From Acidobacteriota bacterium (GTDB lineage: Bacteria > Acidobacteriota > Terriglobia > Terriglobales > Acidobacteriaceae), in assembly GCA_016196065.1 (NCBI GenBank), contig JACPYL010000010.1:1302001-1366000 (forward strand): 64,000 nucleotides of DNA, read 5' to 3'. Shown piece by piece: positions 1-64,000 of the stretch (positions are counted from its first letter, which is position 1; each line of letters opens with the position of its first letter). The translations under genes and the position numbers were made by a program. The notes beneath the pieces are model-generated. The model saw only the letters and a program-made list of their open reading frames with translations, was not told the origin of the DNA and ran no database searches.

Positions 1-2
1 CC

Positions 3-1493
3 TTGGCACTTGATAAAGTCCGTACCGACCTCACGTTTTACTCCGTGCCTTATGACAAATTGGTCGCACCGGTCTGTCCGGAAGCGAAGCTCCGCAAACT
101 CGTCAAGAACATGATTTATGTCGGCGTAGTTGCGCAGTTGCTCGCCATCGACATGGCCGAAGTGGAGAAGGCGCTCCGTCGTCAGTTTGCGAAAAAGGTC
201 AAGGCAGCGAATCTTAATCTGGCAGCAGTGAAGGCCGGTTACGACTATGCGGCGGCGAATCTTACCAAGCAGGACCCGTTTGTCATTGAGAAATTAGACA
301 AGACGCAAGGCAAGATCATCATCGACGGAAACTCAGCCGCGGCTCTGGGCTGCATGTTTGCTGGTTGCACCGTGGTGACGTGGTATCCGATTACTCCCTC
401 GTCCTCGCTGGTCGAGACCATGATCGAGTACATGAAGGAACATCGCGTCGGTCCTGACGGCAAGGCGACCTTCGCGATCGTGCAGGCTGAAGATGAGTTG
501 GCCGCGATCGGCATGGTGATTGGCGCCAGTTGGGCGGGAGCGCGCGCTATGACTGCGACCGCAGGCCCCGGCATTTCCCTGATGGCGGAGTTTACCGGAC
601 TGGCGTATTACGCCGAAGTGCCAGCAGTGATCTGGGACATCCAACGCGTTGGCCCGTCGACCGGTTTGCCGACGCGGACTTCGCAAGGAGACATTCTCTT
701 CACCGCGTTTCTGGGTCATGGCGACACCAAGCACATCATGCTGTTGCCGGCGTCTCCTGCGGAATGTTTCACGATGGCGCACGACGCGTTTGATCTCGCG
801 GAGCAATTTCAGACGCCGGTGTTCGTCATGTCAGACCTTGATTTGGGAATGAACAACTGGATGGCGGATCCATTTGAATATCCCGACAAGCCGATCCAGC
901 GCGGCAAAGTGCTGAGCAAGGAAGAACTCGATAAATTGGGCGGCTTCGCCCGCTATAAAGACGTGGACGGCGACGGCATCCCGTATCGCACCCTGCCGGG
1001 CACGGATCATCCCGCCGCCGCGTACTTCACGCGAGGCAGCGGCCACAATGAAAAGGCACAGTACACCGAGCGTCCTGATGATTTCGAAATGAACATGGAG
1101 CGTATCGATAAGAAGTTTGAAACCGCCCGCTCCTTTGTGCCTCGGGCCGAAATGGTGGCAAACGGCAAGTCGAAAATCGGGATCATCGCGTACGGGACAA
1201 CACATTGGGCAATTACCGAATGCCGCGATCAGTTGCGCAACGAATTCAAGGTTGAGACTGATTACATGCGGTTGCGGTCCTTCCCGTTCACCCGGGAAGT
1301 GCACGACTTCATCGAGCGGCACGACCGGGTTTACGTTGTCGAACAGAATCGCGACGCGCAGATGGCGACCTTGCTCAAGCTCGACATCAAACCTGAGTTG
1401 ACGCCTCGGTTGCGGTCAATTTGCCACATCCACGGACTGCCGATCGACGCTCGCTCCGTAACTGACGAACTCATGACGATGGAGGGGAAGTAA
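3..1493 (+). CDS. korA: 2-oxoacid:ferredoxin oxidoreductase, alpha (gamma-alpha fused) subunit, 5' partial
   Basis: Subunit of a 2-oxoglutarate/2-oxoacid:ferredoxin oxidoreductase, which oxidatively decarboxylates a 2-oxoacid to its acyl-CoA and reduces ferredoxin in the cytoplasm. The visible 496 residues begin inside the N-terminal gamma-type domain, so the true start lies upstream of the window. The TTG at the first in-frame position is probably not the start. The alpha (pyrimidine-binding) domain follows from about residue 105, with WYPITPSSSL near residue 127 and TATAGPG near 185. The C-terminal transketolase-like domain ends with VYVVEQNRDAQM. The stop overlaps the korB start by one base (TAATG), indicating translational coupling. 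The exact substrate (2-oxoglutarate, pyruvate or branched-chain) cannot be read from sequence alone. Confidence 0.9.
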   Translation: MALDKVRTDLTFYSVPYDKLVAPVCPEAKLRKLVKNMIYVGVVAQLLAIDMAEVEKALRRQFAKKVKAANLNLAAVKAGYDYAAANLTKQDPFVIEKLDKTQGKIIIDGNSAAALGCMFAGCTVVTWYPITPSSSLVETMIEYMKEHRVGPDGKATFAIVQAEDELAAIGMVIGASWAGARAMTATAGPGISLMAEFTGLAYYAEVPAVIWDIQRVGPSTGLPTRTSQGDILFTAFLGHGDTKHIMLLPASPAECFTMAHDAFDLAEQFQTPVFVMSDLDLGMNNWMADPFEYPDKPIQRGKVLSKEELDKLGGFARYKDVDGDGIPYRTLPGTDHPAAAYFTRGSGHNEKAQYTERPDDFEMNMERIDKKFETARSFVPRAEMVANGKSKIGIIAYGTTHWAITECRDQLRNEFKVETDYMRLRSFPFTREVHDFIERHDRVYVVEQNRDAQMATLLKLDIKPELTPRLRSICHIHGLPIDARSVTDELMTMEGK

Positions 1494-2539
1494 TGGCAAC
1501 CACACCCACCAGCACGCCTGCACCAAAAGTAAACCGGATCGGCCTGCAAGTTCTCGACTACCGTGGCGGCAAGACCACGCTGTGCGCCGGTTGCGGCCAC
1601 AACGCGATTTCCGAACGCATCATCGATGCCATGTACGAGATGGGCATCAAGCCGGAGCATTTGGCAAAGTTCAGCGGCATCGGGTGTTCTTCGAAGACGC
1701 CCGCGTACTTCATGAGCCGCTCGTTCAGTTTTAACTCGGTCCACGGACGCATGCCCTCGGTAGCGACCGGAGCGTTGCTCGCGAACAAGAATCTGCTTGC
1801 GCTCGGCGTTACCGGCGACGGCGACACCGTTTCCATCGGCGCCGGACAGTTCGTTCACCTGATGCGGCGCAATCTGCCGATTATTTACATCATCGAAAAC
1901 AACGGCTGCTACGGCCTCACCAAGGGCCAGTTCTCGGCCACTGCTGATCTTGGATCAACGTTGAAGAGTGGAATTTCAAACGATCTGCCTCCCGTCGACA
2001 CCTGCGCGATGGCGATCCAACTCGGTGCGACGTTTGTCGGACGTTCATTCTCCGGCGACAAGAAGCAGTTGCACGCGATGCTGAAGGCGGCGATTGCCCA
2101 TCGCGGCACGGTGATGCTCGACGTGATTTCACCGTGCGTGACGTTCAACGATCACGAGGGTTCGACGAAGTCTTACAAATATGTTTTGGAACATGAAGAA
2201 CGGCTGCACGAGTTGGATTTCGTGCCTTCGTTCGAGAACATCAGCGTTGACTACGATCCGGGCACGGCTTTCGAGGTGCAGATGCACGATGGTTCGCATC
2301 TCCGGCTGCGGAAACTGGAAGAGGACTACAACCCCACCGACAAAGTGGCTGCCGTTAGCCGTCTGATGGAGTCGCAGCAAAAAGGCGAAGTCTTGACCGG
2401 AGTCTTCTACCTCAATGCCAAGGCTCCGTCGTTCATCGATATGCTAAACGTTGCGGACCAACCCTTGGCAACGCTGCCAGAGAGCGTTGTCCGTCCGAGC
2501 AGGGCAGTGCTCGAACAATGCATGGACGAGTTGCGCTAG
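1493..2539 (+). CDS. korB: 2-oxoacid:ferredoxin oxidoreductase, beta subunit
   Basis: TPP- and [4Fe-4S]-binding beta subunit that partners the preceding alpha subunit. Visible motifs are LCAGCGHN (Cys31 and Cys34), GIGCSSKTP around residue 62, the TPP/Mg signature GDGDTVSIGAGQ around residue 107, and NNGCYGLTKGQ around 137. The 348-residue length is somewhat longer than the minimal beta subunit because of a C-terminal extension, which is common in KorB proteins of aerobes. It starts on ATG overlapping the korA stop. No ferredoxin gene follows. The next element is a hairpin repeat and then a convergent gene, so the operon ends here. Confidence 0.92.
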   Translation: MATTPTSTPAPKVNRIGLQVLDYRGGKTTLCAGCGHNAISERIIDAMYEMGIKPEHLAKFSGIGCSSKTPAYFMSRSFSFNSVHGRMPSVATGALLANKNLLALGVTGDGDTVSIGAGQFVHLMRRNLPIIYIIENNGCYGLTKGQFSATADLGSTLKSGISNDLPPVDTCAMAIQLGATFVGRSFSGDKKQLHAMLKAAIAHRGTVMLDVISPCVTFNDHEGSTKSYKYVLEHEERLHELDFVPSFENISVDYDPGTAFEVQMHDGSHLRLRKLEEDYNPTDKVAAVSRLMESQQKGEVLTGVFYLNAKAPSFIDMLNVADQPLATLPESVVRPSRAVLEQCMDELR

Positions 2540-2558
2540 ACGGCTCTTAGATAGTTTT

Positions 2559-2640
2559 TGTAGAGACGCGGCTTGCCGCGTCTCCTTCTTGCGGAAGCAT
2601 GGCCGCTACGAACAGAGACGAGGCAAGCCTCGTCTCTACA
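2559..2640. repeat. REP-like double hairpin between convergent genes
   Basis: Two near-perfect palindromes lie head to tail. The first has arms GAGACGCGGC (2563-2572) and GCCGCGTCTC (2575-2584). The second has AGAGACGAGGC (2614-2624) and GCCTCGTCTCT (2627-2637). The outer ends GTAGAGACG and CGTCTCTAC are also inverted copies of each other, so the whole 80-bp unit has terminal inverted repeats like a REP doublet. It sits between korB and the convergent acyl ligase and could act as a bidirectional terminator, although neither hairpin has a clear T-tract. Confidence 0.7.
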
Positions 2641-2665
2641 TCTGGCACTGTGGTCTGGGTGCCGA

Positions 2666-5434
2666 TCAATCTTCCGGAGGCTTGCCGGCTTCCCGGCGTA
2701 GTTCCTGCCACATCTCGACGACGCGAGCCTTCAAGTCTGATGTGAGCTTTTCATACGCTGCTTCGCTGGCCTCGCTTACCGGCGGCGGGACAATCGGCTT
2801 CCCAAAGACCAGACTTAGATTCTTGAACTTCGGCCACTTCTGGTGTCGTGGCCAGGCGTCATAAAATCCTTCGATCGCGACTGGAATAATCGGCGCCTGC
2901 TCGTGGATCGAGAGAATCGCCGCACCTTTGCGAAAGACTCTGGGCTTGCCGGTATCGGAGCGCTCGCCTTCTGGATACAGCACCAGGATGCGTCGCTGGC
3001 GCAGTCCGTAGGCTCCTGCGCGCATTGCGGGGACGAGGTTGGCGTCGGGATCGAGCACAACGACCCGAATCCAGCGCGCCAGCCTGCGCATGAATCCTTT
3101 ACCAAAAATATCGCTCGTGCCCAGCGCGAACGTCTGGCGGAACAAACGCCAGGGCAGCAGAGACGCCATCACGACCGGATCGATGTAGCTTTGGTGATTC
3201 GAACACAGCAGATACGGACCCTTCTCGGGCAGATTCTCTATCCCTTTGGCTTTCAAGTGGAAGAGGTCGAGCCACAGTAGTTGGAGAAACCGGCCCAGCA
3301 TGAAAAAGAAAATCTCCGCCACCCATTGGGGGCGTGCCAGGCTGAGCACTTCGGAGTCGGTAACGGGTTCGGCGAGGATGGTCGACCATGCCGGTGCGGC
3401 CGCTTTTGTGCTGCCTTCGCCTCGTCTTGCACTCGCAAGCACTGCATCCACAAGATCACGGACACTGTAGATTTCCGCCAGTTGCGCTTCGGGGACATCT
3501 CCACCGAGTCGCTGCTCGAGTGCCGTGAGCAGTTCGACGCGCTGCATGGAATCGAGTCCGAGATCGAGTTCCAGATTGTGAGTTGGCATGATCGCCGAGA
3601 GCTTGTTACGCGCCGACTCCCGAACGACGTCGAGCGCCTGCTTCACGTCATCGCGTTCCAACCAAGTGCGATCTTCTTCGGCGAGCGGCTTTTCCGTCCC
3701 TACTTCTGACTCGCCGGGGCCGCCCTTGGCTTGCAGATCCCGCACTTTCTTTTCGATCTGGAAACGTTTCAGTTTGCGAGTCGTCGTGCGCGGAAGATCG
3801 TCCTGCCAGATTTCGTAACCGCCTAGCCGCTTGGTGGAGGCGATCTTGTGCGACAGGGCTTCGATATCGAATCGAATGACTTCTTTTGAGTTCACGACTT
3901 TGCGCTCGCGCAGCACTTCGAAATTCGGTACGATCACCGCATAAAGACGCTCGGAAGTCGGATCGTCCGGGCGCGCTTCGAGCGCCATCACGCACATCTC
4001 TTTGATGAACGGCGACTTCAGATAGTGAGCCTCGATCTCCTCGGGATAGACATTCTTCCCGTTAGCAAGCACGATTACTTCTTTGCCCCGTCCGGTGATA
4101 AAAAGATTTCCACTCGCATCGAGGTATCCGAGGTCTCCGGTATGCAACCAGCCGTCGCGCAAAACTTCGGCGGTCGCGTCTGCACGATTCCAGTAGCCCT
4201 TCATGACGATCGGCCCGCGAAGCGCGATTTCACCGACCGGTATGGCGCCTTTCTCCATTGGTTGCGGGTCGATGATCTTAACTTCCACGGTGGGAAAGGG
4301 CGGCCCGACTGAGCCAATGACAACTTTGCCGGGACGATTGACGAAGGCCCCGCCAGTCGTTTCCGTCAGGCCGTAGGCATTCAGCAAATCGATTCCAAAA
4401 TCCTGGAAGTCACGCCAGATTGCGGCATCGAAACGCGACCCGCCGGTGACCAGATAGCGCATGCGCTTGCCGAAAGTGGCGTGAATCTTGCCGAAGAAGA
4501 GTCTTCCGGCATTGATGCCGACGGATCGCAGCAGGTGGTTGATTCCCATCAGCGTGCGCACCAACCGGACCGTCATTTTCCCGCGCTTGTTGAGTTCCTT
4601 GAAGATCTTTTCGTGAATCAGATAGAAGAATTGCGGCACCACGCAAAATGCGGTGATCCCGCGCTCTTGCAGGGCGCGGAGCAGCTCTGTCGTATTCAGG
4701 GTTTCCAGGTATACGACGCGCGCGCCATTGAAGAGGGGAAGAAATAGATTTGCCATCTGCGCCAGCACATGGAACATGGGCAGGATTCCAAGCAGCGCGT
4801 CGTCGGTCCCAATGTGGACCACTTGCAGGACGGCATTCGCTTCCCCCACCAGGTTTCCATGCGTCAGCATTACGCCCTTGGGATCGGCGGTGGTCCCCGA
4901 GGTGTAAAGCAAAGCCGCGAGATCGCCTTCCTGGGCGACAACAGGCGTAAATCCCCGCGAACCGGCGGCGAAGATCGAATCCAGATCAGCCACCGGCTTG
5001 GCACCGCCGGGGGCGCCTGCGGAAGTTTGCTCGCTGGCTGGCGACGTCATGACGATGCCGACCGGCAATTCCTTGACCGCCTCTTGAGCCACCGCCAAAT
5101 GCTTGTCGTCGCAGAGGAGCATCGTCGCTCCGCTGTCCTTCAACAGTTTCGCCACTTGGTCGGCGTGGAAGGCGGTATCGAGCGGCACAGCGGTGCGCCC
5201 CGCGCAGATGATGCCGAGGTAGGCCGCCACCCATCGCGGATGGTTCGCCGCCAGAATCGCCACCCGGGCATCCCTTTCAACCCGACCGGCCAACCACGAG
5301 CCGACGCTTTCCGCGATCTGCTCAAGTTCAGTGAAAGTCAGGCTTTCGATCTTGTCTTGTCGCTGAATTTCGAGGGCGATCTTGTTTGGGAACTTGCTGG
5401 CTGACTCTTGGAAACGCTCGTAAAAGGTAGGCAT
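2666..5434 (-). CDS. fused acyl-CoA/acyl-ACP ligase - acyl carrier protein - 1-acylglycerol-phosphate acyltransferase
   Basis: A 922-residue multidomain protein. Residues 1 to about 560 form an AMP-binding fatty acid ligase, with P-loop YTSGTTADPKGVMLTHG near 177, YGLTETTGG near 355 and HTGDLGYLD in the hinge region. Residues of about 600-675 form an acyl carrier protein-like domain with LGLDSMQRVE, where Ser is the phosphopantetheine site. Residues of about 715-922 form a PlsC-type acyltransferase with NHQSYID (HX4D catalytic pair) and YPEGERS. The combination suggests that a fatty acid is activated, loaded on the built-in carrier and transferred to a lysophospholipid, analogous to Aas in fatty acid recycling. 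The fused ACP distinguishes it from E. coli Aas. Substrates are inferred. It stands alone, convergent to korB. Confidence 0.85.
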   Translation of the reverse strand: MPTFYERFQESASKFPNKIALEIQRQDKIESLTFTELEQIAESVGSWLAGRVERDARVAILAANHPRWVAAYLGIICAGRTAVPLDTAFHADQVAKLLKDSGATMLLCDDKHLAVAQEAVKELPVGIVMTSPASEQTSAGAPGGAKPVADLDSIFAAGSRGFTPVVAQEGDLAALLYTSGTTADPKGVMLTHGNLVGEANAVLQVVHIGTDDALLGILPMFHVLAQMANLFLPLFNGARVVYLETLNTTELLRALQERGITAFCVVPQFFYLIHEKIFKELNKRGKMTVRLVRTLMGINHLLRSVGINAGRLFFGKIHATFGKRMRYLVTGGSRFDAAIWRDFQDFGIDLLNAYGLTETTGGAFVNRPGKVVIGSVGPPFPTVEVKIIDPQPMEKGAIPVGEIALRGPIVMKGYWNRADATAEVLRDGWLHTGDLGYLDASGNLFITGRGKEVIVLANGKNVYPEEIEAHYLKSPFIKEMCVMALEARPDDPTSERLYAVIVPNFEVLRERKVVNSKEVIRFDIEALSHKIASTKRLGGYEIWQDDLPRTTTRKLKRFQIEKKVRDLQAKGGPGESEVGTEKPLAEEDRTWLERDDVKQALDVVRESARNKLSAIMPTHNLELDLGLDSMQRVELLTALEQRLGGDVPEAQLAEIYSVRDLVDAVLASARRGEGSTKAAAPAWSTILAEPVTDSEVLSLARPQWVAEIFFFMLGRFLQLLWLDLFHLKAKGIENLPEKGPYLLCSNHQSYIDPVVMASLLPWRLFRQTFALGTSDIFGKGFMRRLARWIRVVVLDPDANLVPAMRAGAYGLRQRRILVLYPEGERSDTGKPRVFRKGAAILSIHEQAPIIPVAIEGFYDAWPRHQKWPKFKNLSLVFGKPIVPPPVSEASEAAYEKLTSDLKARVVEMWQELRREAGKPPED

Positions 5435-5503
5435 GGGTCGGCGAAATGATACAGGGACGGGGAGGCCAGGTGAAACAACTTCGACTCACCCTCATAAGAC
5501 CTG

Positions 5504-5532
5504 TTGCTGTGTGCACTATTGTCGTGTACACT
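5504..5532 (+). promoter_or_regulatory. sigma70-like promoter with two palindromic boxes (toxin-antitoxin operon)
   Basis: A -35 box TTGCTG (5504-5509) and a -10 box TACACT (5527-5532) are separated by 17 bp. Two similar 8-mers, GTGTGCAC (5509-5516) and the perfect palindrome GTGTACAC (5524-5531), lie 15 bp apart and overlap the promoter elements. This is what an autoregulatory antitoxin operator would look like. The GTG start codon begins at 5539, where transcription would start, so the mRNA is predicted to be leaderless. No Shine-Dalgarno sequence precedes it. Confidence 0.55.
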
Positions 5533-5538
5533 GAAATA

Positions 5539-5760
5539 GTGAAAAAAAACATTACACTGAGCGCAGATGAGCAGGCGATCGAGCGCGCCCGTGAAGTTGC
5601 GCGCAGTGAGCATAAGACTCTGAACGACGCGTTTCGAGAATGGTTGATTCAGTATGGCTCGCGGCGGGTCAGCACCGCAGAAATTGAAGAACTCTACCGC
5701 AGCCTGCGGCACGTAAATGCTGGCCGCAAATTCACCCGTGATGAGATGAATGAGCGATAG
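5539..5760 (+). CDS. VapB-type antitoxin (putative)
   Basis: A 73-residue protein with an N-terminal stretch KKNITLSADEQAIERAREVA that resembles ribbon-helix-helix or VapB-like DNA-binding antitoxins. The basic-acidic C-terminal tail (RKFTRDEMNER) would wrap the toxin. I chose the GTG at 5539 because upstream in-frame codons encode unlikely sequence and run through the promoter. The gene overlaps the downstream PIN-domain toxin by 11 bases. Together with that neighbour it forms a type II toxin-antitoxin module. The antitoxin subfamily is not certain from sequence alone. Confidence 0.75.
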   Translation: MKKNITLSADEQAIERAREVARSEHKTLNDAFREWLIQYGSRRVSTAEIEELYRSLRHVNAGRKFTRDEMNER

Positions 5761-6172
5761 ATATTTTCTCGACACCAACATCATCGTCTACTCGTTCGAC
5801 ACGGCTGATCCGCGAAAGGCATTGACCGCTCAGAAACTGGTCACTCGGGCCGCGACCTCGGGACTGGGCACGATTAGTTCCCAGGTTGTGCAGGAATTTA
5901 TGAATGTCGGTTTGCGCAAGTTCAAGGCGACCATGACGGCCGTGGAACTGGAACGATATTTTTTGCGAGTCCTCTTGCCCATGATGCGGATCCAGTCTTC
6001 GGCCTCGTTATTCATGGAAGCACTCCAAATGCAGGCGTCAAATCAACTTGCTTGGTACGACTCGCTTATTGTGGTGGCAGCCCTGCAAGATGACTGCAAG
6101 ATTCTTTACACAGAAGACTTGCAGCATGGCCGTCGCTTCGGCGACCTCATCGTCCAAAACCCCTTTCTATAG
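5750..6172 (+). CDS. PIN-domain ribonuclease toxin (VapC-like)
   Basis: A 140-residue PIN-domain protein, the usual VapC length. The acidic metal-binding residues are visible: FLDTNIIVYSFD at the N-terminus (Asp8), QEFMNV near residue 49, and WYDSLIVVAA near 104 with the third Asp. A further acidic region YTEDLQHG follows. VapC toxins cleave RNA, commonly tRNA or rRNA, using Mg2+. The start codon lies inside the antitoxin gene, so translation is coupled. The target RNA cannot be predicted. Confidence 0.85.
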   Translation: MSDRYFLDTNIIVYSFDTADPRKALTAQKLVTRAATSGLGTISSQVVQEFMNVGLRKFKATMTAVELERYFLRVLLPMMRIQSSASLFMEALQMQASNQLAWYDSLIVVAALQDDCKILYTEDLQHGRRFGDLIVQNPFL

Positions 6173-6266
6173 TTTCGGATAGAGCCCGTTCCCAAACCTC
6201 GCGCATCTAATATGCTAGGCTTTAAGTCATAGACTTAGGACGAGTGTCCGGCAAAGGAATTCGCTT

Positions 6267-9266
<3,000 letters not shown>

Positions 9267-9421
9267 TGAGAGTGTGGGCGGGCACTCTTGTCCGCCTGCC
9301 GTTTTTGATTGAATCCCTGGAAGTCTCCAAAAAATTGGAGTGGGTCGCTCCTCGCATTCTTGCGTTTCTTTCTGCACGCGCAGGACTACAATATTAGTAG
9401 TGGTTCGCGAGGAGGTGTTGC

Positions 9422-9892
9422 ATGATTGCCCTTCGCCTTGTCCGTCTTATTGAAACTCATTCCGATCAACTTGCTGAAAGTCTCCTTCACAAATTAGAAC
9501 GGTCCAGCCGGGTGGCGGATCTCCGCAGGATTCCGGGGCGTGAAATCCGGGAGCGGGCTTCCGAGGTGTATCGCAACCTCAGCGACTGGCTTCTCACCAA
9601 AACCGACGACGATATCGAGCGCATTTACAAACCTCTCGGCCGGCGTCGCGCTGAGCAAAGAGTGCCGTTGAGTGCGCTCTGCTGGGCGCTCATCATGACC
9701 GAAGAAAATCTCTGGGACTTCCTGGAGATGGAAGGCATGAGCGAGAAGCCGCTCGAAATTCTCGGCGGATTCGAACTGCTCCGGTTGATGGACCAGTTCT
9801 TCGACCAGGCCGTTTATTTCGCGACCATCGGATACGAAAGCTACTGGCAGGAACACGAGTTGGATCAAGTCGCTTCGTCGCGTTCCGCATGA
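9422..9892 (+). CDS. conserved protein resembling an RsbRD-type N-terminal sensor domain
   Basis: A 156-residue soluble all-helical protein preceded by a good ribosome binding site (GAGGAGG, 5-8 bases before ATG). The pattern LVRLIETHSDQLAESLLHKL ... YRNLSDWL ... RRAEQRVPLSALCWALIMTEENLW resembles the N-terminal helical domain seen in RsbRD or in histidine kinase and response regulator sensors, where it occurs without the STAS domain. No catalytic residues are evident. It has no operon partner: secA ends 155 bases upstream and the next gene is convergent. The assignment rests on recalled pattern similarity only. Confidence 0.5.
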   Translation: MIALRLVRLIETHSDQLAESLLHKLERSSRVADLRRIPGREIRERASEVYRNLSDWLLTKTDDDIERIYKPLGRRRAEQRVPLSALCWALIMTEENLWDFLEMEGMSEKPLEILGGFELLRLMDQFFDQAVYFATIGYESYWQEHELDQVASSRSA

Positions 9893-9945
9893 GGATTGGG
9901 AACTCGATTTAGTTTGGCTCGCTAATGTTGGCCAGCCTCTGCTCT

Positions 9946-10527
9946 TTAGCGGCGCTTGCGCGCAGGGATTTTCACGCCCACCGCCCGGAAGGTCATCTCA
10001 TTAGCGGTGCTGCGAGTGTTGCGCTTCCATTCAAAAAACATCGGAGCATACGTCTGCGTGATGTAATCGGTGCGCGCAATTTCCAAGGCCTTCGCGGTTC
10101 GGTCAATCCATCGTGCCGGGCCTTCGATCTCGCCGAAGTTGCCGATCGGAGTCTGATCCACGACGACGTGCCCCGTCCCATCGCTCCATTCGGCGCGATA
10201 TTTCTCGTAGCGGAAAGTTGGCAGGTAGCCCAGTGCCAGGAGAATGCTTTCCATCTGCTTGCCGTTGTCGACGACCGTTTCGCGCTCGGCGCGGACTTTG
10301 TGACGTCCATCAATGCTTTTCGCTTTGTGGGTAACGGTCCATTTCGTTCCGTATTGACGCAGTCGGAGCATGTCGCCTCGCTTGCGTAACTTCTGTCCGG
10401 GAAGATCAAACAGTGTGTTCATCTCGTGCGTAGAGGGCGTGATCTGTTTGAAGCCCGAGCGCTTCAGTCCGCGAGTGAGCGCCTGCTCATCGGAAACGCG
10501 GAATTTGATTTCGACTTCCTTGGCCAT
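9946..10527 (-). CDS. CYTH-domain protein (class IV adenylate cyclase / CyaB-like)
   Basis: A 193-residue CYTH-fold protein. The N-terminal signature EVEIKFRV (ExExK) and later basic and acidic strands (DMLRLRQYGTKWTVTHK, KVRAERETVV, YEKYRAEW, VVVDQTPIGNFGEIEG) line the triphosphate tunnel with alternating charges, as in CyaB and thiamine triphosphatase. Family members hydrolyse or cyclise triphosphate-containing substrates with Mg2+ or Mn2+. Which reaction this one catalyses cannot be decided. The C-terminus is unusually basic (KIPARKRR). Confidence 0.85.
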   Translation of the reverse strand: MAKEVEIKFRVSDEQALTRGLKRSGFKQITPSTHEMNTLFDLPGQKLRKRGDMLRLRQYGTKWTVTHKAKSIDGRHKVRAERETVVDNGKQMESILLALGYLPTFRYEKYRAEWSDGTGHVVVDQTPIGNFGEIEGPARWIDRTAKALEIARTDYITQTYAPMFFEWKRNTRSTANEMTFRAVGVKIPARKRR

Positions 10528-10631
10528 TGGGAAATACTAAACTGCCGCGAGAGGTACGGCTGCGGGGAAGCCACAAAATCGATGATCGCGTACTGGACTG
10601 CAAAAGTACGATGAGGGCATAACGAGGGCTA

Positions 10632-11564
10632 TCAGATGTCCTGATCGAGTTTCTCCGCGATTTCTGGATTCGTGGTTGGATCGAGTTCTGTCTGTCGAGA
10701 TCGGCGGTGAAACCAGCTCATGTGCGGCAATTCGCGTTCGACTTTGCGTCGGGAGGCAATCAGTTCCGCCGCGATCGAAACTGCAATCTCGTCAGGAGTA
10801 ATGGCCCCGATATCGAGCCCCACGGGAGCGTGTACGCGCTCGAACAATTCCGCCGCCAGCCCCTCTTGCTGAAGTTCCTTGAATATCGTGATGATCTTGC
10901 GTTTCGATCCGATCATTCCGATGTAGCGTGCTGGGGTCTTTACGGCCCAACGGAGCACGCGCATGTCATCGCGATGTCCCCGGGTGACAATCACGATGTA
11001 GGCCAATTCGCTGATCTGGAGGCGGGCCATGACCTGGTCGAAGTCCTCGGCAATCACTTCCTGCGCTTCAGGCAACCGCTCGCGGCTCGCGTAGGCCTCG
11101 CGGTCATCCACCATTGTGACGTCAAACCCAGCCAGATGCGCAACTTTACAAAGGCTTGTTCCAACGTGGCCTGCGCCGAATACATAAAGTTCTGCTGGAG
11201 GCAGGATTGGTTCGATAAAAATCTCCAGCGTGCCGCCGCAAACCAGGCCAGTGTCGTTCTTGGGATCCTGATTCAGATCAAAATTGAGCGTCCGAGGTTT
11301 CTCCGACTCCATCACCTCGCGAGCCGCCTGCCAGACTTCCGCTTCGACGCAACCTCCGCCAATTGTGCCCACGATCGAGCCATCGTCCCGCACCAGCATC
11401 TTGGCCGTCTTGAAAGAGGGAATCGATCCGCGCACATTGACGATGGTTGCGACCGCGCCGCGCAAGCCACTCCGGCGGAGACGCACGATTTCTTCGTAGA
11501 TATCCACAGAGTGATTATGGGACGGCGATCGCGATAGGTCAATTGCAGCGGGTACCATCCGCAT
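10632..11564 (-). CDS. XdhC/CoxI family molybdenum hydroxylase accessory protein
   Basis: A 310-residue protein with an N-terminal XdhC_CoxI domain (RGSIPSFKTAKMLVRDDGS, GTIGGGCVEAEVW) and a C-terminal Rossmann-like XdhC_C domain (YVFGAGHVGTSLCKVA, MVDDREAYA). XdhC proteins bind and sulfurate molybdenum cofactor before insertion into xanthine dehydrogenase or CO-dehydrogenase-type enzymes. No molybdenum hydroxylase subunits occur in the window, so its client enzyme lies elsewhere. The first 15 or so residues are poorly conserved in character, and a GTG or later codon could be the real start. It is divergent from the MDR dehydrogenase gene, with about 55 bases between them. Confidence 0.88.
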   Translation of the reverse strand: MRMVPAAIDLSRSPSHNHSVDIYEEIVRLRRSGLRGAVATIVNVRGSIPSFKTAKMLVRDDGSIVGTIGGGCVEAEVWQAAREVMESEKPRTLNFDLNQDPKNDTGLVCGGTLEIFIEPILPPAELYVFGAGHVGTSLCKVAHLAGFDVTMVDDREAYASRERLPEAQEVIAEDFDQVMARLQISELAYIVIVTRGHRDDMRVLRWAVKTPARYIGMIGSKRKIITIFKELQQEGLAAELFERVHAPVGLDIGAITPDEIAVSIAAELIASRRKVERELPHMSWFHRRSRQTELDPTTNPEIAEKLDQDI

Positions 11565-11620
11565 TGGGTGAGAATTTGTCGGCCGCTGTGCTAGCTTAAA
11601 AGGTTCGAGGAGCGCCTGCC

Positions 11621-12643
11621 ATGAAAGCCGTCCGCATCCATCAATTTGGTGGACCTGAAGTACTCACCTACGAAGACGTTCCCGACCCCAAGCCTCGGAA
11701 AGATCAGGTGCTGGTCCGCGTCCGGGCCTGCGCGATGAACCATCTCGACCTGTTTGTGCGGACGGGACTGCCTGGCGTGAACCTGCCGCACATTCTCGGC
11801 AGCGATATTGCGGGAGAGATCGTTGAAGTGGGCGAATATGTGTCCCGGATCAAGCCGGGACAGCGTGTGATCGTGGCCCCGCTTCATTTCTGCAATCACT
11901 GTCCGAAATGCGTCGCCGGATTACAGAATCAGTGTCGTGAATTCACTGTACGGGGCAACGCCATCGACGGTGGCAATTGCGAATTGATCGCGGTGCCGGG
12001 AGTGAGTGTTGTTTCCATACCCGACGGACTCGATTTCAACCAGGCAGCCAGTGTTCCGCTCGTGTTTCTGACCGCCTGGCACATGCTGGTCGGACGCGGT
12101 GCTCTCCGTCCCGGCCAGACCGTGCTGATTCTGGGCGCGAATTCAGGCGTCGGCATTGCCGCGATCCAGATCGCAAAAATGTTTCACGCCACTGTCATCA
12201 CCACCGCGGGGGACGAGCGCAAGATGGCTGCGGCACTCGAATTGGGTGCCGATCACGTGATCAATCACTACCAGCAGAAGATCTCGCAGGAGGTACGTAA
12301 GATTACGAACTTCGCCGGTGTAGACATTGTCATCGAGCACGTGGGTGCCGCCACCTGGGATGAAAGTGTGAAGTCATTGAAATCCGGTGGGACGCTCGTG
12401 ACTTGCGGGGCCACAACCGGACCGAACGCGGCAGTGGATCTGCGGTTCCTGTTCTCGCGGCAACTGTCGTTATTAGGCTCGTATATGGGGACCATGAGCG
12501 AACTTCACGAAGTGCTCGGCCACGTATTTGCGGGAAGACTCAAGCCCGTAATCGACCACATCTTCCCGCTGAAAGACATCCGGATCGCCCACGAGTACCT
12601 GGAAAAAAGCCAGATGTTCGGCAAAATCGTGTTGAACCCGTAG
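11621..12643 (+). CDS. zinc-binding MDR-family alcohol dehydrogenase/quinone oxidoreductase
   Basis: A 340-residue medium-chain dehydrogenase/reductase. The GroES-like domain carries GSDIAGEIVEVGEYV and the structural-zinc cysteine cluster CNHCPKCVAGLQNQC near residues 90-104. The Rossmann domain has ILGANSGVGIAAIQIAK near residue 170. A GADHVINH segment suggests NADP(H)-type specificity of the crotonyl-CoA-reductase or quinone-reductase branch. GAGGAG lies upstream of the ATG. The 24-base gap to the next gene suggests possible co-transcription. The substrate is unknown. Confidence 0.88.
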   Translation: MKAVRIHQFGGPEVLTYEDVPDPKPRKDQVLVRVRACAMNHLDLFVRTGLPGVNLPHILGSDIAGEIVEVGEYVSRIKPGQRVIVAPLHFCNHCPKCVAGLQNQCREFTVRGNAIDGGNCELIAVPGVSVVSIPDGLDFNQAASVPLVFLTAWHMLVGRGALRPGQTVLILGANSGVGIAAIQIAKMFHATVITTAGDERKMAAALELGADHVINHYQQKISQEVRKITNFAGVDIVIEHVGAATWDESVKSLKSGGTLVTCGATTGPNAAVDLRFLFSRQLSLLGSYMGTMSELHEVLGHVFAGRLKPVIDHIFPLKDIRIAHEYLEKSQMFGKIVLNP

Positions 12644-12667
12644 TTCGGCGCATGACGAGGAGCTGCC

Positions 12668-13438
12668 GTGAGCTTTGACGCAGAAAACGCTCTTGAGCGA
12701 TCCCTAATGAAGGCAGCCAACGATCCAGCATTCGCACCGCAGTTCTATACGGATTTCGCTCAAGCCGACGTCTTCATTATTCAGCACGGCAAGCAGCATT
12801 CCGAGAAAGCGGAGAGCACGATAATGGAGGCGGGCGAGACAATTCAGATTCAGAACATCGAATACAACGGCAGACCGCACATACCGGTCTTTTCGTCCCT
12901 TACTAGATTACGAGCTACGTTGGACAATGAAGTGGCCTACCTGGGAATGAATGCGCTTGAATTGTTGAATCTCACAAAGGGTTCCCCGCTCTTTCTCAAT
13001 CCCGGTTCCGACTACGGAAAGGAAATAACGGCGAAGGAGGCATCGTCGATTCTTGATGGCTCAATCTGGCAGCCAACCGAACGGTTTGTTGCGCAGAAAA
13101 AAACGGAAATCATGATCGGACAACCGGCGAACTATCCCACTGAACTTGTGGCGGCCCTCACCCGCTTTTTCAAGAGAAAGAAGCAAGTAGAACGAGCATG
13201 GCTGGCCCACTTTCTCAATCCAGAAAGAGACAAGACTGCTCACACCCTGGTCGCCATCGAAACCTCTGGTGGCTACGATGAGATCGCAGCAGAGGTCGGT
13301 ATCGTGGCAAGCAACGTCTATATGCCCGACCCACCCCTCGACCTCACACCAATCACTGGACGGAGTGGAGGAATCGAAGACTATTTCCTGAAAAATGCTG
13401 AGCCTTTCTACGAGCGTCGCTTCATGGGTCTGTTCTGA
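12668..13438 (+). CDS. SseB-family protein (enhanced serine sensitivity protein homologue)
   Basis: A 256-residue soluble protein with the two parts of SseB. The N-terminal domain has IPVFSSLTRLRA and GSPLFLNPGSDYGKEI, the typical proline and glycine pattern near residues 80-120. The C-terminal domain contains ALTRFFKRKKQVERAWLAHF and a Tyr/Phe-rich end (EPFYERRFMGLF). SseB was first noted in serine-sensitive E. coli, and the family's biochemical role is not established. It starts at GTG, preceded by GAGGAG, 24 bases after the dehydrogenase gene. Confidence 0.82.
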   Translation: MSFDAENALERSLMKAANDPAFAPQFYTDFAQADVFIIQHGKQHSEKAESTIMEAGETIQIQNIEYNGRPHIPVFSSLTRLRATLDNEVAYLGMNALELLNLTKGSPLFLNPGSDYGKEITAKEASSILDGSIWQPTERFVAQKKTEIMIGQPANYPTELVAALTRFFKRKKQVERAWLAHFLNPERDKTAHTLVAIETSGGYDEIAAEVGIVASNVYMPDPPLDLTPITGRSGGIEDYFLKNAEPFYERRFMGLF

Positions 13439-13520
13439 ATACGAATGCTGCTCTAGCCTAAATTCACCCTCGTGCCGCAATCTCTATGGCCAAAAAGTCC
13501 TCTTAAGTTAGAATATCTCT

Positions 13521-14093
<573 letters not shown>

Positions 14094-14106
14094 GGCTCGA
14101 TAGCCG

Positions 14107-15186
14107 CTATCTCCTCGTTGCGAGCTGCCGTTCCGGCGGCGTCATCTGATTCCATACTGCGCTCAGATCTTTTTCCAGGATCGAATTGTTCGGATCCGCC
14201 TGCAGCGCCAGCGCAAACCATCGATAGGAGCTTGGCAAGTCGCGAGAGACGCAGTGTCCGGTCGCGTACATCGTCCCCATTGTGCTCCGGGCTTTGGCGT
14301 GCTGCTTGTCTGATGCCATTTTCAAAAACTTGAGAGCGTTGCCACAGTCCTCGGTGCCGTTGCGTCCGTAGAGATAAGCTTCGCCGCGGCGGAACAGTGC
14401 ATCCCCGGTATCGACTGCCGGGGCGGGCTTGGGAGCAGGTATCCGCGTCGCACTGACCTCGTGGCGGGCAGGTGTCGGAACCGGAGTTTGCGCCTTCTGT
14501 ACATTGTTCGACTCTGGTTCCACGGCTTGCTTTGCTTCAGGCGGCGCAGGGTCTTCGACAGGCTTCGCCGCCGGAGCGGCACTTGTCGTCTCCGGTGTCG
14601 GTTCGGGTACGGCTGCCGGTGGCGCTTCCTTTGCGGCGCTCTTTTCTGCCGGTTTTGGAGCAGGATCTTCGGGCGGATTGTTGGCAGCGGCCTGACTGGA
14701 GGGCACTGCTGCGACGGGCTTACGGCCGTCCGTGACGTTGATGTAGTTTTTGTAAGTCCACCAGCCCGCTCCGGCGAGTGCAGCAAGCAGGACAACCGTC
14801 AGCAGGATCTGCTTGCCCCCGCTCTTCGACTCTTCCGGGCTTCCGTACGATGCGAGCCCAGAAAAAGCCCGGTCGCGAAAATCATCCACATTGCCGGATT
14901 GCCGCAACTCAGTTTGATCAAGCCCCAGCAGGGAAGGCCCTCCGATGGGAGGAGCGGGAGCGGTGGGCACATTTCGGGGAGGCATCGGCGGAGCCGCTTG
15001 TTGCACTACCGGCTGCTGAACCGCAGGTGGAGGCGCGACAGGGTGGATTGCCTGGGGCGGATTCTCAGCAGGGCGCACAGGCGGAGCCGAAGCCGTTGCC
15101 CGGCGAGCGGGTTCGAGGATCGTCCCGCACATCCCACAAAAAAGAAAATTGCTTGAATTGACCTCACCGCATTTCGGACAAACCAC
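14107..15186 (-). CDS. zinc-ribbon, single-TM protein with Pro/Ala-rich linker and Sel1-like repeats
   Basis: A 359-residue membrane protein. An N-terminal zinc ribbon (MVCPKCGEVNSSNFLFCGMCG, two CxxC pairs) is followed by a Pro/Ala-rich stretch and one transmembrane helix near residues 128-150 (ILLTVVLLAALAGAGWWTY). A long low-complexity Pro/Ala/Glu linker of about 100 residues follows. The C-terminal part has Sel1/TPR-like helices (FRRGEAYLYGRNGTEDCGNALKFLKMA). The topology predicts a cytoplasmic zinc ribbon and an extracytoplasmic repeat domain. This architecture suggests scaffolding of protein interactions, but no function can be assigned. Confidence 0.75.
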   Translation of the reverse strand: MVCPKCGEVNSSNFLFCGMCGTILEPARRATASAPPVRPAENPPQAIHPVAPPPAVQQPVVQQAAPPMPPRNVPTAPAPPIGGPSLLGLDQTELRQSGNVDDFRDRAFSGLASYGSPEESKSGGKQILLTVVLLAALAGAGWWTYKNYINVTDGRKPVAAVPSSQAAANNPPEDPAPKPAEKSAAKEAPPAAVPEPTPETTSAAPAAKPVEDPAPPEAKQAVEPESNNVQKAQTPVPTPARHEVSATRIPAPKPAPAVDTGDALFRRGEAYLYGRNGTEDCGNALKFLKMASDKQHAKARSTMGTMYATGHCVSRDLPSSYRWFALALQADPNNSILEKDLSAVWNQMTPPERQLATRR

Positions 15187-15341
15187 TGGGCGTTCTCCAC
15201 ATTCCTTACTAGAGTGTAACTCTGAAACGCAACCTGACAGCGGAAAGATGCCGCGCCTGCTGGCCGCGTTGTCTGGCGCACACGCAAGGTTGCAGAACAG
15301 AACGTCAATTTCATATTAGAATTCCACGACTCGTGCAACCC

Positions 15342-16040
15342 ATGGCCAAGTCTCCCAAGAAGGGTGCTCCGATAGCGAAGTCGTTCTCAGCGCCACTGGA
15401 GCGCATGAGTTCGGGTCTGAACTGGGTCATCGCGCGCTTACCATTCGATGCCACCACAGTGTGGGGCAGCCGGGGACGGCTCAAAGTGAAAGGCGACATC
15501 AACGGTTTTGCCTTCCGGACATCCCTCTTTCCCACTCGCGAAGGCAGGCACTTTCTTCTGATCAACAAACGCATGCAGAAGGGATCACACGCGGTGGCCG
15601 GTACGGTGGCGCGTTTCCATTTGGAGCCCGATACCGAAGAGCGCACAGTTGCCATCCCAGCGGAGTTGAAGCGGATTCTCTCTGAGGACCGATCCGTGCT
15701 GCGGTGGTTCGACCAGCTGAATTACTCGACGCGCAAATGGGTCACCGACTGGATCACCGACGTCAAGAGTTCAGAGGCGCGCGTGCGACGCTCGGAGCAG
15801 GTAGCCGAGCAGTTGTTGTCTACGATGGAGGCGGAGCGTGAACTCCCACCCATGCTGCAACTCGCGTTCGCAAGGAACCCTCGGGCGCGGGAAGGCTGGA
15901 ATCAGATGTCCGACTCGGCTCGCCGCGGACAGCTGCTGGCGATTTTCTATTACCGCACGCCAGAATCACGTGCGCGCCGCCTCGCAAAAGTAATCGATGG
16001 AGCCGCCGCGGTTGCCGAGAGGAAGTCCTCCAAACAATGA
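15342..16040 (+). CDS. YdeI/OmpD-associated family protein with DUF1905 domain
   Basis: A 232-residue protein combining a DUF1905-like beta domain (residues about 35-100: GSRGRLKVKGDINGFAFRTS) and a C-terminal YdeI/OmpD-associated helical domain (WFDQLNYSTRKWVTDWI, RRSEQVAEQLLST). Family function is unknown. I chose the ATG at 15342, nine bases inside a possible GTG start at 15333. The stop overlaps the next start as ATGA, so it is probably co-transcribed and translationally coupled with the cyclodeaminase-like gene. Confidence 0.78.
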   Translation: MAKSPKKGAPIAKSFSAPLERMSSGLNWVIARLPFDATTVWGSRGRLKVKGDINGFAFRTSLFPTREGRHFLLINKRMQKGSHAVAGTVARFHLEPDTEERTVAIPAELKRILSEDRSVLRWFDQLNYSTRKWVTDWITDVKSSEARVRRSEQVAEQLLSTMEAERELPPMLQLAFARNPRAREGWNQMSDSARRGQLLAIFYYRTPESRARRLAKVIDGAAAVAERKSSKQ

Positions 16041-17026
16041 CGTCGACAGAACATTTGGGTAAGAAGCTTCTCTATCTTTCGCGGGCCGAGGTGGCGACGG
16101 CCGGCCTCACCATGGCCGAGATCATTGCCGCCCTGGAAACCATGTTTCGCGAGAAGGGCGAAGGCCGGGTTGAGATGCCGCCGAAGATCGGCATTCATCC
16201 TGCACCGGACGCATTCATCCACGCCATGCCCGCCGCGATCCCTGCGCAAAAGGCTGCCGGCCTCAAATGGGTCGGCGGGTATCCCGAAAACAGCAAACGC
16301 GGATTGCCCTACATCACAGGTGTGCTCGTTCTCAACGACTACGACACGGGTATCCCGATCGCGCTGATGGACGCCACATGGATCACCGCTCAGCGTACCG
16401 GAGCGGCCACGGCGATCTCGGCAAAATATCTTGCGAGGCCGGACTCAGCAACGGTGGGGATTCTCGGATGCGGCGTGCAGGGTCGTAGCAACCTGGAAGC
16501 ATTGAAGGTCTTGTTCCCACTGAAGAAGGTATTTGCGTTCGATACCCATGCCGATCGCGCGGAATGCTACGCGAAGGAATTGTCCTCTCAATTGCAGATT
16601 GAAATCATTCCCGTAACCGAACCGCAACAAGCGGTCGTCCATAGCGATATCGTCGTCACCGCTGGACCGATCCTGCGCAAGCCGCACGCTACGATTCAGC
16701 GCGGTTGGTTGCGCGAAGGCGCGTTCGCTTCCCTGGTGGACTTCGATTCCTACTGGCATCCTACGGCTCTGCACGCAGTGGATAAATTTTGCACCGACGA
16801 TGTTCCGCAACTCCATCACTATCGCGACATTGGATATTTTCAGGACATTCCGGCCATCCACGCCGATCTTGGGGAGCTAGTGACGGGGCGAAAGGTCGGC
16901 CGTGAAAAGCCCGAGGAGCGCACGATCGCCTGTAATCTTGGGCTAGCGTTGGACGATATCGCGACTGCACCACTTATTTATCAGCGCGCGTTGAAGCAGG
17001 AAATTGGGACTTGGTTACCGCTGTAG
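16037..17026 (+). CDS. ornithine cyclodeaminase / mu-crystallin family oxidoreductase
   Basis: A 329-residue NAD(P)-binding protein. The Rossmann motif VGILGCGVQGRSNLEAL lies near residue 138. The substrate-domain motifs KWVGGYPENSKRGLPYI and DATWITAQRTGAATA are typical of the ornithine cyclodeaminase/mu-crystallin family. Members deaminate ornithine to proline or reduce cyclic imines and 2-oxoacids (alanine dehydrogenase, ketimine reductase). Substrate choice cannot be inferred. Its coupling to the YdeI-like gene has no obvious functional explanation. Confidence 0.88.
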   Translation: MTSTEHLGKKLLYLSRAEVATAGLTMAEIIAALETMFREKGEGRVEMPPKIGIHPAPDAFIHAMPAAIPAQKAAGLKWVGGYPENSKRGLPYITGVLVLNDYDTGIPIALMDATWITAQRTGAATAISAKYLARPDSATVGILGCGVQGRSNLEALKVLFPLKKVFAFDTHADRAECYAKELSSQLQIEIIPVTEPQQAVVHSDIVVTAGPILRKPHATIQRGWLREGAFASLVDFDSYWHPTALHAVDKFCTDDVPQLHHYRDIGYFQDIPAIHADLGELVTGRKVGREKPEERTIACNLGLALDDIATAPLIYQRALKQEIGTWLPL

Positions 17027-17070
17027 AAGAGCACATTACCGGTTCGTTGCAATCTCTTACGAGGGTAAGA

Positions 17071-19284
17071 ATGAAACTCAGACTTGTTTTTGCGATCTTC
17101 GTTGTTGCCATCTCGGCTTTTGTTTTTGCGCAGAATGCCTCCTATGCAAAGCGTTCCATCACCGAAAAGGACCTCTTTGATTTCGTCTGGGTCGCGAACC
17201 CGCAGGTATCTCCTGACGGCTCTCACGTAGCGTTCACACGCGTGGTCGTCGACGAAAAGCGTACCGGGTACGAAACGTCGATCTGGAGCGTTGGAACCTC
17301 GGGCAAGGAATCCTCGATCCGCCTGACCAACGGCAAGCATGATGCCCAGCCGCGCTGGTCGCCGGACGGGAAGCGTTTGGCGTTCATTCGCGCCGGTGAA
17401 AAAGACGATGCGGGAAAACCGAAACCTGCGCAGATTGCGGTCCTGTCTCTTGCTGGTGGGGAAGCGCGCATCATTACCGACCTTCCCAAAGGCGCGGAGA
17501 ATCCGATCTGGTCGCCGGACAGCAAGCGCATCGCATTTCTGAGTTCGACTACGCCCGAGGATATCCAGAAGGCTGAAGAGAAGAACGCTGACAAAGCGGC
17601 GAAGGTCGGCGAGACAAAAAAAGATGCTGCGCCTGCCGGCATGGACCATGAGTCCGATGTGCACGTGATCAGTCGAGCCGTGTATAGGGACAACGAGGAA
17701 GGCTATCTTGATCCCAAACGGCACGAACACATCTGGGTGCTGGATGTTCCCTCGAGCTCGGACGATGCAACCAAGCCCATGCAATTAACCAGCGGAGATT
17801 ACGACGAGGGCGATCAACGCTGGACCAACGACGGCGCACGAATCTATTTCCTGACGTCGCATGTCGACGAGCCATACTACGAACAGCCCACCACCGACAT
17901 CTACTCCGTCCCATCGCATGGTGGCGCATCCGAGAAGCTCACGACCATTTCCATGGGCATCGGCGATTTCACCCTCAGTCCGGATGGCCGCCGCGCCGCG
18001 TTCCATGGTTCGGTCACCCAGCCGGTGCGATCTTACTCGGAACCGGATTTATGGGTGATGGATCTCACGCCGAATGCACAACCTCGCAATCTCACAGCGA
18101 ACTACGATTTCGACATGGGAGATTCCGTGTTCGGAGACAATGCCGCCCCGCGCGGCGGCAACGGGCGCAGTCTCCACTGGTCCCCCGACGGCCGTTCGAT
18201 CTTCGACCTGGGTGCAAAGCAGGGGCGAACCCCGATCGTCCGCGTGGATGTGCACTCCGGCGCCGTCACCGAGATCACCCGTGGCAATCAAGCGGTTTTG
18301 GATTATTCGACCTCGCCGGACTCTCGCACTACTGTCGCGCTTGTTTCCACTCCGGTCATGATCGGAGACCTGTTCGCGATCGGGGCCGACGGGAGCCAGG
18401 TTCGCCTCACCGATCCGAATAAGAATCTCTGGTCGCAGCTCAACCTGACTGAGCCTGAAGAGATCAACTACAAGAGTTTTGACGGTAGGGATATCCAAGG
18501 CTGGATCCAGAAGCCGCCGGATTTTGATTCAAACAAGAAATATCCGCTCATCCTCAATATCCACGGCGGTCCGCACGCTGCTTACGGTTGGGTGTTCAAT
18601 CACGAGTTTCAGTGGATGGCCGCGAAAGGCTATGTAGTCCTCTACGTGAATCCGCGTGGCTCGACCAGCTACGGTCAGGATTTCGGGAACATCATTCAGT
18701 ACCACTATCCGGGAGACGACCATCGCGACCTGATGATCGGTGTCGACGAGCTTCTGAAGCGCGGCTACGTTGATGCGAAGAAACTCGGAGTTACTGGCGG
18801 CAGCGGTGGCGGCGTACTTACAAATTGGGCCGTCACGCATACCGATCGATTTGCCGCCGCGGTGTCGCAGCGTGACATTTCCAACTGGTCATCGTGGTGG
18901 TATACCGCGGACTTTACACTCTTCCAGCCCGCCTGGTTCAAAGCGCCGCCCTTCGAAGACCCGGAGGACTACGCCAACCGCTCTGCCATTACCTTCGTGA
19001 AAAACATTCACACGCCGATCCTGTTCGTGCTCGGCGAAGTGGATTACCGGACGCCGCAGGATTCTGGCGGCGAACAAATATTCCGTGCACTGAAATACTT
19101 GAAGCGCCCCACCGCTATGGTCGTCTTCCCACGCGAGAGCCACGAGTTATCGCGGTCGGGCGAACCCTGGCATCGCATCGAGCGGCTGGATCACATCGTC
19201 GGCTGGTTCGATAAATATTTGATGGGAGTACCGCACCCCGAGTACGACGTGCATCCGGAAAAGCAGGCGGTCAAAACGGAATAG
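17071..19284 (+). CDS. exported S9-family prolyl oligopeptidase/acylaminoacyl peptidase
   Basis: A 737-residue secreted serine peptidase. A signal peptide (MKLRLVFAIFVVAISAFVFA) is present when starting at the ATG 17071, which has GAGGG upstream. The longer frame from 17011 would overlap the preceding gene and bury the signal peptide. Residues of about 40-430 form TolB/WD-like beta-propeller repeats (SPDGSHVAFTR, WSPDGKRLAFI, SPDSKRIAFL). The C-terminal alpha/beta hydrolase has the nucleophile motif GGSGGG, Asp in GEVDYRTP and His in RESHELS. The active-site motif GxSxG is intact. It likely degrades peptides in the periplasm. Confidence 0.92.
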   Translation: MKLRLVFAIFVVAISAFVFAQNASYAKRSITEKDLFDFVWVANPQVSPDGSHVAFTRVVVDEKRTGYETSIWSVGTSGKESSIRLTNGKHDAQPRWSPDGKRLAFIRAGEKDDAGKPKPAQIAVLSLAGGEARIITDLPKGAENPIWSPDSKRIAFLSSTTPEDIQKAEEKNADKAAKVGETKKDAAPAGMDHESDVHVISRAVYRDNEEGYLDPKRHEHIWVLDVPSSSDDATKPMQLTSGDYDEGDQRWTNDGARIYFLTSHVDEPYYEQPTTDIYSVPSHGGASEKLTTISMGIGDFTLSPDGRRAAFHGSVTQPVRSYSEPDLWVMDLTPNAQPRNLTANYDFDMGDSVFGDNAAPRGGNGRSLHWSPDGRSIFDLGAKQGRTPIVRVDVHSGAVTEITRGNQAVLDYSTSPDSRTTVALVSTPVMIGDLFAIGADGSQVRLTDPNKNLWSQLNLTEPEEINYKSFDGRDIQGWIQKPPDFDSNKKYPLILNIHGGPHAAYGWVFNHEFQWMAAKGYVVLYVNPRGSTSYGQDFGNIIQYHYPGDDHRDLMIGVDELLKRGYVDAKKLGVTGGSGGGVLTNWAVTHTDRFAAAVSQRDISNWSSWWYTADFTLFQPAWFKAPPFEDPEDYANRSAITFVKNIHTPILFVLGEVDYRTPQDSGGEQIFRALKYLKRPTAMVVFPRESHELSRSGEPWHRIERLDHIVGWFDKYLMGVPHPEYDVHPEKQAVKTE

Positions 19285-19302
19285 ACGGTCGACTGCCGGA
19301 TT

Positions 19303-22170
19303 TCAACGTGGGTGATTTGCCAGGCGAACAGCGGTGTCTTTTGGATCGCGTGTGCGGTATCCGTTGCCGGCAATGCGCGACGGGTACACAATCTCTTTCG
19401 CAGTTTTCAGGCTCATTTCGTATTGCAAGCGCGCTTCGTTCGAAAATCTGGACCGTTGGCCGGGATCTGGTGACTTGCGTGCCTTTTCCGCAGCAATGTC
19501 GCCGAGGCCAGCGTATGCGTCGGCAGCGGCAATGATTGCCGGAATATCGTGGCGTTCAACGGAGAAATCAAGCTTGGCAAGGTCGAGTGCTTTTTGGAAT
19601 TCGGCAGTCGCGTCCTGTGGCTTCCGGAGCGCGAATAGAGTGGTTCCAATCTTGGTATGCACCATTGCCAAATCGCAACGCGCATCGTCATACTTGTCGA
19701 CATCGCCAGACAGAGCCTTGGCCGCATTCTGATAGTGTCGCAATGCATCGGGCAGCTTATGCATCTGCACTAGAGCTTCTGCCGTCCAAGATTCCATGGT
19801 ACCCATACCGGGGCCGGTATCGGCTTCCATGTGTAGACCGATATAGCACTTCATGCTTCGTTGCAGTAGAGGTAATCCAGTTGCAGGCTGACCATTTGCG
19901 GTCAGCGCCCGACCTTCTTCGAAATCGAATCCGCACATATCGGACTGCAGCATTGTGTTTTTGGGGTCGAGTGCGACGAGTCGTGCAGTGCTTTCGCGGG
20001 CGCGACGAAAGTCGGCTAGGGCTCCCCCAGAATCACCACCCATCAAATTGATTTGCCCCCGGCGCAACTGCGAGGCAGCGAGTTCCCGTGTCATGGACGA
20101 ATTATCGCCTTCTTTCAGCAGGGCCTCGAAGAGAGTGATGCCCTGATTCAGGTACTGGTTCGCTCGTTCCCGGTCTGCGAAGCGGCCCATTTGGTAGCCT
20201 AACGCAATGTTCGCGTGTGCCACACTTTGCCGGATCCCCTTGAATTCGGGATTTGTCCGCAAAATATCCTGGCGGAGATCGAGGTACTGCTGGAAGTTAT
20301 CGATTGCTTTGAGTCGTTCCCCATTCGCGTCCTGAACTGACGCCAGGATCTGGAGTTCAAGCGATCGCTCGTTTCGAACTTCCGGCTTGGTTGCGTCCGT
20401 TTGCATCAGCGGTGTGGTGATTGCCAGCGCCTGGTCAATCTCCTGAGGGCCAGTGTGCTCGAAGATGTCGGTGAATGCCCTTCGCCGGTAGGCCATCGCA
20501 AGATTCAGTTGGTCTGTAGTGTTGCGGGGGTTTGCTTTCGCTACAGCTTCGAACAGTCCTATCGACTTTTTGATGCTGACTTCGGCGGCGCTGACCTGTC
20601 CGAGATTCGATTGCGATGTGTCGCCCTGCACCGCAGACAAGCGTTGATATCCCCATGCCAGTTCGCGCTGCAGGTCGACGTCGCCGGCTGCATCGTGCTC
20701 GAGTTTGTCGAGGTATTCCACGGCGCGATCCAGCAACAGTTTGCGCGACGGAGTCGCTCCCGGAAGATCCTGGATGGAATCGTGAATTTCAAAGATCAGG
20801 GAATTGGCCAGCTTGCGCACGTCATTGAAGCGCTTCTCCGCGCGCTCCCGCTCGGAGCGGGCAATCTCTGCTTGTTGACGCGCGATGCGGGCAGCGCGCA
20901 CCGTTGCTCCAATACCTACCATCACCGCGAGCAGGACAACCGCACTGGCTACCACGCTTGCTTTGTGGCGAAGTACAAATTTTCCCGCACGATATCGCCA
21001 CGAGCTTTTTGTCGCCGACACGGGCAAGGCTTCCAGGTGGCGCCGAACGTCCTCAGCAAACTGCTCTACCGAGGCATAGCGCCGTTGCGGTTCCTTGCGC
21101 AAAGCCATCAGGACGATGTTGTCGAGATCGCCCGCCAGTCGCCGTTGCAACTTGACCGGGGTCCCTTCGCGCGACCTGCTCATCAACTCGGCCGTTACTT
21201 GTTCGACCTGATCGCCATTGCGCACCGTGGATGGCTTGAGCACCGCCGTGCTCGGCTTCCCCGGATCCGTGCCGCACACGGCTTGAGCCAATAGGTGGGG
21301 ACTCCGCGTGTCTCCGGAATACGGCGAGCGCCCCGTCAGTATCTGATAGAGAACTACCCCGAGGGAGTACACATCCGAAGCGGTCGTGATGGGCTCGCCG
21401 CGAATCTGCTCGGGACTCGCATACTCGGGAGTCATAGATCGCGCGATCGTGGTCTCGGTGCGCTCTCCGGTAGGATCCAGAATCTTGGCGATTCCGAAAT
21501 CCAATAGCTTGGGGACGCCTTCTTTCGTCACGAGAATATTGCTCGGCTTGATATCGCGATGAATGACGAGTCGCTGATGCGCGAATTGCACGGCGCTACA
21601 CACCTGTCGAAATAGTTTCAATCGGTCCGTGATCGGCAAGCTGAGTTCATCGCAGTAAAGGTCGATGCGCACGCCTTCGATCAACTCCATGACCAGGTAG
21701 GGCACTCCGTCTTCCGTGGTGCCTCCATCGAGCAGTCGCGCGATGTTGGGATGATCGAGGGAGGCGAGAATCTGGCGCTCATTGCGGAATCGTTCTTGTA
21801 CGAATGCAGAATCGAATCCGCCGCGTACCAGCTTGACGGCCACTTCCTTGGTGTACTGACCATCCGCGCGGACAGCACGATAAACCTCGCCCATCCCGCC
21901 GTGACCAATTTCCTCGATGATCTGATAGACGCCGATCCGGCGGCCCGTTCGCGTGGGCATCGAAGGGAACGATGCCTTTAGATCGACGGCCGGCTTCTTG
22001 AGAAAACCAGTGCCCGCCTCTTCGTGAGAGGAGAGCAGGGAATGGATCTCGCGGAGCAGTTCGGAATCGCCCTCGCACGCACGATCCAGAAAGGACGAAC
22101 GCTGGTCGGGATCGAGTGCAATTGCTTCCTCCAGTAATTGCTTGACTCGTTGCCAGCGCTCGGAGTTCAT
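19303..22170 (-). CDS. transmembrane Ser/Thr protein kinase with C-terminal TPR-like region
   Basis: A 955-residue kinase. The domain at about residues 65-335 has IGHGGMGEVYRA (P-loop), VAVKLVRGG, HRDIKPSNILV, DFGIAK and an SPEQIRGE activation segment, so it should be active. A transmembrane helix (ASVVASAVVLLAVMVGIGA) near residue 400 is followed by a short coiled coil (RQQAEIARSERERAEKRFNDV) and about 450 residues of helical repeats resembling TPRs. The start at 22170 gives an ATGA overlap with the upstream sigma factor stop. Co-expression of an ECF sigma factor with a kinase suggests that phosphorylation controls the sigma factor or its regulon. Confidence 0.92.
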   Translation of the reverse strand: MNSERWQRVKQLLEEAIALDPDQRSSFLDRACEGDSELLREIHSLLSSHEEAGTGFLKKPAVDLKASFPSMPTRTGRRIGVYQIIEEIGHGGMGEVYRAVRADGQYTKEVAVKLVRGGFDSAFVQERFRNERQILASLDHPNIARLLDGGTTEDGVPYLVMELIEGVRIDLYCDELSLPITDRLKLFRQVCSAVQFAHQRLVIHRDIKPSNILVTKEGVPKLLDFGIAKILDPTGERTETTIARSMTPEYASPEQIRGEPITTASDVYSLGVVLYQILTGRSPYSGDTRSPHLLAQAVCGTDPGKPSTAVLKPSTVRNGDQVEQVTAELMSRSREGTPVKLQRRLAGDLDNIVLMALRKEPQRRYASVEQFAEDVRRHLEALPVSATKSSWRYRAGKFVLRHKASVVASAVVLLAVMVGIGATVRAARIARQQAEIARSERERAEKRFNDVRKLANSLIFEIHDSIQDLPGATPSRKLLLDRAVEYLDKLEHDAAGDVDLQRELAWGYQRLSAVQGDTSQSNLGQVSAAEVSIKKSIGLFEAVAKANPRNTTDQLNLAMAYRRRAFTDIFEHTGPQEIDQALAITTPLMQTDATKPEVRNERSLELQILASVQDANGERLKAIDNFQQYLDLRQDILRTNPEFKGIRQSVAHANIALGYQMGRFADRERANQYLNQGITLFEALLKEGDNSSMTRELAASQLRRGQINLMGGDSGGALADFRRARESTARLVALDPKNTMLQSDMCGFDFEEGRALTANGQPATGLPLLQRSMKCYIGLHMEADTGPGMGTMESWTAEALVQMHKLPDALRHYQNAAKALSGDVDKYDDARCDLAMVHTKIGTTLFALRKPQDATAEFQKALDLAKLDFSVERHDIPAIIAAADAYAGLGDIAAEKARKSPDPGQRSRFSNEARLQYEMSLKTAKEIVYPSRIAGNGYRTRDPKDTAVRLANHPR

Positions 22171-22745
22171 GCCGGCGATTCTCCCGTCATGGCGCGGTAC
22201 AACCATGCTCGCGCCGTGACCCAGTCGCGCTTTACGGTCGCGGGGGATATCCGCAGAGCCTCGGCGGTGTCTTCTATGGTCAGGCCACCGAAGAAGCGGA
22301 GTTCCACAATCCGGCTCTGCTGATCATCCAACTCCGCAAGTTCGGTCAAAGCCTTGTCGAGTTGCACGACGTCGACGTCGAGTTGCTGAGGTAGTGCGAT
22401 CGACTCGTCCAGCGTGAGCGTGCAAACGTTGCCGCCCCGCTTGGCGGCCCCTCGGCCGCGCGCGTATTCGACCAGAATTTGCCGCATGACCCGTGCCGCG
22501 ATACCGAAAAAGTGGGCCCGGTTCTGCCATTGGGGAGGGTTCTGTCCCGCCAGCCGGATATACGCCTCGTGCACCAAGGCTGTGCTTTGCAGAGTGTGGT
22601 CGCCCCGTTCCTGACTCAAATAGTGATGCGCAAGGCGGCGCAGCTCCTGATAGACGAGCGGCATCAGTGCTTCGAGGGCTTCGCGATCACCTTCGCGCCA
22701 ACGAACGAGTAACTCCGTAACTTGATTGGGATGGTCCAGATGCAC
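22167..22745 (-). CDS. ECF-type RNA polymerase sigma factor (acidobacterial-type)
   Basis: A 192-residue sigma factor. Region 2 includes LVRWREGDREALEALMPLVYQELRRLAHHYL and AHFFGIAARVMRQILVEYAR. Region 4 has LDDQQSRIVELRFFGGLTIEDTAEAL and SPATVKRDWVTARAWL (helix-turn-helix). It belongs to the ECF group abundant in Acidobacteria and Planctomycetes that accompanies Ser/Thr kinases instead of a classical anti-sigma factor. It is coupled to the kinase gene by a four-base overlap and preceded by a near-consensus promoter. Confidence 0.93.
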   Translation of the reverse strand: MHLDHPNQVTELLVRWREGDREALEALMPLVYQELRRLAHHYLSQERGDHTLQSTALVHEAYIRLAGQNPPQWQNRAHFFGIAARVMRQILVEYARGRGAAKRGGNVCTLTLDESIALPQQLDVDVVQLDKALTELAELDDQQSRIVELRFFGGLTIEDTAEALRISPATVKRDWVTARAWLYRAMTGESPA

Positions 22746-22793
22746 AAGATTTCGAGCTCAGCGGAACGGGGGACCGTCCACTATGTTTGGGGA

Positions 22794-22822
22794 AGCATAT
22801 CTTCTGTTTATCATTATGTCAA
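22794..22822 (-). promoter_or_regulatory. near-consensus sigma70 promoter for the ECF sigma factor-kinase operon
   Basis: On the minus strand a consensus -35 TTGACA (22822-22817) and a -10 TATGCT (22799-22794) are separated by exactly 17 bp in an AT-rich patch. Transcription would begin near 22787 and give a 5' leader of about 42 bases before the sigma factor ATG. A housekeeping promoter suggests that basal expression of the sigma factor does not depend on autoregulation. Confidence 0.65.
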
Positions 22823-23177
22823 TGAATTGAAAATACAGGGGTTAGAGTCAGATGCCGCGCCCACGTGGGGAAGTGGCGTCAGACATTGTTGCCTCCATTG
22901 AGAGATGGTACGAGTTTTTGTGAGCCACTTTTTTCTTAGTTCTCGCATTACTAGCTAAGGAAGCGGGCGTCAGGTACCCACAGACCGCGAACGCTTTCCC
23001 AAGATTGGCAGGGTGGTTCTAGGGGAGGGCTGCCCTCGCCATCGTTCGATTGTCCGGCGAACAAAAATCACACAGCCTCAAGCGCCGAACGACGGATTCA
23101 GTCGAAATATTTTCTAAAGAGACTTTCCCATGAAACGTTTTCGCGCGCCCGCGCACAACTAGACTCCAGGAGGAAAC
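22823..23177. other. intergenic region without a recognisable gene
   Basis: About 355 bases between the divergent sigma factor operon and the secreted DUF11 gene. No convincing ORF, tRNA or strong hairpin was seen. The segment ends with AGGAGG, a strong ribosome binding site for the gene at 23178. A plus-strand promoter must lie here but I could not pick a convincing -35/-10 pair. Confidence 0.6.
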
Positions 23178-23975
23178 ATGCTTCGCAGAATCGTTAAACG
23201 GTTTGTTCTCATTCTCACCGTTCTTACACTCGCGCTCTTCGCAACCGGTATCGCCAACGCACAGGCCGGACTCACGATTGGACTTGCACCCGGCACCGAT
23301 CCGAACGGCGAACCGACCTACACCGCTAGTGTTGGCAACACCAGCCTCGCCAACATTCCACTTCTGACGGTCACATACACATTGCCGGTTGGCGAACTTC
23401 CGATTTCGCCGTCTCCCAGCGGAGGCTGCCTCTTTACACCGGGACCGTTTCATCTGACTGCGGTCTGCACGTTTTCGAACCTCGGTTCGAATCAATCGCA
23501 TGACTTCGTTATCGCAGTGCATCCGGTGGATACTGCGCCGCAGGATGTCACAGCACTTGCGCACGCTCCAGGTTTTGACGATGTGAGCGCCTTCGTTACC
23601 AGCCAGATCACGGGAGTTGGACTCACCGAAATGCAGGTCACCATGAGTTCCACAAACCCGGGGAAAGTCGGAGAAGCGCTGGTCTATAACGTGACCGTGG
23701 TCAACATTCAGGACGACGACGCCCGGAATGTATTCGCCATCCTTGCTTTGCCGAAAGGCACGACTTTTGTTTCGGCGACCAAGGGGTGTACGCACGGCGT
23801 CCTCGTTACCTGCAAACTCGGTCAAATGAGCCCAGGGACCGGCAAGACGGTCACCATCACCGTGCTGCCTACCGTGTCTGGATGGGCACAGGCCACCGCC
23901 GGAGTTCGACTCACCACTCCTGATCGTGACTTCACCAACAACAGTTCTGCCAACAGCATCTGGATCAACCCGTAA
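23178..23975 (+). CDS. secreted protein with DUF11-type beta-sandwich domains
   Basis: A 265-residue protein with an N-terminal signal peptide (basic start, hydrophobic core ILTVLTLALFATGIANA, cleavage after ANA). Two Ig-like domains of the DUF11 conserved-repeat type follow. The second is clearest, with VTMSSTNPGKVGEALVYNVT, LPKGTTFVSATKGCTHG and LTTPDRDFTNNSS. Such repeats occur in large surface proteins, and this short version is probably extracytoplasmic. It has a strong RBS (AGGAGG) and lies 18 bases before the HAF-repeat gene, so the two likely form a small operon. Confidence 0.8.
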   Translation: MLRRIVKRFVLILTVLTLALFATGIANAQAGLTIGLAPGTDPNGEPTYTASVGNTSLANIPLLTVTYTLPVGELPISPSPSGGCLFTPGPFHLTAVCTFSNLGSNQSHDFVIAVHPVDTAPQDVTALAHAPGFDDVSAFVTSQITGVGLTEMQVTMSSTNPGKVGEALVYNVTVVNIQDDDARNVFAILALPKGTTFVSATKGCTHGVLVTCKLGQMSPGTGKTVTITVLPTVSGWAQATAGVRLTTPDRDFTNNSSANSIWINP

Positions 23976-23992
23976 CTAAGAGGAGCATAGTC

Positions 23993-25204
23993 ATGAAAAA
24001 GAGAGTATTTAGGAGCATCCTTGGTACATTGTTGCTGGCTGGGCTCCCCTCGCTTGGTCAAGATTATGTCCCGCGGTCTTTGCCCTCCCTGGGGGGAGGG
24101 CATACCGCTGGCTCTGCCCTGAACTCCAAAGGAGACGTGGCGGGCGCTAGCCTTACTTCTGGCAACGTGAGCCATACCTTCTTTTGGTCCCGTTCCGGGG
24201 GGATCGTTGATCTTAATCTTGCGATCGGCCAGCCAGTCCTTGTGACAGGCCTCAATGCCAGCGGCACGATTGCCGGCATAGCATCCCAGCACGCGGTTGT
24301 GTGGAGTGCTAACGACGGCCTGCAGGACCTTGGAACATTTGGCGGGCCCACCAGTATCGTGGACGGCATCAACGACTTGGGGCAAGTCGTTGGATGTGCG
24401 GATACCGGCGCAGGTGCACGTAATGCTTTTGTGGGGTTCTCGGGGTCAGGAATTCAGGACATTGATCCGGATATCAACGATACGAGCTGTGCTTTCGCGG
24501 TTAGCAGCAATGGAAACGTGACAGGCCAGATCGGCGATGGAAAGGGCGGTAGCGATACTTTCATTTGGAGCCCACTGGGTGGGTTGCAACTCACTGGCCT
24601 CGGCAATCAGGTACATCCTTTCTCCATCAACGATTCTGGGGCGATCACTGGCTACTACCAAACTCCTACGGGACTAAATGCCTTCTTCTGGACCGTAAAC
24701 GGAGGGCTTGAGGATCTGGGAGTTGGAGTGGGGACGTCGGTGAACAAGTTCGGCCAGGTTCTCGGCGACGACTTGTCGGGGAGACCGTTTCTTTGGACAC
24801 ATGCTGGCGGTCGGCACCTGGTGCCGCAACTGGTACACGGTTGGTCCGCAGTTGCGATCAATGACGCAGGCCAGATTCTGGTTCGGGCGAGCGCAAGGAG
24901 TCGTGTCCTGACCCCGGCGGTGAAGATCTCGCTCACATCGTCGGCGAATCCTTCTCAGGTCGGGCAAAGCGTCACCTTCACTGCGAACGCCGCATCCGTG
25001 CAAGGCGCTCCCCCTGACGGAGAACTGATTGTGTTCAAGGTCAGCAACAAGGTCCTGGCGAAGGTGCCGCTGGTTGCAGGAAGCGCAAGCGTCACAACCT
25101 CGACGATCAAGGCGGGTACTCACAAGGTCACGGCGCAATATGTTGGTGACGTGAACTACTTTGCCAGCAAATCTGCGCCGCTAAACCAGATCGTAAATCC
25201 GTAA
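23993..25204 (+). CDS. secreted HAF-repeat protein with C-terminal Ig-like domain
   Basis: A 403-residue exported protein with a short signal peptide (KKRVFRSILGTLLLAGLPSLG). Residues of about 30-310 contain degenerate repeats of the extracellular HAF type, which recur as DLGTFGGPTSIVDGINDLGQVVG and similar 'ING..G.VVG' units built around N-D-x-G-x-V/I turns. The last 90 residues form a bacterial Ig-like domain (SSANPSQVGQSVTFTANA ... THKVTAQYVGDVNYFAS), common in Acidobacteria surface proteins. The two proteins of this operon are probably cell-surface or secreted. No enzymatic activity is evident. Confidence 0.8.
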   Translation: MKKRVFRSILGTLLLAGLPSLGQDYVPRSLPSLGGGHTAGSALNSKGDVAGASLTSGNVSHTFFWSRSGGIVDLNLAIGQPVLVTGLNASGTIAGIASQHAVVWSANDGLQDLGTFGGPTSIVDGINDLGQVVGCADTGAGARNAFVGFSGSGIQDIDPDINDTSCAFAVSSNGNVTGQIGDGKGGSDTFIWSPLGGLQLTGLGNQVHPFSINDSGAITGYYQTPTGLNAFFWTVNGGLEDLGVGVGTSVNKFGQVLGDDLSGRPFLWTHAGGRHLVPQLVHGWSAVAINDAGQILVRASARSRVLTPAVKISLTSSANPSQVGQSVTFTANAASVQGAPPDGELIVFKVSNKVLAKVPLVAGSASVTTSTIKAGTHKVTAQYVGDVNYFASKSAPLNQIVNP

Positions 25205-25343
25205 ATTGGTGGTTAATCCCCTCATCGCCGGACCGGGTGAGGGGGTTTGTTGAAATCAACCTACGCGTTGGACGGATACAGAGCGCAGGCCTTCCTTGCG
25301 TTGCAGACGACCTTTCCGCCGCGCACTGCATCATAGCGGCAAT

Positions 25344-25487
25344 ATGGTTGGACCCAATTTCCCCAATCCGAATCCGCCGTCGCCCGAGCCCACGATTCCG
25401 CCCATTCAAGAACCGCCTGATGATCCGCAGGTGCCGCGATCTCCAGTGATCGACCCGGATGATCCGTCGGTGCCGAATCAAATCTAG
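25344..25487 (+). CDS. small proline-rich protein (tentative)
   Basis: A 47-residue ORF rich in Pro, Asp and Asn (PNFPNPNPPSPEPTIPPIQE, then PDDP-type motifs twice). It lies in the 349-base gap between the HAF-repeat gene and the aldo/keto reductase. The composition is compact and non-random, which favours a real small protein over a random frame, but there is no good Shine-Dalgarno sequence and no recognisable domain. The rest of this gap holds nothing else that I can support. Confidence 0.35.
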   Translation: MVGPNFPNPNPPSPEPTIPPIQEPPDDPQVPRSPVIDPDDPSVPNQI

Positions 25488-25553
25488 ATATCGCAGCGAA
25501 GCTATTTACTACTCGTCGGCCTCGGGCATACCATTTCCTGTCCGGAGGTTTCC

Positions 25554-26591
25554 ATGTCCGAGAAGCGCAATTCTTCCCGCCGCGATTTCCTGAAACAATC
25601 CAGCGTCCTCGGTGCTGCCGTTGTCACGAGCGGTGTAACCAGTACCACTACTCGCGTGCTTCCCCCGTTACCCGCTAATCCCGTTACCGAGAAAGCGATG
25701 CCCACGCGCAACCTTGGACGCACTGGTTATCGCGTAGGCATCTTTAGCCTGGGTGGGCAGGCCGCGATCGAGCAGCCCAACAACGAAGCGGTCGCAGTGC
25801 CCATCATCGAGCGCGCCATTGATCTCGGCGTCAACTACATTGATACGGCGGCGATGTATGGCGGAGAACAACGCTGGAGCCAGCGTTACATCGGCGAGGT
25901 CATGAAGCGCCGCCGGAACCAGGTATATCTGGCATCGAAGACCCACGACCGCACTCGTGACGGTTCCTTGAAGTTGATCGAACAGTCCCTGAAGTTGCTC
26001 AATACCGATCACCTGGACGCATGGCAGCTGCATCACATCGACAATCAGAACGATGTTGACACCATCTTCGCGAAAGGCGGCGCCATCGAAGCCTTCCAGC
26101 AAATGAAGGAACAGAAGGTGGTCCGCTACCTCGGAGTGACCGGACACACCGATCCCAATTTTCTGATTCAGTGCGTGGAGCGTTTTCCGTTTGATCAGAT
26201 CCTGATGGCGCTGAATGCTGCCGACAAACATCACCTGAGTTTCATGGAGAAACTTCTCCCGCTCGCGGTGGAAAAGCAGATGGGGATCATCGGGATGAAG
26301 ATTCCCGCCCGCGGCCGGATTCTCTCCAGTTGGAAGCCGGAAGGCCCGCAAGGAGGCTGGACGGGCACTGCGAAAGGTCCCGGGACGCTGGCGATGAAAG
26401 AGGCTCTTTACTACGTGCTGTCACTCCCGGTCAGCACCGTCATCATTGGCTGCGACACGATTGCCCAGCTCGAAGAAAATGTGCGACTGGCACGAGACTT
26501 TACGCCGCTGAGCGAAAACCAACTTGCTTCGCTCGCCGAAAAGGCGGAGCCGGTCGCGCGGCAAGCGCTCTTCTTCCGGCGCTGGTCGTAA
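25554..26591 (+). CDS. Tat-exported aldo/keto reductase
   Basis: A 345-residue NADPH-dependent aldo/keto reductase fold with a twin-arginine signal (SSRRDFLKQSSVLGAAVV). The catalytic tetrad can be placed: Asp in NYIDTAAMYG, Tyr in the same segment, Lys in VYLASKTHDR and His in AWQLHHID. A cofactor-containing reductase exported folded by Tat implies that NADPH binds before export, or that the protein is a cofactor-free homologue. AKRs with Tat signals are frequent in Acidobacteria. It is followed by a strong terminator, so it is likely monocistronic. Confidence 0.9.
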   Translation: MSEKRNSSRRDFLKQSSVLGAAVVTSGVTSTTTRVLPPLPANPVTEKAMPTRNLGRTGYRVGIFSLGGQAAIEQPNNEAVAVPIIERAIDLGVNYIDTAAMYGGEQRWSQRYIGEVMKRRRNQVYLASKTHDRTRDGSLKLIEQSLKLLNTDHLDAWQLHHIDNQNDVDTIFAKGGAIEAFQQMKEQKVVRYLGVTGHTDPNFLIQCVERFPFDQILMALNAADKHHLSFMEKLLPLAVEKQMGIIGMKIPARGRILSSWKPEGPQGGWTGTAKGPGTLAMKEALYYVLSLPVSTVIIGCDTIAQLEENVRLARDFTPLSENQLASLAEKAEPVARQALFFRRWS

Positions 26592-26638
26592 GAACGGGCT
26601 GGGAGCTGACGGTCAGAAGTAGGCTGATTCGATCTGGA

Positions 26639-26681
26639 CCTCATCCTTTCGCGATTTGAAGAAAAGGATGGGGTCTTTTTT
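26639..26681 (+). terminator. intrinsic terminator after the aldo/keto reductase
   Basis: The arms CCTCATCCTTT (26639-26649) and AAAGGATGGGG (26663-26673) pair over 11 bp, with one T-G wobble, and are followed at once by TCTTTTTT (26674-26681). The remaining 290 bases up to the next gene contain no supported ORF. In-frame sequence upstream of 26969 looks non-coding. Confidence 0.85.
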
Positions 26682-26968
26682 CGTTAACGCAAGTGGAAAG
26701 CCCCGATTCGCCCCGAGCAGGTCGCTGCTTTTTCTCCTTCTGTCTTACAAGCAAGTCGCGTCAACGGTCTTGTCGGCGCCCACTGAGGCCCCTCAGTTGT
26801 TGCTCGCAAGATGTTGAAAAAACAAGACCATTATCGGGAACAAGAAAGTCACCTAACGGGGACGAGCCATCCATTGTCCATTTGCATGATCAGCGGCAAA
26901 GTGCACCCAGTTCTCTGAGGGCACGCTCTCAGAAACCAAACCCAAAAAATCTTTCAGGAGAAATGATC

Positions 26969-27724
26969 ATGACAAAAACACTCTCTCTCGTAGTTACCCT
27001 ACTGGCTCTGATGGCCCTGACCTCATTGGCTTCGGCGCAAGCCACCACCGTTTGCCAGTCGACATTCACGGCTGGTGCGGGACTCTTTGACTTCAAGTTT
27101 TGCGTGACGGGAAACGGCAACATCTCTCAGTACGCGACCCCAAGTGCAATCGAGCACATCGGCACGGGCAGTGAAGGGTATGGCATCTGCGATGTCGCCA
27201 GCGGTGTCGAGTACGCGGACTATGCGGGCGGGGGCGCTACCTTCAATTGGCTTAACTCGGTGGTGACGCAGCCGAATGGACCGAACACCTTCCCCTTGAC
27301 AGTGTTTCGCACGACATCTGACGGGCTCTGGCAAATCAGGCAGACATTCACTCGCGATGTGCCCAGCCGCGCGGTGAAAATCCAAATGGAACTGATCAAC
27401 CAGACGGCTGTGTCCAAGAGTGCTTATCTGGTGCGTTTTGCGGATGTCGACGTCGAGGGCGGGAAGAGCAACTTGTTCCAGAGTACGGCGTTCTCGGCGT
27501 TCGGGTCGAATTTCCTGGGAGTCGGGATCCAGTTGCGTGACAGCGCGAAAGCGCACCCGTTGTCACTCGTCCAGAATGTCCCTGCTGGTGTGCATCCCTG
27601 TAACTACACCGGCAGCATGTCGACGGGTGCATTCACGGGAAACGGCTCCCTGGCGATTGCCTACATCTTGACGGTTCCCAAGAACGGCAAGAAAACAGTG
27701 ACCGCCGTCTATCGGCCGATCTAA
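26969..27724 (+). CDS. secreted protein of unknown function
   Basis: A 251-residue exported protein. Starting at the ATG 26969 (AGGAG eight bases upstream) it has a classical signal peptide ending in LTSLASAQA. The mature part is rich in Gly, Ser, Thr and aromatic residues with beta-strand periodicity. A conspicuous segment reads LWQIRQTFTRDVPSRAVKIQ, followed by AYLVRFADVDVEGG. It has three Cys residues, probably oxidised outside the cytoplasm. No catalytic motif or family is recognised. The long in-frame extension back to 26693 is rejected because of its composition. Confidence 0.7.
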   Translation: MTKTLSLVVTLLALMALTSLASAQATTVCQSTFTAGAGLFDFKFCVTGNGNISQYATPSAIEHIGTGSEGYGICDVASGVEYADYAGGGATFNWLNSVVTQPNGPNTFPLTVFRTTSDGLWQIRQTFTRDVPSRAVKIQMELINQTAVSKSAYLVRFADVDVEGGKSNLFQSTAFSAFGSNFLGVGIQLRDSAKAHPLSLVQNVPAGVHPCNYTGSMSTGAFTGNGSLAIAYILTVPKNGKKTVTAVYRPI

Positions 27725-27754
27725 CTTTCCGCATCGAGCATTTCGCAAAAACTA

Positions 27755-27784
27755 AAGACCGCCAGCATTTGCGCTGGCGGTCTT
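27755..27784 (-). terminator. perfect 12-bp hairpin between convergent genes
   Basis: The arms AAGACCGCCAGC (27755-27766) and GCTGGCGGTCTT (27773-27784) pair perfectly around a six-base loop. Read on the minus strand the stem is followed by a T-rich stretch (TTTAGTTTTT), making it a good intrinsic terminator for the FKBP gene. It would also stop transcription arriving from the plus-strand gene. Confidence 0.8.
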
Positions 27785-27810
27785 CCTGCTGATCCGGAGG
27801 GTTGGTGTGG

Positions 27811-28683
27811 TTACTTCTTGTCTTCCGTCTTGGCCTTCTCCTGGATCGACATCAACTCAACTTCGAAGATCAGCGTCGCATTCGGACCAATATCGCCGCC
27901 CGCTCCGCGCTCTCCATAGGCAAGTGACGAAGGAATGAAGAGTTGCCACTTCGATCCTGCCGGCATGAGTTGGAGAGCTTCCGTCCAGCCCTTGATGACA
28001 CCGTTGACAGGGAAAGTGGCTGGCTGGCCGCGTTTGTAGGAGCTGTCAAATTCTTTGCCGTTAATCAGTGTTCCTCTGTAATTGCAGACGACCGAATCGG
28101 TGGCCGACGGCTTGGGACCGGTGCCTGCGGTGAGGATCTTGTATTGCAGCCCGCTGGGCAGCGCTGTCACGCCTTCTTTGCCTTTGTTCGCTTCCAGAAA
28201 TGAGTCGCCTTCTTTTTTATTCGCTTCGCCGGTCACTTGCATCTTCTCCATTTGCTTCTTTCGTAGTTCGGTTTGAACTTCCGTTAGCGCTGCCTGTGCT
28301 TCCGCTTCGGTCAGCAGAGTCTTGCCGCCGGCCATGGCTGCTCGAATCCCCTGGGCGACGAGGTTCGGATCCACATCGACGGCTTGCTTATGGAAGTTCG
28401 CGCCCAGATTCATTCCCAGGGCGTAGCTGAACTTTTCTTTCGTCGTCTTCAGGGTAGTTACGCCGGCGCCTTTGCTGGCCGCCGCACCGGGGGCCTTTGC
28501 AGTGGGCTTGGCCGGAGCAGCCTTGGCTGGCGGTGTTTTCGCTGTTTTCGCGGCTGGAGCCGTCTTAGCCTTGGCTGCCGGGGCTGGTTCAGTTTTCGCG
28601 GCCGGAGTTTCCTGCGCCTGCGCACTGCCAAGGAGCAGGATTCCCGCCGCCAATATCGGTACTGCCATCGTGAAATTTCGCAT
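27811..28683 (-). CDS. exported FKBP-type peptidyl-prolyl cis-trans isomerase
   Basis: A 290-residue protein. A signal peptide (AVPILAAGILLLGSAQA) is followed by a low-complexity Ala/Pro/Lys region (about residues 24-72) of the kind that binds the cell wall or stays disordered. An FKBP N-terminal dimerisation helix domain follows (KFSYALGMNLGANFHKQ ... KQMEKMQVTGEANKKEG). The C-terminal FKBP domain carries LPSGLQYKILTAGTG, VVCNYRGTLINGKEFDSSY, GVIKGWTEALQLMPAGSKW and PSSLAYGERG. It resembles FkpA/Mip periplasmic chaperones that help fold outer membrane proteins. Confidence 0.93.
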   Translation of the reverse strand: MRNFTMAVPILAAGILLLGSAQAQETPAAKTEPAPAAKAKTAPAAKTAKTPPAKAAPAKPTAKAPGAAASKGAGVTTLKTTKEKFSYALGMNLGANFHKQAVDVDPNLVAQGIRAAMAGGKTLLTEAEAQAALTEVQTELRKKQMEKMQVTGEANKKEGDSFLEANKGKEGVTALPSGLQYKILTAGTGPKPSATDSVVCNYRGTLINGKEFDSSYKRGQPATFPVNGVIKGWTEALQLMPAGSKWQLFIPSSLAYGERGAGGDIGPNATLIFEVELMSIQEKAKTEDKK

Positions 28684-28725
28684 GGCTATATTGTCCCATT
28701 GCCTGTGCCGCAGCGCAAAGTGACG

Positions 28726-29871
28726 CTACATGGACATCTTTGATTGAGGTAAGAGGTCCCAAACCCGCCAGAATTCATTCATTGCAGACGGCGTTCCCAA
28801 CGAGATGCGAATGTGGTGAGTCAGGGGAGGGAAGTGTCTTCCGATGCGGATCTTGTCTTTGAGGAAATGCGCGATGACGTCGTCGGCCGGTTGGTGCGCA
28901 TCCATCATGACGAAGTTTGTGTGGGAGTCGATCGGCTTCAACATGCGTGCCATTGCCTGATTGAAGAATTCCTGCCGATCGTCCCGGTTTCGTTTCGCAA
29001 AAAGCTGGACGCTCTCCGTATCGGCCAACGATGCCCGACCTGCCGCCACTGCGGTGCAATTCACGTCAACATCGGTGAGGTACGTCCGCATTTTCTCGGC
29101 CAGGCGATGATCCATGACTGCGTACCCCAGGCGGAGGCCTGCGATCCCGTGGATTTTGGAGAATGTCCGCATGACGATCATTCGCTCGTTATTGACGGGG
29201 CGATCCAGAAACGAAACATATCGAGCTGACGCATTTACATAATGGTGGTACGCCTCATCGACCAGCACGCAGACGGATGGCGGCAGCTTGCTCAGAAACC
29301 CTTCGATGTCGACGCGAGGAGTGATGCTGGCTGTTGGATTGTTGGGATTGCATAGATACACGAGTGTGACCGTGTCATCGATCCGCGCCAGCATCGCGTC
29401 GAGATCATGCGCGAAGGTTGGAGTGAGCGGCACGGTGACAACTTCCGCTCCGATTGCGCGCGAATACATTGCCAGATCCTCAAACGTGGGTGACGCTGTG
29501 ATGACTCTTTTGCCGGGACCAAGCAGCGCCGCCGCGCACACGCGCAAGATGTCCGTCGAACCACAGCCGAGCACGATCTGGTTGCTATCGACTTTGTGAG
29601 AACGGGCGATGTCCTGGGTGAGGGCATCGTATTCGCGAAATGGGTAGCGGTTCGCCCGGCTGAGCGACTCTTGCACCGCGGATACAACCTTCGCGGAAGG
29701 TCCATAGACATTCTCGTTGCTGTCGAGTAGCAGAAATCCTTCTGCATCTCTCTCGGGGCGAGCGGTTATAGCCGATACGCCTGCCAGCGCCTTGCCTGAC
29801 CATGTGCTCAGCGAACCTGCAACTGTCCCTGCCGTGAGCGTGCGGAGAAATCCCCTGCGCGAAAACGCCAT
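28726..29871 (-). CDS. Tat-exported histidinol-phosphate-aminotransferase-like PLP enzyme
   Basis: A 381-residue class I/II aminotransferase fold. The ATG at 29871 follows GGAGG and opens a twin-arginine signal peptide (FSRRGFLRTLTAGTVAGSLS). The core matches HisC: LDSNENVYGPS near residue 55, LGCGSTDILRVCAAALL, LVYLCNPNNPTAS, a PLP-contacting VDEAYHHYV and the Schiff-base lysine in RTFSKIHGIAGLRLGYAV. No his genes lie nearby, so it is unlikely to serve histidine biosynthesis. Export in folded, PLP-loaded form is the logical reason for the Tat signal. The substrate is unknown. Confidence 0.87.
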   Translation of the reverse strand: MAFSRRGFLRTLTAGTVAGSLSTWSGKALAGVSAITARPERDAEGFLLLDSNENVYGPSAKVVSAVQESLSRANRYPFREYDALTQDIARSHKVDSNQIVLGCGSTDILRVCAAALLGPGKRVITASPTFEDLAMYSRAIGAEVVTVPLTPTFAHDLDAMLARIDDTVTLVYLCNPNNPTASITPRVDIEGFLSKLPPSVCVLVDEAYHHYVNASARYVSFLDRPVNNERMIVMRTFSKIHGIAGLRLGYAVMDHRLAEKMRTYLTDVDVNCTAVAAGRASLADTESVQLFAKRNRDDRQEFFNQAMARMLKPIDSHTNFVMMDAHQPADDVIAHFLKDKIRIGRHFPPLTHHIRISLGTPSAMNEFWRVWDLLPQSKMSM

Positions 29872-30007
29872 ATTGCCTCCCTGCCATGAATGGATGATTG
29901 TGCCCCGCATCACATCCACCGGACAATATCGTCAGAGGCGCGGGTGTCTGAAGCTTGGAGGAGAGTCGGGATGAGCGCGAATCGCGCGGCGCTCATCCCG
30001 CAGAGTT

Positions 30008-32092
30008 TTACTGTACCGTGAGCGCCAGTTGGCCCGTCTTCGAGAGTTGACCACTGGTTCCGATTACTTTCAGCCTGTGCAAACTACGTCCCGCCTTGCC
30101 GTCCACGTTCACAGTCAGTGTGGACGTCCCGGAGGGACCGACTACGGGCGGATTCAGACTCATGGTAATGTGCGTGCCCGAGACCCTACCCGCAAGGCTG
30201 ACGTTCCCCTGAAACCCCTTCAATGGTGTGATTGTGACTGTGTACGTTGAAGTGGAGTTCCGTGTGACCGTTTGTGACGCGGGCGTTATCGTCACTGTGA
30301 AGCTTCCCGCGACAGTGCTCACAACCAGCGTTGCATTGGTGGTGTGCGTGATCGCGCCACTCACTGCGTTGATCGTAAAAGGATAAGACCCGGGTGCTAC
30401 GGTGTTGCCGACCACGACATTCAGAGTGGAATCTCCTCCGGTCAGCGTCGGTACGCTGAAAGTTGCTGTTGTGCCTGGAGGCAATCCGTTGACTCCCAGA
30501 TGGACAGTGCCGGTAAATCCATTTTGCGGTGTGACGGTCGCTGTGTACGTCGTACTGCCTCCCGGCGGAACCTGTTGCGATGCCGGGGCCACGCCCAGTG
30601 AGAAATCGGATGACAGCACCTGGACCCAGTTTGCCAACGACGGCACACCAGCAGAATTCACCAGGAACAGCAAATAGTATCCCGGAGGCGCGAGGTTGCC
30701 ATTTGCCGGAGCGTTCACCAGCAGCGTGCCGTTGCCCTGATCGGTGAAGTTCAAGCCAACCATGCGCTGATCCATGTCGAAAGCGTGCGTAACCGCGCCC
30801 GCTTTGATCAGTGCGATCGAACTGATGTTGCTTGCGTCCGGAGTACTGACCGCGATGGCTGACCCGTAGGCTGCGGTTGCGGGAGCGTCCCCGATCGTCG
30901 GCCGCACGGCTGGTATAACGTGGCCTTGTCCGTCATTGGTAAAAAGATAGGCTGGTTGATAGATTTCAATCTTCTGTTCGTAAGTACCGCGCGCAGGATT
31001 GCCGCCGGCAACCCAGACGGTTCCATCCGGCAACAACAATGATACGGAATGATAGAGCCGCGCAAAACCGTTTGCGCCCGCCGATGAAAACGTATTGCTG
31101 ACCGGGTCGTATAAATCTGCATTCAAACTGGCGGAACTGACCTGCTCGTCATTCAGCGATCCGCCAAGCGCCAGTACCTTGCCGCTGGGCAGGATGGTTG
31201 CGTCCATTTCGATGCGCGGCTGGCTCATGCTCGGTCCGAAATTCCATGTGAGCGTTGGTTGGGACAGATCAATGATCTCGGTCGTGGCGGTGGAGGGACT
31301 GGCGCCACCCATGATCATCACGCTTGGCGTGTAGTTGTTCGCCGGCGTCAGCGGCAGCAGGACCGTTGTTCCGTAACCACGAGACCCGCCATATTTGGTG
31401 TGCGCGACATTTTGTGCCCATGTCTGCGCAATTGGATCGAAGAGCGCGGAACCGGCCCCCGGTCCCGAATAGAAGACTTTGCCGCTAGGAAGCAAGGTCA
31501 TGCGCGGATAGAGAGGGGGCGTCCACGGAGCATTCACTGGTGAAGACCAACCGCCGTCTGCCGTGAAGAATTGCACTGCCGGTGTCGTACCACCGTTGAT
31601 GTCGAGTCCGGAGAAAGCCATCACGCGGCCATCGCCCATGACAGTTGCGGTGGGATACCAACGCCCGACAGCCATCGGCTGAACGTTGCTGAAACTATTT
31701 GTCACAAGGTCGTAGACGGCGGTCCGGGTCTCGCCATGAAACGGGTCATATTGCAACGTGCCACCTACGATCAGGGGCCGCCCATCGGGCAAAATCACCA
31801 TACCGTTGCAGAACATGTCCCAGGAGATCGGTTGGGTCGTGACCAATCCGGTGGCTGGATCAAACAGCCCCGCCTGGTAGTTGGTATTGCCCGCCACATT
31901 TCCGGATCCGGACACGATCAAGACCTTGTTGTTGTGGAGCATCGCAACGTGCACAGGATTGATGGGCATCAAATCCGGTAGCGTCGTCCACTGGCCAAAC
32001 TTGTCGGCCTGCGCAGCGACGTGAACGGTTGCGAAGACGGCAAACAGAAACATCCCAACGAGCCGGGAGGCTCGCGCAACGATGTGGCGCAT
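30008..32092 (-). CDS. secreted galactose-oxidase-like copper radical oxidase with Ig-like domains
   Basis: A 694-residue exported protein. Starting at 32092 (AAGGAAT upstream) it has a signal peptide ending in TVHVAAQA. The kelch propeller shows the copper-radical-oxidase landmarks: DMFCNGMVILPDG (the Cys that cross-links), GRWYPTATVMGDG (the cross-linked Tyr), ARLYHSVSLLLPDG (Tyr-His ligands) and VTHAFDMDQRMV (the His ligand). A DUF1929 'galactose oxidase early set' domain follows, then two Ig-like repeats (residues about 495-694) rich in Thr, Ser and Val. By family knowledge it oxidises an alcohol or aldehyde to an aldehyde or acid, producing H2O2. Its substrate is unknown. Confidence 0.88.
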   Translation of the reverse strand: MRHIVARASRLVGMFLFAVFATVHVAAQADKFGQWTTLPDLMPINPVHVAMLHNNKVLIVSGSGNVAGNTNYQAGLFDPATGLVTTQPISWDMFCNGMVILPDGRPLIVGGTLQYDPFHGETRTAVYDLVTNSFSNVQPMAVGRWYPTATVMGDGRVMAFSGLDINGGTTPAVQFFTADGGWSSPVNAPWTPPLYPRMTLLPSGKVFYSGPGAGSALFDPIAQTWAQNVAHTKYGGSRGYGTTVLLPLTPANNYTPSVMIMGGASPSTATTEIIDLSQPTLTWNFGPSMSQPRIEMDATILPSGKVLALGGSLNDEQVSSASLNADLYDPVSNTFSSAGANGFARLYHSVSLLLPDGTVWVAGGNPARGTYEQKIEIYQPAYLFTNDGQGHVIPAVRPTIGDAPATAAYGSAIAVSTPDASNISSIALIKAGAVTHAFDMDQRMVGLNFTDQGNGTLLVNAPANGNLAPPGYYLLFLVNSAGVPSLANWVQVLSSDFSLGVAPASQQVPPGGSTTYTATVTPQNGFTGTVHLGVNGLPPGTTATFSVPTLTGGDSTLNVVVGNTVAPGSYPFTINAVSGAITHTTNATLVVSTVAGSFTVTITPASQTVTRNSTSTYTVTITPLKGFQGNVSLAGRVSGTHITMSLNPPVVGPSGTSTLTVNVDGKAGRSLHRLKVIGTSGQLSKTGQLALTVQ

Positions 32093-32308
32093 CGCAGATT
32101 CCTTGTACCCAGGAGATTTAAAGGATTTCCCTTGAGCCCGGGGAAGGCCCAAAACTGCATGAGTATCGCCTGCCTGATGGACGAAGTCAAGGCTTTGCAG
32201 TCGGGGAAGCGATGTTATTTAAGTATCTATTAATGAATGTATTACAATCGAACTATCACTTTAAACTTGATGTCGTAAGATTCCATTCTCGAGCTTCGGC
32301 TCGCCCTT

Positions 32309-33082
32309 CTAACGCACCACGCCTTCGAGCGGCGAACTGGCGGTAGCGTAGAGCTTTTTCGGCATCCGTCCCGCGAGATAGGCTTGGCGCCCAGCAAGCA
32401 CGGCATTTTTCATTGCCTCGGCCATGAGCACCGGTTCCTGTGCGGCTGCAATACCGGTATTCATCAAGACCGCGTCATAGCCCAACTCCATGGCAATCGC
32501 GGCGTCGGAAGCGGTGCCTACGCCCGCATCGACGATGAGCGGGACTCCCGTAATCAACTCCCGGAGAATACGCAGATTGGCGGCATTCTGAATTCCTAAC
32601 CCACTGCCGATGGGTGCTCCCAATGGCATGACGGCCGAGGCTCCCGCGTCGACCAGCCGTTTTGCAAACACGATGTCATCGGACGTGTACGCCAACACCG
32701 TGAAGCCTTCCTTCACCAGCACCTGGGTCGCTTCAAGCGTCGCTTGGACGTCGGGGAAGAGAGTGGCCTGATCGCCGATCACTTCCAGCTTGACCCAGTC
32801 TGAAAGTCCAACTTCGCGTGCCAGGCGGGCGGTACGGATAGTTTCATCCGCCGTGTAACAGCCTGCCGTGTTGGGCAAAAGAAAGTATTTCTTGGGATCG
32901 ATGTAATCGAGGAGAGATTCCTTGGTGCGATCCAGGTTCACACGCCGCACGGCGACGGTGACCATATCTGCGCCACTGGCTTCGAGTGCGCGCGCATTTT
33001 CCTGAAAGGAGCGGTACTTGCCAGTGCCGACAATGAGCCGGGAACGGAACTCGCGTCCTGCAATGATCAGTGGGTCTGTCAT
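32309..33082 (-). CDS. thiG: thiazole synthase
   Basis: A 257-residue TIM-barrel enzyme that builds the thiazole phosphate of thiamine from deoxyxylulose-5-phosphate, dehydroglycine and ThiS thiocarboxylate. Diagnostic segments are [15 protein letters not shown] at the start, [20 protein letters not shown], the Schiff-base lysine in [11 protein letters not shown], and [24 protein letters not shown] chose the ATG at 33082, with alternatives upstream. It is isolated from thiS, thiE and thiC, and I saw no TPP riboswitch in the short gap before the divergent tolC gene. Confidence 0.95.
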
Positions 33083-33174
33083 GAGACTATTGTAAAGCGA
33101 TGGAACGCGCTCTGCCACGCCTTGCCACGGCCAAGTACTTTCCCCACTACAATGTTGCTGTCTCGTCGAGGCTG

Positions 33175-34389
33175 ATGCGAATTTCTCTCCTCATTCCGTG
33201 GCTGCTGAGTTGGTGCTTGGCCGGAACGGTGGTTGCACAGGACGGCGCTCTCGATCTGCAGCAAGCCCTCACGGCGGCCGATCTGGGCAATCTCGAACTG
33301 CGAGCAGTTCGACAGCAGCGCGCGGTTGCATTGGCCGGTCTGAAAATCGCGGGCCAGATTCCGAATCCAACAATCAGTTTCGCTGCGGCGCGTGATCTGC
33401 CCCACGAGAGTCTGATGTGGGACCAGCCTCTTGAAATCGGCGGCCAGCGCGGCAAGAGAAGAGCGCTCGCGTCTGAAGAACAGAAGACGACAGAGATTGA
33501 TATCGCATTACTGGCCCGGCAGATTCGCCAACGTACGCGCGATGGTTTCTATCGTGTACTCCTGACCCGCGCCCAATCGGAACAGTCGAAGACTGCATTA
33601 AGCCTGGCGGCTCGTATCGCGGAAGTTGTCCGTCAACGTTTTGAGGCAGGAGATGTGGCGCAGTTGGAAGTCATCCAGGCCGAGGTGGAGGCTGCGCGCG
33701 CCTCCGCGGACTACGATGCGGCGCTCCAGACGCAGAAAATCGCCGATGCACAGCTGGCGGCATTGTTGAATCGACCGCTGGACCAAGCCCTAAGTCTTCG
33801 TGGACGGCTGGATGAATTGCCCAAGCCAGAGTCACTGGTGGCTTTGACTGAAAAAGCCCTCAACTCGAATGGCGACGTCCTGCGAACCACGCAGGAATTG
33901 GCGACGGAAGAGCGCCGACTTGGGTTAGCGAAGGCTCTTCGCATCCCGAATGTTGATCTGCAGGCGGGTGTTGATCTAAACGCGCCGCCGGACTTCAATG
34001 TTGGTCCGCGGGGACAGATTGCAGTCGCACTGCCGCTATTCAATCGAGGACAAGGAGAGGTCGCACTATCCAATGCGAAACTCGAACTGTTGCGATTTTC
34101 CCTGCAAGCGCAGCGCACCAATGCGTCCGTGCAGGTGATTGCTGCGTATTACGACTACGCCGCCAAGTCTGGACAGAGCACACAGTATGGACAGCGCATC
34201 GTGCCGCAGACCGTGAAGCTCGAAGAAATGGCAGAAGACAGTTACCGATCGGGCAAGAGCAATCTCCTCACCCTGATCGATGCGCAGCGCCGGTTGAGCG
34301 AGACGCGCAAGACTTATTTGGATAGTCTGTTTTCCGTGCAAAGCTCGTTTTCTGTTCTCGAGGAAGTGGTGGGAGCCCCGCTTGACTAA
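33175..34389 (+). CDS. TolC-family outer membrane efflux protein
   Basis: A 404-residue outer membrane factor. A signal peptide ([18 protein letters not shown]) is present when starting at ATG 33175, which follows GAGG. Two repeated alpha-helical hairpin halves ([20 protein letters not shown] and [20 protein letters not shown]) have the usual OEP repeats. It is the first gene of a tripartite efflux operon and overlaps the adaptor start by eight bases. It resembles the outer membrane subunits of CusC/CzcC-type heavy-metal or drug RND systems. Confidence 0.9.
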
Positions 34390-35482
34390 GAATCGTTTCC
34401 TTTCGCGAACCGGAGTTGCCGTAGCGATCTGCGCGACGCTGCTGTCAATGAGTTGTAGCAAGAAGGATCCTGCGACCGAGGCTGCAATTGTGCCGGAGGT
34501 CACGGTCACGGTTGTCCACAAGGCTCCTCTGAACGATAGTTTGCGAGTGAGCGGGAATCTGTCGGCATTGCCGAATCGTGACGCGAAGGTCTCCGCTGTC
34601 GTGCCGGGACGCATCGCGGAAGTGCTGGTGGCGGAAGGAGCGCAGGTTCAGGCAAATCAAGAACTGGCGAAACTCGATAACCCGTCCCTGCACGACCAGA
34701 TGCGGCAGGCGGAAGCCGCGGTCGCACAAGCCAAAGCCAACGTCGAGAATGCCCGCGTGTCTGCGGAACGTGTTGCAGGACTATTTGAGCGTGGCATCGC
34801 AGCCCGGAAGGAAATTGAAGATGCGCGAACTCTGTTGGCGGTCAACGAGTCGCTTCTGAAAAATGCCGAGGCGGCGCTCTCGGCCGCGCAGACGCAGGTT
34901 GCAAGATCGGTGCTGCGCGCGCCTTTTGCAGGCACCGTCGTCCACCGTTTCCTGGGAGTGGGCGAACAAGTGGATGGGACCAGCAACCAACCGGTCGTGG
35001 AAGTCGCTCAAATTGATCCGCTCGAACTGTTGGGCACGGTACCAGGCTCGCGCCTTTCCACGATCAAGGCGAATGTCGATCTCAGCTTTCAGACTCCAGA
35101 AGTTCCCGGTGTTACATTCCAGGCAAAAGTAGCCGACGTGCTTCCCGCGGTCGATCCGGCGACGGGCAACGGAACGGTGCGGATTCGAATCAAGAACAGC
35201 CGCAATCTGCTCAAGTTGGGAATGTTTATCTCGATCGACCTACCGGTCTCTGAGAGCGCTCATGTTCTGGTGATCCCCCGCCAGGCTGTGTATCCCGACG
35301 AAGCAGGTGAGCCTCATGTCTATAAAGTGAGTGGTGAGGATGCTGCGTTCGTGCCTGTCAAGGTAGGCACGCAGACAAAAGATCAGGTGCAGATTCTGGA
35401 CGGGATTCAGGAGGGCGAGACCATCATCCTGGCTGGCGGCTACGGTCTTCCGGAAAAGGCCAAAGTACGCGTGAAGCCATGA
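34382..35482 (+). CDS. RND efflux periplasmic adaptor lipoprotein (HlyD/MFP family)
   Basis: A 366-residue membrane fusion protein. The TTG start at 34382 overlaps tolC. A lipobox (LLSMSC) near residue 25 predicts a lipoprotein. The lipoyl-like halves (GRIAEVLVAEGAQVQANQELAKL and SVLRAPFAGTVVHRFLGVGEQV) flank an alpha-helical hairpin (QAEAAVAQAKANVENARVSAERVAGLFERG). The barrel and membrane-proximal domains follow. It connects the inner membrane pump to the outer membrane channel, and its stop overlaps the pump start by four bases. Confidence 0.92.
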   Translation: MTKNRFLSRTGVAVAICATLLSMSCSKKDPATEAAIVPEVTVTVVHKAPLNDSLRVSGNLSALPNRDAKVSAVVPGRIAEVLVAEGAQVQANQELAKLDNPSLHDQMRQAEAAVAQAKANVENARVSAERVAGLFERGIAARKEIEDARTLLAVNESLLKNAEAALSAAQTQVARSVLRAPFAGTVVHRFLGVGEQVDGTSNQPVVEVAQIDPLELLGTVPGSRLSTIKANVDLSFQTPEVPGVTFQAKVADVLPAVDPATGNGTVRIRIKNSRNLLKLGMFISIDLPVSESAHVLVIPRQAVYPDEAGEPHVYKVSGEDAAFVPVKVGTQTKDQVQILDGIQEGETIILAGGYGLPEKAKVRVKP

Positions 35483-38400
35483 ACTTTGTCCGCTGGTGTC
35501 GACAGAACAGCCGCGCGGTATTTCTGATGGTTGCGGCGCTGACGCTTGCCGGATTGGTGGCGTTGGTTCAACTACCCAGCAATATCTATCCTGAACTGAA
35601 TTTTCCGCGCATTGTTGTTCTCGTACACGCAGGCGACCTCTCGCCGGACAACACACTTCTCACGGTCACGCGTCCGATCGAAGAACAGGTCAGCACCGTA
35701 TTGGGAGTACGACGCGTACGTTCGCGGACGATTCGTGGGGGCGCTGAGATTTCGGTCCTGTTCAGCCAGGGCATGGACATGCAGCAGGCGCTGCAACTGG
35801 TGCAAGCCCGCGTGAACGAAACGCGGTCGTCCATGCCAGCGGAAACCGAGATTGAAGTCGAACGCGTCACGCCTGCTGTCTTTCCAATTCTGAGCCTGGT
35901 GTTGAATGGGAACGTCCCGGACGTCGACCTGCGGGACTTTGCGGTTTACAACTTAAAGCCCTATTTCAGCCGCGTGCCCGGCGTCGGCCGCGTCGAAGTC
36001 GATGCCTCCGACGTCCGCGAAGTGTCGGTGATTGTGGATCCGCAGAAAGCACTCGCGCACCGTCTGAGCTTGCCGGATATTGCCGAGCGCTTGCGAGTCA
36101 GCAACAACGTGAACAGCGTCGGGCGACTGGACAGCAATTACCAGCAGTTTCTCGTCCTGACCAATTCCCAGTTCAAGAGTGCCGAGGACGTCGGCAACGT
36201 GGTCATCGGCGGCGATCCACAGAGCCCCGTCCGGTTGAGAGATATCGCCGTAGTTCGTGAGGACGTGCAGGATCGAAAAGTCCTGGTGACGGGCAATGGT
36301 CGCCCGGCTGCGGTCATCAACGTCACCCGCCAGATTGGCGGAAATATTGTCACCATCTCGGACGAGGTAAAGGCGCTGGCGTTCGAAAGTCGCAATGTCA
36401 TCCCGTCGGCCCTGCACATTTCTACGGTCTACGACCTGGCGGAATTTGTGAAAGAGTCGATTGCCAGCGTTCGGGATGCCGTCATCCTGGGCGGATTTCT
36501 TGCGATTGCCATCCTTTTTGTATTCCTCCGGCAGATTCGGATCACCGTGGTTGCCGCCATCACTCTTCCCCTGACCGTGGTGGCAACTTTCTTCTTCGTG
36601 AAGTTGCTCGGGGGCACCCTCAATCTGATGTCTCTGGGCGGGCTCGCCGTCGCCATTGGACTCGTGATCGACGACTCGGTGGTTGTGGTTGAGAATATCT
36701 ATCGCCACCTCGGCGCCGGGGAGGATATCCGCCATGCTGTGGACAAGGGAACGTCCGAACTGATTGGACCGGTGGTGGGCTCCACGCTCACCACGGTGGT
36801 GGTGTTTTTACCGCTTGGCTATTTGAAGGGAACCGTCGGCGATTTTTTTTCAGCTCTTTCCCTCACGCTGTGTGCGTCCGTTCTACTGTCCCTATTGTTC
36901 TCGCTTACGCTGATTCCGTTACTGGCAGAAAATTTGTTGGCCAATTCGCACTTTCGCGAGTCGTCGTCGCGCTTTATCGAGCCAGTAAACCGGTTCTACG
37001 AGAAAGGAATCCGCTGGGCCTTAGGCCATAAGAGGTTGGTTGGTCTCGCCGTAGTAGCGCTGATCACGTTCCCGGTACTCTCTTATTTTCGTTTGAGCAC
37101 CGGGTTCCTTCCGGAGATGGACGAAGGCGGATTTGTGGTTGACTATCTCACTCCCGCCGGAACTTCGTTATCACAGACCAATGCCCTCGCACATCAACTG
37201 GAACAGAAGGTAGCCGGCCTGCCTGAGATGTCGGCGTTCTCGCGTCGCACTGGAGCGGAGCTTGGGCTGTTCGCCACGGAGCAAAATAAGGGCGATATTC
37301 TCGTCAAACTCAACCCGCGATCGGAGCGCAACAGGAGCGCCGAAGAGGTAATTGAAGATCTACGCGGCCAGATCAGCCGCAGCATTTCTGGAGTCGACAC
37401 CGAATTCATCCAGTTGCTCCAGGACATGCTCGGTGACCTGGAAGGATCCCCGGAGCCGGTCGAGATCAAACTTTTCGGCAGCAACGCCGATGAGCTGAAT
37501 CGGATCGCCGACGATCTTGCACCGAAGATCCAGAAAATCGCTGGCATCGTCGACTTCAAAGGACCGCGTCGCGGCAATCCGGAATTGGTCATCAATGTCG
37601 ATCCCGCACGCACCGCCCACGTCGGCCTTACAGTCGATCAAGTTTCTCTTCAAATACAGGATGGCCTTCTGGGGGCCAACGCCACCGAATTGCGCCAAGC
37701 CGATCGTTTCGTTCCGGTTCGCGTGCGCTATCCCGACGAGTTCCGTTTCCAGGAACAGAATATCCGGCATTTCCCAATCCTTACGCCCGCCAAGCAGATT
37801 GTTCCTTTGGAATCGCTGGCGACCATCGCCAAGGACCGTGGTCAGAATGAGTTGCTGCGCGAGAACCAGCGTTTGATGGTGACCCTTACGGGCCGACTGG
37901 AGAATCGTGACCTGGGGAGCGCAATTTCAGATGTCAAGAAAGTTCTCGCCGCCACGAGCTTTCCGGTTGGCTACATTTACGAAATTGGCGGCCAATACGA
38001 AAGCCAGCAAAGTTCGTTTCGCGAGTTGCTGTTCGTGTTGGCCTTGGCCCTGGCGGCCGTGTTCGCCGTGCTGGTGATTCAGTTTCGCGCCTTCACTCCC
38101 GCGCTGGTAATTATCTCGGCTGCGCCGCTCTCGATGGCCGGTGTGTTTCTGCTGCTGCTGATCACTGGGACACCTCTCAATGTTTCGTCCTTCATGGGAA
38201 TCATCCTGATGGTGGGCCTGGTCGTTAAGAATGGCATCATCCTGTTCGAATACTTCGAACATCTTCACGGATCACTTACCGTCACCGAAGCGCTCGTGCA
38301 AGCAGGGAGAATCCGCGTGCGCCCCATCCTCATGACTACCTTGTGCACGCTATTCGGCCTCTTACCGCTGGCGTTGGGAATTGGCTCGGGAGCGGAACTG

Positions 38401-38508
38401 CAAAAGCCACTTGCGATCGCTGTGATTGGGGGACTGAGTCTGTCGATGTTGGTGACGCTGGTGATTATGCCGGTCCTATATGCCACCGTGCGGCGGCAGC
38501 GTTCGTAA
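35479..38508 (+). CDS. RND-family efflux transporter permease
   Basis: A 1009-residue inner membrane proton antiporter with the twofold RND arrangement: TM1 near the N-terminus (MVAALTLAGLVALVQL), a large periplasmic domain, TM2-6 at about residues 335-480, a second periplasmic domain, and TM7-12 from about 520 and 850 onwards. The TM4 motif GLAVAIGLVIDDSVVVVENI carries the adjacent Asp pair of the proton relay. It belongs to the HAE1/MdtB-like subgroup more than to CusA. Exported compounds are not predictable. Together with the two genes upstream it forms a complete tripartite pump, with no regulator alongside. Confidence 0.95.
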   Translation: MNFVRWCRQNSRAVFLMVAALTLAGLVALVQLPSNIYPELNFPRIVVLVHAGDLSPDNTLLTVTRPIEEQVSTVLGVRRVRSRTIRGGAEISVLFSQGMDMQQALQLVQARVNETRSSMPAETEIEVERVTPAVFPILSLVLNGNVPDVDLRDFAVYNLKPYFSRVPGVGRVEVDASDVREVSVIVDPQKALAHRLSLPDIAERLRVSNNVNSVGRLDSNYQQFLVLTNSQFKSAEDVGNVVIGGDPQSPVRLRDIAVVREDVQDRKVLVTGNGRPAAVINVTRQIGGNIVTISDEVKALAFESRNVIPSALHISTVYDLAEFVKESIASVRDAVILGGFLAIAILFVFLRQIRITVVAAITLPLTVVATFFFVKLLGGTLNLMSLGGLAVAIGLVIDDSVVVVENIYRHLGAGEDIRHAVDKGTSELIGPVVGSTLTTVVVFLPLGYLKGTVGDFFSALSLTLCASVLLSLLFSLTLIPLLAENLLANSHFRESSSRFIEPVNRFYEKGIRWALGHKRLVGLAVVALITFPVLSYFRLSTGFLPEMDEGGFVVDYLTPAGTSLSQTNALAHQLEQKVAGLPEMSAFSRRTGAELGLFATEQNKGDILVKLNPRSERNRSAEEVIEDLRGQISRSISGVDTEFIQLLQDMLGDLEGSPEPVEIKLFGSNADELNRIADDLAPKIQKIAGIVDFKGPRRGNPELVINVDPARTAHVGLTVDQVSLQIQDGLLGANATELRQADRFVPVRVRYPDEFRFQEQNIRHFPILTPAKQIVPLESLATIAKDRGQNELLRENQRLMVTLTGRLENRDLGSAISDVKKVLAATSFPVGYIYEIGGQYESQQSSFRELLFVLALALAAVFAVLVIQFRAFTPALVIISAAPLSMAGVFLLLLITGTPLNVSSFMGIILMVGLVVKNGIILFEYFEHLHGSLTVTEALVQAGRIRVRPILMTTLCTLFGLLPLALGIGSGAELQKPLAIAVIGGLSLSMLVTLVIMPVLYATVRRQRS

Positions 38509-38549
38509 AAGGGAGGGAACGGTACGGCCCATCCTCGAATCAACCGCGA

Positions 38550-38807
38550 TTAGGCTTGTTCAAACAGCGGGTGCGGCGTAAAGGATCGGGGACACTCGAG
38601 TTCGAGCCTGAGCAAGTCCTTCGATTGGTAGGTATATTCCTCGCCGCAATCGTCACAACGCACGATCAACGAGCCGTCAATTGGTGGTGGGGGGAGAAAT
38701 GCGTCAGTCTCAGCCAGCGGAATTTTGTGCTCAAAAAAGAGGTTTTGCTTCTTGTGGAACCGGTGATTCTTGCAGCGGACAACCCAGAAATACTCTGACT
38801 CAGGCAT
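38550..38807 (-). CDS. small hypothetical protein with a zinc-binding-like CxxC
   Basis: An 85-residue protein. A short N-terminal domain has WVVRCKNHRFHKKQNLFFEHKI, and a C-terminal half has IVRCDDCGEEYTYQSKDLL followed by ECPRSF. The Cys/His spacing (C..H, CDDC, C) could bind one zinc ion. No family is recognised. It is convergent to the RND pump gene. The gap to the acyl-CoA ligase on its other side (38808-38925) shows nothing notable. Confidence 0.6.
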   Translation of the reverse strand: MPESEYFWVVRCKNHRFHKKQNLFFEHKIPLAETDAFLPPPPIDGSLIVRCDDCGEEYTYQSKDLLRLELECPRSFTPHPLFEQA

Positions 38808-38925
38808 TTGATTACCCCCGTAACCAAGCCAGCGTGGGGCCGCCGGTAGCGTAGTATCGCTCGATTGTGCCTGCTTTTGCTAGTTATCTCTGGGTTGAAT
38901 TGTAAAAAGATTGTCTCCTGATTCC

Positions 38926-40734
38926 CTAAACAGGACCGGCATCGGCTTCGCTGTACATCGTATCGATCATGGCTTGGTAGCGTTCTTCAATCCCTCGGCG
39001 GCGCACCTTCATGGTATGGGTAAGAGTGCCGTCGGAGGCGGAAAACTCCTCGGGGACGAGCAATACTCGTTTGAGTTTTTCAAAGCGCGCCAGGTCTTTG
39101 TTTACTTCTTCGATAATACCGTCGTAAAGTGCCTGCACTTTGCCGGACGCAACCAATTCTGCTTTCGACGAGAAAGCCACCTTGTTGGCGCGCGCCCAAT
39201 CTTCGAGAACAGGGAAGTGCGGCGAGATCAATACTGCTGGAAACTTGCGCCGGTCTCCGAGCACCACCGCTGTCCCCACCAGCGGATTCAACTTGAGCAA
39301 ATTTTCGATCGGCTGTGGTGCAATAAATTTTCCGCCCGAGGTCTTGATCAGATCTTTCTTGCGGTCGGTAATCGACAAATACCCATCGCTGTCGAGATTT
39401 CCGATATCGCCCGTCTTGAACCATCCGTCGACAAATGCATCATGAGTATCCTGTGGGCGATTCCAGTAGCCCTGAAAGATGGACGGTCCGCGAACCAGAA
39501 CTTCGCCGTCGTCTGCGATGCGGACCTGTACGTTAGGAAGCGGTTTGCCGACCGTGCCAATCTTGTGTGCAAGCGGAGTATTTACGGCAATGACCGGCGA
39601 TGTTTCCGTGAGCCCGTAGCCCTCATGAATACGAATGCCAATGTTGGCGTACCATTCCGCAAGTTCGCGGCCCAGCGGCGCGCCTCCGGAGATAAACAGA
39701 TCTGCTTTACCACCCATGCCTGCTCGCACTTTCGAAAACAAGAGACTATTTGCGATCGACCAGTCGAGCGATTGGGGCTGAGCTCCTCGCAGCGTCTCGT
39801 CGCGATGTTTGTGTCCTACCGCCAGCGCCCAACGATAGATGGCGCTCTTGGGGAAGTCCGTAGTCTTGAGAATGACCTGTCTCCGGATCTTCTCGTAGAC
39901 CCGCGGCACCCCGACAAAGACCAGGGGCTGAACCTCCCCAAGAGCTTGCTCCAGATTGGCCATGTCCGGACAATAAGCGAGCGCAACTCCCCGATACAGC
40001 ATCGAGAAATCGACATGCCGTGCCGTAACGTGCGAGAGTGGCAGGAACGAAATGCTCACTGCGTTGTCGCCCAGTGCAAAGCCGTCCAGAGAGCAGGCGA
40101 TGTTCGACGCCATGTTGCCGTGCGTGAGCATCGCTCCCTTGGAGTTGCCGGTCGTGCCCGATGTATAGATGATCGTGGCCAGATCGTCCGGCAGGAGAGA
40201 GCGGGCGCGCGCGTCAAAATCCCGATCAGCCTCCGTGGGCCCCTTCATCATGAGAGGCTGCATATGGATGGCATGCGCCGTCTCTACCGCATCCATCACC
40301 GCTATCCGTTCGACAGGCGTTTGAGACTGGATCGCCAGAACTTTTGCAAGCTGTGCGGCAGTGGAAACTGCGATAACCCGTGCTCCGCTGTCATTGAGGA
40401 TGAAAGCAGTTTGTTCGGCAGTTTGCGTGGAGTAGATCGGTACCGTGACTGCGCCCAGGCTGAGGATGGCGAAATCTGTCATCGTCCATTCCGGACGATT
40501 CTCACTCAGGATGGCGACTCGATCGCCTTTGCGAATTCCCCATGACTCAAGCGCTCGAGCCATGCCGACCACATTGCGATAGAGTTCGGTGGATGAGATG
40601 GGGATCCATCCGAGGGCTTTCCGCTCCATCATGACGCGGTCGCGAGCCTGGTTGGAGACTGCCAGCAAGATGTCGTTGAGAGTTTGGAGGCTCATCCCGA
40701 GAAACGCGTTCCCGCAGACATTGTACAGAGCCAT
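38926..40734 (-). CDS. long-chain acyl-CoA synthetase (AMP-forming)
   Basis: A 602-residue AMP-binding ligase of the FadD15/FACL type, activating fatty acids to acyl-CoA. Motifs are [22 protein letters not shown] (P-loop; near residue 198), [13 protein letters not shown] (A5) and [31 protein letters not shown] (A7-A8). The C-terminal A10 lysine region has [14 protein letters not shown]. An internal ATG at 40695 ([10 protein letters not shown]) is an equally good start, since neither site has a strong Shine-Dalgarno sequence. It is divergent from the selenoperoxiredoxin gene. Confidence 0.92.
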
Positions 40735-40816
40735 GGGAACAACGAACCGTAAAACCGCTCAGCAGTTCAATTCAGCGCTCTCGTGGGGGTTCCGCGCATA
40801 CAAACGACAAATTGCT

Positions 40817-40845
40817 TTGCCTCTCTTTGCGACTCAGGGTAGCCT
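40817..40845 (+). promoter_or_regulatory. possible promoter of the selenoperoxiredoxin gene
   Basis: A TTGCCT box (40817-40822) and a TAGCCT box (40840-40845) are 17 bp apart, about 25 bases before the ATG at 40871. Transcription would start near 40852, leaving a short leader that still contains GGAGG (40857-40861). The match to consensus is only moderate. Confidence 0.3.
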
Positions 40846-40870
40846 AAGCACAGTGTGGAGGTGCGCAAGG

Positions 40871-41452
40871 ATGAAGCGAAAGTCCGTAGTGAAACTATTG
40901 AGCGCTGGATTGATGGCGGCGGCGGCCATTCTTTCCCCAGGACTCGCGCCGCAACTGCGAGCCGACGATAAACAGCCCGCGCCGATGAAACTAAAAGTCG
41001 GCGATACGGCGCCCGATTTCAAACTGCACTACTTCGACGGAAACGATCTGAAAGAAGTTTCCCTGAGCCAGTATCGCGGCAAGAAGAACGTCGTGTTGGC
41101 GTTCTATATATTTGCGTTCACCGGTGGTTGAACCGCGCAAATGAAGGCTTTCCAGCAGAATTTGCAGAAGCTGGAAGCCACTGACACCCAGGTTCTGGGT
41201 GTAAGCATGGATAGCGCCTTCGCCAACAAAGCCTTCGCCGACTCCATCGGCGTGACCTTCCCGCTACTGAGCGACTGGGGAGGAGACATCACCCGCCAAT
41301 ACGGCATCTACCTGGACAAATACAAAGCGCCGCGCAGGATTAATTTTCTGATCGGCAAAGACGGGAAGATTCTGGAAGAGCAACTGGACGACTCCGCCAT
41401 CGATCCAACGAAAATTGTGGATGCGTGCGAGCGCAAGAAACTGAATCGATAA
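40871..41452 (+). CDS. exported peroxiredoxin with in-frame TGA (selenocysteine) at the peroxidatic position
   Basis: A 193-residue thioredoxin-fold peroxidase of the AhpC/TSA or BCP type, read through a TGA at 41129-41131 (codon 87). A signal peptide ([24 protein letters not shown]) precedes [19 protein letters not shown]. The active-site loop reads FYIFAFTGG, then TGA, then TAQMKAFQQ. This aligns with the TxxC of peroxiredoxins, so selenocysteine (U87) replaces the peroxidatic Cys. Downstream motifs [18 protein letters not shown] and [14 protein letters not shown] are intact. The only cysteine is Cys186, a candidate resolving residue. GGAGG lies nine bases before the ATG. The frame on both sides of the TGA is well preserved, and a SECIS-like hairpin follows. 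It should reduce peroxides in the periplasm. Confidence 0.88.
41146..41179 (+). promoter_or_regulatory. bacterial SECIS-like hairpin
   Basis: The 5' arm GGCTTTCCAGC (41146-41156) pairs with GCTGGAAGCC (41170-41179) to give 10 base pairs with a single bulged U at 41151. The 13-base loop (41157-41169) has G at its second position. The stem begins 14 bases and the loop 25 bases after the TGA. This meets the published bacterial SECIS criteria as I know them: loop of 3-14 nt, G in the first two loop positions, upper stem 4-16 bp, and loop 16-37 nt from the UGA. It would recruit SelB. Confidence 0.8.
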
Positions 41453-41465
41453 TCTGGTTTCGGAC

Positions 41466-41502
41466 TATTTCTCGTCCACTCGCCGCCGGTGGACGAGAAA
41501 TA
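41466..41502 (+). terminator. perfect 14-bp hairpin after the selenoperoxiredoxin gene
   Basis: The arms TATTTCTCGTCCAC (41466-41479) and GTGGACGAGAAATA (41489-41502) are perfect inverted repeats around a nine-base loop, 13 bases after the stop codon. No T-tract follows directly, so it may act as a weak terminator, an RNA-stability element or a REP-type hairpin. It separates the gene from the tRNA promoter. Confidence 0.6.
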
Positions 41503-41527
41503 ATCGCGTCTTAACTGGCATGGAAGT

Positions 41528-41556
41528 TTGACCCCCCACTCCCCCGCTGATATGAT
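41528..41556 (+). promoter_or_regulatory. sigma70 promoter of tRNA-fMet
   Basis: TTGACC (41528-41533) and TATGAT (41551-41556) are separated by 17 bp of C-rich sequence. The predicted transcription start (41562-41564) coincides with the first nucleotides of the mature tRNA, so there is little or no 5' leader. Confidence 0.7.
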
Positions 41557-41561
41557 TTTTA

Positions 41562-41638
<77 letters not shown>

Positions 41639-41720
41639 AAACCCTCCACGATCGTCTCCCCGCAAGTCGCCTAGAGTATTTGAGTTGGGAGCGTTCCTTC
41701 GGTCATGAGTTTCCTAGTTT

Positions 41721-41975
41721 TTCGCCTGGTGCCCCAGGTTCGCGCCCCGTTTTCAAGTTCAGCCACACGAATACTCAGGTTTTGGGGAGCTAACCTGGGC
41801 CATAGCTAAACGACGCGACCGCCCAACTGCGGGCGCAGTTTTCTCACCATGCCACGCGATCTGTAGGGATACTAGGAATGCGGCCAATTTTTCTAAGCCC
41901 AGGTTAGCGCCCCGAGAACCGATCATCGGAAATCGGCCGTTCGTACGGTGGCGCGAACCTGGGGCACCGGGCGAA
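41721..41975. repeat. large inverted-repeat element downstream of tRNA-fMet
   Basis: Two arms face each other. The outer blocks (41721-41746 and 41950-41975) match over 25 of 26 positions, and each contains the internal hairpin CCTGGTGCCCCAGG. The inner blocks (41778-41800 and 41897-41920) share GCTAACCTGGGC in inverted form with a few mismatches. The central 96 bases are unique. The 76-base left arm recurs as a direct copy at 42533-42608. The element lies in a 383-base non-coding stretch immediately after a tRNA, a favoured site for mobile insertions. No ORF was seen inside it. Confidence 0.75.
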
Positions 41976-42021
41976 GATTTATACTCGACTCACGGTTCAG
42001 GCGACATGAACGGGGTGCATT

Positions 42022-42519
42022 TTGAAAAGGGAAACGTATGAACAAATCTTCGCGCCGGACAACCGCAGCCTACTAGAGATAAGGGTATTTGACACAACAA
42101 TCGCAGATTGGCAGATCGTCCTAGACCATTTGACGAGAAACTACCTGGTCTCATTTTCAGAAGATGGCGTTACGGCTCCTCTACCAACTGCTTCGGCAAT
42201 CTGGCAAGGCCCTAGGAATGTGTCGTTCCTAGTGGCAGCGATGATTTGCGGCGTCAGCCTAAATTGTCAGTTTTTTGACGTCGGCCAGATCCAAATGAAC
42301 CTGCTGCCAGAGGAGGTGAACTCGGTAGAAAAAGCCGAGGCAGTGTTTCGGGTCATGACCGACATCGCATCATTGCTTAAGAAAGAAGTGTTACTGACTT
42401 CTGAATTCGGACGTGCTACTCGTGAAAAACTTAGAGAGATCGCTGTCTGTCGCGTAGATGGACAGAACTCCTTACTCGTATCTAGACTCGACGCTGACGA
42501 GGATGCGGGTACGATCTGA
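42022..42519 (+). CDS. hypothetical protein bracketed by repeat copies
   Basis: A 165-residue soluble protein with no recognised domain. It has a mixed alpha/beta pattern with LEIRVFDTTIADWQIVLDHL at the N-terminus and SVEKAEAVFRVMTDIASLLKKEVLLTSEF in the C-terminal half. It starts at TTG, six bases after a GGGG stretch. The base composition is visibly less GC-rich than the neighbouring genes. It lies between the inverted-repeat element and a direct copy of its arm, which suggests transfer as a unit. It could be a small immunity-type or regulatory protein, but nothing supports a specific function. Confidence 0.6.
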   Translation: MKRETYEQIFAPDNRSLLEIRVFDTTIADWQIVLDHLTRNYLVSFSEDGVTAPLPTASAIWQGPRNVSFLVAAMICGVSLNCQFFDVGQIQMNLLPEEVNSVEKAEAVFRVMTDIASLLKKEVLLTSEFGRATREKLREIAVCRVDGQNSLLVSRLDADEDAGTI

Positions 42520-42532
42520 TCTGGTGAGTCCA

Positions 42533-42608
42533 CCTGGTGCCCCAGGTTCGCGCCCCTATTTCAATTCAGACCCACGGCATACCCAGGTTTTGGGACGCTG
42601 ACTTGGGG
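42533..42608 (+). repeat. third copy of the tRNA-associated repeat
   Basis: The first 24 bases (42533-42556), containing CCTGGTGCCCCAGG and TTCGCGCCCC, are identical to 41725-41748. The following 50 bases stay similar, including CCAGGTTTTGGG and a GCTGACTTGGGG end that corresponds to GCTAACCTGGGC. It is a direct repeat of the left arm and an inverted repeat of the right arm of the element at 41721-41975. Confidence 0.75.
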
Positions 42609-42630
42609 CCCCCGGCAAAAGGTGATCGCG

Positions 42631-42903
42631 ATGACTTCGGACGAAACAAAGTTCTTCCAACTAGTGGATGCCTATTCCCGAAGTCGCTATCGGTGTTTCG
42701 TTGCGGAAATGTTCCCGACTGTCGAGCACCAAGAATACACAGTATGTCTGCGCCCAATCGATCGCAGCTTGGAATCCCCGGAGCGATCTGACTGCCGCTA
42801 TCTGAGGATTCATGCGGCGGAAGTCCGCACGGCGGGACAAAGCGGTGTGCTTGGGCTCTCAATGAGCGAAGAACTGGATGCGGTACTCAGGAGTTGGCGC
42901 TAA
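42631..42903 (+). CDS. small hypothetical protein
   Basis: A 90-residue protein starting at ATG 42631, with AAAGGTG six bases upstream. A GTG at 42622 would add three residues. The sequence is polar, with one segment FFQLVDAYSRSRYRCFVAEMF and a C-terminal LSMSEELDAVLRSW. No domain is recognised. It lies between a repeat copy and a long hairpin, so it belongs to the same accessory patch as the preceding gene. Confidence 0.5.
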   Translation: MTSDETKFFQLVDAYSRSRYRCFVAEMFPTVEHQEYTVCLRPIDRSLESPERSDCRYLRIHAAEVRTAGQSGVLGLSMSEELDAVLRSWR

Positions 42904-42924
42904 CAGCTATGACTCCGGGAGTTT

Positions 42925-42964
42925 GGGGACAGACGGATGAAGTGTACCCCATCCGTCTGTCCCC
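42925..42964. repeat. perfect 15-bp REP-like hairpin
   Basis: The arms GGGGACAGACGGATG (42925-42939) and CATCCGTCTGTCCCC (42950-42964) pair perfectly around ten bases. The GGGGACAGACGG...CCGTCTGTCCCC pattern resembles REP sequences mobilised by IS200-like (RAYT) transposases, but no transposase gene is present in the window. It also separates the convergent hypothetical and PQQ-dehydrogenase genes and could act as a terminator. Confidence 0.65.
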
Positions 42965-43013
42965 CTATTTGAGGGCGTCCCCTGTTTGAGCTCCGAGGCC
43001 GGAGCGTATCCGT

Positions 43014-44666
43014 TCAGTGCGGTAGCGAGAAGGAAACGACGGTGCTCCCGGCAGCTAGCGCTACATATTGCACTCCGTCCACCTCATAGCTCATCGGAGA
43101 AGCGCGGATTGTTTGGCCGGTGTTGAAATCCCACAGCGGATGACCGGTGCGTGCATCGACGGCTGCAAACGATCCGGAGTCGTCCCCAAAAAATACAACG
43201 CCGCCGGCGGTCGCCAAGGTTCCTGCCCAGGACGTCCCTTTCCCGATCTGGGGATAGCGCCAAACCTGGGTTCCATCAGGGATGCTATAAGCCAGGAGTA
43301 TCTTCTGCCGCTCTGCCGTCTGGATTCGCTTTGTACCGGTGGAGTAGTAGGTCTCTCCCTCTTTGAACTCCGAAGGTTTCGAAAAGAACATGTCGCAATT
43401 CTCTAGCGCCAGGAAATAGAACATCCGAATCGCGGGATTATAGGAAGGGGAATACCAGTTCGTCGCACCTTCTATGCCGGGGCAGATGCGTGTGCCGTCT
43501 GGCGTCGGGATGAGCCCGGTGAGATTGGGGCGGCCAGTGTCATCGATCCCCTTGGCCCAGGTTACTTCGTTTAGAAACCGTGTCGCCTTGAGGAATTTTC
43601 CATTTGTCCGGTCGAGAAAATACAGAAAGCCGTTCCGGTTGGCCTGTACGAGCAGCTTGCGCCGCACTCCATGATCATCGACGTCAATTAATACAGGAGT
43701 TTCGTTCGCGTCGTAGTCGAACAGATCATGCGGAGTGAATTGAAAGTACCACTTCAACTTTCCGGTATCGGCATCTATGGCCAAAACGCAATCCGTATAT
43801 AAATCATCTCCCGGACGCGACTCTCCAGCGAAATCCGGTGCGGGGTTGCTGGTGGTCCAATAGAGGAGATTGAGTTCAGGGTCGTACGTGCCTGGCATCC
43901 AAGTCGTGGCGCCGCCATGGAGATAGGCGTCGCCTGGCCAGCTGGAAGAGCCAGGTTCTCCGGGGGACGGTATCGTCCAAAACTTCCATCGCAATGTACC
44001 CGTTTCCGCATCGAAGGCCGAAAGAAAGCCACGCACTCCGCTGTCGCCGCCCGAAGAGCCAACAATGACTTCGTCTTTGACAACGAGTGGAGCACTGGTC
44101 GCGCCATAACCTTTTCTGATATCGGCGAACGTTACATCCCAAAGCAAACGACCCGAGCGGCTATCCATGCAAAGCAGGCGGGCATCGTCGGTTTCCATAT
44201 AGACGCGGTTTCGCCAGAGACCCACGCCTCGATTCTTGTGGGCGGCAGCGTCATCGAGCAATCCGCTGCTCACGGCGCGTTCGTGTTTCCACAATTCACG
44301 CCCCGTACGTGCGTCTAATGCAGTCAGGGTATTTGCGGCGGTCACATACATGACCCCGTTGTAGACGACGGGCGTGACCTCCAATTTCGTGGTGTTGTCG
44401 GCATGGAATATCCACGCGGCCCGCAAGTGCGAAGCATTGGTTGCGTTGATGCTACTCAGGCTGCTGTACCGTTGCCCGGAGTAGTCTCCGTTGTAAGACG
44501 TCCAATTCTTTCCGTTCGGGCTGGCAGTCACATCTTCTACGACGGCCTGTTTGCCTTGGCTAGCGGCTTTCGACAGTTCTTGAGCGCGCGCTGACGGGCC
44601 ATTCCCACCCAGGCAGCAAGCAAGGCTTGCGACGGCCAACCTGCGAGGCCAAGACTTCCTCATCAT
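43014..44666 (-). CDS. PQQ-dependent dehydrogenase (quinoprotein alcohol/sugar dehydrogenase)
   Basis: A 550-residue exported enzyme with a signal peptide (RRLAVASLACCLGGNGPSARA). It has an eight-bladed propeller with tryptophan-docking motifs such as LWDFNTGQ and LDARTGRELWKH. The catalytic-base region FTPHDLFDYDANETPVL keeps the Asp of the methanol/ethanol dehydrogenase family. The vicinal Cys-Cys that contacts PQQ in classical enzymes is replaced by Ala-Ala (LLDDAAAHKNRG). There is no haem domain, so electrons probably go to the separate cytochrome c at 48747. It is the last gene of the minus-strand locus and overlaps the DUF4380 stop by four bases. Confidence 0.9.
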   Translation of the reverse strand: MMRKSWPRRLAVASLACCLGGNGPSARAQELSKAASQGKQAVVEDVTASPNGKNWTSYNGDYSGQRYSSLSSINATNASHLRAAWIFHADNTTKLEVTPVVYNGVMYVTAANTLTALDARTGRELWKHERAVSSGLLDDAAAHKNRGVGLWRNRVYMETDDARLLCMDSRSGRLLWDVTFADIRKGYGATSAPLVVKDEVIVGSSGGDSGVRGFLSAFDAETGTLRWKFWTIPSPGEPGSSSWPGDAYLHGGATTWMPGTYDPELNLLYWTTSNPAPDFAGESRPGDDLYTDCVLAIDADTGKLKWYFQFTPHDLFDYDANETPVLIDVDDHGVRRKLLVQANRNGFLYFLDRTNGKFLKATRFLNEVTWAKGIDDTGRPNLTGLIPTPDGTRICPGIEGATNWYSPSYNPAIRMFYFLALENCDMFFSKPSEFKEGETYYSTGTKRIQTAERQKILLAYSIPDGTQVWRYPQIGKGTSWAGTLATAGGVVFFGDDSGSFAAVDARTGHPLWDFNTGQTIRASPMSYEVDGVQYVALAAGSTVVSFSLPH

Positions 44667-46063
44667 TGAGTTCGGCCCAAGCTTTCTATCTCTACCTCTC
44701 CCAGCGAGCCACGGTCCAATCCGCTGGAGTCGACCAGGTGCAGGGAGACTCGACCGGGATGCCCCTGAAACGATATCGAACTCTGCAAGGAGACAATCTT
44801 CCGAGGATCTGATTCCGCGAGAGTTTGCGTACCCATCGGTGATCCCCTGGAACTGTAAAAATGGGCGACTAGTTGTCCGGCGAAGAAGACACCGAAGGTT
44901 CCCGAGATGTCGATCCTTCCTGCACTGGCGCCTTCAACGGCGCGCAAAGGTTTGAAGATTATGCCCGCGTCACTCACGCTCTGGAAACTGCCGTCGCCAC
45001 GAGTAGGGAACCACTCCGTATCAAAGCTGTAGGATTCCCCTGGGTAGAGCCGCACCATCGGAGAATTCAACTCAGCCTCCATATAAAACGGAGCGGGCTC
45101 TTTGTCGGGGCGTCCAAAGGTCACCGTGCCGTCCGCAGCCTGACGAATCTCTGGTCCATTGGTCCAGAAAATAACGGAAGCTTTTCCTGGGTATTGTTTG
45201 GTGTCGTCGTAACGGAATCGCTCGACCATCGCATACTGGCTGGTGCCGTCCACCACCGCCAACCATCCATCCCTCGAATCCAGCCACAACTCCGCCGCGA
45301 GCGGGACATAGTGGACCGAAAAGAGGCCATCCTTGTTGACCTTGACGGCAGAGTTCTCCGCGGGTCCGAACCTCACATGGTATCGGTTGAGGTAGGCGCT
45401 AGTTGGATTTGCGCTGCTGAATCCCCAAATCTCCCGATTGTGGTGCGACGGATCTTTTGGATCCGAGGTGTCATATTGTGTTACCGATTGTACGGACCAT
45501 TCGATGGGGTGTCCGCTTGCGTTCGAAAACACCGTGTGAAAACGGATGCGCGGAGAGTTCGCATCAAGGCTCACTGTGCGTGTGAATTGGAGCCCTGTGT
45601 TTGGATCCGCAGGCCCGGTGAGCGAGACCTCGCATTTTTCCCCCTGCGAAAGGGCGCGGAAAGCAAACGGACCGTCGTCCAGAATGTCAGAGCCTCCGAC
45701 CCAGTGCTGTTCGTCATCATTTCCTTCGGGAAGCACCCACAACTTGTCGCCGCCATAGTTAACCCACCCGCTGTTCGAGGGCGGCACGTATTTGCCCGCA
45801 TGTTTTGGATTAACGAATAGGAATGGGTGCTCGTCAAAAACGACTTGCATGAGGCGCCCGCCGTTTTGCGGTACAAAAATCAGTTTTACCCAGGAGTTGG
45901 AAACCTGCTGCGCTTGCCAGCCTTTGTAATTGACGGCTTCGATCTTGCAGTTTGCGGTGGCGGAAGCAAGCGACGTTTGCGCATGGCCTTCCTCTTGAAC
46001 AAGCCATGGCAAAGACAAGAGCGCGAGAAATCGCAGGATCCGGAATGTCCATCGTTTATTCAT
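44663..46063 (-). CDS. exported DUF4380 protein (sugar-binding beta-sandwich-like)
   Basis: A 466-residue secreted protein with a signal peptide (ILRFLALLSLPWLVQEEGHAQ). The N-terminal pattern VNYKGWQAQQVSNSWVKLIFVPQNGGRLMQVVFDEHPFLFVNP ends in WVNYGGDKLWVLPEGN, matching the DUF4380 family. Such proteins look like aldose-1-epimerase-type folds, though their activity is not established. Its position in a sugar-oxidation operon supports a carbohydrate-related job such as mutarotation. It overlaps both neighbours (eight and four bases). Confidence 0.78.
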   Translation of the reverse strand: MNKRWTFRILRFLALLSLPWLVQEEGHAQTSLASATANCKIEAVNYKGWQAQQVSNSWVKLIFVPQNGGRLMQVVFDEHPFLFVNPKHAGKYVPPSNSGWVNYGGDKLWVLPEGNDDEQHWVGGSDILDDGPFAFRALSQGEKCEVSLTGPADPNTGLQFTRTVSLDANSPRIRFHTVFSNASGHPIEWSVQSVTQYDTSDPKDPSHHNREIWGFSSANPTSAYLNRYHVRFGPAENSAVKVNKDGLFSVHYVPLAAELWLDSRDGWLAVVDGTSQYAMVERFRYDDTKQYPGKASVIFWTNGPEIRQAADGTVTFGRPDKEPAPFYMEAELNSPMVRLYPGESYSFDTEWFPTRGDGSFQSVSDAGIIFKPLRAVEGASAGRIDISGTFGVFFAGQLVAHFYSSRGSPMGTQTLAESDPRKIVSLQSSISFQGHPGRVSLHLVDSSGLDRGSLGEVEIESLGRTQ

Positions 46064-47312
46064 TCGTGCAGCCCGAAGATACGATTTTAGAATTTCTCAC
46101 GGCGATCAGCGACATCTGTTCCAGATCCGGATAGTGTCCCTCTGCGTCGGGGGAGCGCTCCGTCGCCGGGGGCCGTTGCTGAACCAGCGTCTGCACGGGC
46201 GGCGTACCCGGAAAATATTGGGAATAGACTCTGTCAAATGCGTCGCGATCCGCAAGGTTATCCAGGTAGACGGTTGTGCTGACTATTTGATCGAAATCCA
46301 TCCCTGCTTCTTGCAGGTTGTCGAGTTGATTGCGCATGGTTTGCCGGAGTTGCGCTCCGGTTGTGCTGCCAAACACACCACCGTGAGGGCCCGGAATAAA
46401 TCCGCTCTTGGCGGAACAATAAAGCGTTTCGCCGGCAAACACGCACGGACTCGCGGTTGGGCTTGGCGGCATGTTTCTGGGGCGGATGGAGCGCCGCAGG
46501 ACTAGATCGCGCACGGCTACTCCCGTGTATTCAATTTGTGCCTGCATCGGCAATGAAGTCACTTCGATCGTGGCGCGTCCTGGCGTGTTGCCAAATTCAA
46601 AGCGCCGCGCGTAGCGCTCATTCATAACCTTGCCAGGTATTTTTTCCGTTAAATAAGGATTCACGAAGACATAATGCTTCATGGTTAGTCCGGCAGCTTC
46701 CGCTACAGCCTTCAGTCCATCCAGGGCAAAATCAGTTTGCGCTCCAGGATCGTCCGGTGGCTTGCCGGTTTTGGGGTCGAGTCCCTGCATTGCGGACACA
46801 AACAGCCGGTCAACCGTCAGGATCCCCGGTGAAAATAGCCCACCTGATTTGTAGTCCGGAGGAATGACGGCTTTGCGTTCCGTCAGGCTGCGAACAGCAA
46901 CCGCATTGATCTGAATACCTGGGCGGGGAAGCTTCGCAACGCCCAGTACGGCTCCGGCGGGCGGAACACCAGGGAAGTACTTCTTAAAGATCGATTCAAA
47001 TGACGGATAGTTGCTCATGTCTTCCAGATAAACCTGGACATAAACAACATGCTCCATCGTCAGGCCCGATCTGCCAAGAGTTGCTTTTACATTGTCGAGC
47101 GACTGGGTGGCTTGCGCAGTGAAATTGTCGGCTACGCTGCCATCGTGCCGGTTGGAGCCTTGCGCTGCTACATACAGGTAGCCGTCCCCCTCCATTGTTG
47201 AGGTGCACTTCGATGCGGGAACGGTCGGGTTGGCTCCCGTTCCCGATGGACTCACCTGAGCATTAGCGGCGCCTGCCGCAAGTAAAGCAAATCCCAAAAG
47301 GCACTGGCGCAT
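46056..47312 (-). CDS. exported tandem RidA (YjgF/YER057c/UK114) protein
   Basis: A 418-residue protein with a signal peptide (CLLGFALLAAGAANAQ). Two or three RidA-fold units follow: YLYVAAQGSNRHDGS ... VKATLGRSGLTMEHVVYVQVYL; LFVSAMQGLDPKTGK ... LKAVAEAAGLTMKHYVFVNPYL; and TLYCSAKSGFIPGPHGG ... LDNLQEAGMDFDQIVSTTVYL. RidA proteins hydrolyse reactive enamine/imine intermediates made by PLP enzymes. Because RidA is usually a cytosolic trimer of single-domain subunits, one exported chain with three repeats may form the trimer intramolecularly. It lies directly after the exported SelA-like PLP enzyme, its probable partner. Confidence 0.85.
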   Translation of the reverse strand: MRQCLLGFALLAAGAANAQVSPSGTGANPTVPASKCTSTMEGDGYLYVAAQGSNRHDGSVADNFTAQATQSLDNVKATLGRSGLTMEHVVYVQVYLEDMSNYPSFESIFKKYFPGVPPAGAVLGVAKLPRPGIQINAVAVRSLTERKAVIPPDYKSGGLFSPGILTVDRLFVSAMQGLDPKTGKPPDDPGAQTDFALDGLKAVAEAAGLTMKHYVFVNPYLTEKIPGKVMNERYARRFEFGNTPGRATIEVTSLPMQAQIEYTGVAVRDLVLRRSIRPRNMPPSPTASPCVFAGETLYCSAKSGFIPGPHGGVFGSTTGAQLRQTMRNQLDNLQEAGMDFDQIVSTTVYLDNLADRDAFDRVYSQYFPGTPPVQTLVQQRPPATERSPDAEGHYPDLEQMSLIAVRNSKIVSSGCTNE

Positions 47313-47355
47313 GTGGAACCATCTCCTTGGCTCTGAGTGCTTGACGCAGTGCAGA

Positions 47356-48654
47356 CTACGCTGCAGAAGGCGCTGCTTTCCGCGCGGCGCTCAGGAGTTC
47401 GCGGATCCGCTGCCCCACGATGAGGACCTCGTTCGGCTGAATGGTTGAAGAAACAAGTTCCAGCCTGCTTGATCCTGACGACGATCCTTTCTTATGGGGC
47501 TTTGGATTTCCCTCGCGAACCGCAGTCACGATACTGGGATTGTCTGCACCAGCCACTTCGATTACTGGATCACCCGAGCGCAGTGCCTGCACACAGTCCT
47601 TGATGGTATATCCCCACTTTGCTTCATCCCAGGAAATATGAAGAGTCGGGTAGCGATTGCCATCGGTAGGTATCGAGATATCGGTTTCAACACCTGGCAC
47701 CGTCTTGACCAGCGTGGCGATGCGATCGACACGAGCTTTCCATTCGCGGTTGAGTGCGTTGAGATCGGTCTTCAGCCAAGTTTCGACGGCTGTGAGAATA
47801 CCGATGATTTCTTCCTTGCCTACCTTCATGGCGCGGCACACGGAACCCTCCCACGGACTCGTATTCCGCATCGCTGCCTCAATAAGGTCTTTCCTGCCCA
47901 GTAGCAAACCGCTGCACTGTGGCCCGCGAAGTCCTTTTCCACCCGAGAATGCGTACATGTCCAGGCCTAGTTTTGCATAGAGCTTGATGTTTTCGATGGG
48001 AGGAATGCCGGCGGCGTCATCCAGCAAGATTGGAATCTTGTATTGCTTCGCAACCGCATTTTCTTTTTCCAAATCGTCGCCCAGATGGGTGGTGTAGATC
48101 ATTGCCGTGTTGTCGTTGATTGCGCTGGCAAGTTCTTGCGTATTTTCCGCTAAAACAAGTTTGGCCCCTGTTAGCCGAATGGCGTTGTCAAAGGCGCTTC
48201 TTCCTCCCATCATGATGACTTCGTGTTTCAAGCCGGTGGTGTCGGGAAGTTGCCAGATGAATTTCGGCTCGGTACCGGCCATGCAGGCCGCCGTTGCTGA
48301 TGCCATCGCCCCCGCTGCGCCCGAAGTCACCATTCCAGCTTCGGCGCCCGTCAGTTCCGCAAGCCGGCGGCTTGCACCGTGCTGCAATTCAAACATGTTG
48401 ACGAAATGTTCCGATGCTTCCCGCTGTGCGGCTTGTACTTCGGGGAACTCCAATGAGCCGCTGAGGTAAGTCCACGTCCCGCGGCAATTGATAACCGTCT
48501 TGACGCCGATACGCGAATAGACGTTGGCGTGCGATTTACCCACTGCCGTGGCCGCGCTCGCGTACACGTTTTTCGCGAAAATCTGGCTGAGCAGTGGTAC
48601 GGCGGTTGCGAATCGGATGAAATGGCGCCGGCTGAAATCAGGCATGACTGGCAT
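47356..48654 (-). CDS. Tat-exported SelA-like PLP-dependent enzyme (ammonia-lyase/dehydratase candidate)
   Basis: A 432-residue fold-type I PLP enzyme. The start at 48654 has GGAGG nine bases upstream and opens a Tat signal (FSRRHFIRFATAVPLLS). The catalytic lysine lies in AFSGGKGLRGPQCSGLLLG. The PLP region shows VTSGAAGAMASATAACMAG and LLDDAAGIPP. The family also contains true SelA (L-seryl-tRNA(Sec) selenium transferase) and DgaE-type D-glucosaminate-6-phosphate ammonia lyases. Export, lack of the SelA N-terminal tRNA-binding domain and the company of RidA, aldolase and KDG kinase favour an ammonia-lyase role on a sugar acid. It should not be annotated as selA. Confidence 0.82.
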   Translation of the reverse strand: MPVMPDFSRRHFIRFATAVPLLSQIFAKNVYASAATAVGKSHANVYSRIGVKTVINCRGTWTYLSGSLEFPEVQAAQREASEHFVNMFELQHGASRRLAELTGAEAGMVTSGAAGAMASATAACMAGTEPKFIWQLPDTTGLKHEVIMMGGRSAFDNAIRLTGAKLVLAENTQELASAINDNTAMIYTTHLGDDLEKENAVAKQYKIPILLDDAAGIPPIENIKLYAKLGLDMYAFSGGKGLRGPQCSGLLLGRKDLIEAAMRNTSPWEGSVCRAMKVGKEEIIGILTAVETWLKTDLNALNREWKARVDRIATLVKTVPGVETDISIPTDGNRYPTLHISWDEAKWGYTIKDCVQALRSGDPVIEVAGADNPSIVTAVREGNPKPHKKGSSSGSSRLELVSSTIQPNEVLIVGQRIRELLSAARKAAPSAA

Positions 48655-48746
48655 TTGAACTAGCCTCCGCTTAAGAGTGTGTGAAGATTCCTTCTCAAAT
48701 TCACGGGAGCCACGCGAGGTGCCCCCCAAGGGTCGACGGTTAAACC

Positions 48747-49604
48747 TCAGTCAATTCGATCTTCCTTTCTGCGATCCGCAGATCGAGAGGTTGGGTCCTT
48801 CGCGACTGGCGATTGCTGGACGATGAAGCTCACAAGGTCCTCAACCTCGGCTGCGGTTAGTTTCTGGCGAAAGTCGACCGGCATGGAGAGTGTGCGCGAC
48901 CGCTCGATGGACTGCAGGTCGGACTTCAGGAGTAGATAGAACTGCCCATCCGCATCCTGTATTTGAATCGAAGAATTGTTTTCGTTACGGATGACACCAG
49001 AGAACTGCTGGCCCGTGCTGGTCGTGACATGGGCGAGGGAGAGGGTCGATGCTTTCTGTTCCTGCGGATTGATGATGGCAGCGCGGATGTCATTCGCGTC
49101 GTGGTCGTAAGCGAAATCGCTCAGGTCGGTCGCCAGAAAACGCCCTTCTCCGTGCATCGCATGGCAGCCGGTACATCCACCCTTGCCAAAGAATACTTTC
49201 TTGCCTTCTTTGGAATCTCCAGTGCTTGCCCGGCCTTCGCCGTTCGCCTGGAGGAACCGCATGTAGGAAACTATGGATTGGATCTCGAGAGTGCCCAAGG
49301 TGCTGAATGACGGCATTCCTTTGCTGGAAATTCCATCGTGAAGAATTCGAGTCAGTTCCGAATCCGGCATGGCTCTTGAACGGGAGGTACGACCAATGCC
49401 AGGCGCGTGCTCCCCACCATCGCCGTCCATTCCGTGGCAGACGGAACAAGAAGATTCAAAGAGATCTTTGCCCTTGCTGGATGCAGTAGAGTTGGGCGCG
49501 ACTTTCGGGGTCAGAGTCTGTGCCTCAACCGAGTGGGATAGAAGAAGTAGAGCAAGGGCGACCCCACCCATTCGCACCCAACGAGAAATCTCGAATGGCT
49601 GCAT
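48747..49604 (-). CDS. exported dihaem cytochrome c
   Basis: A 285-residue periplasmic cytochrome. A signal peptide (VALALLLLSHSVEA) follows the ATG at 49604. Haem site 1 is CSVCH (residues 53-57), with likely distal Met97 in KGMPSF. Haem site 2 is CTGCH (144-148), in a domain resembling the Planctomycete-type haem-binding module, with SGVIRNENNSSIQIQDADGQ and a terminal MP near SRTLSMP. In this operon it is the probable electron acceptor of the PQQ dehydrogenase. Its extended upstream frame to 49751 is unlikely to be translated. Confidence 0.88.
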   Translation of the reverse strand: MQPFEISRWVRMGGVALALLLLSHSVEAQTLTPKVAPNSTASSKGKDLFESSCSVCHGMDGDGGEHAPGIGRTSRSRAMPDSELTRILHDGISSKGMPSFSTLGTLEIQSIVSYMRFLQANGEGRASTGDSKEGKKVFFGKGGCTGCHAMHGEGRFLATDLSDFAYDHDANDIRAAIINPQEQKASTLSLAHVTTSTGQQFSGVIRNENNSSIQIQDADGQFYLLLKSDLQSIERSRTLSMPVDFRQKLTAAEVEDLVSFIVQQSPVAKDPTSRSADRRKEDRID

Positions 49605-49761
49605 GGGGCCGCTCTTCTGGGGGAGAAAGACTGTGACGCAAGTCCTGATTGACAGTTTGGACCCGAGGCTTAGCCTGTCGTAGAGAATTCGCAGCATTCC
49701 TGGTGTTCCTTCGACTTGGGGCGAATCACTCAGCAAGGCACGAGAATACATTGTGGTGCCT

Positions 49762-51660
49762 TTAGTTTTTTCCCGGAACCCATACCACCGCGCCTCGCTC
49801 CAGCGGCGGCAGCGTGAACTCCATGAGATCTCCTTGTTTCACGCCATGAACAACCTGCTGTTCGCCGAGGAAGGGAAGATACGCCAGAGAATCTCCCATT
49901 TTCGCGGGAACCCGCACATGGATCGCAGCGACTGGCGTTGGAACTACTACTTTGCCCGGAACCAACCCGCCGAAGTTAGACAGGTACACATGCGGTGTTC
50001 CGCTCACCATCGCGAAGTTCGCCGCCACGGTTGTGGGAGCGTCAACCTGGACGCCGCCATTCTTACCCAGAGCATTCAGTAGATCGGCAGGCGGATTCGC
50101 CGAGCCGGTTGTGAAGTCACTCTGCAACGCGTTGTAGTACGCGCGCGCCGGATCCGAGGGCAACACTATTTTTTGCGGCGACGCCGGAATCGCGGAAGAA
50201 TCCTCTCCCAAGACAACCAGTCGTCCACCATGGTCAACGAATGCCTTGATCTCCTTCCGCTCGGTGTCATTCAACACGCTGACGCTCGGCAGGACCAGCG
50301 TCTCCCCGTGAAAGTCAGCCAGGGTTCTGGGCGTGACCACCTGCAAGGAACGATGCTGTTGGATGAGCAGGACGAGTGCACCTCGATACGAGGGAAGGAA
50401 TTCTTTCGCGGCATAGTCGCGGCTCTTCGGAGAAAAATATACGCCCACGGGATGGATCGGGGTCCGGGGCAAATACAGGGCTTTTTCATTCTTTTCGATC
50501 CACTCGAAAATTTGCTTGCGCGTCGCGAGATCATTCGAGCCGGCCATCGAGTGCCCCGGAGCATCCCAGAAATTTGCTCCCGCCATCACGATGGAGTTAG
50601 CGAGATTCTTCATAGGCTCCGGCGCGGTTACGCCCTTCTCGCCGTCCCACGAGTAGTTGAGAATCCAGCTAGCCTTGCCTTGCGCAAAAGCTCGAAACGA
50701 GAGCATGCCTGCCTGATACAAGAACCAGTCCACCTGCGACCGCGACGCGGCCATGTGCTCGCCGTTACCGAACTCGTATTCATGTGCAATGACGTCGATC
50801 ACGTTGTACATCTCGTAGACATCTGCCCCGACCCGCGTCGCTTCTTCCTCGATTCCCGGATAGATCTCAGGAATCAGCATGATGTCAGGATTTACGGCGC
50901 GGGCGTTCTCGCGAATTTCCCGCACGAAGTCCGTCATGGTCTCGATTCGAAAATCAACCCACTTGCGGAAATTGACGTCCTGGAAGTCGCCTAGCTTCAC
51001 ATCTTTTTTTGCGTCCAGCCCGGTCTTTTCCCGAAAGGCGGCAACTGTGTAGTCGTCGAAACTAGCCCAACTCTGCTCCCATCCATCGAAGTGCGTCATC
51101 CAGTAAGGGATATCCACATAAATGCCGTCCAGACCTGTGGACGCGATTTCGCGCACCCGCTGCATGTACTGCTTCCGCCACTCTTTCGCGTAGGGGGTGA
51201 TCCAAACATCCTCATCACCCTCTCGGATCCAGAACGCGGCGCCGCCCGTAAACACTGCGGGCTCGCCCGTGAGTTTTCGTTGTAGCCAATCGGGATGATC
51301 TTTCAATATGGTGTGCGCGGATTTGTCCGCGTTGGCGGTAATGCACTCCGTACCTGCGATGTACACAAAGACCTTGTTGTGGGCCTTGTGCGCCTGTTCG
51401 GCTACCTCTCGAAGAACCTTGAGTTTGGCAGTGGGGTCGAGAAAACTTTCGTAGCGTCCGGGAATGTCATTGTCTACTTCAATGCCAAAGACATGGTCCT
51501 CAACCGCCTTTCGTACGGACTGATCCGCATCATTGTGGTTCAAACCGTATGCAGCAATGCGCACCGTGTGGGTCCAATTTTGCTTGGGTTCCTGACCGAC
51601 CGAGCTATTCGAAACAACGCCTACCAGTAGAAGGGAACTGAATATCCATGAGAGCTTCAT
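49762..51660 (-). CDS. exported putative TIM-barrel glycoside hydrolase
   Basis: A 632-residue secreted protein with a signal peptide (LSWIFSSLLLVGVVSNSSVG), starting at ATG 51660, six bases after GGAGG. The N-terminal region looks like a (beta/alpha)8 barrel of the GH-like clan, with GLDGIYVDIPYW, NPDIMLIPEIYPGIEEE (possible catalytic Glu) and SWILNYSWDGE. The central-C-terminal part contains a glutamine-amidotransferase-like Rossmann segment (VLPSVSVLNDTERKEIKAFV, DHGGRLVVLGED), as found in beta-galactosidase trimerisation domains. A short beta domain ends the protein. The substrate cannot be identified. It fits glycan processing for the TonB receptor next to it. Confidence 0.72.
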   Translation of the reverse strand: MKLSWIFSSLLLVGVVSNSSVGQEPKQNWTHTVRIAAYGLNHNDADQSVRKAVEDHVFGIEVDNDIPGRYESFLDPTAKLKVLREVAEQAHKAHNKVFVYIAGTECITANADKSAHTILKDHPDWLQRKLTGEPAVFTGGAAFWIREGDEDVWITPYAKEWRKQYMQRVREIASTGLDGIYVDIPYWMTHFDGWEQSWASFDDYTVAAFREKTGLDAKKDVKLGDFQDVNFRKWVDFRIETMTDFVREIRENARAVNPDIMLIPEIYPGIEEEATRVGADVYEMYNVIDVIAHEYEFGNGEHMAASRSQVDWFLYQAGMLSFRAFAQGKASWILNYSWDGEKGVTAPEPMKNLANSIVMAGANFWDAPGHSMAGSNDLATRKQIFEWIEKNEKALYLPRTPIHPVGVYFSPKSRDYAAKEFLPSYRGALVLLIQQHRSLQVVTPRTLADFHGETLVLPSVSVLNDTERKEIKAFVDHGGRLVVLGEDSSAIPASPQKIVLPSDPARAYYNALQSDFTTGSANPPADLLNALGKNGGVQVDAPTTVAANFAMVSGTPHVYLSNFGGLVPGKVVVPTPVAAIHVRVPAKMGDSLAYLPFLGEQQVVHGVKQGDLMEFTLPPLERGAVVWVPGKN

Positions 51661-51850
51661 ACCCAACACCTCCTGTATCCTGAGAATGCAATTATGCCAG
51701 CGGATTGGCCGCAGGGTTAAGCTCTCAACTTTTATTCTGTGGTCGCCACGATTCCGAAGCACCGGGCGAGGCTGTTGTTCAGAGGAACATGGCTGGCAGT
51801 CACTCGCCGCGTTCCAGTTTGTGTAGCACTCATCGGCAATGTCCCATTCG

Positions 51851-54800
51851 TTAGAACTGGAACCGCAATCCAAATTGCATCCGGCGGGGAGAATTGAGTG
51901 TCCCGGTCACCTGTCCAAAATCCGAACCGCCAAACGCTATTCCTGGCAGACCGAATCTCGGAGTGTTGGTGAAGTTAAAGAACTCTCCGCGAAGCTGGAG
52001 TTTCATACCCTCCCGGATGGTGATCTCCTTACTCAAAGAAAGATCCAGGTTGTGAACGCCGTCGGTGCGAAGGTTCGAAAAATATCGCGGTGAATTCCCG
52101 GCGACCTGGCTGCCGGGGTCTGCGAAGCAAGCCTCATTGAAAACGGACAAGCCTTCCGATTCACCGTGCACAAGATTGACCGCAGCCTGGTGATAGCTGA
52201 CTCCAGAAGAGACCTGCGGGCATGTGACATCGGGTCGCTGTCTGCCGTCGGCCAGTCGCGCCGAGTCCATTCCAATATGAATTGGCGTGCCGGATTGAAG
52301 GGTCAAAATTGTAGCGATGGACCAACCGCCGACAATCGTATCCAGAACTCGATTCATGTCGTGGCCAACCAACAATCCTCGGCCCACCGGAACGCTCAGG
52401 ATCGTCGCCAGGACCATGCGGTGCGTTGCATCGTTGGCGCTGATCGAACGCTCCGCTCTGATGTTGTCTGGCTCTTGCGGCCGTCGGCCGGAACTCAAAG
52501 CATCGGTGATGAAGGAATTCGCGCCCGATGAGGAATCGTCGATCGCCTTCGCATACGTGTAATTGCCTTCGAAGCTCACGTAATGGCTGGGACGCTTCTG
52601 GAAGCGCACCTGCAGCGAATTGTAGGAAGCGCTGGCGGCCAGCGCGGTCAGGCCGGAAAACTGCCCGTCGAATTGCGGAAATGGACGCAGCAGGTTGATG
52701 CGTGGAATCTGCGCGTTGTTATAGATCGAAGAGGGCTCGTTAAAGATTGCTTCCGGCCCGTTGAAAAGAGACACGAACGGGTTATCGACCAATTCGTTGA
52801 GCACGGTTGATGGACTCTCGCAGCCCCCGGGCGGTGGTGCAAGCTCACAGTCGTTAAAATCCGCTACGATCTGTTTTCGGATAGGACTGGGCAAGAAGTT
52901 CAGATTGCCGGTTCTTGAACCTGAGCTGAAAGGCAGATGTCTGCTTTGACTTCCTGAGTAGTCGGCTCCGATCGTGATTCCGCCGGGGAATAAGTGCTGG
53001 ACTCCGATGTTCCACTGATAAATCTCGGCGTTTCGGGCGGGGGTTGTAGCCAGTGTGTTGTTGTTGTTGTACCCCCACATCGCGAGTTTTCCGTAGGTAT
53101 CGCCTTGCGGAGCCGCATATCCGTCTGGAAATGGATTCGCAAGTGTGGCAGACCGGGTTGCGAAGTCGTCTTTCGAAAAGAGAATGGGATTCGAGTTGCC
53201 AAAAGCTGGGCTGGGGGTTTGGTAGTTTGTCGCGACGTTGAGGCCATAGTAAATGCCGGCGCCACCGCGAACGACGGTGTTGGAACTTAACGCGTAGGCA
53301 AAACCAGCTCGCGGAGCCCAATTGTTTCGATCCACGGGTATGTTGCGGCGGCTAGAAGTTGGGAATTCAGTGGTTCCAGCAAGGTTGCCCGTGCGATTGA
53401 GAAGAACAACACTCCCGTTAGGGTCGACAATATTGATCGGCACGGCAATTCCGCTGTCACCACCAAAGTTGCTGAACTGGATGACATTGTTCCGCTCCGA
53501 ATACGGGGTGCTCCATTCGTAGCGCAGTCCCAAATTCACGGTGAGTTTCGATGTCACTTTCCAGTCATCTTGAAAATAGAAAGCTGTTTCCTTGGACTTG
53601 TTGGCTACGGGGCCGGAAGTATCGAGACTGGAACCATCGTTGTCGCCGTATCCCAGCAGCAGGCTCGCGAAAGCGTTTCCCTGATCCGTGTTGCCGTCGC
53701 CCACAATCTGCTCGGTCACTCCTTGTGTGAATTGGAATATTCCGGTTGGATTGCCCGGCTGGAAGAAGTTGTTGAAGAACAGTCTCTGCTCTCCGCCAAT
53801 TTTCCAAATTTGCCGGCCCCTCGCCCATGACAGCGAAGAGCTATACGAGTAGAGCGTGTGCGCAAACGTTGTGTCCGTACAGCATTGATTGAAGAGGGAA
53901 GTCCTGTTTTCATCCATCTGAATCGTAGGAAAACGGCTCAGATGGTTTGCCAGCCCAAGAATGGCATCACCCGGTTGGTCGAACACCGTGTCCAACTTCG
54001 GGTAGTCTTCCGTTACTGGAGAAACGGCTCGATCCAGCGCGAAGCGGTTCGTCCAAACAATATTGGAATTCGGACTCCAATTCTCTTCGATCGCGGCATT
54101 GTGCACGTCGGTGGTGCTGCTTAACCCGTCGTTGAAATCGCCGTCTCCAAATATGGTGGCAATGTCATTGGCCGCATGGAGATTGCTATAACGACCCGAG
54201 AGCCGGTTGCTGTTTGAGAAGTGGTGGTCGACCTTGATATCGAATTGCCGGCCGGTCGTTTTGTTGAGGATCGCTTTATGAAAGTTGTTTTGCCCGAAGG
54301 GTGCGTTTGGATCGGTTGGTAGCGGATACAAATTAATAAGTTTCTGCCCGATCGTGTCGATCAAGCCAGCGTCGATCACGTTCGGGGTGGTAAAGTCCGC
54401 GCGAACACCATCCTCTGCATCAAATGGGTTGAAAACCGGCTTCAGCCCATCCGGGTTGCGGAAATCGCCGGTACGCTCCAGGGCAGTCGGCACGAGCGCG
54501 TCAATATTGAGCGGGTCATTTTGTCGAAGCGCTTCGAAATCGACAAAGAAGAATGTCTTGTCCTTCTGGATCGGCCCCCCCAGCGAAAATCCGTACTGAT
54601 CGCGTGCGTGGTCGGGTTTGGGTATTCCGTTTCCGTTTCGGAAGAACTCATTCGCATCCAGTGCGGAACGCTGTCCGAACCACCACCCGCTACCATGCAG
54701 GCGATTTCCGCCCTCCTTCAATACAATGTTCACCACCGTGCCGCCGTTGTTGCCGTACTCGGAGGAGAAACTGTTGTTCTCCACTTTGAATTCCTGGACA

Positions 54801-55489
54801 ATTTCTACGGATGGCTGGTAATACGTGTTTGTGGTGGCCCCCTCACCTTGTTCCGGAGCGCTCGTGAGAGCCCCGTCGACGCGTATCTCTGCCGTTGCGT
54901 TCCGCTGGCCGTTGGAAACGAAATTTGTTCCTGCTGGATAGGAGTCCTGCGTACCCTGTCCCGCCGTTTCTGTCACACCACCTGACAGAAAGACGAGCCC
55001 AAACATACTTCGATTCGAGAGCGGAATGTCGCGAACATATTCATTCGTTACATCCGTACCGAGCGACGCGTCTCCCGTATCGAGAAGGGGCGCCTGGTCG
55101 GAGACGGTTACGGTCTCCAGCACGGTGGAAGTCGTTAGCGTGAAATTCAACGTGGCTTGTTGACTCACTGCAAGTCTCAGGGCTTTGTGCTCTTGCGGAG
55201 TAAGGTTGGGAGCCTCCGCCCGAATCTTGTACGTTCCAGGTCGCAATCCAGTAAACAGATAAATTCCGGTTCCGTTGGATACGCTGGTCAGGGCAATGTT
55301 GGTCGCCTCATCCGTGAGCGTTACCTTTGCTCCGGGGATTACCGCCCCCGATGCGTCGCTGACAACACCAGTCAGTTGGGAGGTATACGTGGATTGGGCT
55401 GCAACGGGGATGCTCACCCACAAAGCGAGAAGAATCAGTGCCACCGCTAGTCCGCAGCATTTCTGAAAGTCTTGAAGTGCAATACGCAT
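51851..55489 (-). CDS. Oar-type TonB-dependent outer membrane receptor
   Basis: A 1212-residue outer membrane protein with a signal peptide (LAVALILLALWVSIPVAAQ). Residues of about 35-115 form a carboxypeptidase-regulatory-like domain (SQLTGVVSDASGAVIPGAKV, NGTGIYLFTGLRPGTYKI). A plug follows (TSTVLETVTVSDQAP, SLGTDVTNEYVRDIPLSNR), then a large beta-barrel ending in the aromatic GLRFQF. These receptors are a hallmark of Acidobacteria and are thought to import large, often glycan-derived, substrates using TonB. The gene has its own near-consensus promoter and heads the glycan-hydrolase segment of the locus. Confidence 0.93.
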   Translation of the reverse strand: MRIALQDFQKCCGLAVALILLALWVSIPVAAQSTYTSQLTGVVSDASGAVIPGAKVTLTDEATNIALTSVSNGTGIYLFTGLRPGTYKIRAEAPNLTPQEHKALRLAVSQQATLNFTLTTSTVLETVTVSDQAPLLDTGDASLGTDVTNEYVRDIPLSNRSMFGLVFLSGGVTETAGQGTQDSYPAGTNFVSNGQRNATAEIRVDGALTSAPEQGEGATTNTYYQPSVEIVQEFKVENNSFSSEYGNNGGTVVNIVLKEGGNRLHGSGWWFGQRSALDANEFFRNGNGIPKPDHARDQYGFSLGGPIQKDKTFFFVDFEALRQNDPLNIDALVPTALERTGDFRNPDGLKPVFNPFDAEDGVRADFTTPNVIDAGLIDTIGQKLINLYPLPTDPNAPFGQNNFHKAILNKTTGRQFDIKVDHHFSNSNRLSGRYSNLHAANDIATIFGDGDFNDGLSSTTDVHNAAIEENWSPNSNIVWTNRFALDRAVSPVTEDYPKLDTVFDQPGDAILGLANHLSRFPTIQMDENRTSLFNQCCTDTTFAHTLYSYSSSLSWARGRQIWKIGGEQRLFFNNFFQPGNPTGIFQFTQGVTEQIVGDGNTDQGNAFASLLLGYGDNDGSSLDTSGPVANKSKETAFYFQDDWKVTSKLTVNLGLRYEWSTPYSERNNVIQFSNFGGDSGIAVPINIVDPNGSVVLLNRTGNLAGTTEFPTSSRRNIPVDRNNWAPRAGFAYALSSNTVVRGGAGIYYGLNVATNYQTPSPAFGNSNPILFSKDDFATRSATLANPFPDGYAAPQGDTYGKLAMWGYNNNNTLATTPARNAEIYQWNIGVQHLFPGGITIGADYSGSQSRHLPFSSGSRTGNLNFLPSPIRKQIVADFNDCELAPPPGGCESPSTVLNELVDNPFVSLFNGPEAIFNEPSSIYNNAQIPRINLLRPFPQFDGQFSGLTALAASASYNSLQVRFQKRPSHYVSFEGNYTYAKAIDDSSSGANSFITDALSSGRRPQEPDNIRAERSISANDATHRMVLATILSVPVGRGLLVGHDMNRVLDTIVGGWSIATILTLQSGTPIHIGMDSARLADGRQRPDVTCPQVSSGVSYHQAAVNLVHGESEGLSVFNEACFADPGSQVAGNSPRYFSNLRTDGVHNLDLSLSKEITIREGMKLQLRGEFFNFTNTPRFGLPGIAFGGSDFGQVTGTLNSPRRMQFGLRFQF

Positions 55490-55803
55490 CCACCACCCCC
55501 AACGTTAGGTTTGCAGGAGGCGGCTCAAGCGAGCCGCTTTCCGCCCGTACAGTAAGTGCATGACACAAAGCGCCACTATGGAAATGAATGCGAAAACATT
55601 CCGTTCAGTAGCACGGTGGAAAATACTGGTCACCCCTGATACACCCGCGATTGGGCAGTGTCAATTAAATATTTCAGAAGTGCAAGTGCGTTTTCGTCAG
55701 GTGAAAATGCAAGACATTGCCGTCACGACGAGTGCGATTGCAGAGAACGCGAGAGCGATCGCGCAGACTGAGCAAGCGCTCACTCTTGGGAATTTTCACC
55801 AGC
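55490..55803. other. intergenic region, leader and promoter of the TonB receptor gene
   Basis: About 314 bases between the receptor start and the SMP-30-like stop. It contains the receptor promoter at 55636-55664 and a predicted 140-base leader. A plus-strand frame here (55560-55874) has random composition and runs into the neighbouring gene, so it is not reported as a gene. Confidence 0.6.
55636..55664 (-). promoter_or_regulatory. sigma70 promoter of the TonB receptor gene
   Basis: On the minus strand a consensus TTGACA (55664-55659) and a TATCAG (-10; 55641-55636) are separated by 17 bp. Transcription would start near 55629, giving a leader of about 140 bases before the ATG at 55489. This provides an internal promoter within the minus-strand locus. 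Confidence 0.55.
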
Positions 55804-56769
55804 TCAATTCGCTAGGTATGGAATGTGGCCCCTGGTTTTTGTTTGGAGGCGGTAGACGGAGGTGGTGGCGGTGATGTAGAGAGTTCTGTAGTCGCGATCT
55901 CCCCAAGTGAGATTGGCCGGTTGCTCTGGAAGAGCAATTGTTCCCAGGTGCTGTCCCTTGGCGTTCCACACCCAAATGCCCTTTGGGCCGGTGACGTAAA
56001 GATTGCCGTCCACGTCAACCTTCATGCCATCGGGAACGCCGGCGCCATGTTCTCCCGGTTCTTCGCCAAAAATCCGGCCGTTCGTAAGCGAGCCATCGGC
56101 AGTGACATCGTAGACGCGAATGTTCCTCTGTTTGCTGTCGTCGATGTACAGATGTTTGCCGTCGGGAGAAAAGGCCAGGCCGTTGGGTTGCGTCGAGTCC
56201 TTGGTCAGGAGTCTCACTTTTCCGTCTTCCTCCAATCGATAGACGCCTTGAAAAGCGAGCTCTTGCGTCTCGCCGGCTACCAGGTCCATATTTGGATCCG
56301 TGAAATATAGGGCGCCGTCAGGGCCGACGGTAACATCGTTGGGAGTATTGAGCTTCTTTCCTTCGTAGCGGTTTGCCAGGATGTTGTATTTTCCGGCGGG
56401 GGTGATTTCGACGACGGCACGCAGGACGCTGGAGCAGCTAATCAGACGATGTTTACGATCAAAGGTGTTTCCATCTGGATCTCCTATTTCGATGACTAGT
56501 TCCTTCTTGCCGTCCGGATAGATGCGATAAATCTTGTTTTTGGGCTCGTCGCTGATATAGAGAAAACCGCTCGGATCCCACATGGGGCCTTCAGTAAAGG
56601 TGAATCCTCCCGCCAACGTTGCCAATTTTGCGTCATGGCCGATGAGGCTCCAGAATGCAGGATCAAGCGCATCAAGGGCGAATGCTCGCTCCCGTTGCTG
56701 TGCCACGCTTGAACTGGACAATGCGAGAAACGTCAGGCCAAGAACCAGAACCAAAAGTTTGCGTCTCAT
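55804..56769 (-). CDS. exported SMP-30/gluconolactonase/LRE-family protein
   Basis: A 321-residue secreted six-bladed propeller. It starts at ATG 56769, after GGTGG, and has a signal peptide (LLVLVLGLTFLALSSSSVA). Characteristic segments are LAGGFTFTEGPMWDPSGFLYI (metal-binding Glu), KLNTPNDVTVGPDGALYFTDP (Asn), and GVPDGMKVDVDGNLYVTGPKGIWV (Asp). The family binds a divalent metal and hydrolyses sugar lactones. Here it would open the aldonolactone made by the PQQ dehydrogenase. Confidence 0.87.
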   Translation of the reverse strand: MRRKLLVLVLGLTFLALSSSSVAQQRERAFALDALDPAFWSLIGHDAKLATLAGGFTFTEGPMWDPSGFLYISDEPKNKIYRIYPDGKKELVIEIGDPDGNTFDRKHRLISCSSVLRAVVEITPAGKYNILANRYEGKKLNTPNDVTVGPDGALYFTDPNMDLVAGETQELAFQGVYRLEEDGKVRLLTKDSTQPNGLAFSPDGKHLYIDDSKQRNIRVYDVTADGSLTNGRIFGEEPGEHGAGVPDGMKVDVDGNLYVTGPKGIWVWNAKGQHLGTIALPEQPANLTWGDRDYRTLYITATTSVYRLQTKTRGHIPYLAN

Positions 56770-56998
56770 GAATTGGCCACCATTCAAAACGACTGAATTC
56801 GTCAGAAATATTTCGCTAGATGAAAGCATGCCAGTGACAGTGAAAGCATGAGACGTTGCAGGGCCTTCTGCCGTCCCTAAACCCTGGCGTAGCGCTAGTC
56901 AGTTCCTTCAATCCTCGAGAATCGAGACGGAAGCGACTGTGATCGACTTGGCCCGCAATCGCCCCCTCGATACCGCGTTAGGGCAACTCGGAGTTGAT

Positions 56999-57466
56999 TC
57001 ATTTCTGTTTAACCGCAATCACTGAGATTTCGATACGCGCATTGTTGACCAGGGCCGCCGCCTGAATCGTTGCGCGTGCCGGTTTGGGATCGGGCATGAT
57101 TTCTTTGTAGACCTTGTTCATGTCTCCAAATTCTTTGATGTCTGCCAGATAGACAGTCACAGACACGATGTCGGCCATCTCGTAGCCAGCGGCCTTCACG
57201 ACTTTCTGAATGTTTTCCAGCGTCGCCTTGGTCTCGGCGGCGATCCCGCCGGGTGCGAGTTTGCCCTGTTCGTCGGCCCCTTCCTGCCCAGCCACATACA
57301 AAGTCTTGCCTGCAATCACCCCGTCGCTAAAGGGAAGTCCTTTGCCGCCGGATAAATTTATTGCCTTGTGTTTTTCAGCGAAGCAGTTCGAACTGGCGGA
57401 CAGTCCCATCCCGAGCAGTGCGCAGACGAAAAGTGCAGTGGGAAACAGACGGCATCGTGTTTTCAT
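56999..57466 (-). CDS. exported single-domain RidA protein
   Basis: A 155-residue RidA-family protein with a signal peptide (FPTALFVCALLGMGLSAS). The core is VIAGKTLYVAGQEGADEQGKL ... KATLENIQKVVKAAGYEMADIVSVTVYLADI ... ARATIQAAAL, with the conserved Arg (PARATIQ) that holds the substrate carboxylate. It would deal with enamine/imine intermediates outside the cytoplasm. It is the first gene of the minus-strand arm, in the divergent promoter region opposite the RraA-like gene. Confidence 0.9.
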   Translation of the reverse strand: MKTRCRLFPTALFVCALLGMGLSASSNCFAEKHKAINLSGGKGLPFSDGVIAGKTLYVAGQEGADEQGKLAPGGIAAETKATLENIQKVVKAAGYEMADIVSVTVYLADIKEFGDMNKVYKEIMPDPKPARATIQAAALVNNARIEISVIAVKQK

Positions 57467-57515
57467 TTTGTGATTTCCTTTTGCATGGAATGAATTTTGG
57501 CTCTTCCCAACAAGC

Positions 57516-57538
57516 CGCGGACAGTGTTACAGTCCGCG
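57516..57538. promoter_or_regulatory. inverted repeat in the divergent promoter region (candidate operator)
   Basis: CGCGGAC (57516-57522) and GTCCGCG (57532-57538) form a perfect 7-bp inverted repeat with a nine-base spacer. It lies about halfway between the divergent RidA and RraA-like genes. It could be an operator for a regulator of both arms, such as the nearby IclR protein, or simply a small hairpin in a leader. Confidence 0.4.
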
Positions 57539-57585
57539 CATGGAATTGCAAACAGAAATGTGTTGACCGGAGCGAAAGGGACAGA

Positions 57586-58362
57586 ATGCATCGTGCACAG
57601 AAACTCCGCTCGAATTCGGCTCTTTCAAGATGGTTGATCGTTTTGGGGATCGTGTGTGCTGGAGCGTGGCTCCTGGCAGCGCAATCGGTGTCGGGCGGTG
57701 CGACGGTTTCGGATGACAGCGCACTGCTTGCGGCCTTCCGCAGAGTTGAGGTGGCGTCTGTGTCCGATGCCATCGAGCAACTCGTTGGAAAGCGTATGTA
57801 TATGAGTCATCGCATGGTTCCGATCTTTACCACAAAGTTTGCTGGACTCGCCCGCACAGTCCAGCTGAAGAAAGACGAAGGCAACACCGATCCCGCCGCG
57901 TTGAGCGGGATGCTCGCAGCGATTGATGAAGGCACGGCAAATTCTGTCTACGTGATGTCCGTAGAAGATGGTGCGGATATCGCTGGCATGGGCGGCCTGA
58001 TGGGTACGGCAATGGCAGCACGAGGCTATTCGGGCGCTGTCATCGATGGTGGGGTGCGAGATGTAGCATACTTGCGCAAGATTGGCTTTCCGGTTTATGC
58101 AACCGGAATTGTTCCTTCTACCTCTGTTCATCACTATCGTTTCGCGGGAGCGCAGGTTCCGATTCAGTGCGATGGAGTAACGGTGAACCCAGGGGACATC
58201 ATTGTCGCCGACAGTGATGGAGTGGCCGTTGTTCCACGCGCCCGCGCGGCAGAAGTTCTGGCGCTGGCGGAGCAGATGGATTTCAAGGAACATTCGATGT
58301 ATGCAGTCATTGAGAAACTGAAATCAATTCAGGAGGCGGTAAAACAGTTTGGCCGCCTCTGA
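57586..58362 (+). CDS. exported RraA/HMG-aldolase family protein
   Basis: A 258-residue protein starting at ATG 57586 (AAAGGGA upstream), with an N-terminal hydrophobic signal or anchor (SRWLIVLGIVCAGAWLLAAQ). The RraA-like fold shows AFRRVEVASVSDAIEQL, MGGLMGTAMAARGYSGAVIDGGVRDVAYLRKIGFPVYATG, and NPGDIIVADSDGVAVVP. The last two hold the Asp and Arg residues (GGVRD) used by class II pyruvate aldolases of the HMG/CHA type. Members include RNase E inhibitors and HMG aldolases. In this locus an aldolase or isomerase of a sugar acid is more plausible. It is divergent from ridA. Confidence 0.85.
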   Translation: MHRAQKLRSNSALSRWLIVLGIVCAGAWLLAAQSVSGGATVSDDSALLAAFRRVEVASVSDAIEQLVGKRMYMSHRMVPIFTTKFAGLARTVQLKKDEGNTDPAALSGMLAAIDEGTANSVYVMSVEDGADIAGMGGLMGTAMAARGYSGAVIDGGVRDVAYLRKIGFPVYATGIVPSTSVHHYRFAGAQVPIQCDGVTVNPGDIIVADSDGVAVVPRARAAEVLALAEQMDFKEHSMYAVIEKLKSIQEAVKQFGRL

Positions 58363-58414
58363 TTTTCCGGAGGCCGCCGGCTTTTGACGGGCAAGCCCCC
58401 TCGTGAAGCAGATA

Positions 58415-58426
58415 GTTTCGTGAAAC
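58415..58426. promoter_or_regulatory. palindrome upstream of the IclR gene (candidate operator)
   Basis: GTTTCGTGAAAC (GTTTC, two-base spacer, GAAAC) is an almost perfect inverted repeat 36 bases before the IclR start. GTTTC/GAAAC half-sites are typical of IclR-family operators such as that of KdgR, so this may be an autoregulatory or locus-wide operator. Confidence 0.4.
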
Positions 58427-58461
58427 CAGGGAAAATTGAGTGAAGGGGAAGTCAACACCTC

Positions 58462-59313
58462 ATGGCTGAGACACACAAGCGCAAATACAACATTACCGCA
58501 CTACAACGCGGACTCCGGATGCTGCAATTTTTCAAGCAGTCGGAGCGCGGGTTGACGGCCACCCAAGTTGGCAAGCTTTCCGGTCTGCCGGTCAGTACGG
58601 TGCACCGGTTCCTGGTGAACCTGGAGGCAGCGGGTTTCTTGAAATGCGGCGTGAATGGCGTCTACCACCTTGGGCTTGAATGTTTCGCTGTGGGCCAGGC
58701 AGCTCTGGGTCAGCTGGATATCCGCCGCCTGAGCCTTCCTTATCTTCTCGAACTGAATCAGCGGACGCGCGAGACCATACACCTCACGGTTCGTCACGGG
58801 CTCGCCGCTGTCTATGTGGAAAAAATCGATTCACCAGAGCCGCTCCGGATTCACTCGCGGATCGGCGCGTCGGTTCCGCTCTACTGCACCGCGGTGGGCA
58901 AAGTAATGCTCAGTTATATGCCCGACGCCGAACGCCACGACGTGTTGCGCCAGATCGAACTCAAACGCGTGACCGCAAATACGATCGGGAGTCTGCAGGA
59001 ACTGGAAACCGAACTCTTCCGGGTTCGCAAGAACGGCTATGCCTGCGACATGGAAGAAAATGAATTGCACATCCGCTGCATTGCAGCGCCGATTTGGGAC
59101 CACACCGGCGCCGTTCATGCCAGTTTGAGCATCACCGTGCCACTTGTTCGCATGCCGGTCGCACGCCTGCGACAACTAGCGCCACTCATTCAGGATGCAG
59201 GTTTGCAGATATCAAGGGAGCTTGGCTACAACATGGGCAAGAGTGACAAGGCAGCTCCCGGACATATCGGAAAGTTATTGCGAGAGACGCCGAAACCGAG
59301 ATTGCATGCCTGA
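58462..59313 (+). CDS. IclR-family transcriptional regulator
   Basis: A 283-residue regulator. The N-terminal winged helix-turn-helix spans residues of about 10-70 (ALQRGLRMLQFFKQSERGLTATQVGKLSGLPVSTVHRFLVNLEAAGFL). The C-terminal effector-binding domain contains LRIHSRIGASVPLYCTAVGKVMLSYM and NELHIRCIAAPIWDHTGAVHASLSITVP. IclR proteins respond to small organic acids and commonly control sugar-acid catabolism. It precedes an MFS transporter whose start overlaps its stop by eight bases, so it heads the operon it most likely regulates. Confidence 0.93.
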   Translation: MAETHKRKYNITALQRGLRMLQFFKQSERGLTATQVGKLSGLPVSTVHRFLVNLEAAGFLKCGVNGVYHLGLECFAVGQAALGQLDIRRLSLPYLLELNQRTRETIHLTVRHGLAAVYVEKIDSPEPLRIHSRIGASVPLYCTAVGKVMLSYMPDAERHDVLRQIELKRVTANTIGSLQELETELFRVRKNGYACDMEENELHIRCIAAPIWDHTGAVHASLSITVPLVRMPVARLRQLAPLIQDAGLQISRELGYNMGKSDKAAPGHIGKLLRETPKPRLHA

Positions 59314-60631
59314 CAGAAAAACAAGTCACGTGCGTTGGCAGTTGGTGTTCCTGCTGTTTGTTCTCAGCGCGGTTGCGTTTCTTGATCGAGTGAACATCTC
59401 GATTGCAGGTAGTTCGATCGCCGAAGCCTACGGATTGACCAACATCCAGCTCGGTTATGTATTCAGCGCTTTTCTGGCGGGTTACGCTCTGTTTCAAACC
59501 ATAGGAGGGCGGCTCGCGGATCGCCTCGGATCCCGGCGAGTTTTAGCAGGAGGAGTCCTCTGGTGGGGAGTCTTCACTGCCCTGAGCGCGGCGGTGCCAA
59601 CCGGGCTGGGACATGCACTGTTCCTGTTCATCTCAATTCGTTTCTTGCTGGGTGCGGGAGAAGCGGTGGTTTATCCAGCGTCCAACCAGTTTATTTCGCA
59701 ATGGATTCCTACTCAGGAACGGGGAATCGCGAATGGAGTCATTTTTGCGGGAGTCGGTGCCGGCGCAGGGTTCACGCCGCCACTCATCACGTACGTCATG
59801 TTGCACTACGGTTGGCGATCGTCTTTCTGGGTGTGCTCCGCGATCGGAATCGTTGCCGGAACGATCTGGTTTCTCGCCGCTCGTGACAAGCCGGAGCAGC
59901 ATTCCCGCGTCTCCCCTTCGGAACTCAATCACATTCGGCAAGGGCTTCCCCAACCGGATGTTTTCAAAGTTGGATCGTCCGCGGCGACCTTAGTTCCATG
60001 GGCACGAGTGCTGCGAAGCCGGGATGTATGGGCTGTGACAGGTAGCTACTTCTGCTATGGCTACGTGGCCTGGATTTTCTTCAGCTGGTTTTATATCTAT
60101 CTGGCAAAAGTCAGAGGGCTCAATTTGAAGGCGAGCGCCTTCTACGGCATGTTGCCGTTTCTCGCGATGGCCGTGGGTTGTCCGCTGGGTGGAATCCTGA
60201 GTGACCGCCTGACCAAGTGGCGGGGCGCGCGCTTCGGCCGCTGTGGTGTGGCCGGCGTCTCCATTGGTGTGGCGGCTATTTTCCTTGCGTTCGGTTCGCA
60301 AGTAGCCAGCGCGCGACTGGCCAGTGTTGTTTTGGCGGGTGGTGCCGGAGCGCTGTACTTTGCGCAGAGTTCGTTCTGGTCTGTCACTGCCGGGCTCGCG
60401 GGTTCGTCTTCAGGATCGGTGTCCGGTTTCATGAACATGGGTGCCCAGCTTGGCGGAATGCTTACGGCGTCGTTGACTCCAGTGATCGCTGCTCGTTTTG
60501 GTTGGACCGCATCGTTTCTTGTGGCGGCTGGACTGTGCGCAGTTGGTGCGGTTTTGTGGATTGCCGTGGATCCCCAGCACAGCCTGACCGGATCACTCAA
60601 TAGCATGGAACTGGAGGAATCGAGCGTATGA
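59306..60631 (+). CDS. MFS transporter of the anion:cation symporter type
   Basis: A 441-residue integral membrane protein with about 12 predicted transmembrane helices. The start at ATG 59306 overlaps the IclR stop. The family signature in TM1-TM2 (FLDRVNISIAGSSIAEAYGLTNIQLGYVFSAFLAGYALFQ) and the loop GGRLADRLGSRRVLAGG match ACS-family carriers for hexuronates, glucarate or KDG. In this operon it would import a sugar acid, with 2-keto-3-deoxygluconate the best guess given the kinase and aldolase that follow. The stop overlaps the kinase start (ATGA). Confidence 0.9.
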   Translation: MPDRKTSHVRWQLVFLLFVLSAVAFLDRVNISIAGSSIAEAYGLTNIQLGYVFSAFLAGYALFQTIGGRLADRLGSRRVLAGGVLWWGVFTALSAAVPTGLGHALFLFISIRFLLGAGEAVVYPASNQFISQWIPTQERGIANGVIFAGVGAGAGFTPPLITYVMLHYGWRSSFWVCSAIGIVAGTIWFLAARDKPEQHSRVSPSELNHIRQGLPQPDVFKVGSSAATLVPWARVLRSRDVWAVTGSYFCYGYVAWIFFSWFYIYLAKVRGLNLKASAFYGMLPFLAMAVGCPLGGILSDRLTKWRGARFGRCGVAGVSIGVAAIFLAFGSQVASARLASVVLAGGAGALYFAQSSFWSVTAGLAGSSSGSVSGFMNMGAQLGGMLTASLTPVIAARFGWTASFLVAAGLCAVGAVLWIAVDPQHSLTGSLNSMELEESSV

Positions 60632-61749
60632 CGGCACTCAAGATCAAGCCAAAGGATGAATGCCGTTGGGACCTGGTGAGCCTGGGAGAAGTAATGCTTC
60701 GGCTCGATCCCGGAGATACCCGTGTCGCAAATGCGCGCGAGTTTCGCGTTTGGGAGGGCGGCGGCGAGTACAACGTGGCTCGCGGTTTGAAGCGTTGTTT
60801 TGGACTCGATACGGCGGTGGTGACCGCTCTTGCGGATAATCCTGTCGGTCGCCTGCTCGAGGATCTGATGCTGCAGGGCGGAGTCAATCAGAGCCATGTG
60901 AGATGGGTTGAATATGACGGCATCGGGCGCGCCACGCGCAACGGGTTGAACTTTACCGAACGTGGCTTTGGCATCCGGGCCGCCCGCGGTTGCTCTGATC
61001 GCGGACATACAGCGATATCCCAACTCAAGCCGGGTGACATCGACTGGCATACGATCTTCGCGAAAGAGGGCGCCCGCTGGTTTCACACCGGAGGTATCTA
61101 TGCTGCCCTCTCCGAAACTGCGCCACTCGTAGTGCGCGAGGCAATGGAGGCTGCGAAACGTGCCGGCACGATCGTCTCCTACGACCTGAACTACCGGCCC
61201 TCACTTTGGAAATCAACTGGCGGCAAAGCGAAGGCTCAGGAAGTGAACCGGCGGTTGGCGCCGCTGGTCGATGTCATGTTGGGGAATGAGGAAGATTTCG
61301 GAGCTGCGCTCGGATTCATGGAGCAGGGCACGGAAGGGAACCTTTCACGGCTCGACGCCGATAACATCTCCCGGATGGTCGCCAACTTTCGAGGGACTGT
61401 GAGTGAGGCAGTGCAGAAATTTCCAGGCATTTCGGTAGTCGCGACAACCCTGCGCCACGCCAGGACCGCGACCATCAATGACTGGGGTGCCGTCTGTCAC
61501 TGCGATGGTCAATTTTGGGAAGCTCGCGTACGGGAGAATCTGGAAATCTACGACCGCGTCGGGGGCGGCGATTCGTTTGCTTCAGGATTGATTTACGGCT
61601 TTTTGTCAGGGAAGGATCCGCAATGGGCGGTGGATTGCGGCGCCGCTCACGGAGCATTTGCAATGACCACTCCTGGCGATACGTCGATGGCGACTTTGCA
61701 GGAAGTCCTACAAGAAATGAAGGGGCAGCCCGCGCGCATCGCGCGGTGA
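60628..61749 (+). CDS. kdgK: PfkB-family sugar-acid kinase (2-keto-3-deoxygluconate kinase-like)
   Basis: A 373-residue ribokinase-fold kinase. Motifs are LVSLGEVMLRLDPGDTRV at the start, WEGGGEYNVARGLKRCFG (signature 1), the ATP-site IVSYDLNYRPSLW, and GGGDSFASGLIYGF (signature 2; the catalytic Asp in GGDS). KDG kinase phosphorylates 2-keto-3-deoxygluconate to KDPG, the substrate of the aldolase encoded immediately downstream, which supports this assignment over other PfkB sugars. It is somewhat longer than the usual 310 residues. Confidence 0.85.
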   Translation: MTALKIKPKDECRWDLVSLGEVMLRLDPGDTRVANAREFRVWEGGGEYNVARGLKRCFGLDTAVVTALADNPVGRLLEDLMLQGGVNQSHVRWVEYDGIGRATRNGLNFTERGFGIRAARGCSDRGHTAISQLKPGDIDWHTIFAKEGARWFHTGGIYAALSETAPLVVREAMEAAKRAGTIVSYDLNYRPSLWKSTGGKAKAQEVNRRLAPLVDVMLGNEEDFGAALGFMEQGTEGNLSRLDADNISRMVANFRGTVSEAVQKFPGISVVATTLRHARTATINDWGAVCHCDGQFWEARVRENLEIYDRVGGGDSFASGLIYGFLSGKDPQWAVDCGAAHGAFAMTTPGDTSMATLQEVLQEMKGQPARIAR

Positions 61750-61787
61750 ACGCAATGTCCTCAGAGGTCATCAAGGGTGGTGAATTA

Positions 61788-62471
61788 ATGGCGATGGATG
61801 CAGTAGTTCGCAGGATTGGAGAAGTTGGAATCATACCCGTCGTCCGCGCAACCACGAGTACGGAAGCACTGCGCGCTGTTGAGGCAATTCGTCTGGGTGG
61901 TATTTCAATTGTGGAAATTACGATGACCGTCCCGGATGCCCCGGCGGTTATTCACGACGTTGCACGCCAGTATGGGGACGACGTTTTGGTCGGGGCCGGT
62001 ACCGTGCTATCGGCGGAGCAGGCGAAACGATGCATCGATGCCGGCGCGGAATTTGTTGTGAGCCCAGGGCTCTCAATCCCTGTTCTCTCGGCCGCCTTGG
62101 CCTGCGACAAGCTCGCGATTCCAGGGGCGCTGACGCCGACCGAATTGATGAGTGCACAGGACAAAGGTGCAAAGGTGATCAAGATATTTCCGTGCGGGAA
62201 CATGGGGGGGCCCAAGTACCTCAGGGCGCTAAAAGCGCCTTTTCCAGGTGCAGCGCTTATTCCTACCGGTGGAGTGAACGCTTCCAATGCCGCCGAGTTC
62301 TTCCGGGCAGGCGCGTTCGCCCTTGGAGTGGGTGCGGATCTGGTGGATGCAACTGCGATGCAAGATGGAAATTGGGCGAAGATCACGCAAGCCGCTCTGG
62401 ATCTAGTGCAGGCAGTGCTGGCGGCACGAGTTCAACCTAATGTTCACAACACACCTGCAACCAGTTTGTAG
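61788..62471 (+). CDS. eda: 2-keto-3-deoxy-6-phosphogluconate aldolase
   Basis: A 227-residue class I aldolase that cleaves KDPG to pyruvate and glyceraldehyde-3-phosphate. I chose the ATG at 61788 because AAGGGTGG lies seven bases upstream, while an earlier in-frame ATG at 61755 has no such site. Residues include VEITMTVPDAPAVI with the catalytic Glu, VGAGTVLS, FVVSPGLS, KVIKIFPC with the Schiff-base Lys, and IPTGGVN for phosphate binding. It completes the Entner-Doudoroff lower branch with the kinase before it. Confidence 0.93.
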   Translation: MAMDAVVRRIGEVGIIPVVRATTSTEALRAVEAIRLGGISIVEITMTVPDAPAVIHDVARQYGDDVLVGAGTVLSAEQAKRCIDAGAEFVVSPGLSIPVLSAALACDKLAIPGALTPTELMSAQDKGAKVIKIFPCGNMGGPKYLRALKAPFPGAALIPTGGVNASNAAEFFRAGAFALGVGADLVDATAMQDGNWAKITQAALDLVQAVLAARVQPNVHNTPATSL

Positions 62472-62585
62472 AGGCAAGCTTCGATGGCGCGAGCACGGCC
62501 CGTATCGACACCGGATGGCCGTGCTCTCCAGGTTTCCAGGGCTGGAATGAACCAGCATGTTCGAATTTGAAGGGAGAGTGCTGCG

Positions 62586-63557
62586 ATGGCGAAAGTCGAT
62601 GTCTGCATCGTCGGTGAAATCAACATGGACATCATTCTCAGTGGCCTGCCCAAAGAACTGGTGTTGGAGCGCGAGTTGCTGGCCACGGATGCATCGATGA
62701 CGCTGGGCAGTTCATCCGCCATTTGTGCTCACAATCTGGGGATGCTTGGTTCGAAAGTCGGTTTCGTTTCCAAGATCGGAAACGACCCTCTTGGAAAGAT
62801 GGCACTGGAGCGGTTAGCGGCTGGCAATGTCGATGTTTCCCAGGTCAAGCGCAGCACTTCCAGGACATTGACGGGTCTAACCGTCATCATGCCACATGGG
62901 CAGCTTCGCTACATCGTTACCTATCCGGGAACGATGTTCGAGATGCAATTTTCCGACATCGATATGGGATACGTACGGGCTGCGCGCCATCTGCACGTCT
63001 CGTCTTTCTTTCTGCATCGCGCCTTGCGTCCCCGGATCGTCGACTTGTTCCGTCAGGCTAAAGACGCCGGGTTGTCGACATCGCTCGACACCAATGACGA
63101 TCCGGAGAACAAATGGGGCCGCGATCTTCTGGAGGTGTTGAAGTATGTCGACATTTTTTTGCCGAACGACCGCGAGGCAAAAAAGGTAACTGGCACAGTT
63201 GATCTCTCTCAGGCTCTGAATGTTCTCGCCGGTCTCGTGAAGGTCGTTGCGGTCAAGCGCGGTTCTGCCGCATCCATTTGCCGCTCCGGGGAAGAACAGT
63301 GGAGCGTGGCGCCCCCTGCCAATGAGCACCCCGTAGACGTTGTGGGCGCGGGAGACACATTCAACGCGGGCTTTCTTCACATGTACCTGCGAGGAGGAAA
63401 TCTCGAGGACTGCCTTACTCTTGCAAACATCACGGCTGCCTGTTCTGTCACCAAAGAAGGTGGTACGGAGGCTTTCGTGAATCGATCCAACATGCTTGCC
63501 TTTGTCCGGCAACATTGGATTGCAACGGGGCGAGACGCTCAAAAGCTTGGAATCTAG
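62586..63557 (+). CDS. second PfkB-family carbohydrate kinase
   Basis: A 323-residue ribokinase-like kinase, 114 bases after eda. It shows the N-terminal IVGEINMDIILSGLP, LGSSSAICAHNLGMLGSKVGFVSKIGNDPLG, and the C-terminal signature VVGAGDTFNAGFLHMYL with the catalytic Asp. It is closer to the adenosine-kinase/ribokinase branch than to KDG kinase. Its sugar substrate is not evident, so the locus may feed more than one sugar acid. Confidence 0.88.
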   Translation: MAKVDVCIVGEINMDIILSGLPKELVLERELLATDASMTLGSSSAICAHNLGMLGSKVGFVSKIGNDPLGKMALERLAAGNVDVSQVKRSTSRTLTGLTVIMPHGQLRYIVTYPGTMFEMQFSDIDMGYVRAARHLHVSSFFLHRALRPRIVDLFRQAKDAGLSTSLDTNDDPENKWGRDLLEVLKYVDIFLPNDREAKKVTGTVDLSQALNVLAGLVKVVAVKRGSAASICRSGEEQWSVAPPANEHPVDVVGAGDTFNAGFLHMYLRGGNLEDCLTLANITAACSVTKEGGTEAFVNRSNMLAFVRQHWIATGRDAQKLGI

Positions 63558-63589
63558 GTGTGAAGGTGACACGCAAGGAGAGGACATCG

Positions 63590-64000
63590 ATGCAGCGCAG
63601 AGACTTTATAAAAAGCAGTGTGGCGTTGGCGGTAGCTGCCGAACTCGGAACCGGTCAGGCTCACGCGGTTGTCCCAAGTCATAACTGGGGTAGCTTCGAC
63701 TTTGGTTCTGGCCCACCCGTGAAAGACCGTCTGAATCAAGGCCCCTTTCCCCAGTATGCGCCGGACGCGGTAATCCCCACTGACGATGTGGTGATGACCA
63801 CTACTTCCACGGAAGACGTTGTACCGAACTATGGCAAGGGGCTGATCACCTATATCACGGCCGACAGTGGCACGGACGAAATCAAGGCAGACAACATCCC
63901 CCAGGCGATTGAAGATCTGGTTCGATTTCCATTGGGCCAGCAGCTCTACATTCGCCCGACGTGGCGAGAGGTTCAGCCGCGGCCTGGACGCCTGGATCTG
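63590..64000 (+). CDS. exported protein with Tat-like signal, 3' partial
   Basis: The first 137 codons of an ORF with no stop before the window ends. The start ATG at 63590 has AAGGAG nine bases upstream. The N-terminus MQRRDFIKSSVALAVAAELG is a Tat-type signal, and the mature part begins around residue 27. It reads NWGSFDFGSGPPVKDRLNQG and later WREVQPRPGRLDL without a recognised domain. It lies 32 bases after the second kinase and is probably the next gene of this operon, perhaps an exported sugar-processing enzyme. Confidence 0.7.
   Translation, partial: MQRRDFIKSSVALAVAAELGTGQAHAVVPSHNWGSFDFGSGPPVKDRLNQGPFPQYAPDAVIPTDDVVMTTTSTEDVVPNYGKGLITYITADSGTDEIKADNIPQAIEDLVRFPLGQQLYIRPTWREVQPRPGRLDL

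Follow-up and report, generated by a model that had tools for sequence, protein, structure and literature searches.

The window analysed here is a stretch of 64,000 nucleotides from the genome of an Acidobacteriota bacterium (5.5 Mb, reported 100% complete). It carries a peroxiredoxin gene interrupted by an in-frame TGA, with the following features:

40857..40863, + strand: GGAGGTG ribosome binding site, spaced 7 nt from ATG 40871 (read by eye from the sequence)
40871..41452, + strand: predicted selenoperoxiredoxin gene with the TGA read through, 193 aa, AhpC/TSA family
40871..40963, + strand: predicted signal peptide (hydropathy and AxA test), residues 1-31, probably cleaved after A31
41120..41122, + strand: Thr84 of the TxxU motif (T in 80/80 close loci)
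41129..41131, + strand: TGA codon 87, predicted selenocysteine at the peroxidatic position (alignment and conservation)
41149..41177, + strand: hairpin 1, a 13-nt loop on the stem 41149-41156 / 41170-41177, proposed as bridging spacer (pairing, conservation, RNAalifold)
41184..41202, + strand: hairpin 2, proposed SelB-recognised SECIS, ACACCCAG, loop GTT, CTGGGTGT (pairing, conservation, RNAalifold)
41336..41338, + strand: Arg156, invariant in 29 rows
41426..41428, + strand: Cys186, proposed resolving cysteine (conservation)
41463..41505, + strand: possible terminator 3' of the gene, 17-nt inverted repeat with a 9-nt spacer (repeat search)

The frame runs from ATG 40871 to TAA 41450-41452, giving a read-through product of 193 residues; under the standard code the gene falls into two ORFs. 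The upstream ORF starts at GTG 40589 in the ORF list, and ATG 40871 has the GGAGGTG upstream. An earlier reading made from the sequence alone (the sequence-only reading) had described an ORF stopped by TGA 41129-41131 whose frame stays open to 41452, and the coordinates are as it described. It had also named residue 186 as the sole cysteine, and the frame indeed holds a single Cys codon. Its statement that both halves keep peroxiredoxin sequence agrees with the Pfam AhpC-TSA match, which spans the TGA (residues 43-167, 117.6 bits for a cut-off of 26).

The active site was then compared with that of Cys peroxiredoxins, an alignment which the same reading had proposed as a check. As expected there, Cys falls at residue 87: in the PDB alignment its counterpart in both 2ywn and M. 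tuberculosis Rv2238c is the AFTxxC cysteine, and natural Cys orthologues have TGT or TGC exactly at the TGA position in three distant cases (L117, L124 and L126). Of the motif claimed, PxxxTxxC, Thr and U are kept, and Pro is replaced by Ile80. At the Pro position the 80 close rows have I (62), V (17) and P (1); in a set of 89 rows Pro is present in 14/15 Cys forms vs 21/74 Sec forms. Arg156 occupies the active-site Arg position of peroxiredoxins. Cys186 is present in 79/80 close loci, the remaining one being a gap, and by eye in 25/33 distant rows, the three Cys orthologues among them; it is probably a resolving cysteine. The export signal proposed earlier is likely according to a simple hydropathy and AxA test. 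With start codons picked by rule, the same simple test finds a hydrophobic N-terminus in 79/80 close loci and an AxA-like site in 77/80, and A31 itself is present in 68/80. The protein is thus likely to be exported.

Relatives were collected from 101 genomes and from GTDB contigs, and both homologue searches were made without requiring a stop codon. The close family comprises 80 loci at E 1e-20 (L001, L031-L109); genome and contig sources share species, and the distinct post-TGA sequences number 66. The contigs bear titles such as Acidobacteriaceae, Terriglobia and Candidatus Sulfotelmatobacter, and one is labelled Alphaproteobacteria. A Cys homologue from Spirochaetaceae (L110, 28% identity) lies below the close-family filter. 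The equivalent of codon 87 is TGA in 80/80 close loci. Downstream of it, substitutions in the close family number 1512/775/3140 by codon position, an inequality which indicates that coding continues past the TGA. Both results support the earlier view that a chance nonsense mutation is unlikely. Distant orthologues have either TGA or Cys at this position, and a phylum-wide search (149 genomes) gave one TGA in each of the 21 best rows. In an 89-row tree, from which a Ser form (L005) was excluded, a 55-row clade of 54 Sec forms and one Cys form has moderate support (89/87). Judged from these genes, the predicted selenoperoxiredoxin is a lineage-wide family. A TGA peroxiredoxin of another bacterial family (L163, genome G127) nests in the window's family, in a 22-row clade supported at 97/93, and bears the two-hairpin signal described below; placement and signal together suggest that the Sec gene may have been transferred. 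Adjacent TGA-containing peroxiredoxin genes (L114 and L115) were observed in two relatives (G085, G099).

The search of the genome for selA, selB, selC and selD, also proposed by the earlier reading, found all four. Profile scores are 380 bits for selB, 549 for selA and 364 for selD, all above their cut-offs; the tRNA-Sec (selC) scores 67 bits and is reported by ARAGORN as SeC (tca). The tRNA-Sec threshold was set at 57 bits because a 47-bit match proved to be a tRNA-Ser by ARAGORN. Among relatives, 57 genomes contain a TGA row at E < 1e-25, and selB or tRNA-Sec is present in 56 of them. In the exception, G047 (75% complete), neither selB nor tRNA-Sec was found beside the TGA form. The 75 genomes that are at least 90% complete are divided as follows: TGA and machinery in 51, TGA without machinery in 0, machinery only in 15 and neither in 9; the TGA form thus occurs in 0/9 genomes without selB and tRNA-Sec. 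The corresponding Fisher p of 1e-5 is indicative only, the genomes being kin and kinship being uncorrected.

Distant orthologues provide a reference for the recoding signal. Most of their TGA rows contain a compact hairpin, which typically reads UAUCA-GGC-UGAUA and places the loop 23 nt downstream of the TGA. A strict scan for this compact SECIS was passed by 41/45 distinct distant TGA rows vs 18.6% after synonymous recoding, and by 3/15 Cys homologues (many of them remote) vs 13.9% after recoding. The distant rows are counted as 45 and not 46, one locus (L111, G045) having been moved to the window's family. In 26 hand-picked distant rows, codons 7-10 hardly vary (TAT 25/26, CAG 26/26, GCT in 21/21 Ala, GAT in 25/25 Asp), and codon choice is unconstrained at positions 19 and 23 (Thr 10/5/5/4, Gly 15/8/2). 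Two of the Cys orthologues show something similar: L124 passes a lax compact scan with a spacing of 37, and L126 has a 4-bp compact hairpin.

The window's family has a different arrangement of two hairpins. Numbering from the U of UGA, hairpin 1 pairs nt 21-28 with 42-49, and hairpin 2 pairs 56-63 with 67-74 around a loop that is mostly GUY; in the window the hairpin 2 loop starts at a distance of 60 nt from the TGA. The family form of this distal hairpin is ACACCCAG-GUY-CUGGGUGU, whose CAGGUYCUG resembles the E. coli fdhF loop. All 8 pairs of hairpin 2 form in 61/66 rows vs 7.3% after recoding (maximum 18%), although the protein motif TQVLG itself favours the hairpin, since recoded rows keep 6.3/8 pairs. 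Hairpin 1 has 7/7 pairs in 45/66 rows vs 17.8% after recoding, and its pair 28-42 is broken in 9/65 rows. An alignment of 37 hand-picked rows (A3: 35 close-family rows plus L160 and L163) was used for the RNA model R1 and for a shuffle test. On these 37 rows RNAalifold found both hairpins unaided (-19.5 kcal/mol). Paired cells amount to 97.0% (94.9 for hairpin 1, 99.0 for hairpin 2) vs 26-46% in slid versions, and 0/500 shuffles matched the observed pairing or covariation on any of five measures. Covariation in the 37 rows is thin, with two-sided change in 4 pairs (7/592 cells). Taken by itself, the window sequence shows no better folding than its shuffles over the first 65 nt (z -0.86). Stem codons, picked after viewing the data, show a one-codon usage of 0.99 in hairpin 1 (4 codons) and 0.96 in hairpin 2 (6 codons), compared with 0.65 in the other 12 codons of 1-26 and 0.64 in 93 outside codons; L053, one codon shorter, was excluded. 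The lowest-entropy six-codon run of the examined stretch, found without choosing, is 18-23.

To describe how the two signals are distributed we used a scan requiring at least 7/8 pairs of hairpin 2 and allowing register shifts of up to two codons. Hairpin 2 is present in 69/69 rows of the window's family, and the compact SECIS in 2/69. Distant TGA rows show the reverse: compact SECIS in 44/45, hairpin 2 in 1/45. The Cys rows (n=16) contain 3 compact SECIS and 1 hairpin 2. Hairpin 2 and the compact SECIS are distributed complementarily. A subfamily of the L144 type, with hairpin 2 in 5/6, was set aside and may also have a short proximal hairpin. Of 3374 candidates in the source genome 150 were scored with R1, and this gene was the only match among them. 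Across 119 genomes of the phylum, the R1 search yielded 14 matches, spread over 12 genomes; placed by coordinates or by translation, all 14 lie inside TGA peroxiredoxin genes. Seven of these belong to other selenoperoxiredoxins of the phylum, of TPTU and TPVU types (L188, L189, L190, L193, L195, L197 and L198), and have a hairpin-2-like element at the same offset with 7 or 8 of 8 pairs; as they were selected by R1 they are a lead only. In the window Rfam reported nothing but a tRNA.

Fold windows farther downstream of the TGA scored better, which pointed to hairpin 2 rather than hairpin 1 as the signal. The published bSECIS model places the apical loop 16-37 nt from the UGA, with a loop of 3-9 nt having G in its first two positions and a stem of 4-16 bp (PMC13188914). 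Hairpin 2 fits the loop and stem rules (8 bp, 3-nt loop GUU) and fails that of spacing, with its 60 nt and a second conserved hairpin lying between; hairpin 1 fails by its 13-nt loop. Subtracting the 29 nt of hairpin 1 gives a UGA-to-loop spacing of 31 nt, which is within 16-37, and from this arithmetic we infer that hairpin 1 acts as a bridge. It is reasonably probable, from pairing and conservation, that hairpin 2 is the SelB recoding signal. With slightly less assurance, we favour a new bacterial SECIS class in which the compact hairpin would have been replaced, in the window's family, by a GU-loop hairpin 60 nt distal, brought to about 31 nt by a bridging hairpin, and which would serve old, nearly Sec-only exported peroxiredoxins of Acidobacteriota with [I/V]xxxTxxU and a Sec-Cys186 pair. 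Some putative bSECIS elements are stated to lie outside the model (PMC13188914); a distal, bridged SECIS would be one class of them.

Other explanations of the TGA and of the hairpins were weighed. A pseudogene, or a sequencing error turning a Cys codon into TGA by chance, would explain the two fragments seen under the standard code; the coding constraint downstream and the RNA signals that accompany the TGA speak against it, its presence in 80/80 close loci rules it out, and we give it practically no weight. Through a non-standard tRNA or genetic code, UGA might instead be decoded as Cys, Ser or Trp, and allo-tRNAs are reported from Acidobacteria (PMC7609411). This is very improbable in a genome with a full Sec pathway and a UCA tRNA-Sec, all the more as the TGA form tracks selB and tRNA-Sec; TGA is moreover the terminal stop of 48/80 of these genes, which excludes a genome-wide reassignment. 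We infer Sec insertion at UGA 41129-41131, and the segment 40871-41452 very probably encodes an exported selenocysteine peroxiredoxin. Which hairpin SelB would read is less settled. Hairpin 1 could be the SECIS, leaving hairpin 2 for ribosome slowing, folding or another regulator: its loop lies at a normal distance (25 nt), has G at the second position in 60/66 rows and is carried by frozen stem codons, and earlier bSECIS models admitted larger loops. Most of its loop codons are free, however; it is hairpin 2 that shows the GU loop pattern and the longest run of frozen codons, and rows with a compact SECIS hardly ever have hairpin 2. We consider this assignment doubtful and retain hairpin 2 as the candidate signal.

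For the protein, peroxide reduction by Sec87 with resolution by Cys186 appears to be the best reading of the conserved residues. A selenoprotein acting mainly as thiol oxidoreductase, sensor or relay would be in keeping with the replaced motif Pro, the predicted export and the conserved Cys186; the retention of TxxU, Arg156 and a complete AhpC/TSA domain makes a role other than peroxide scavenging unlikely. A one-Sec, AhpE-like enzyme, with a structural role for Cys186 and resolution of Sec87 by an outside thiol, deserves more consideration. One of the nearest solved structures is that of Rv2238c, a cytosolic one-Cys AhpE; the conservation of Cys186 in close and distant rows, the three Cys orthologues included, argues the other way, and we regard the one-Sec scheme as a possible but less probable one.

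The TGA and its conservation, the selenocysteine machinery, both hairpins and the conserved residues are directly visible in the sequences, and a pathway can be proposed from them. SelA would charge the UCA-anticodon tRNA-Sec with selenophosphate supplied by SelD, and SelB would bring Sec-tRNA to UGA 41129-41131. The SelB signal would most likely be the distal GU-loop hairpin at 41184-41202, and hairpin 1 (41149-41177) would fold away the RNA in between, leaving an effective spacing of about 31 nt. Once exported, the protein may reduce peroxides by Sec87 together with Thr84 and Arg156; Cys186 would probably resolve Sec87 as a selenenyl sulfide, which a partner in the envelope would then reduce.

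Selenoperoxiredoxins are already known, and Prx (TxxU) is a long-known selenoprotein family. With bacterial Prx (TxxU) such as PrxU of Eubacterium acidaminophilum, the window protein shares a UGA-encoded peroxidatic Sec after Thr-x-x and the AhpC/TSA domain. It differs from PrxU by its signal peptide, I/V for the motif Pro and a C-terminal Cys, and it scores 83.9 bits with the NCBIfam PrxU equivalog NF040737, below the cut-off of 270. The best PDB sequence match is 2ywn / 4g2e (80 bits over residues 41-181), which are Cys forms keeping the motif Pro (FYPAAFTQVCT). AhpE-type M. tuberculosis Rv2238c (PDB 5id2, 4x1u) is a near solved relative with its AFTGxC strand on U87; it is also a Cys form. 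In published surveys, Prx (TxxU) counts 12 members (PMC1794560) or 91 members (PMC5029168), and 4 selenoproteins are given for Acidobacteria (PMC1794560) and 3 for Occallatibacter riparius (PMC12013277). No description of the exported family or of a distal two-hairpin SECIS was found among the titles and abstract starts of a partial literature collection, and both appear to be new. The sequence-only reading had judged an exported selenoperoxiredoxin unusual in an acidobacterium; selenoperoxiredoxins as such are known, and the predicted one here is lineage-wide. A conserved secreted selenoperoxiredoxin would imply that the envelope of soil acidobacteria has a Se-dependent defence against peroxides, encoded by a gene split under the standard code. 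The relocated signal matters more than the selenoperoxiredoxin itself: with a published loop range of 16-37 nt, genes with a distal signal could be missed. Since both signal types occur in one orthologous family, the needs of SelB (position, loop, folded distance) become directly testable.

Two further peroxiredoxins were noted in the source genome (G000), both on the - strand. L004 (G000:C12:32526-32942) has a peroxidatic TGA (HPLDWTPTU) followed by a strong proximal hairpin. L005 (G000:C25:103412-103807) is peroxiredoxin-like with Ser at the place of the catalytic Cys (YPFNWQEAS), and is probably without peroxidase activity. Around the window gene, a divergent AMP-forming acyl-CoA synthetase-like gene (38926-40734, - strand; name read from its translation) is kept in 47/50 close loci and gives no clue to function. 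PADLOC gave no match, and plasmid matches were all below 60% identity. On the other side, the region 41721-41975 looks like a small mobile element: its 26-nt inverted repeats are 96% complementary and separated by 203 nt, and a second pair is nested with them; 16 bases of the repeat arm are present 10 times in the genome.
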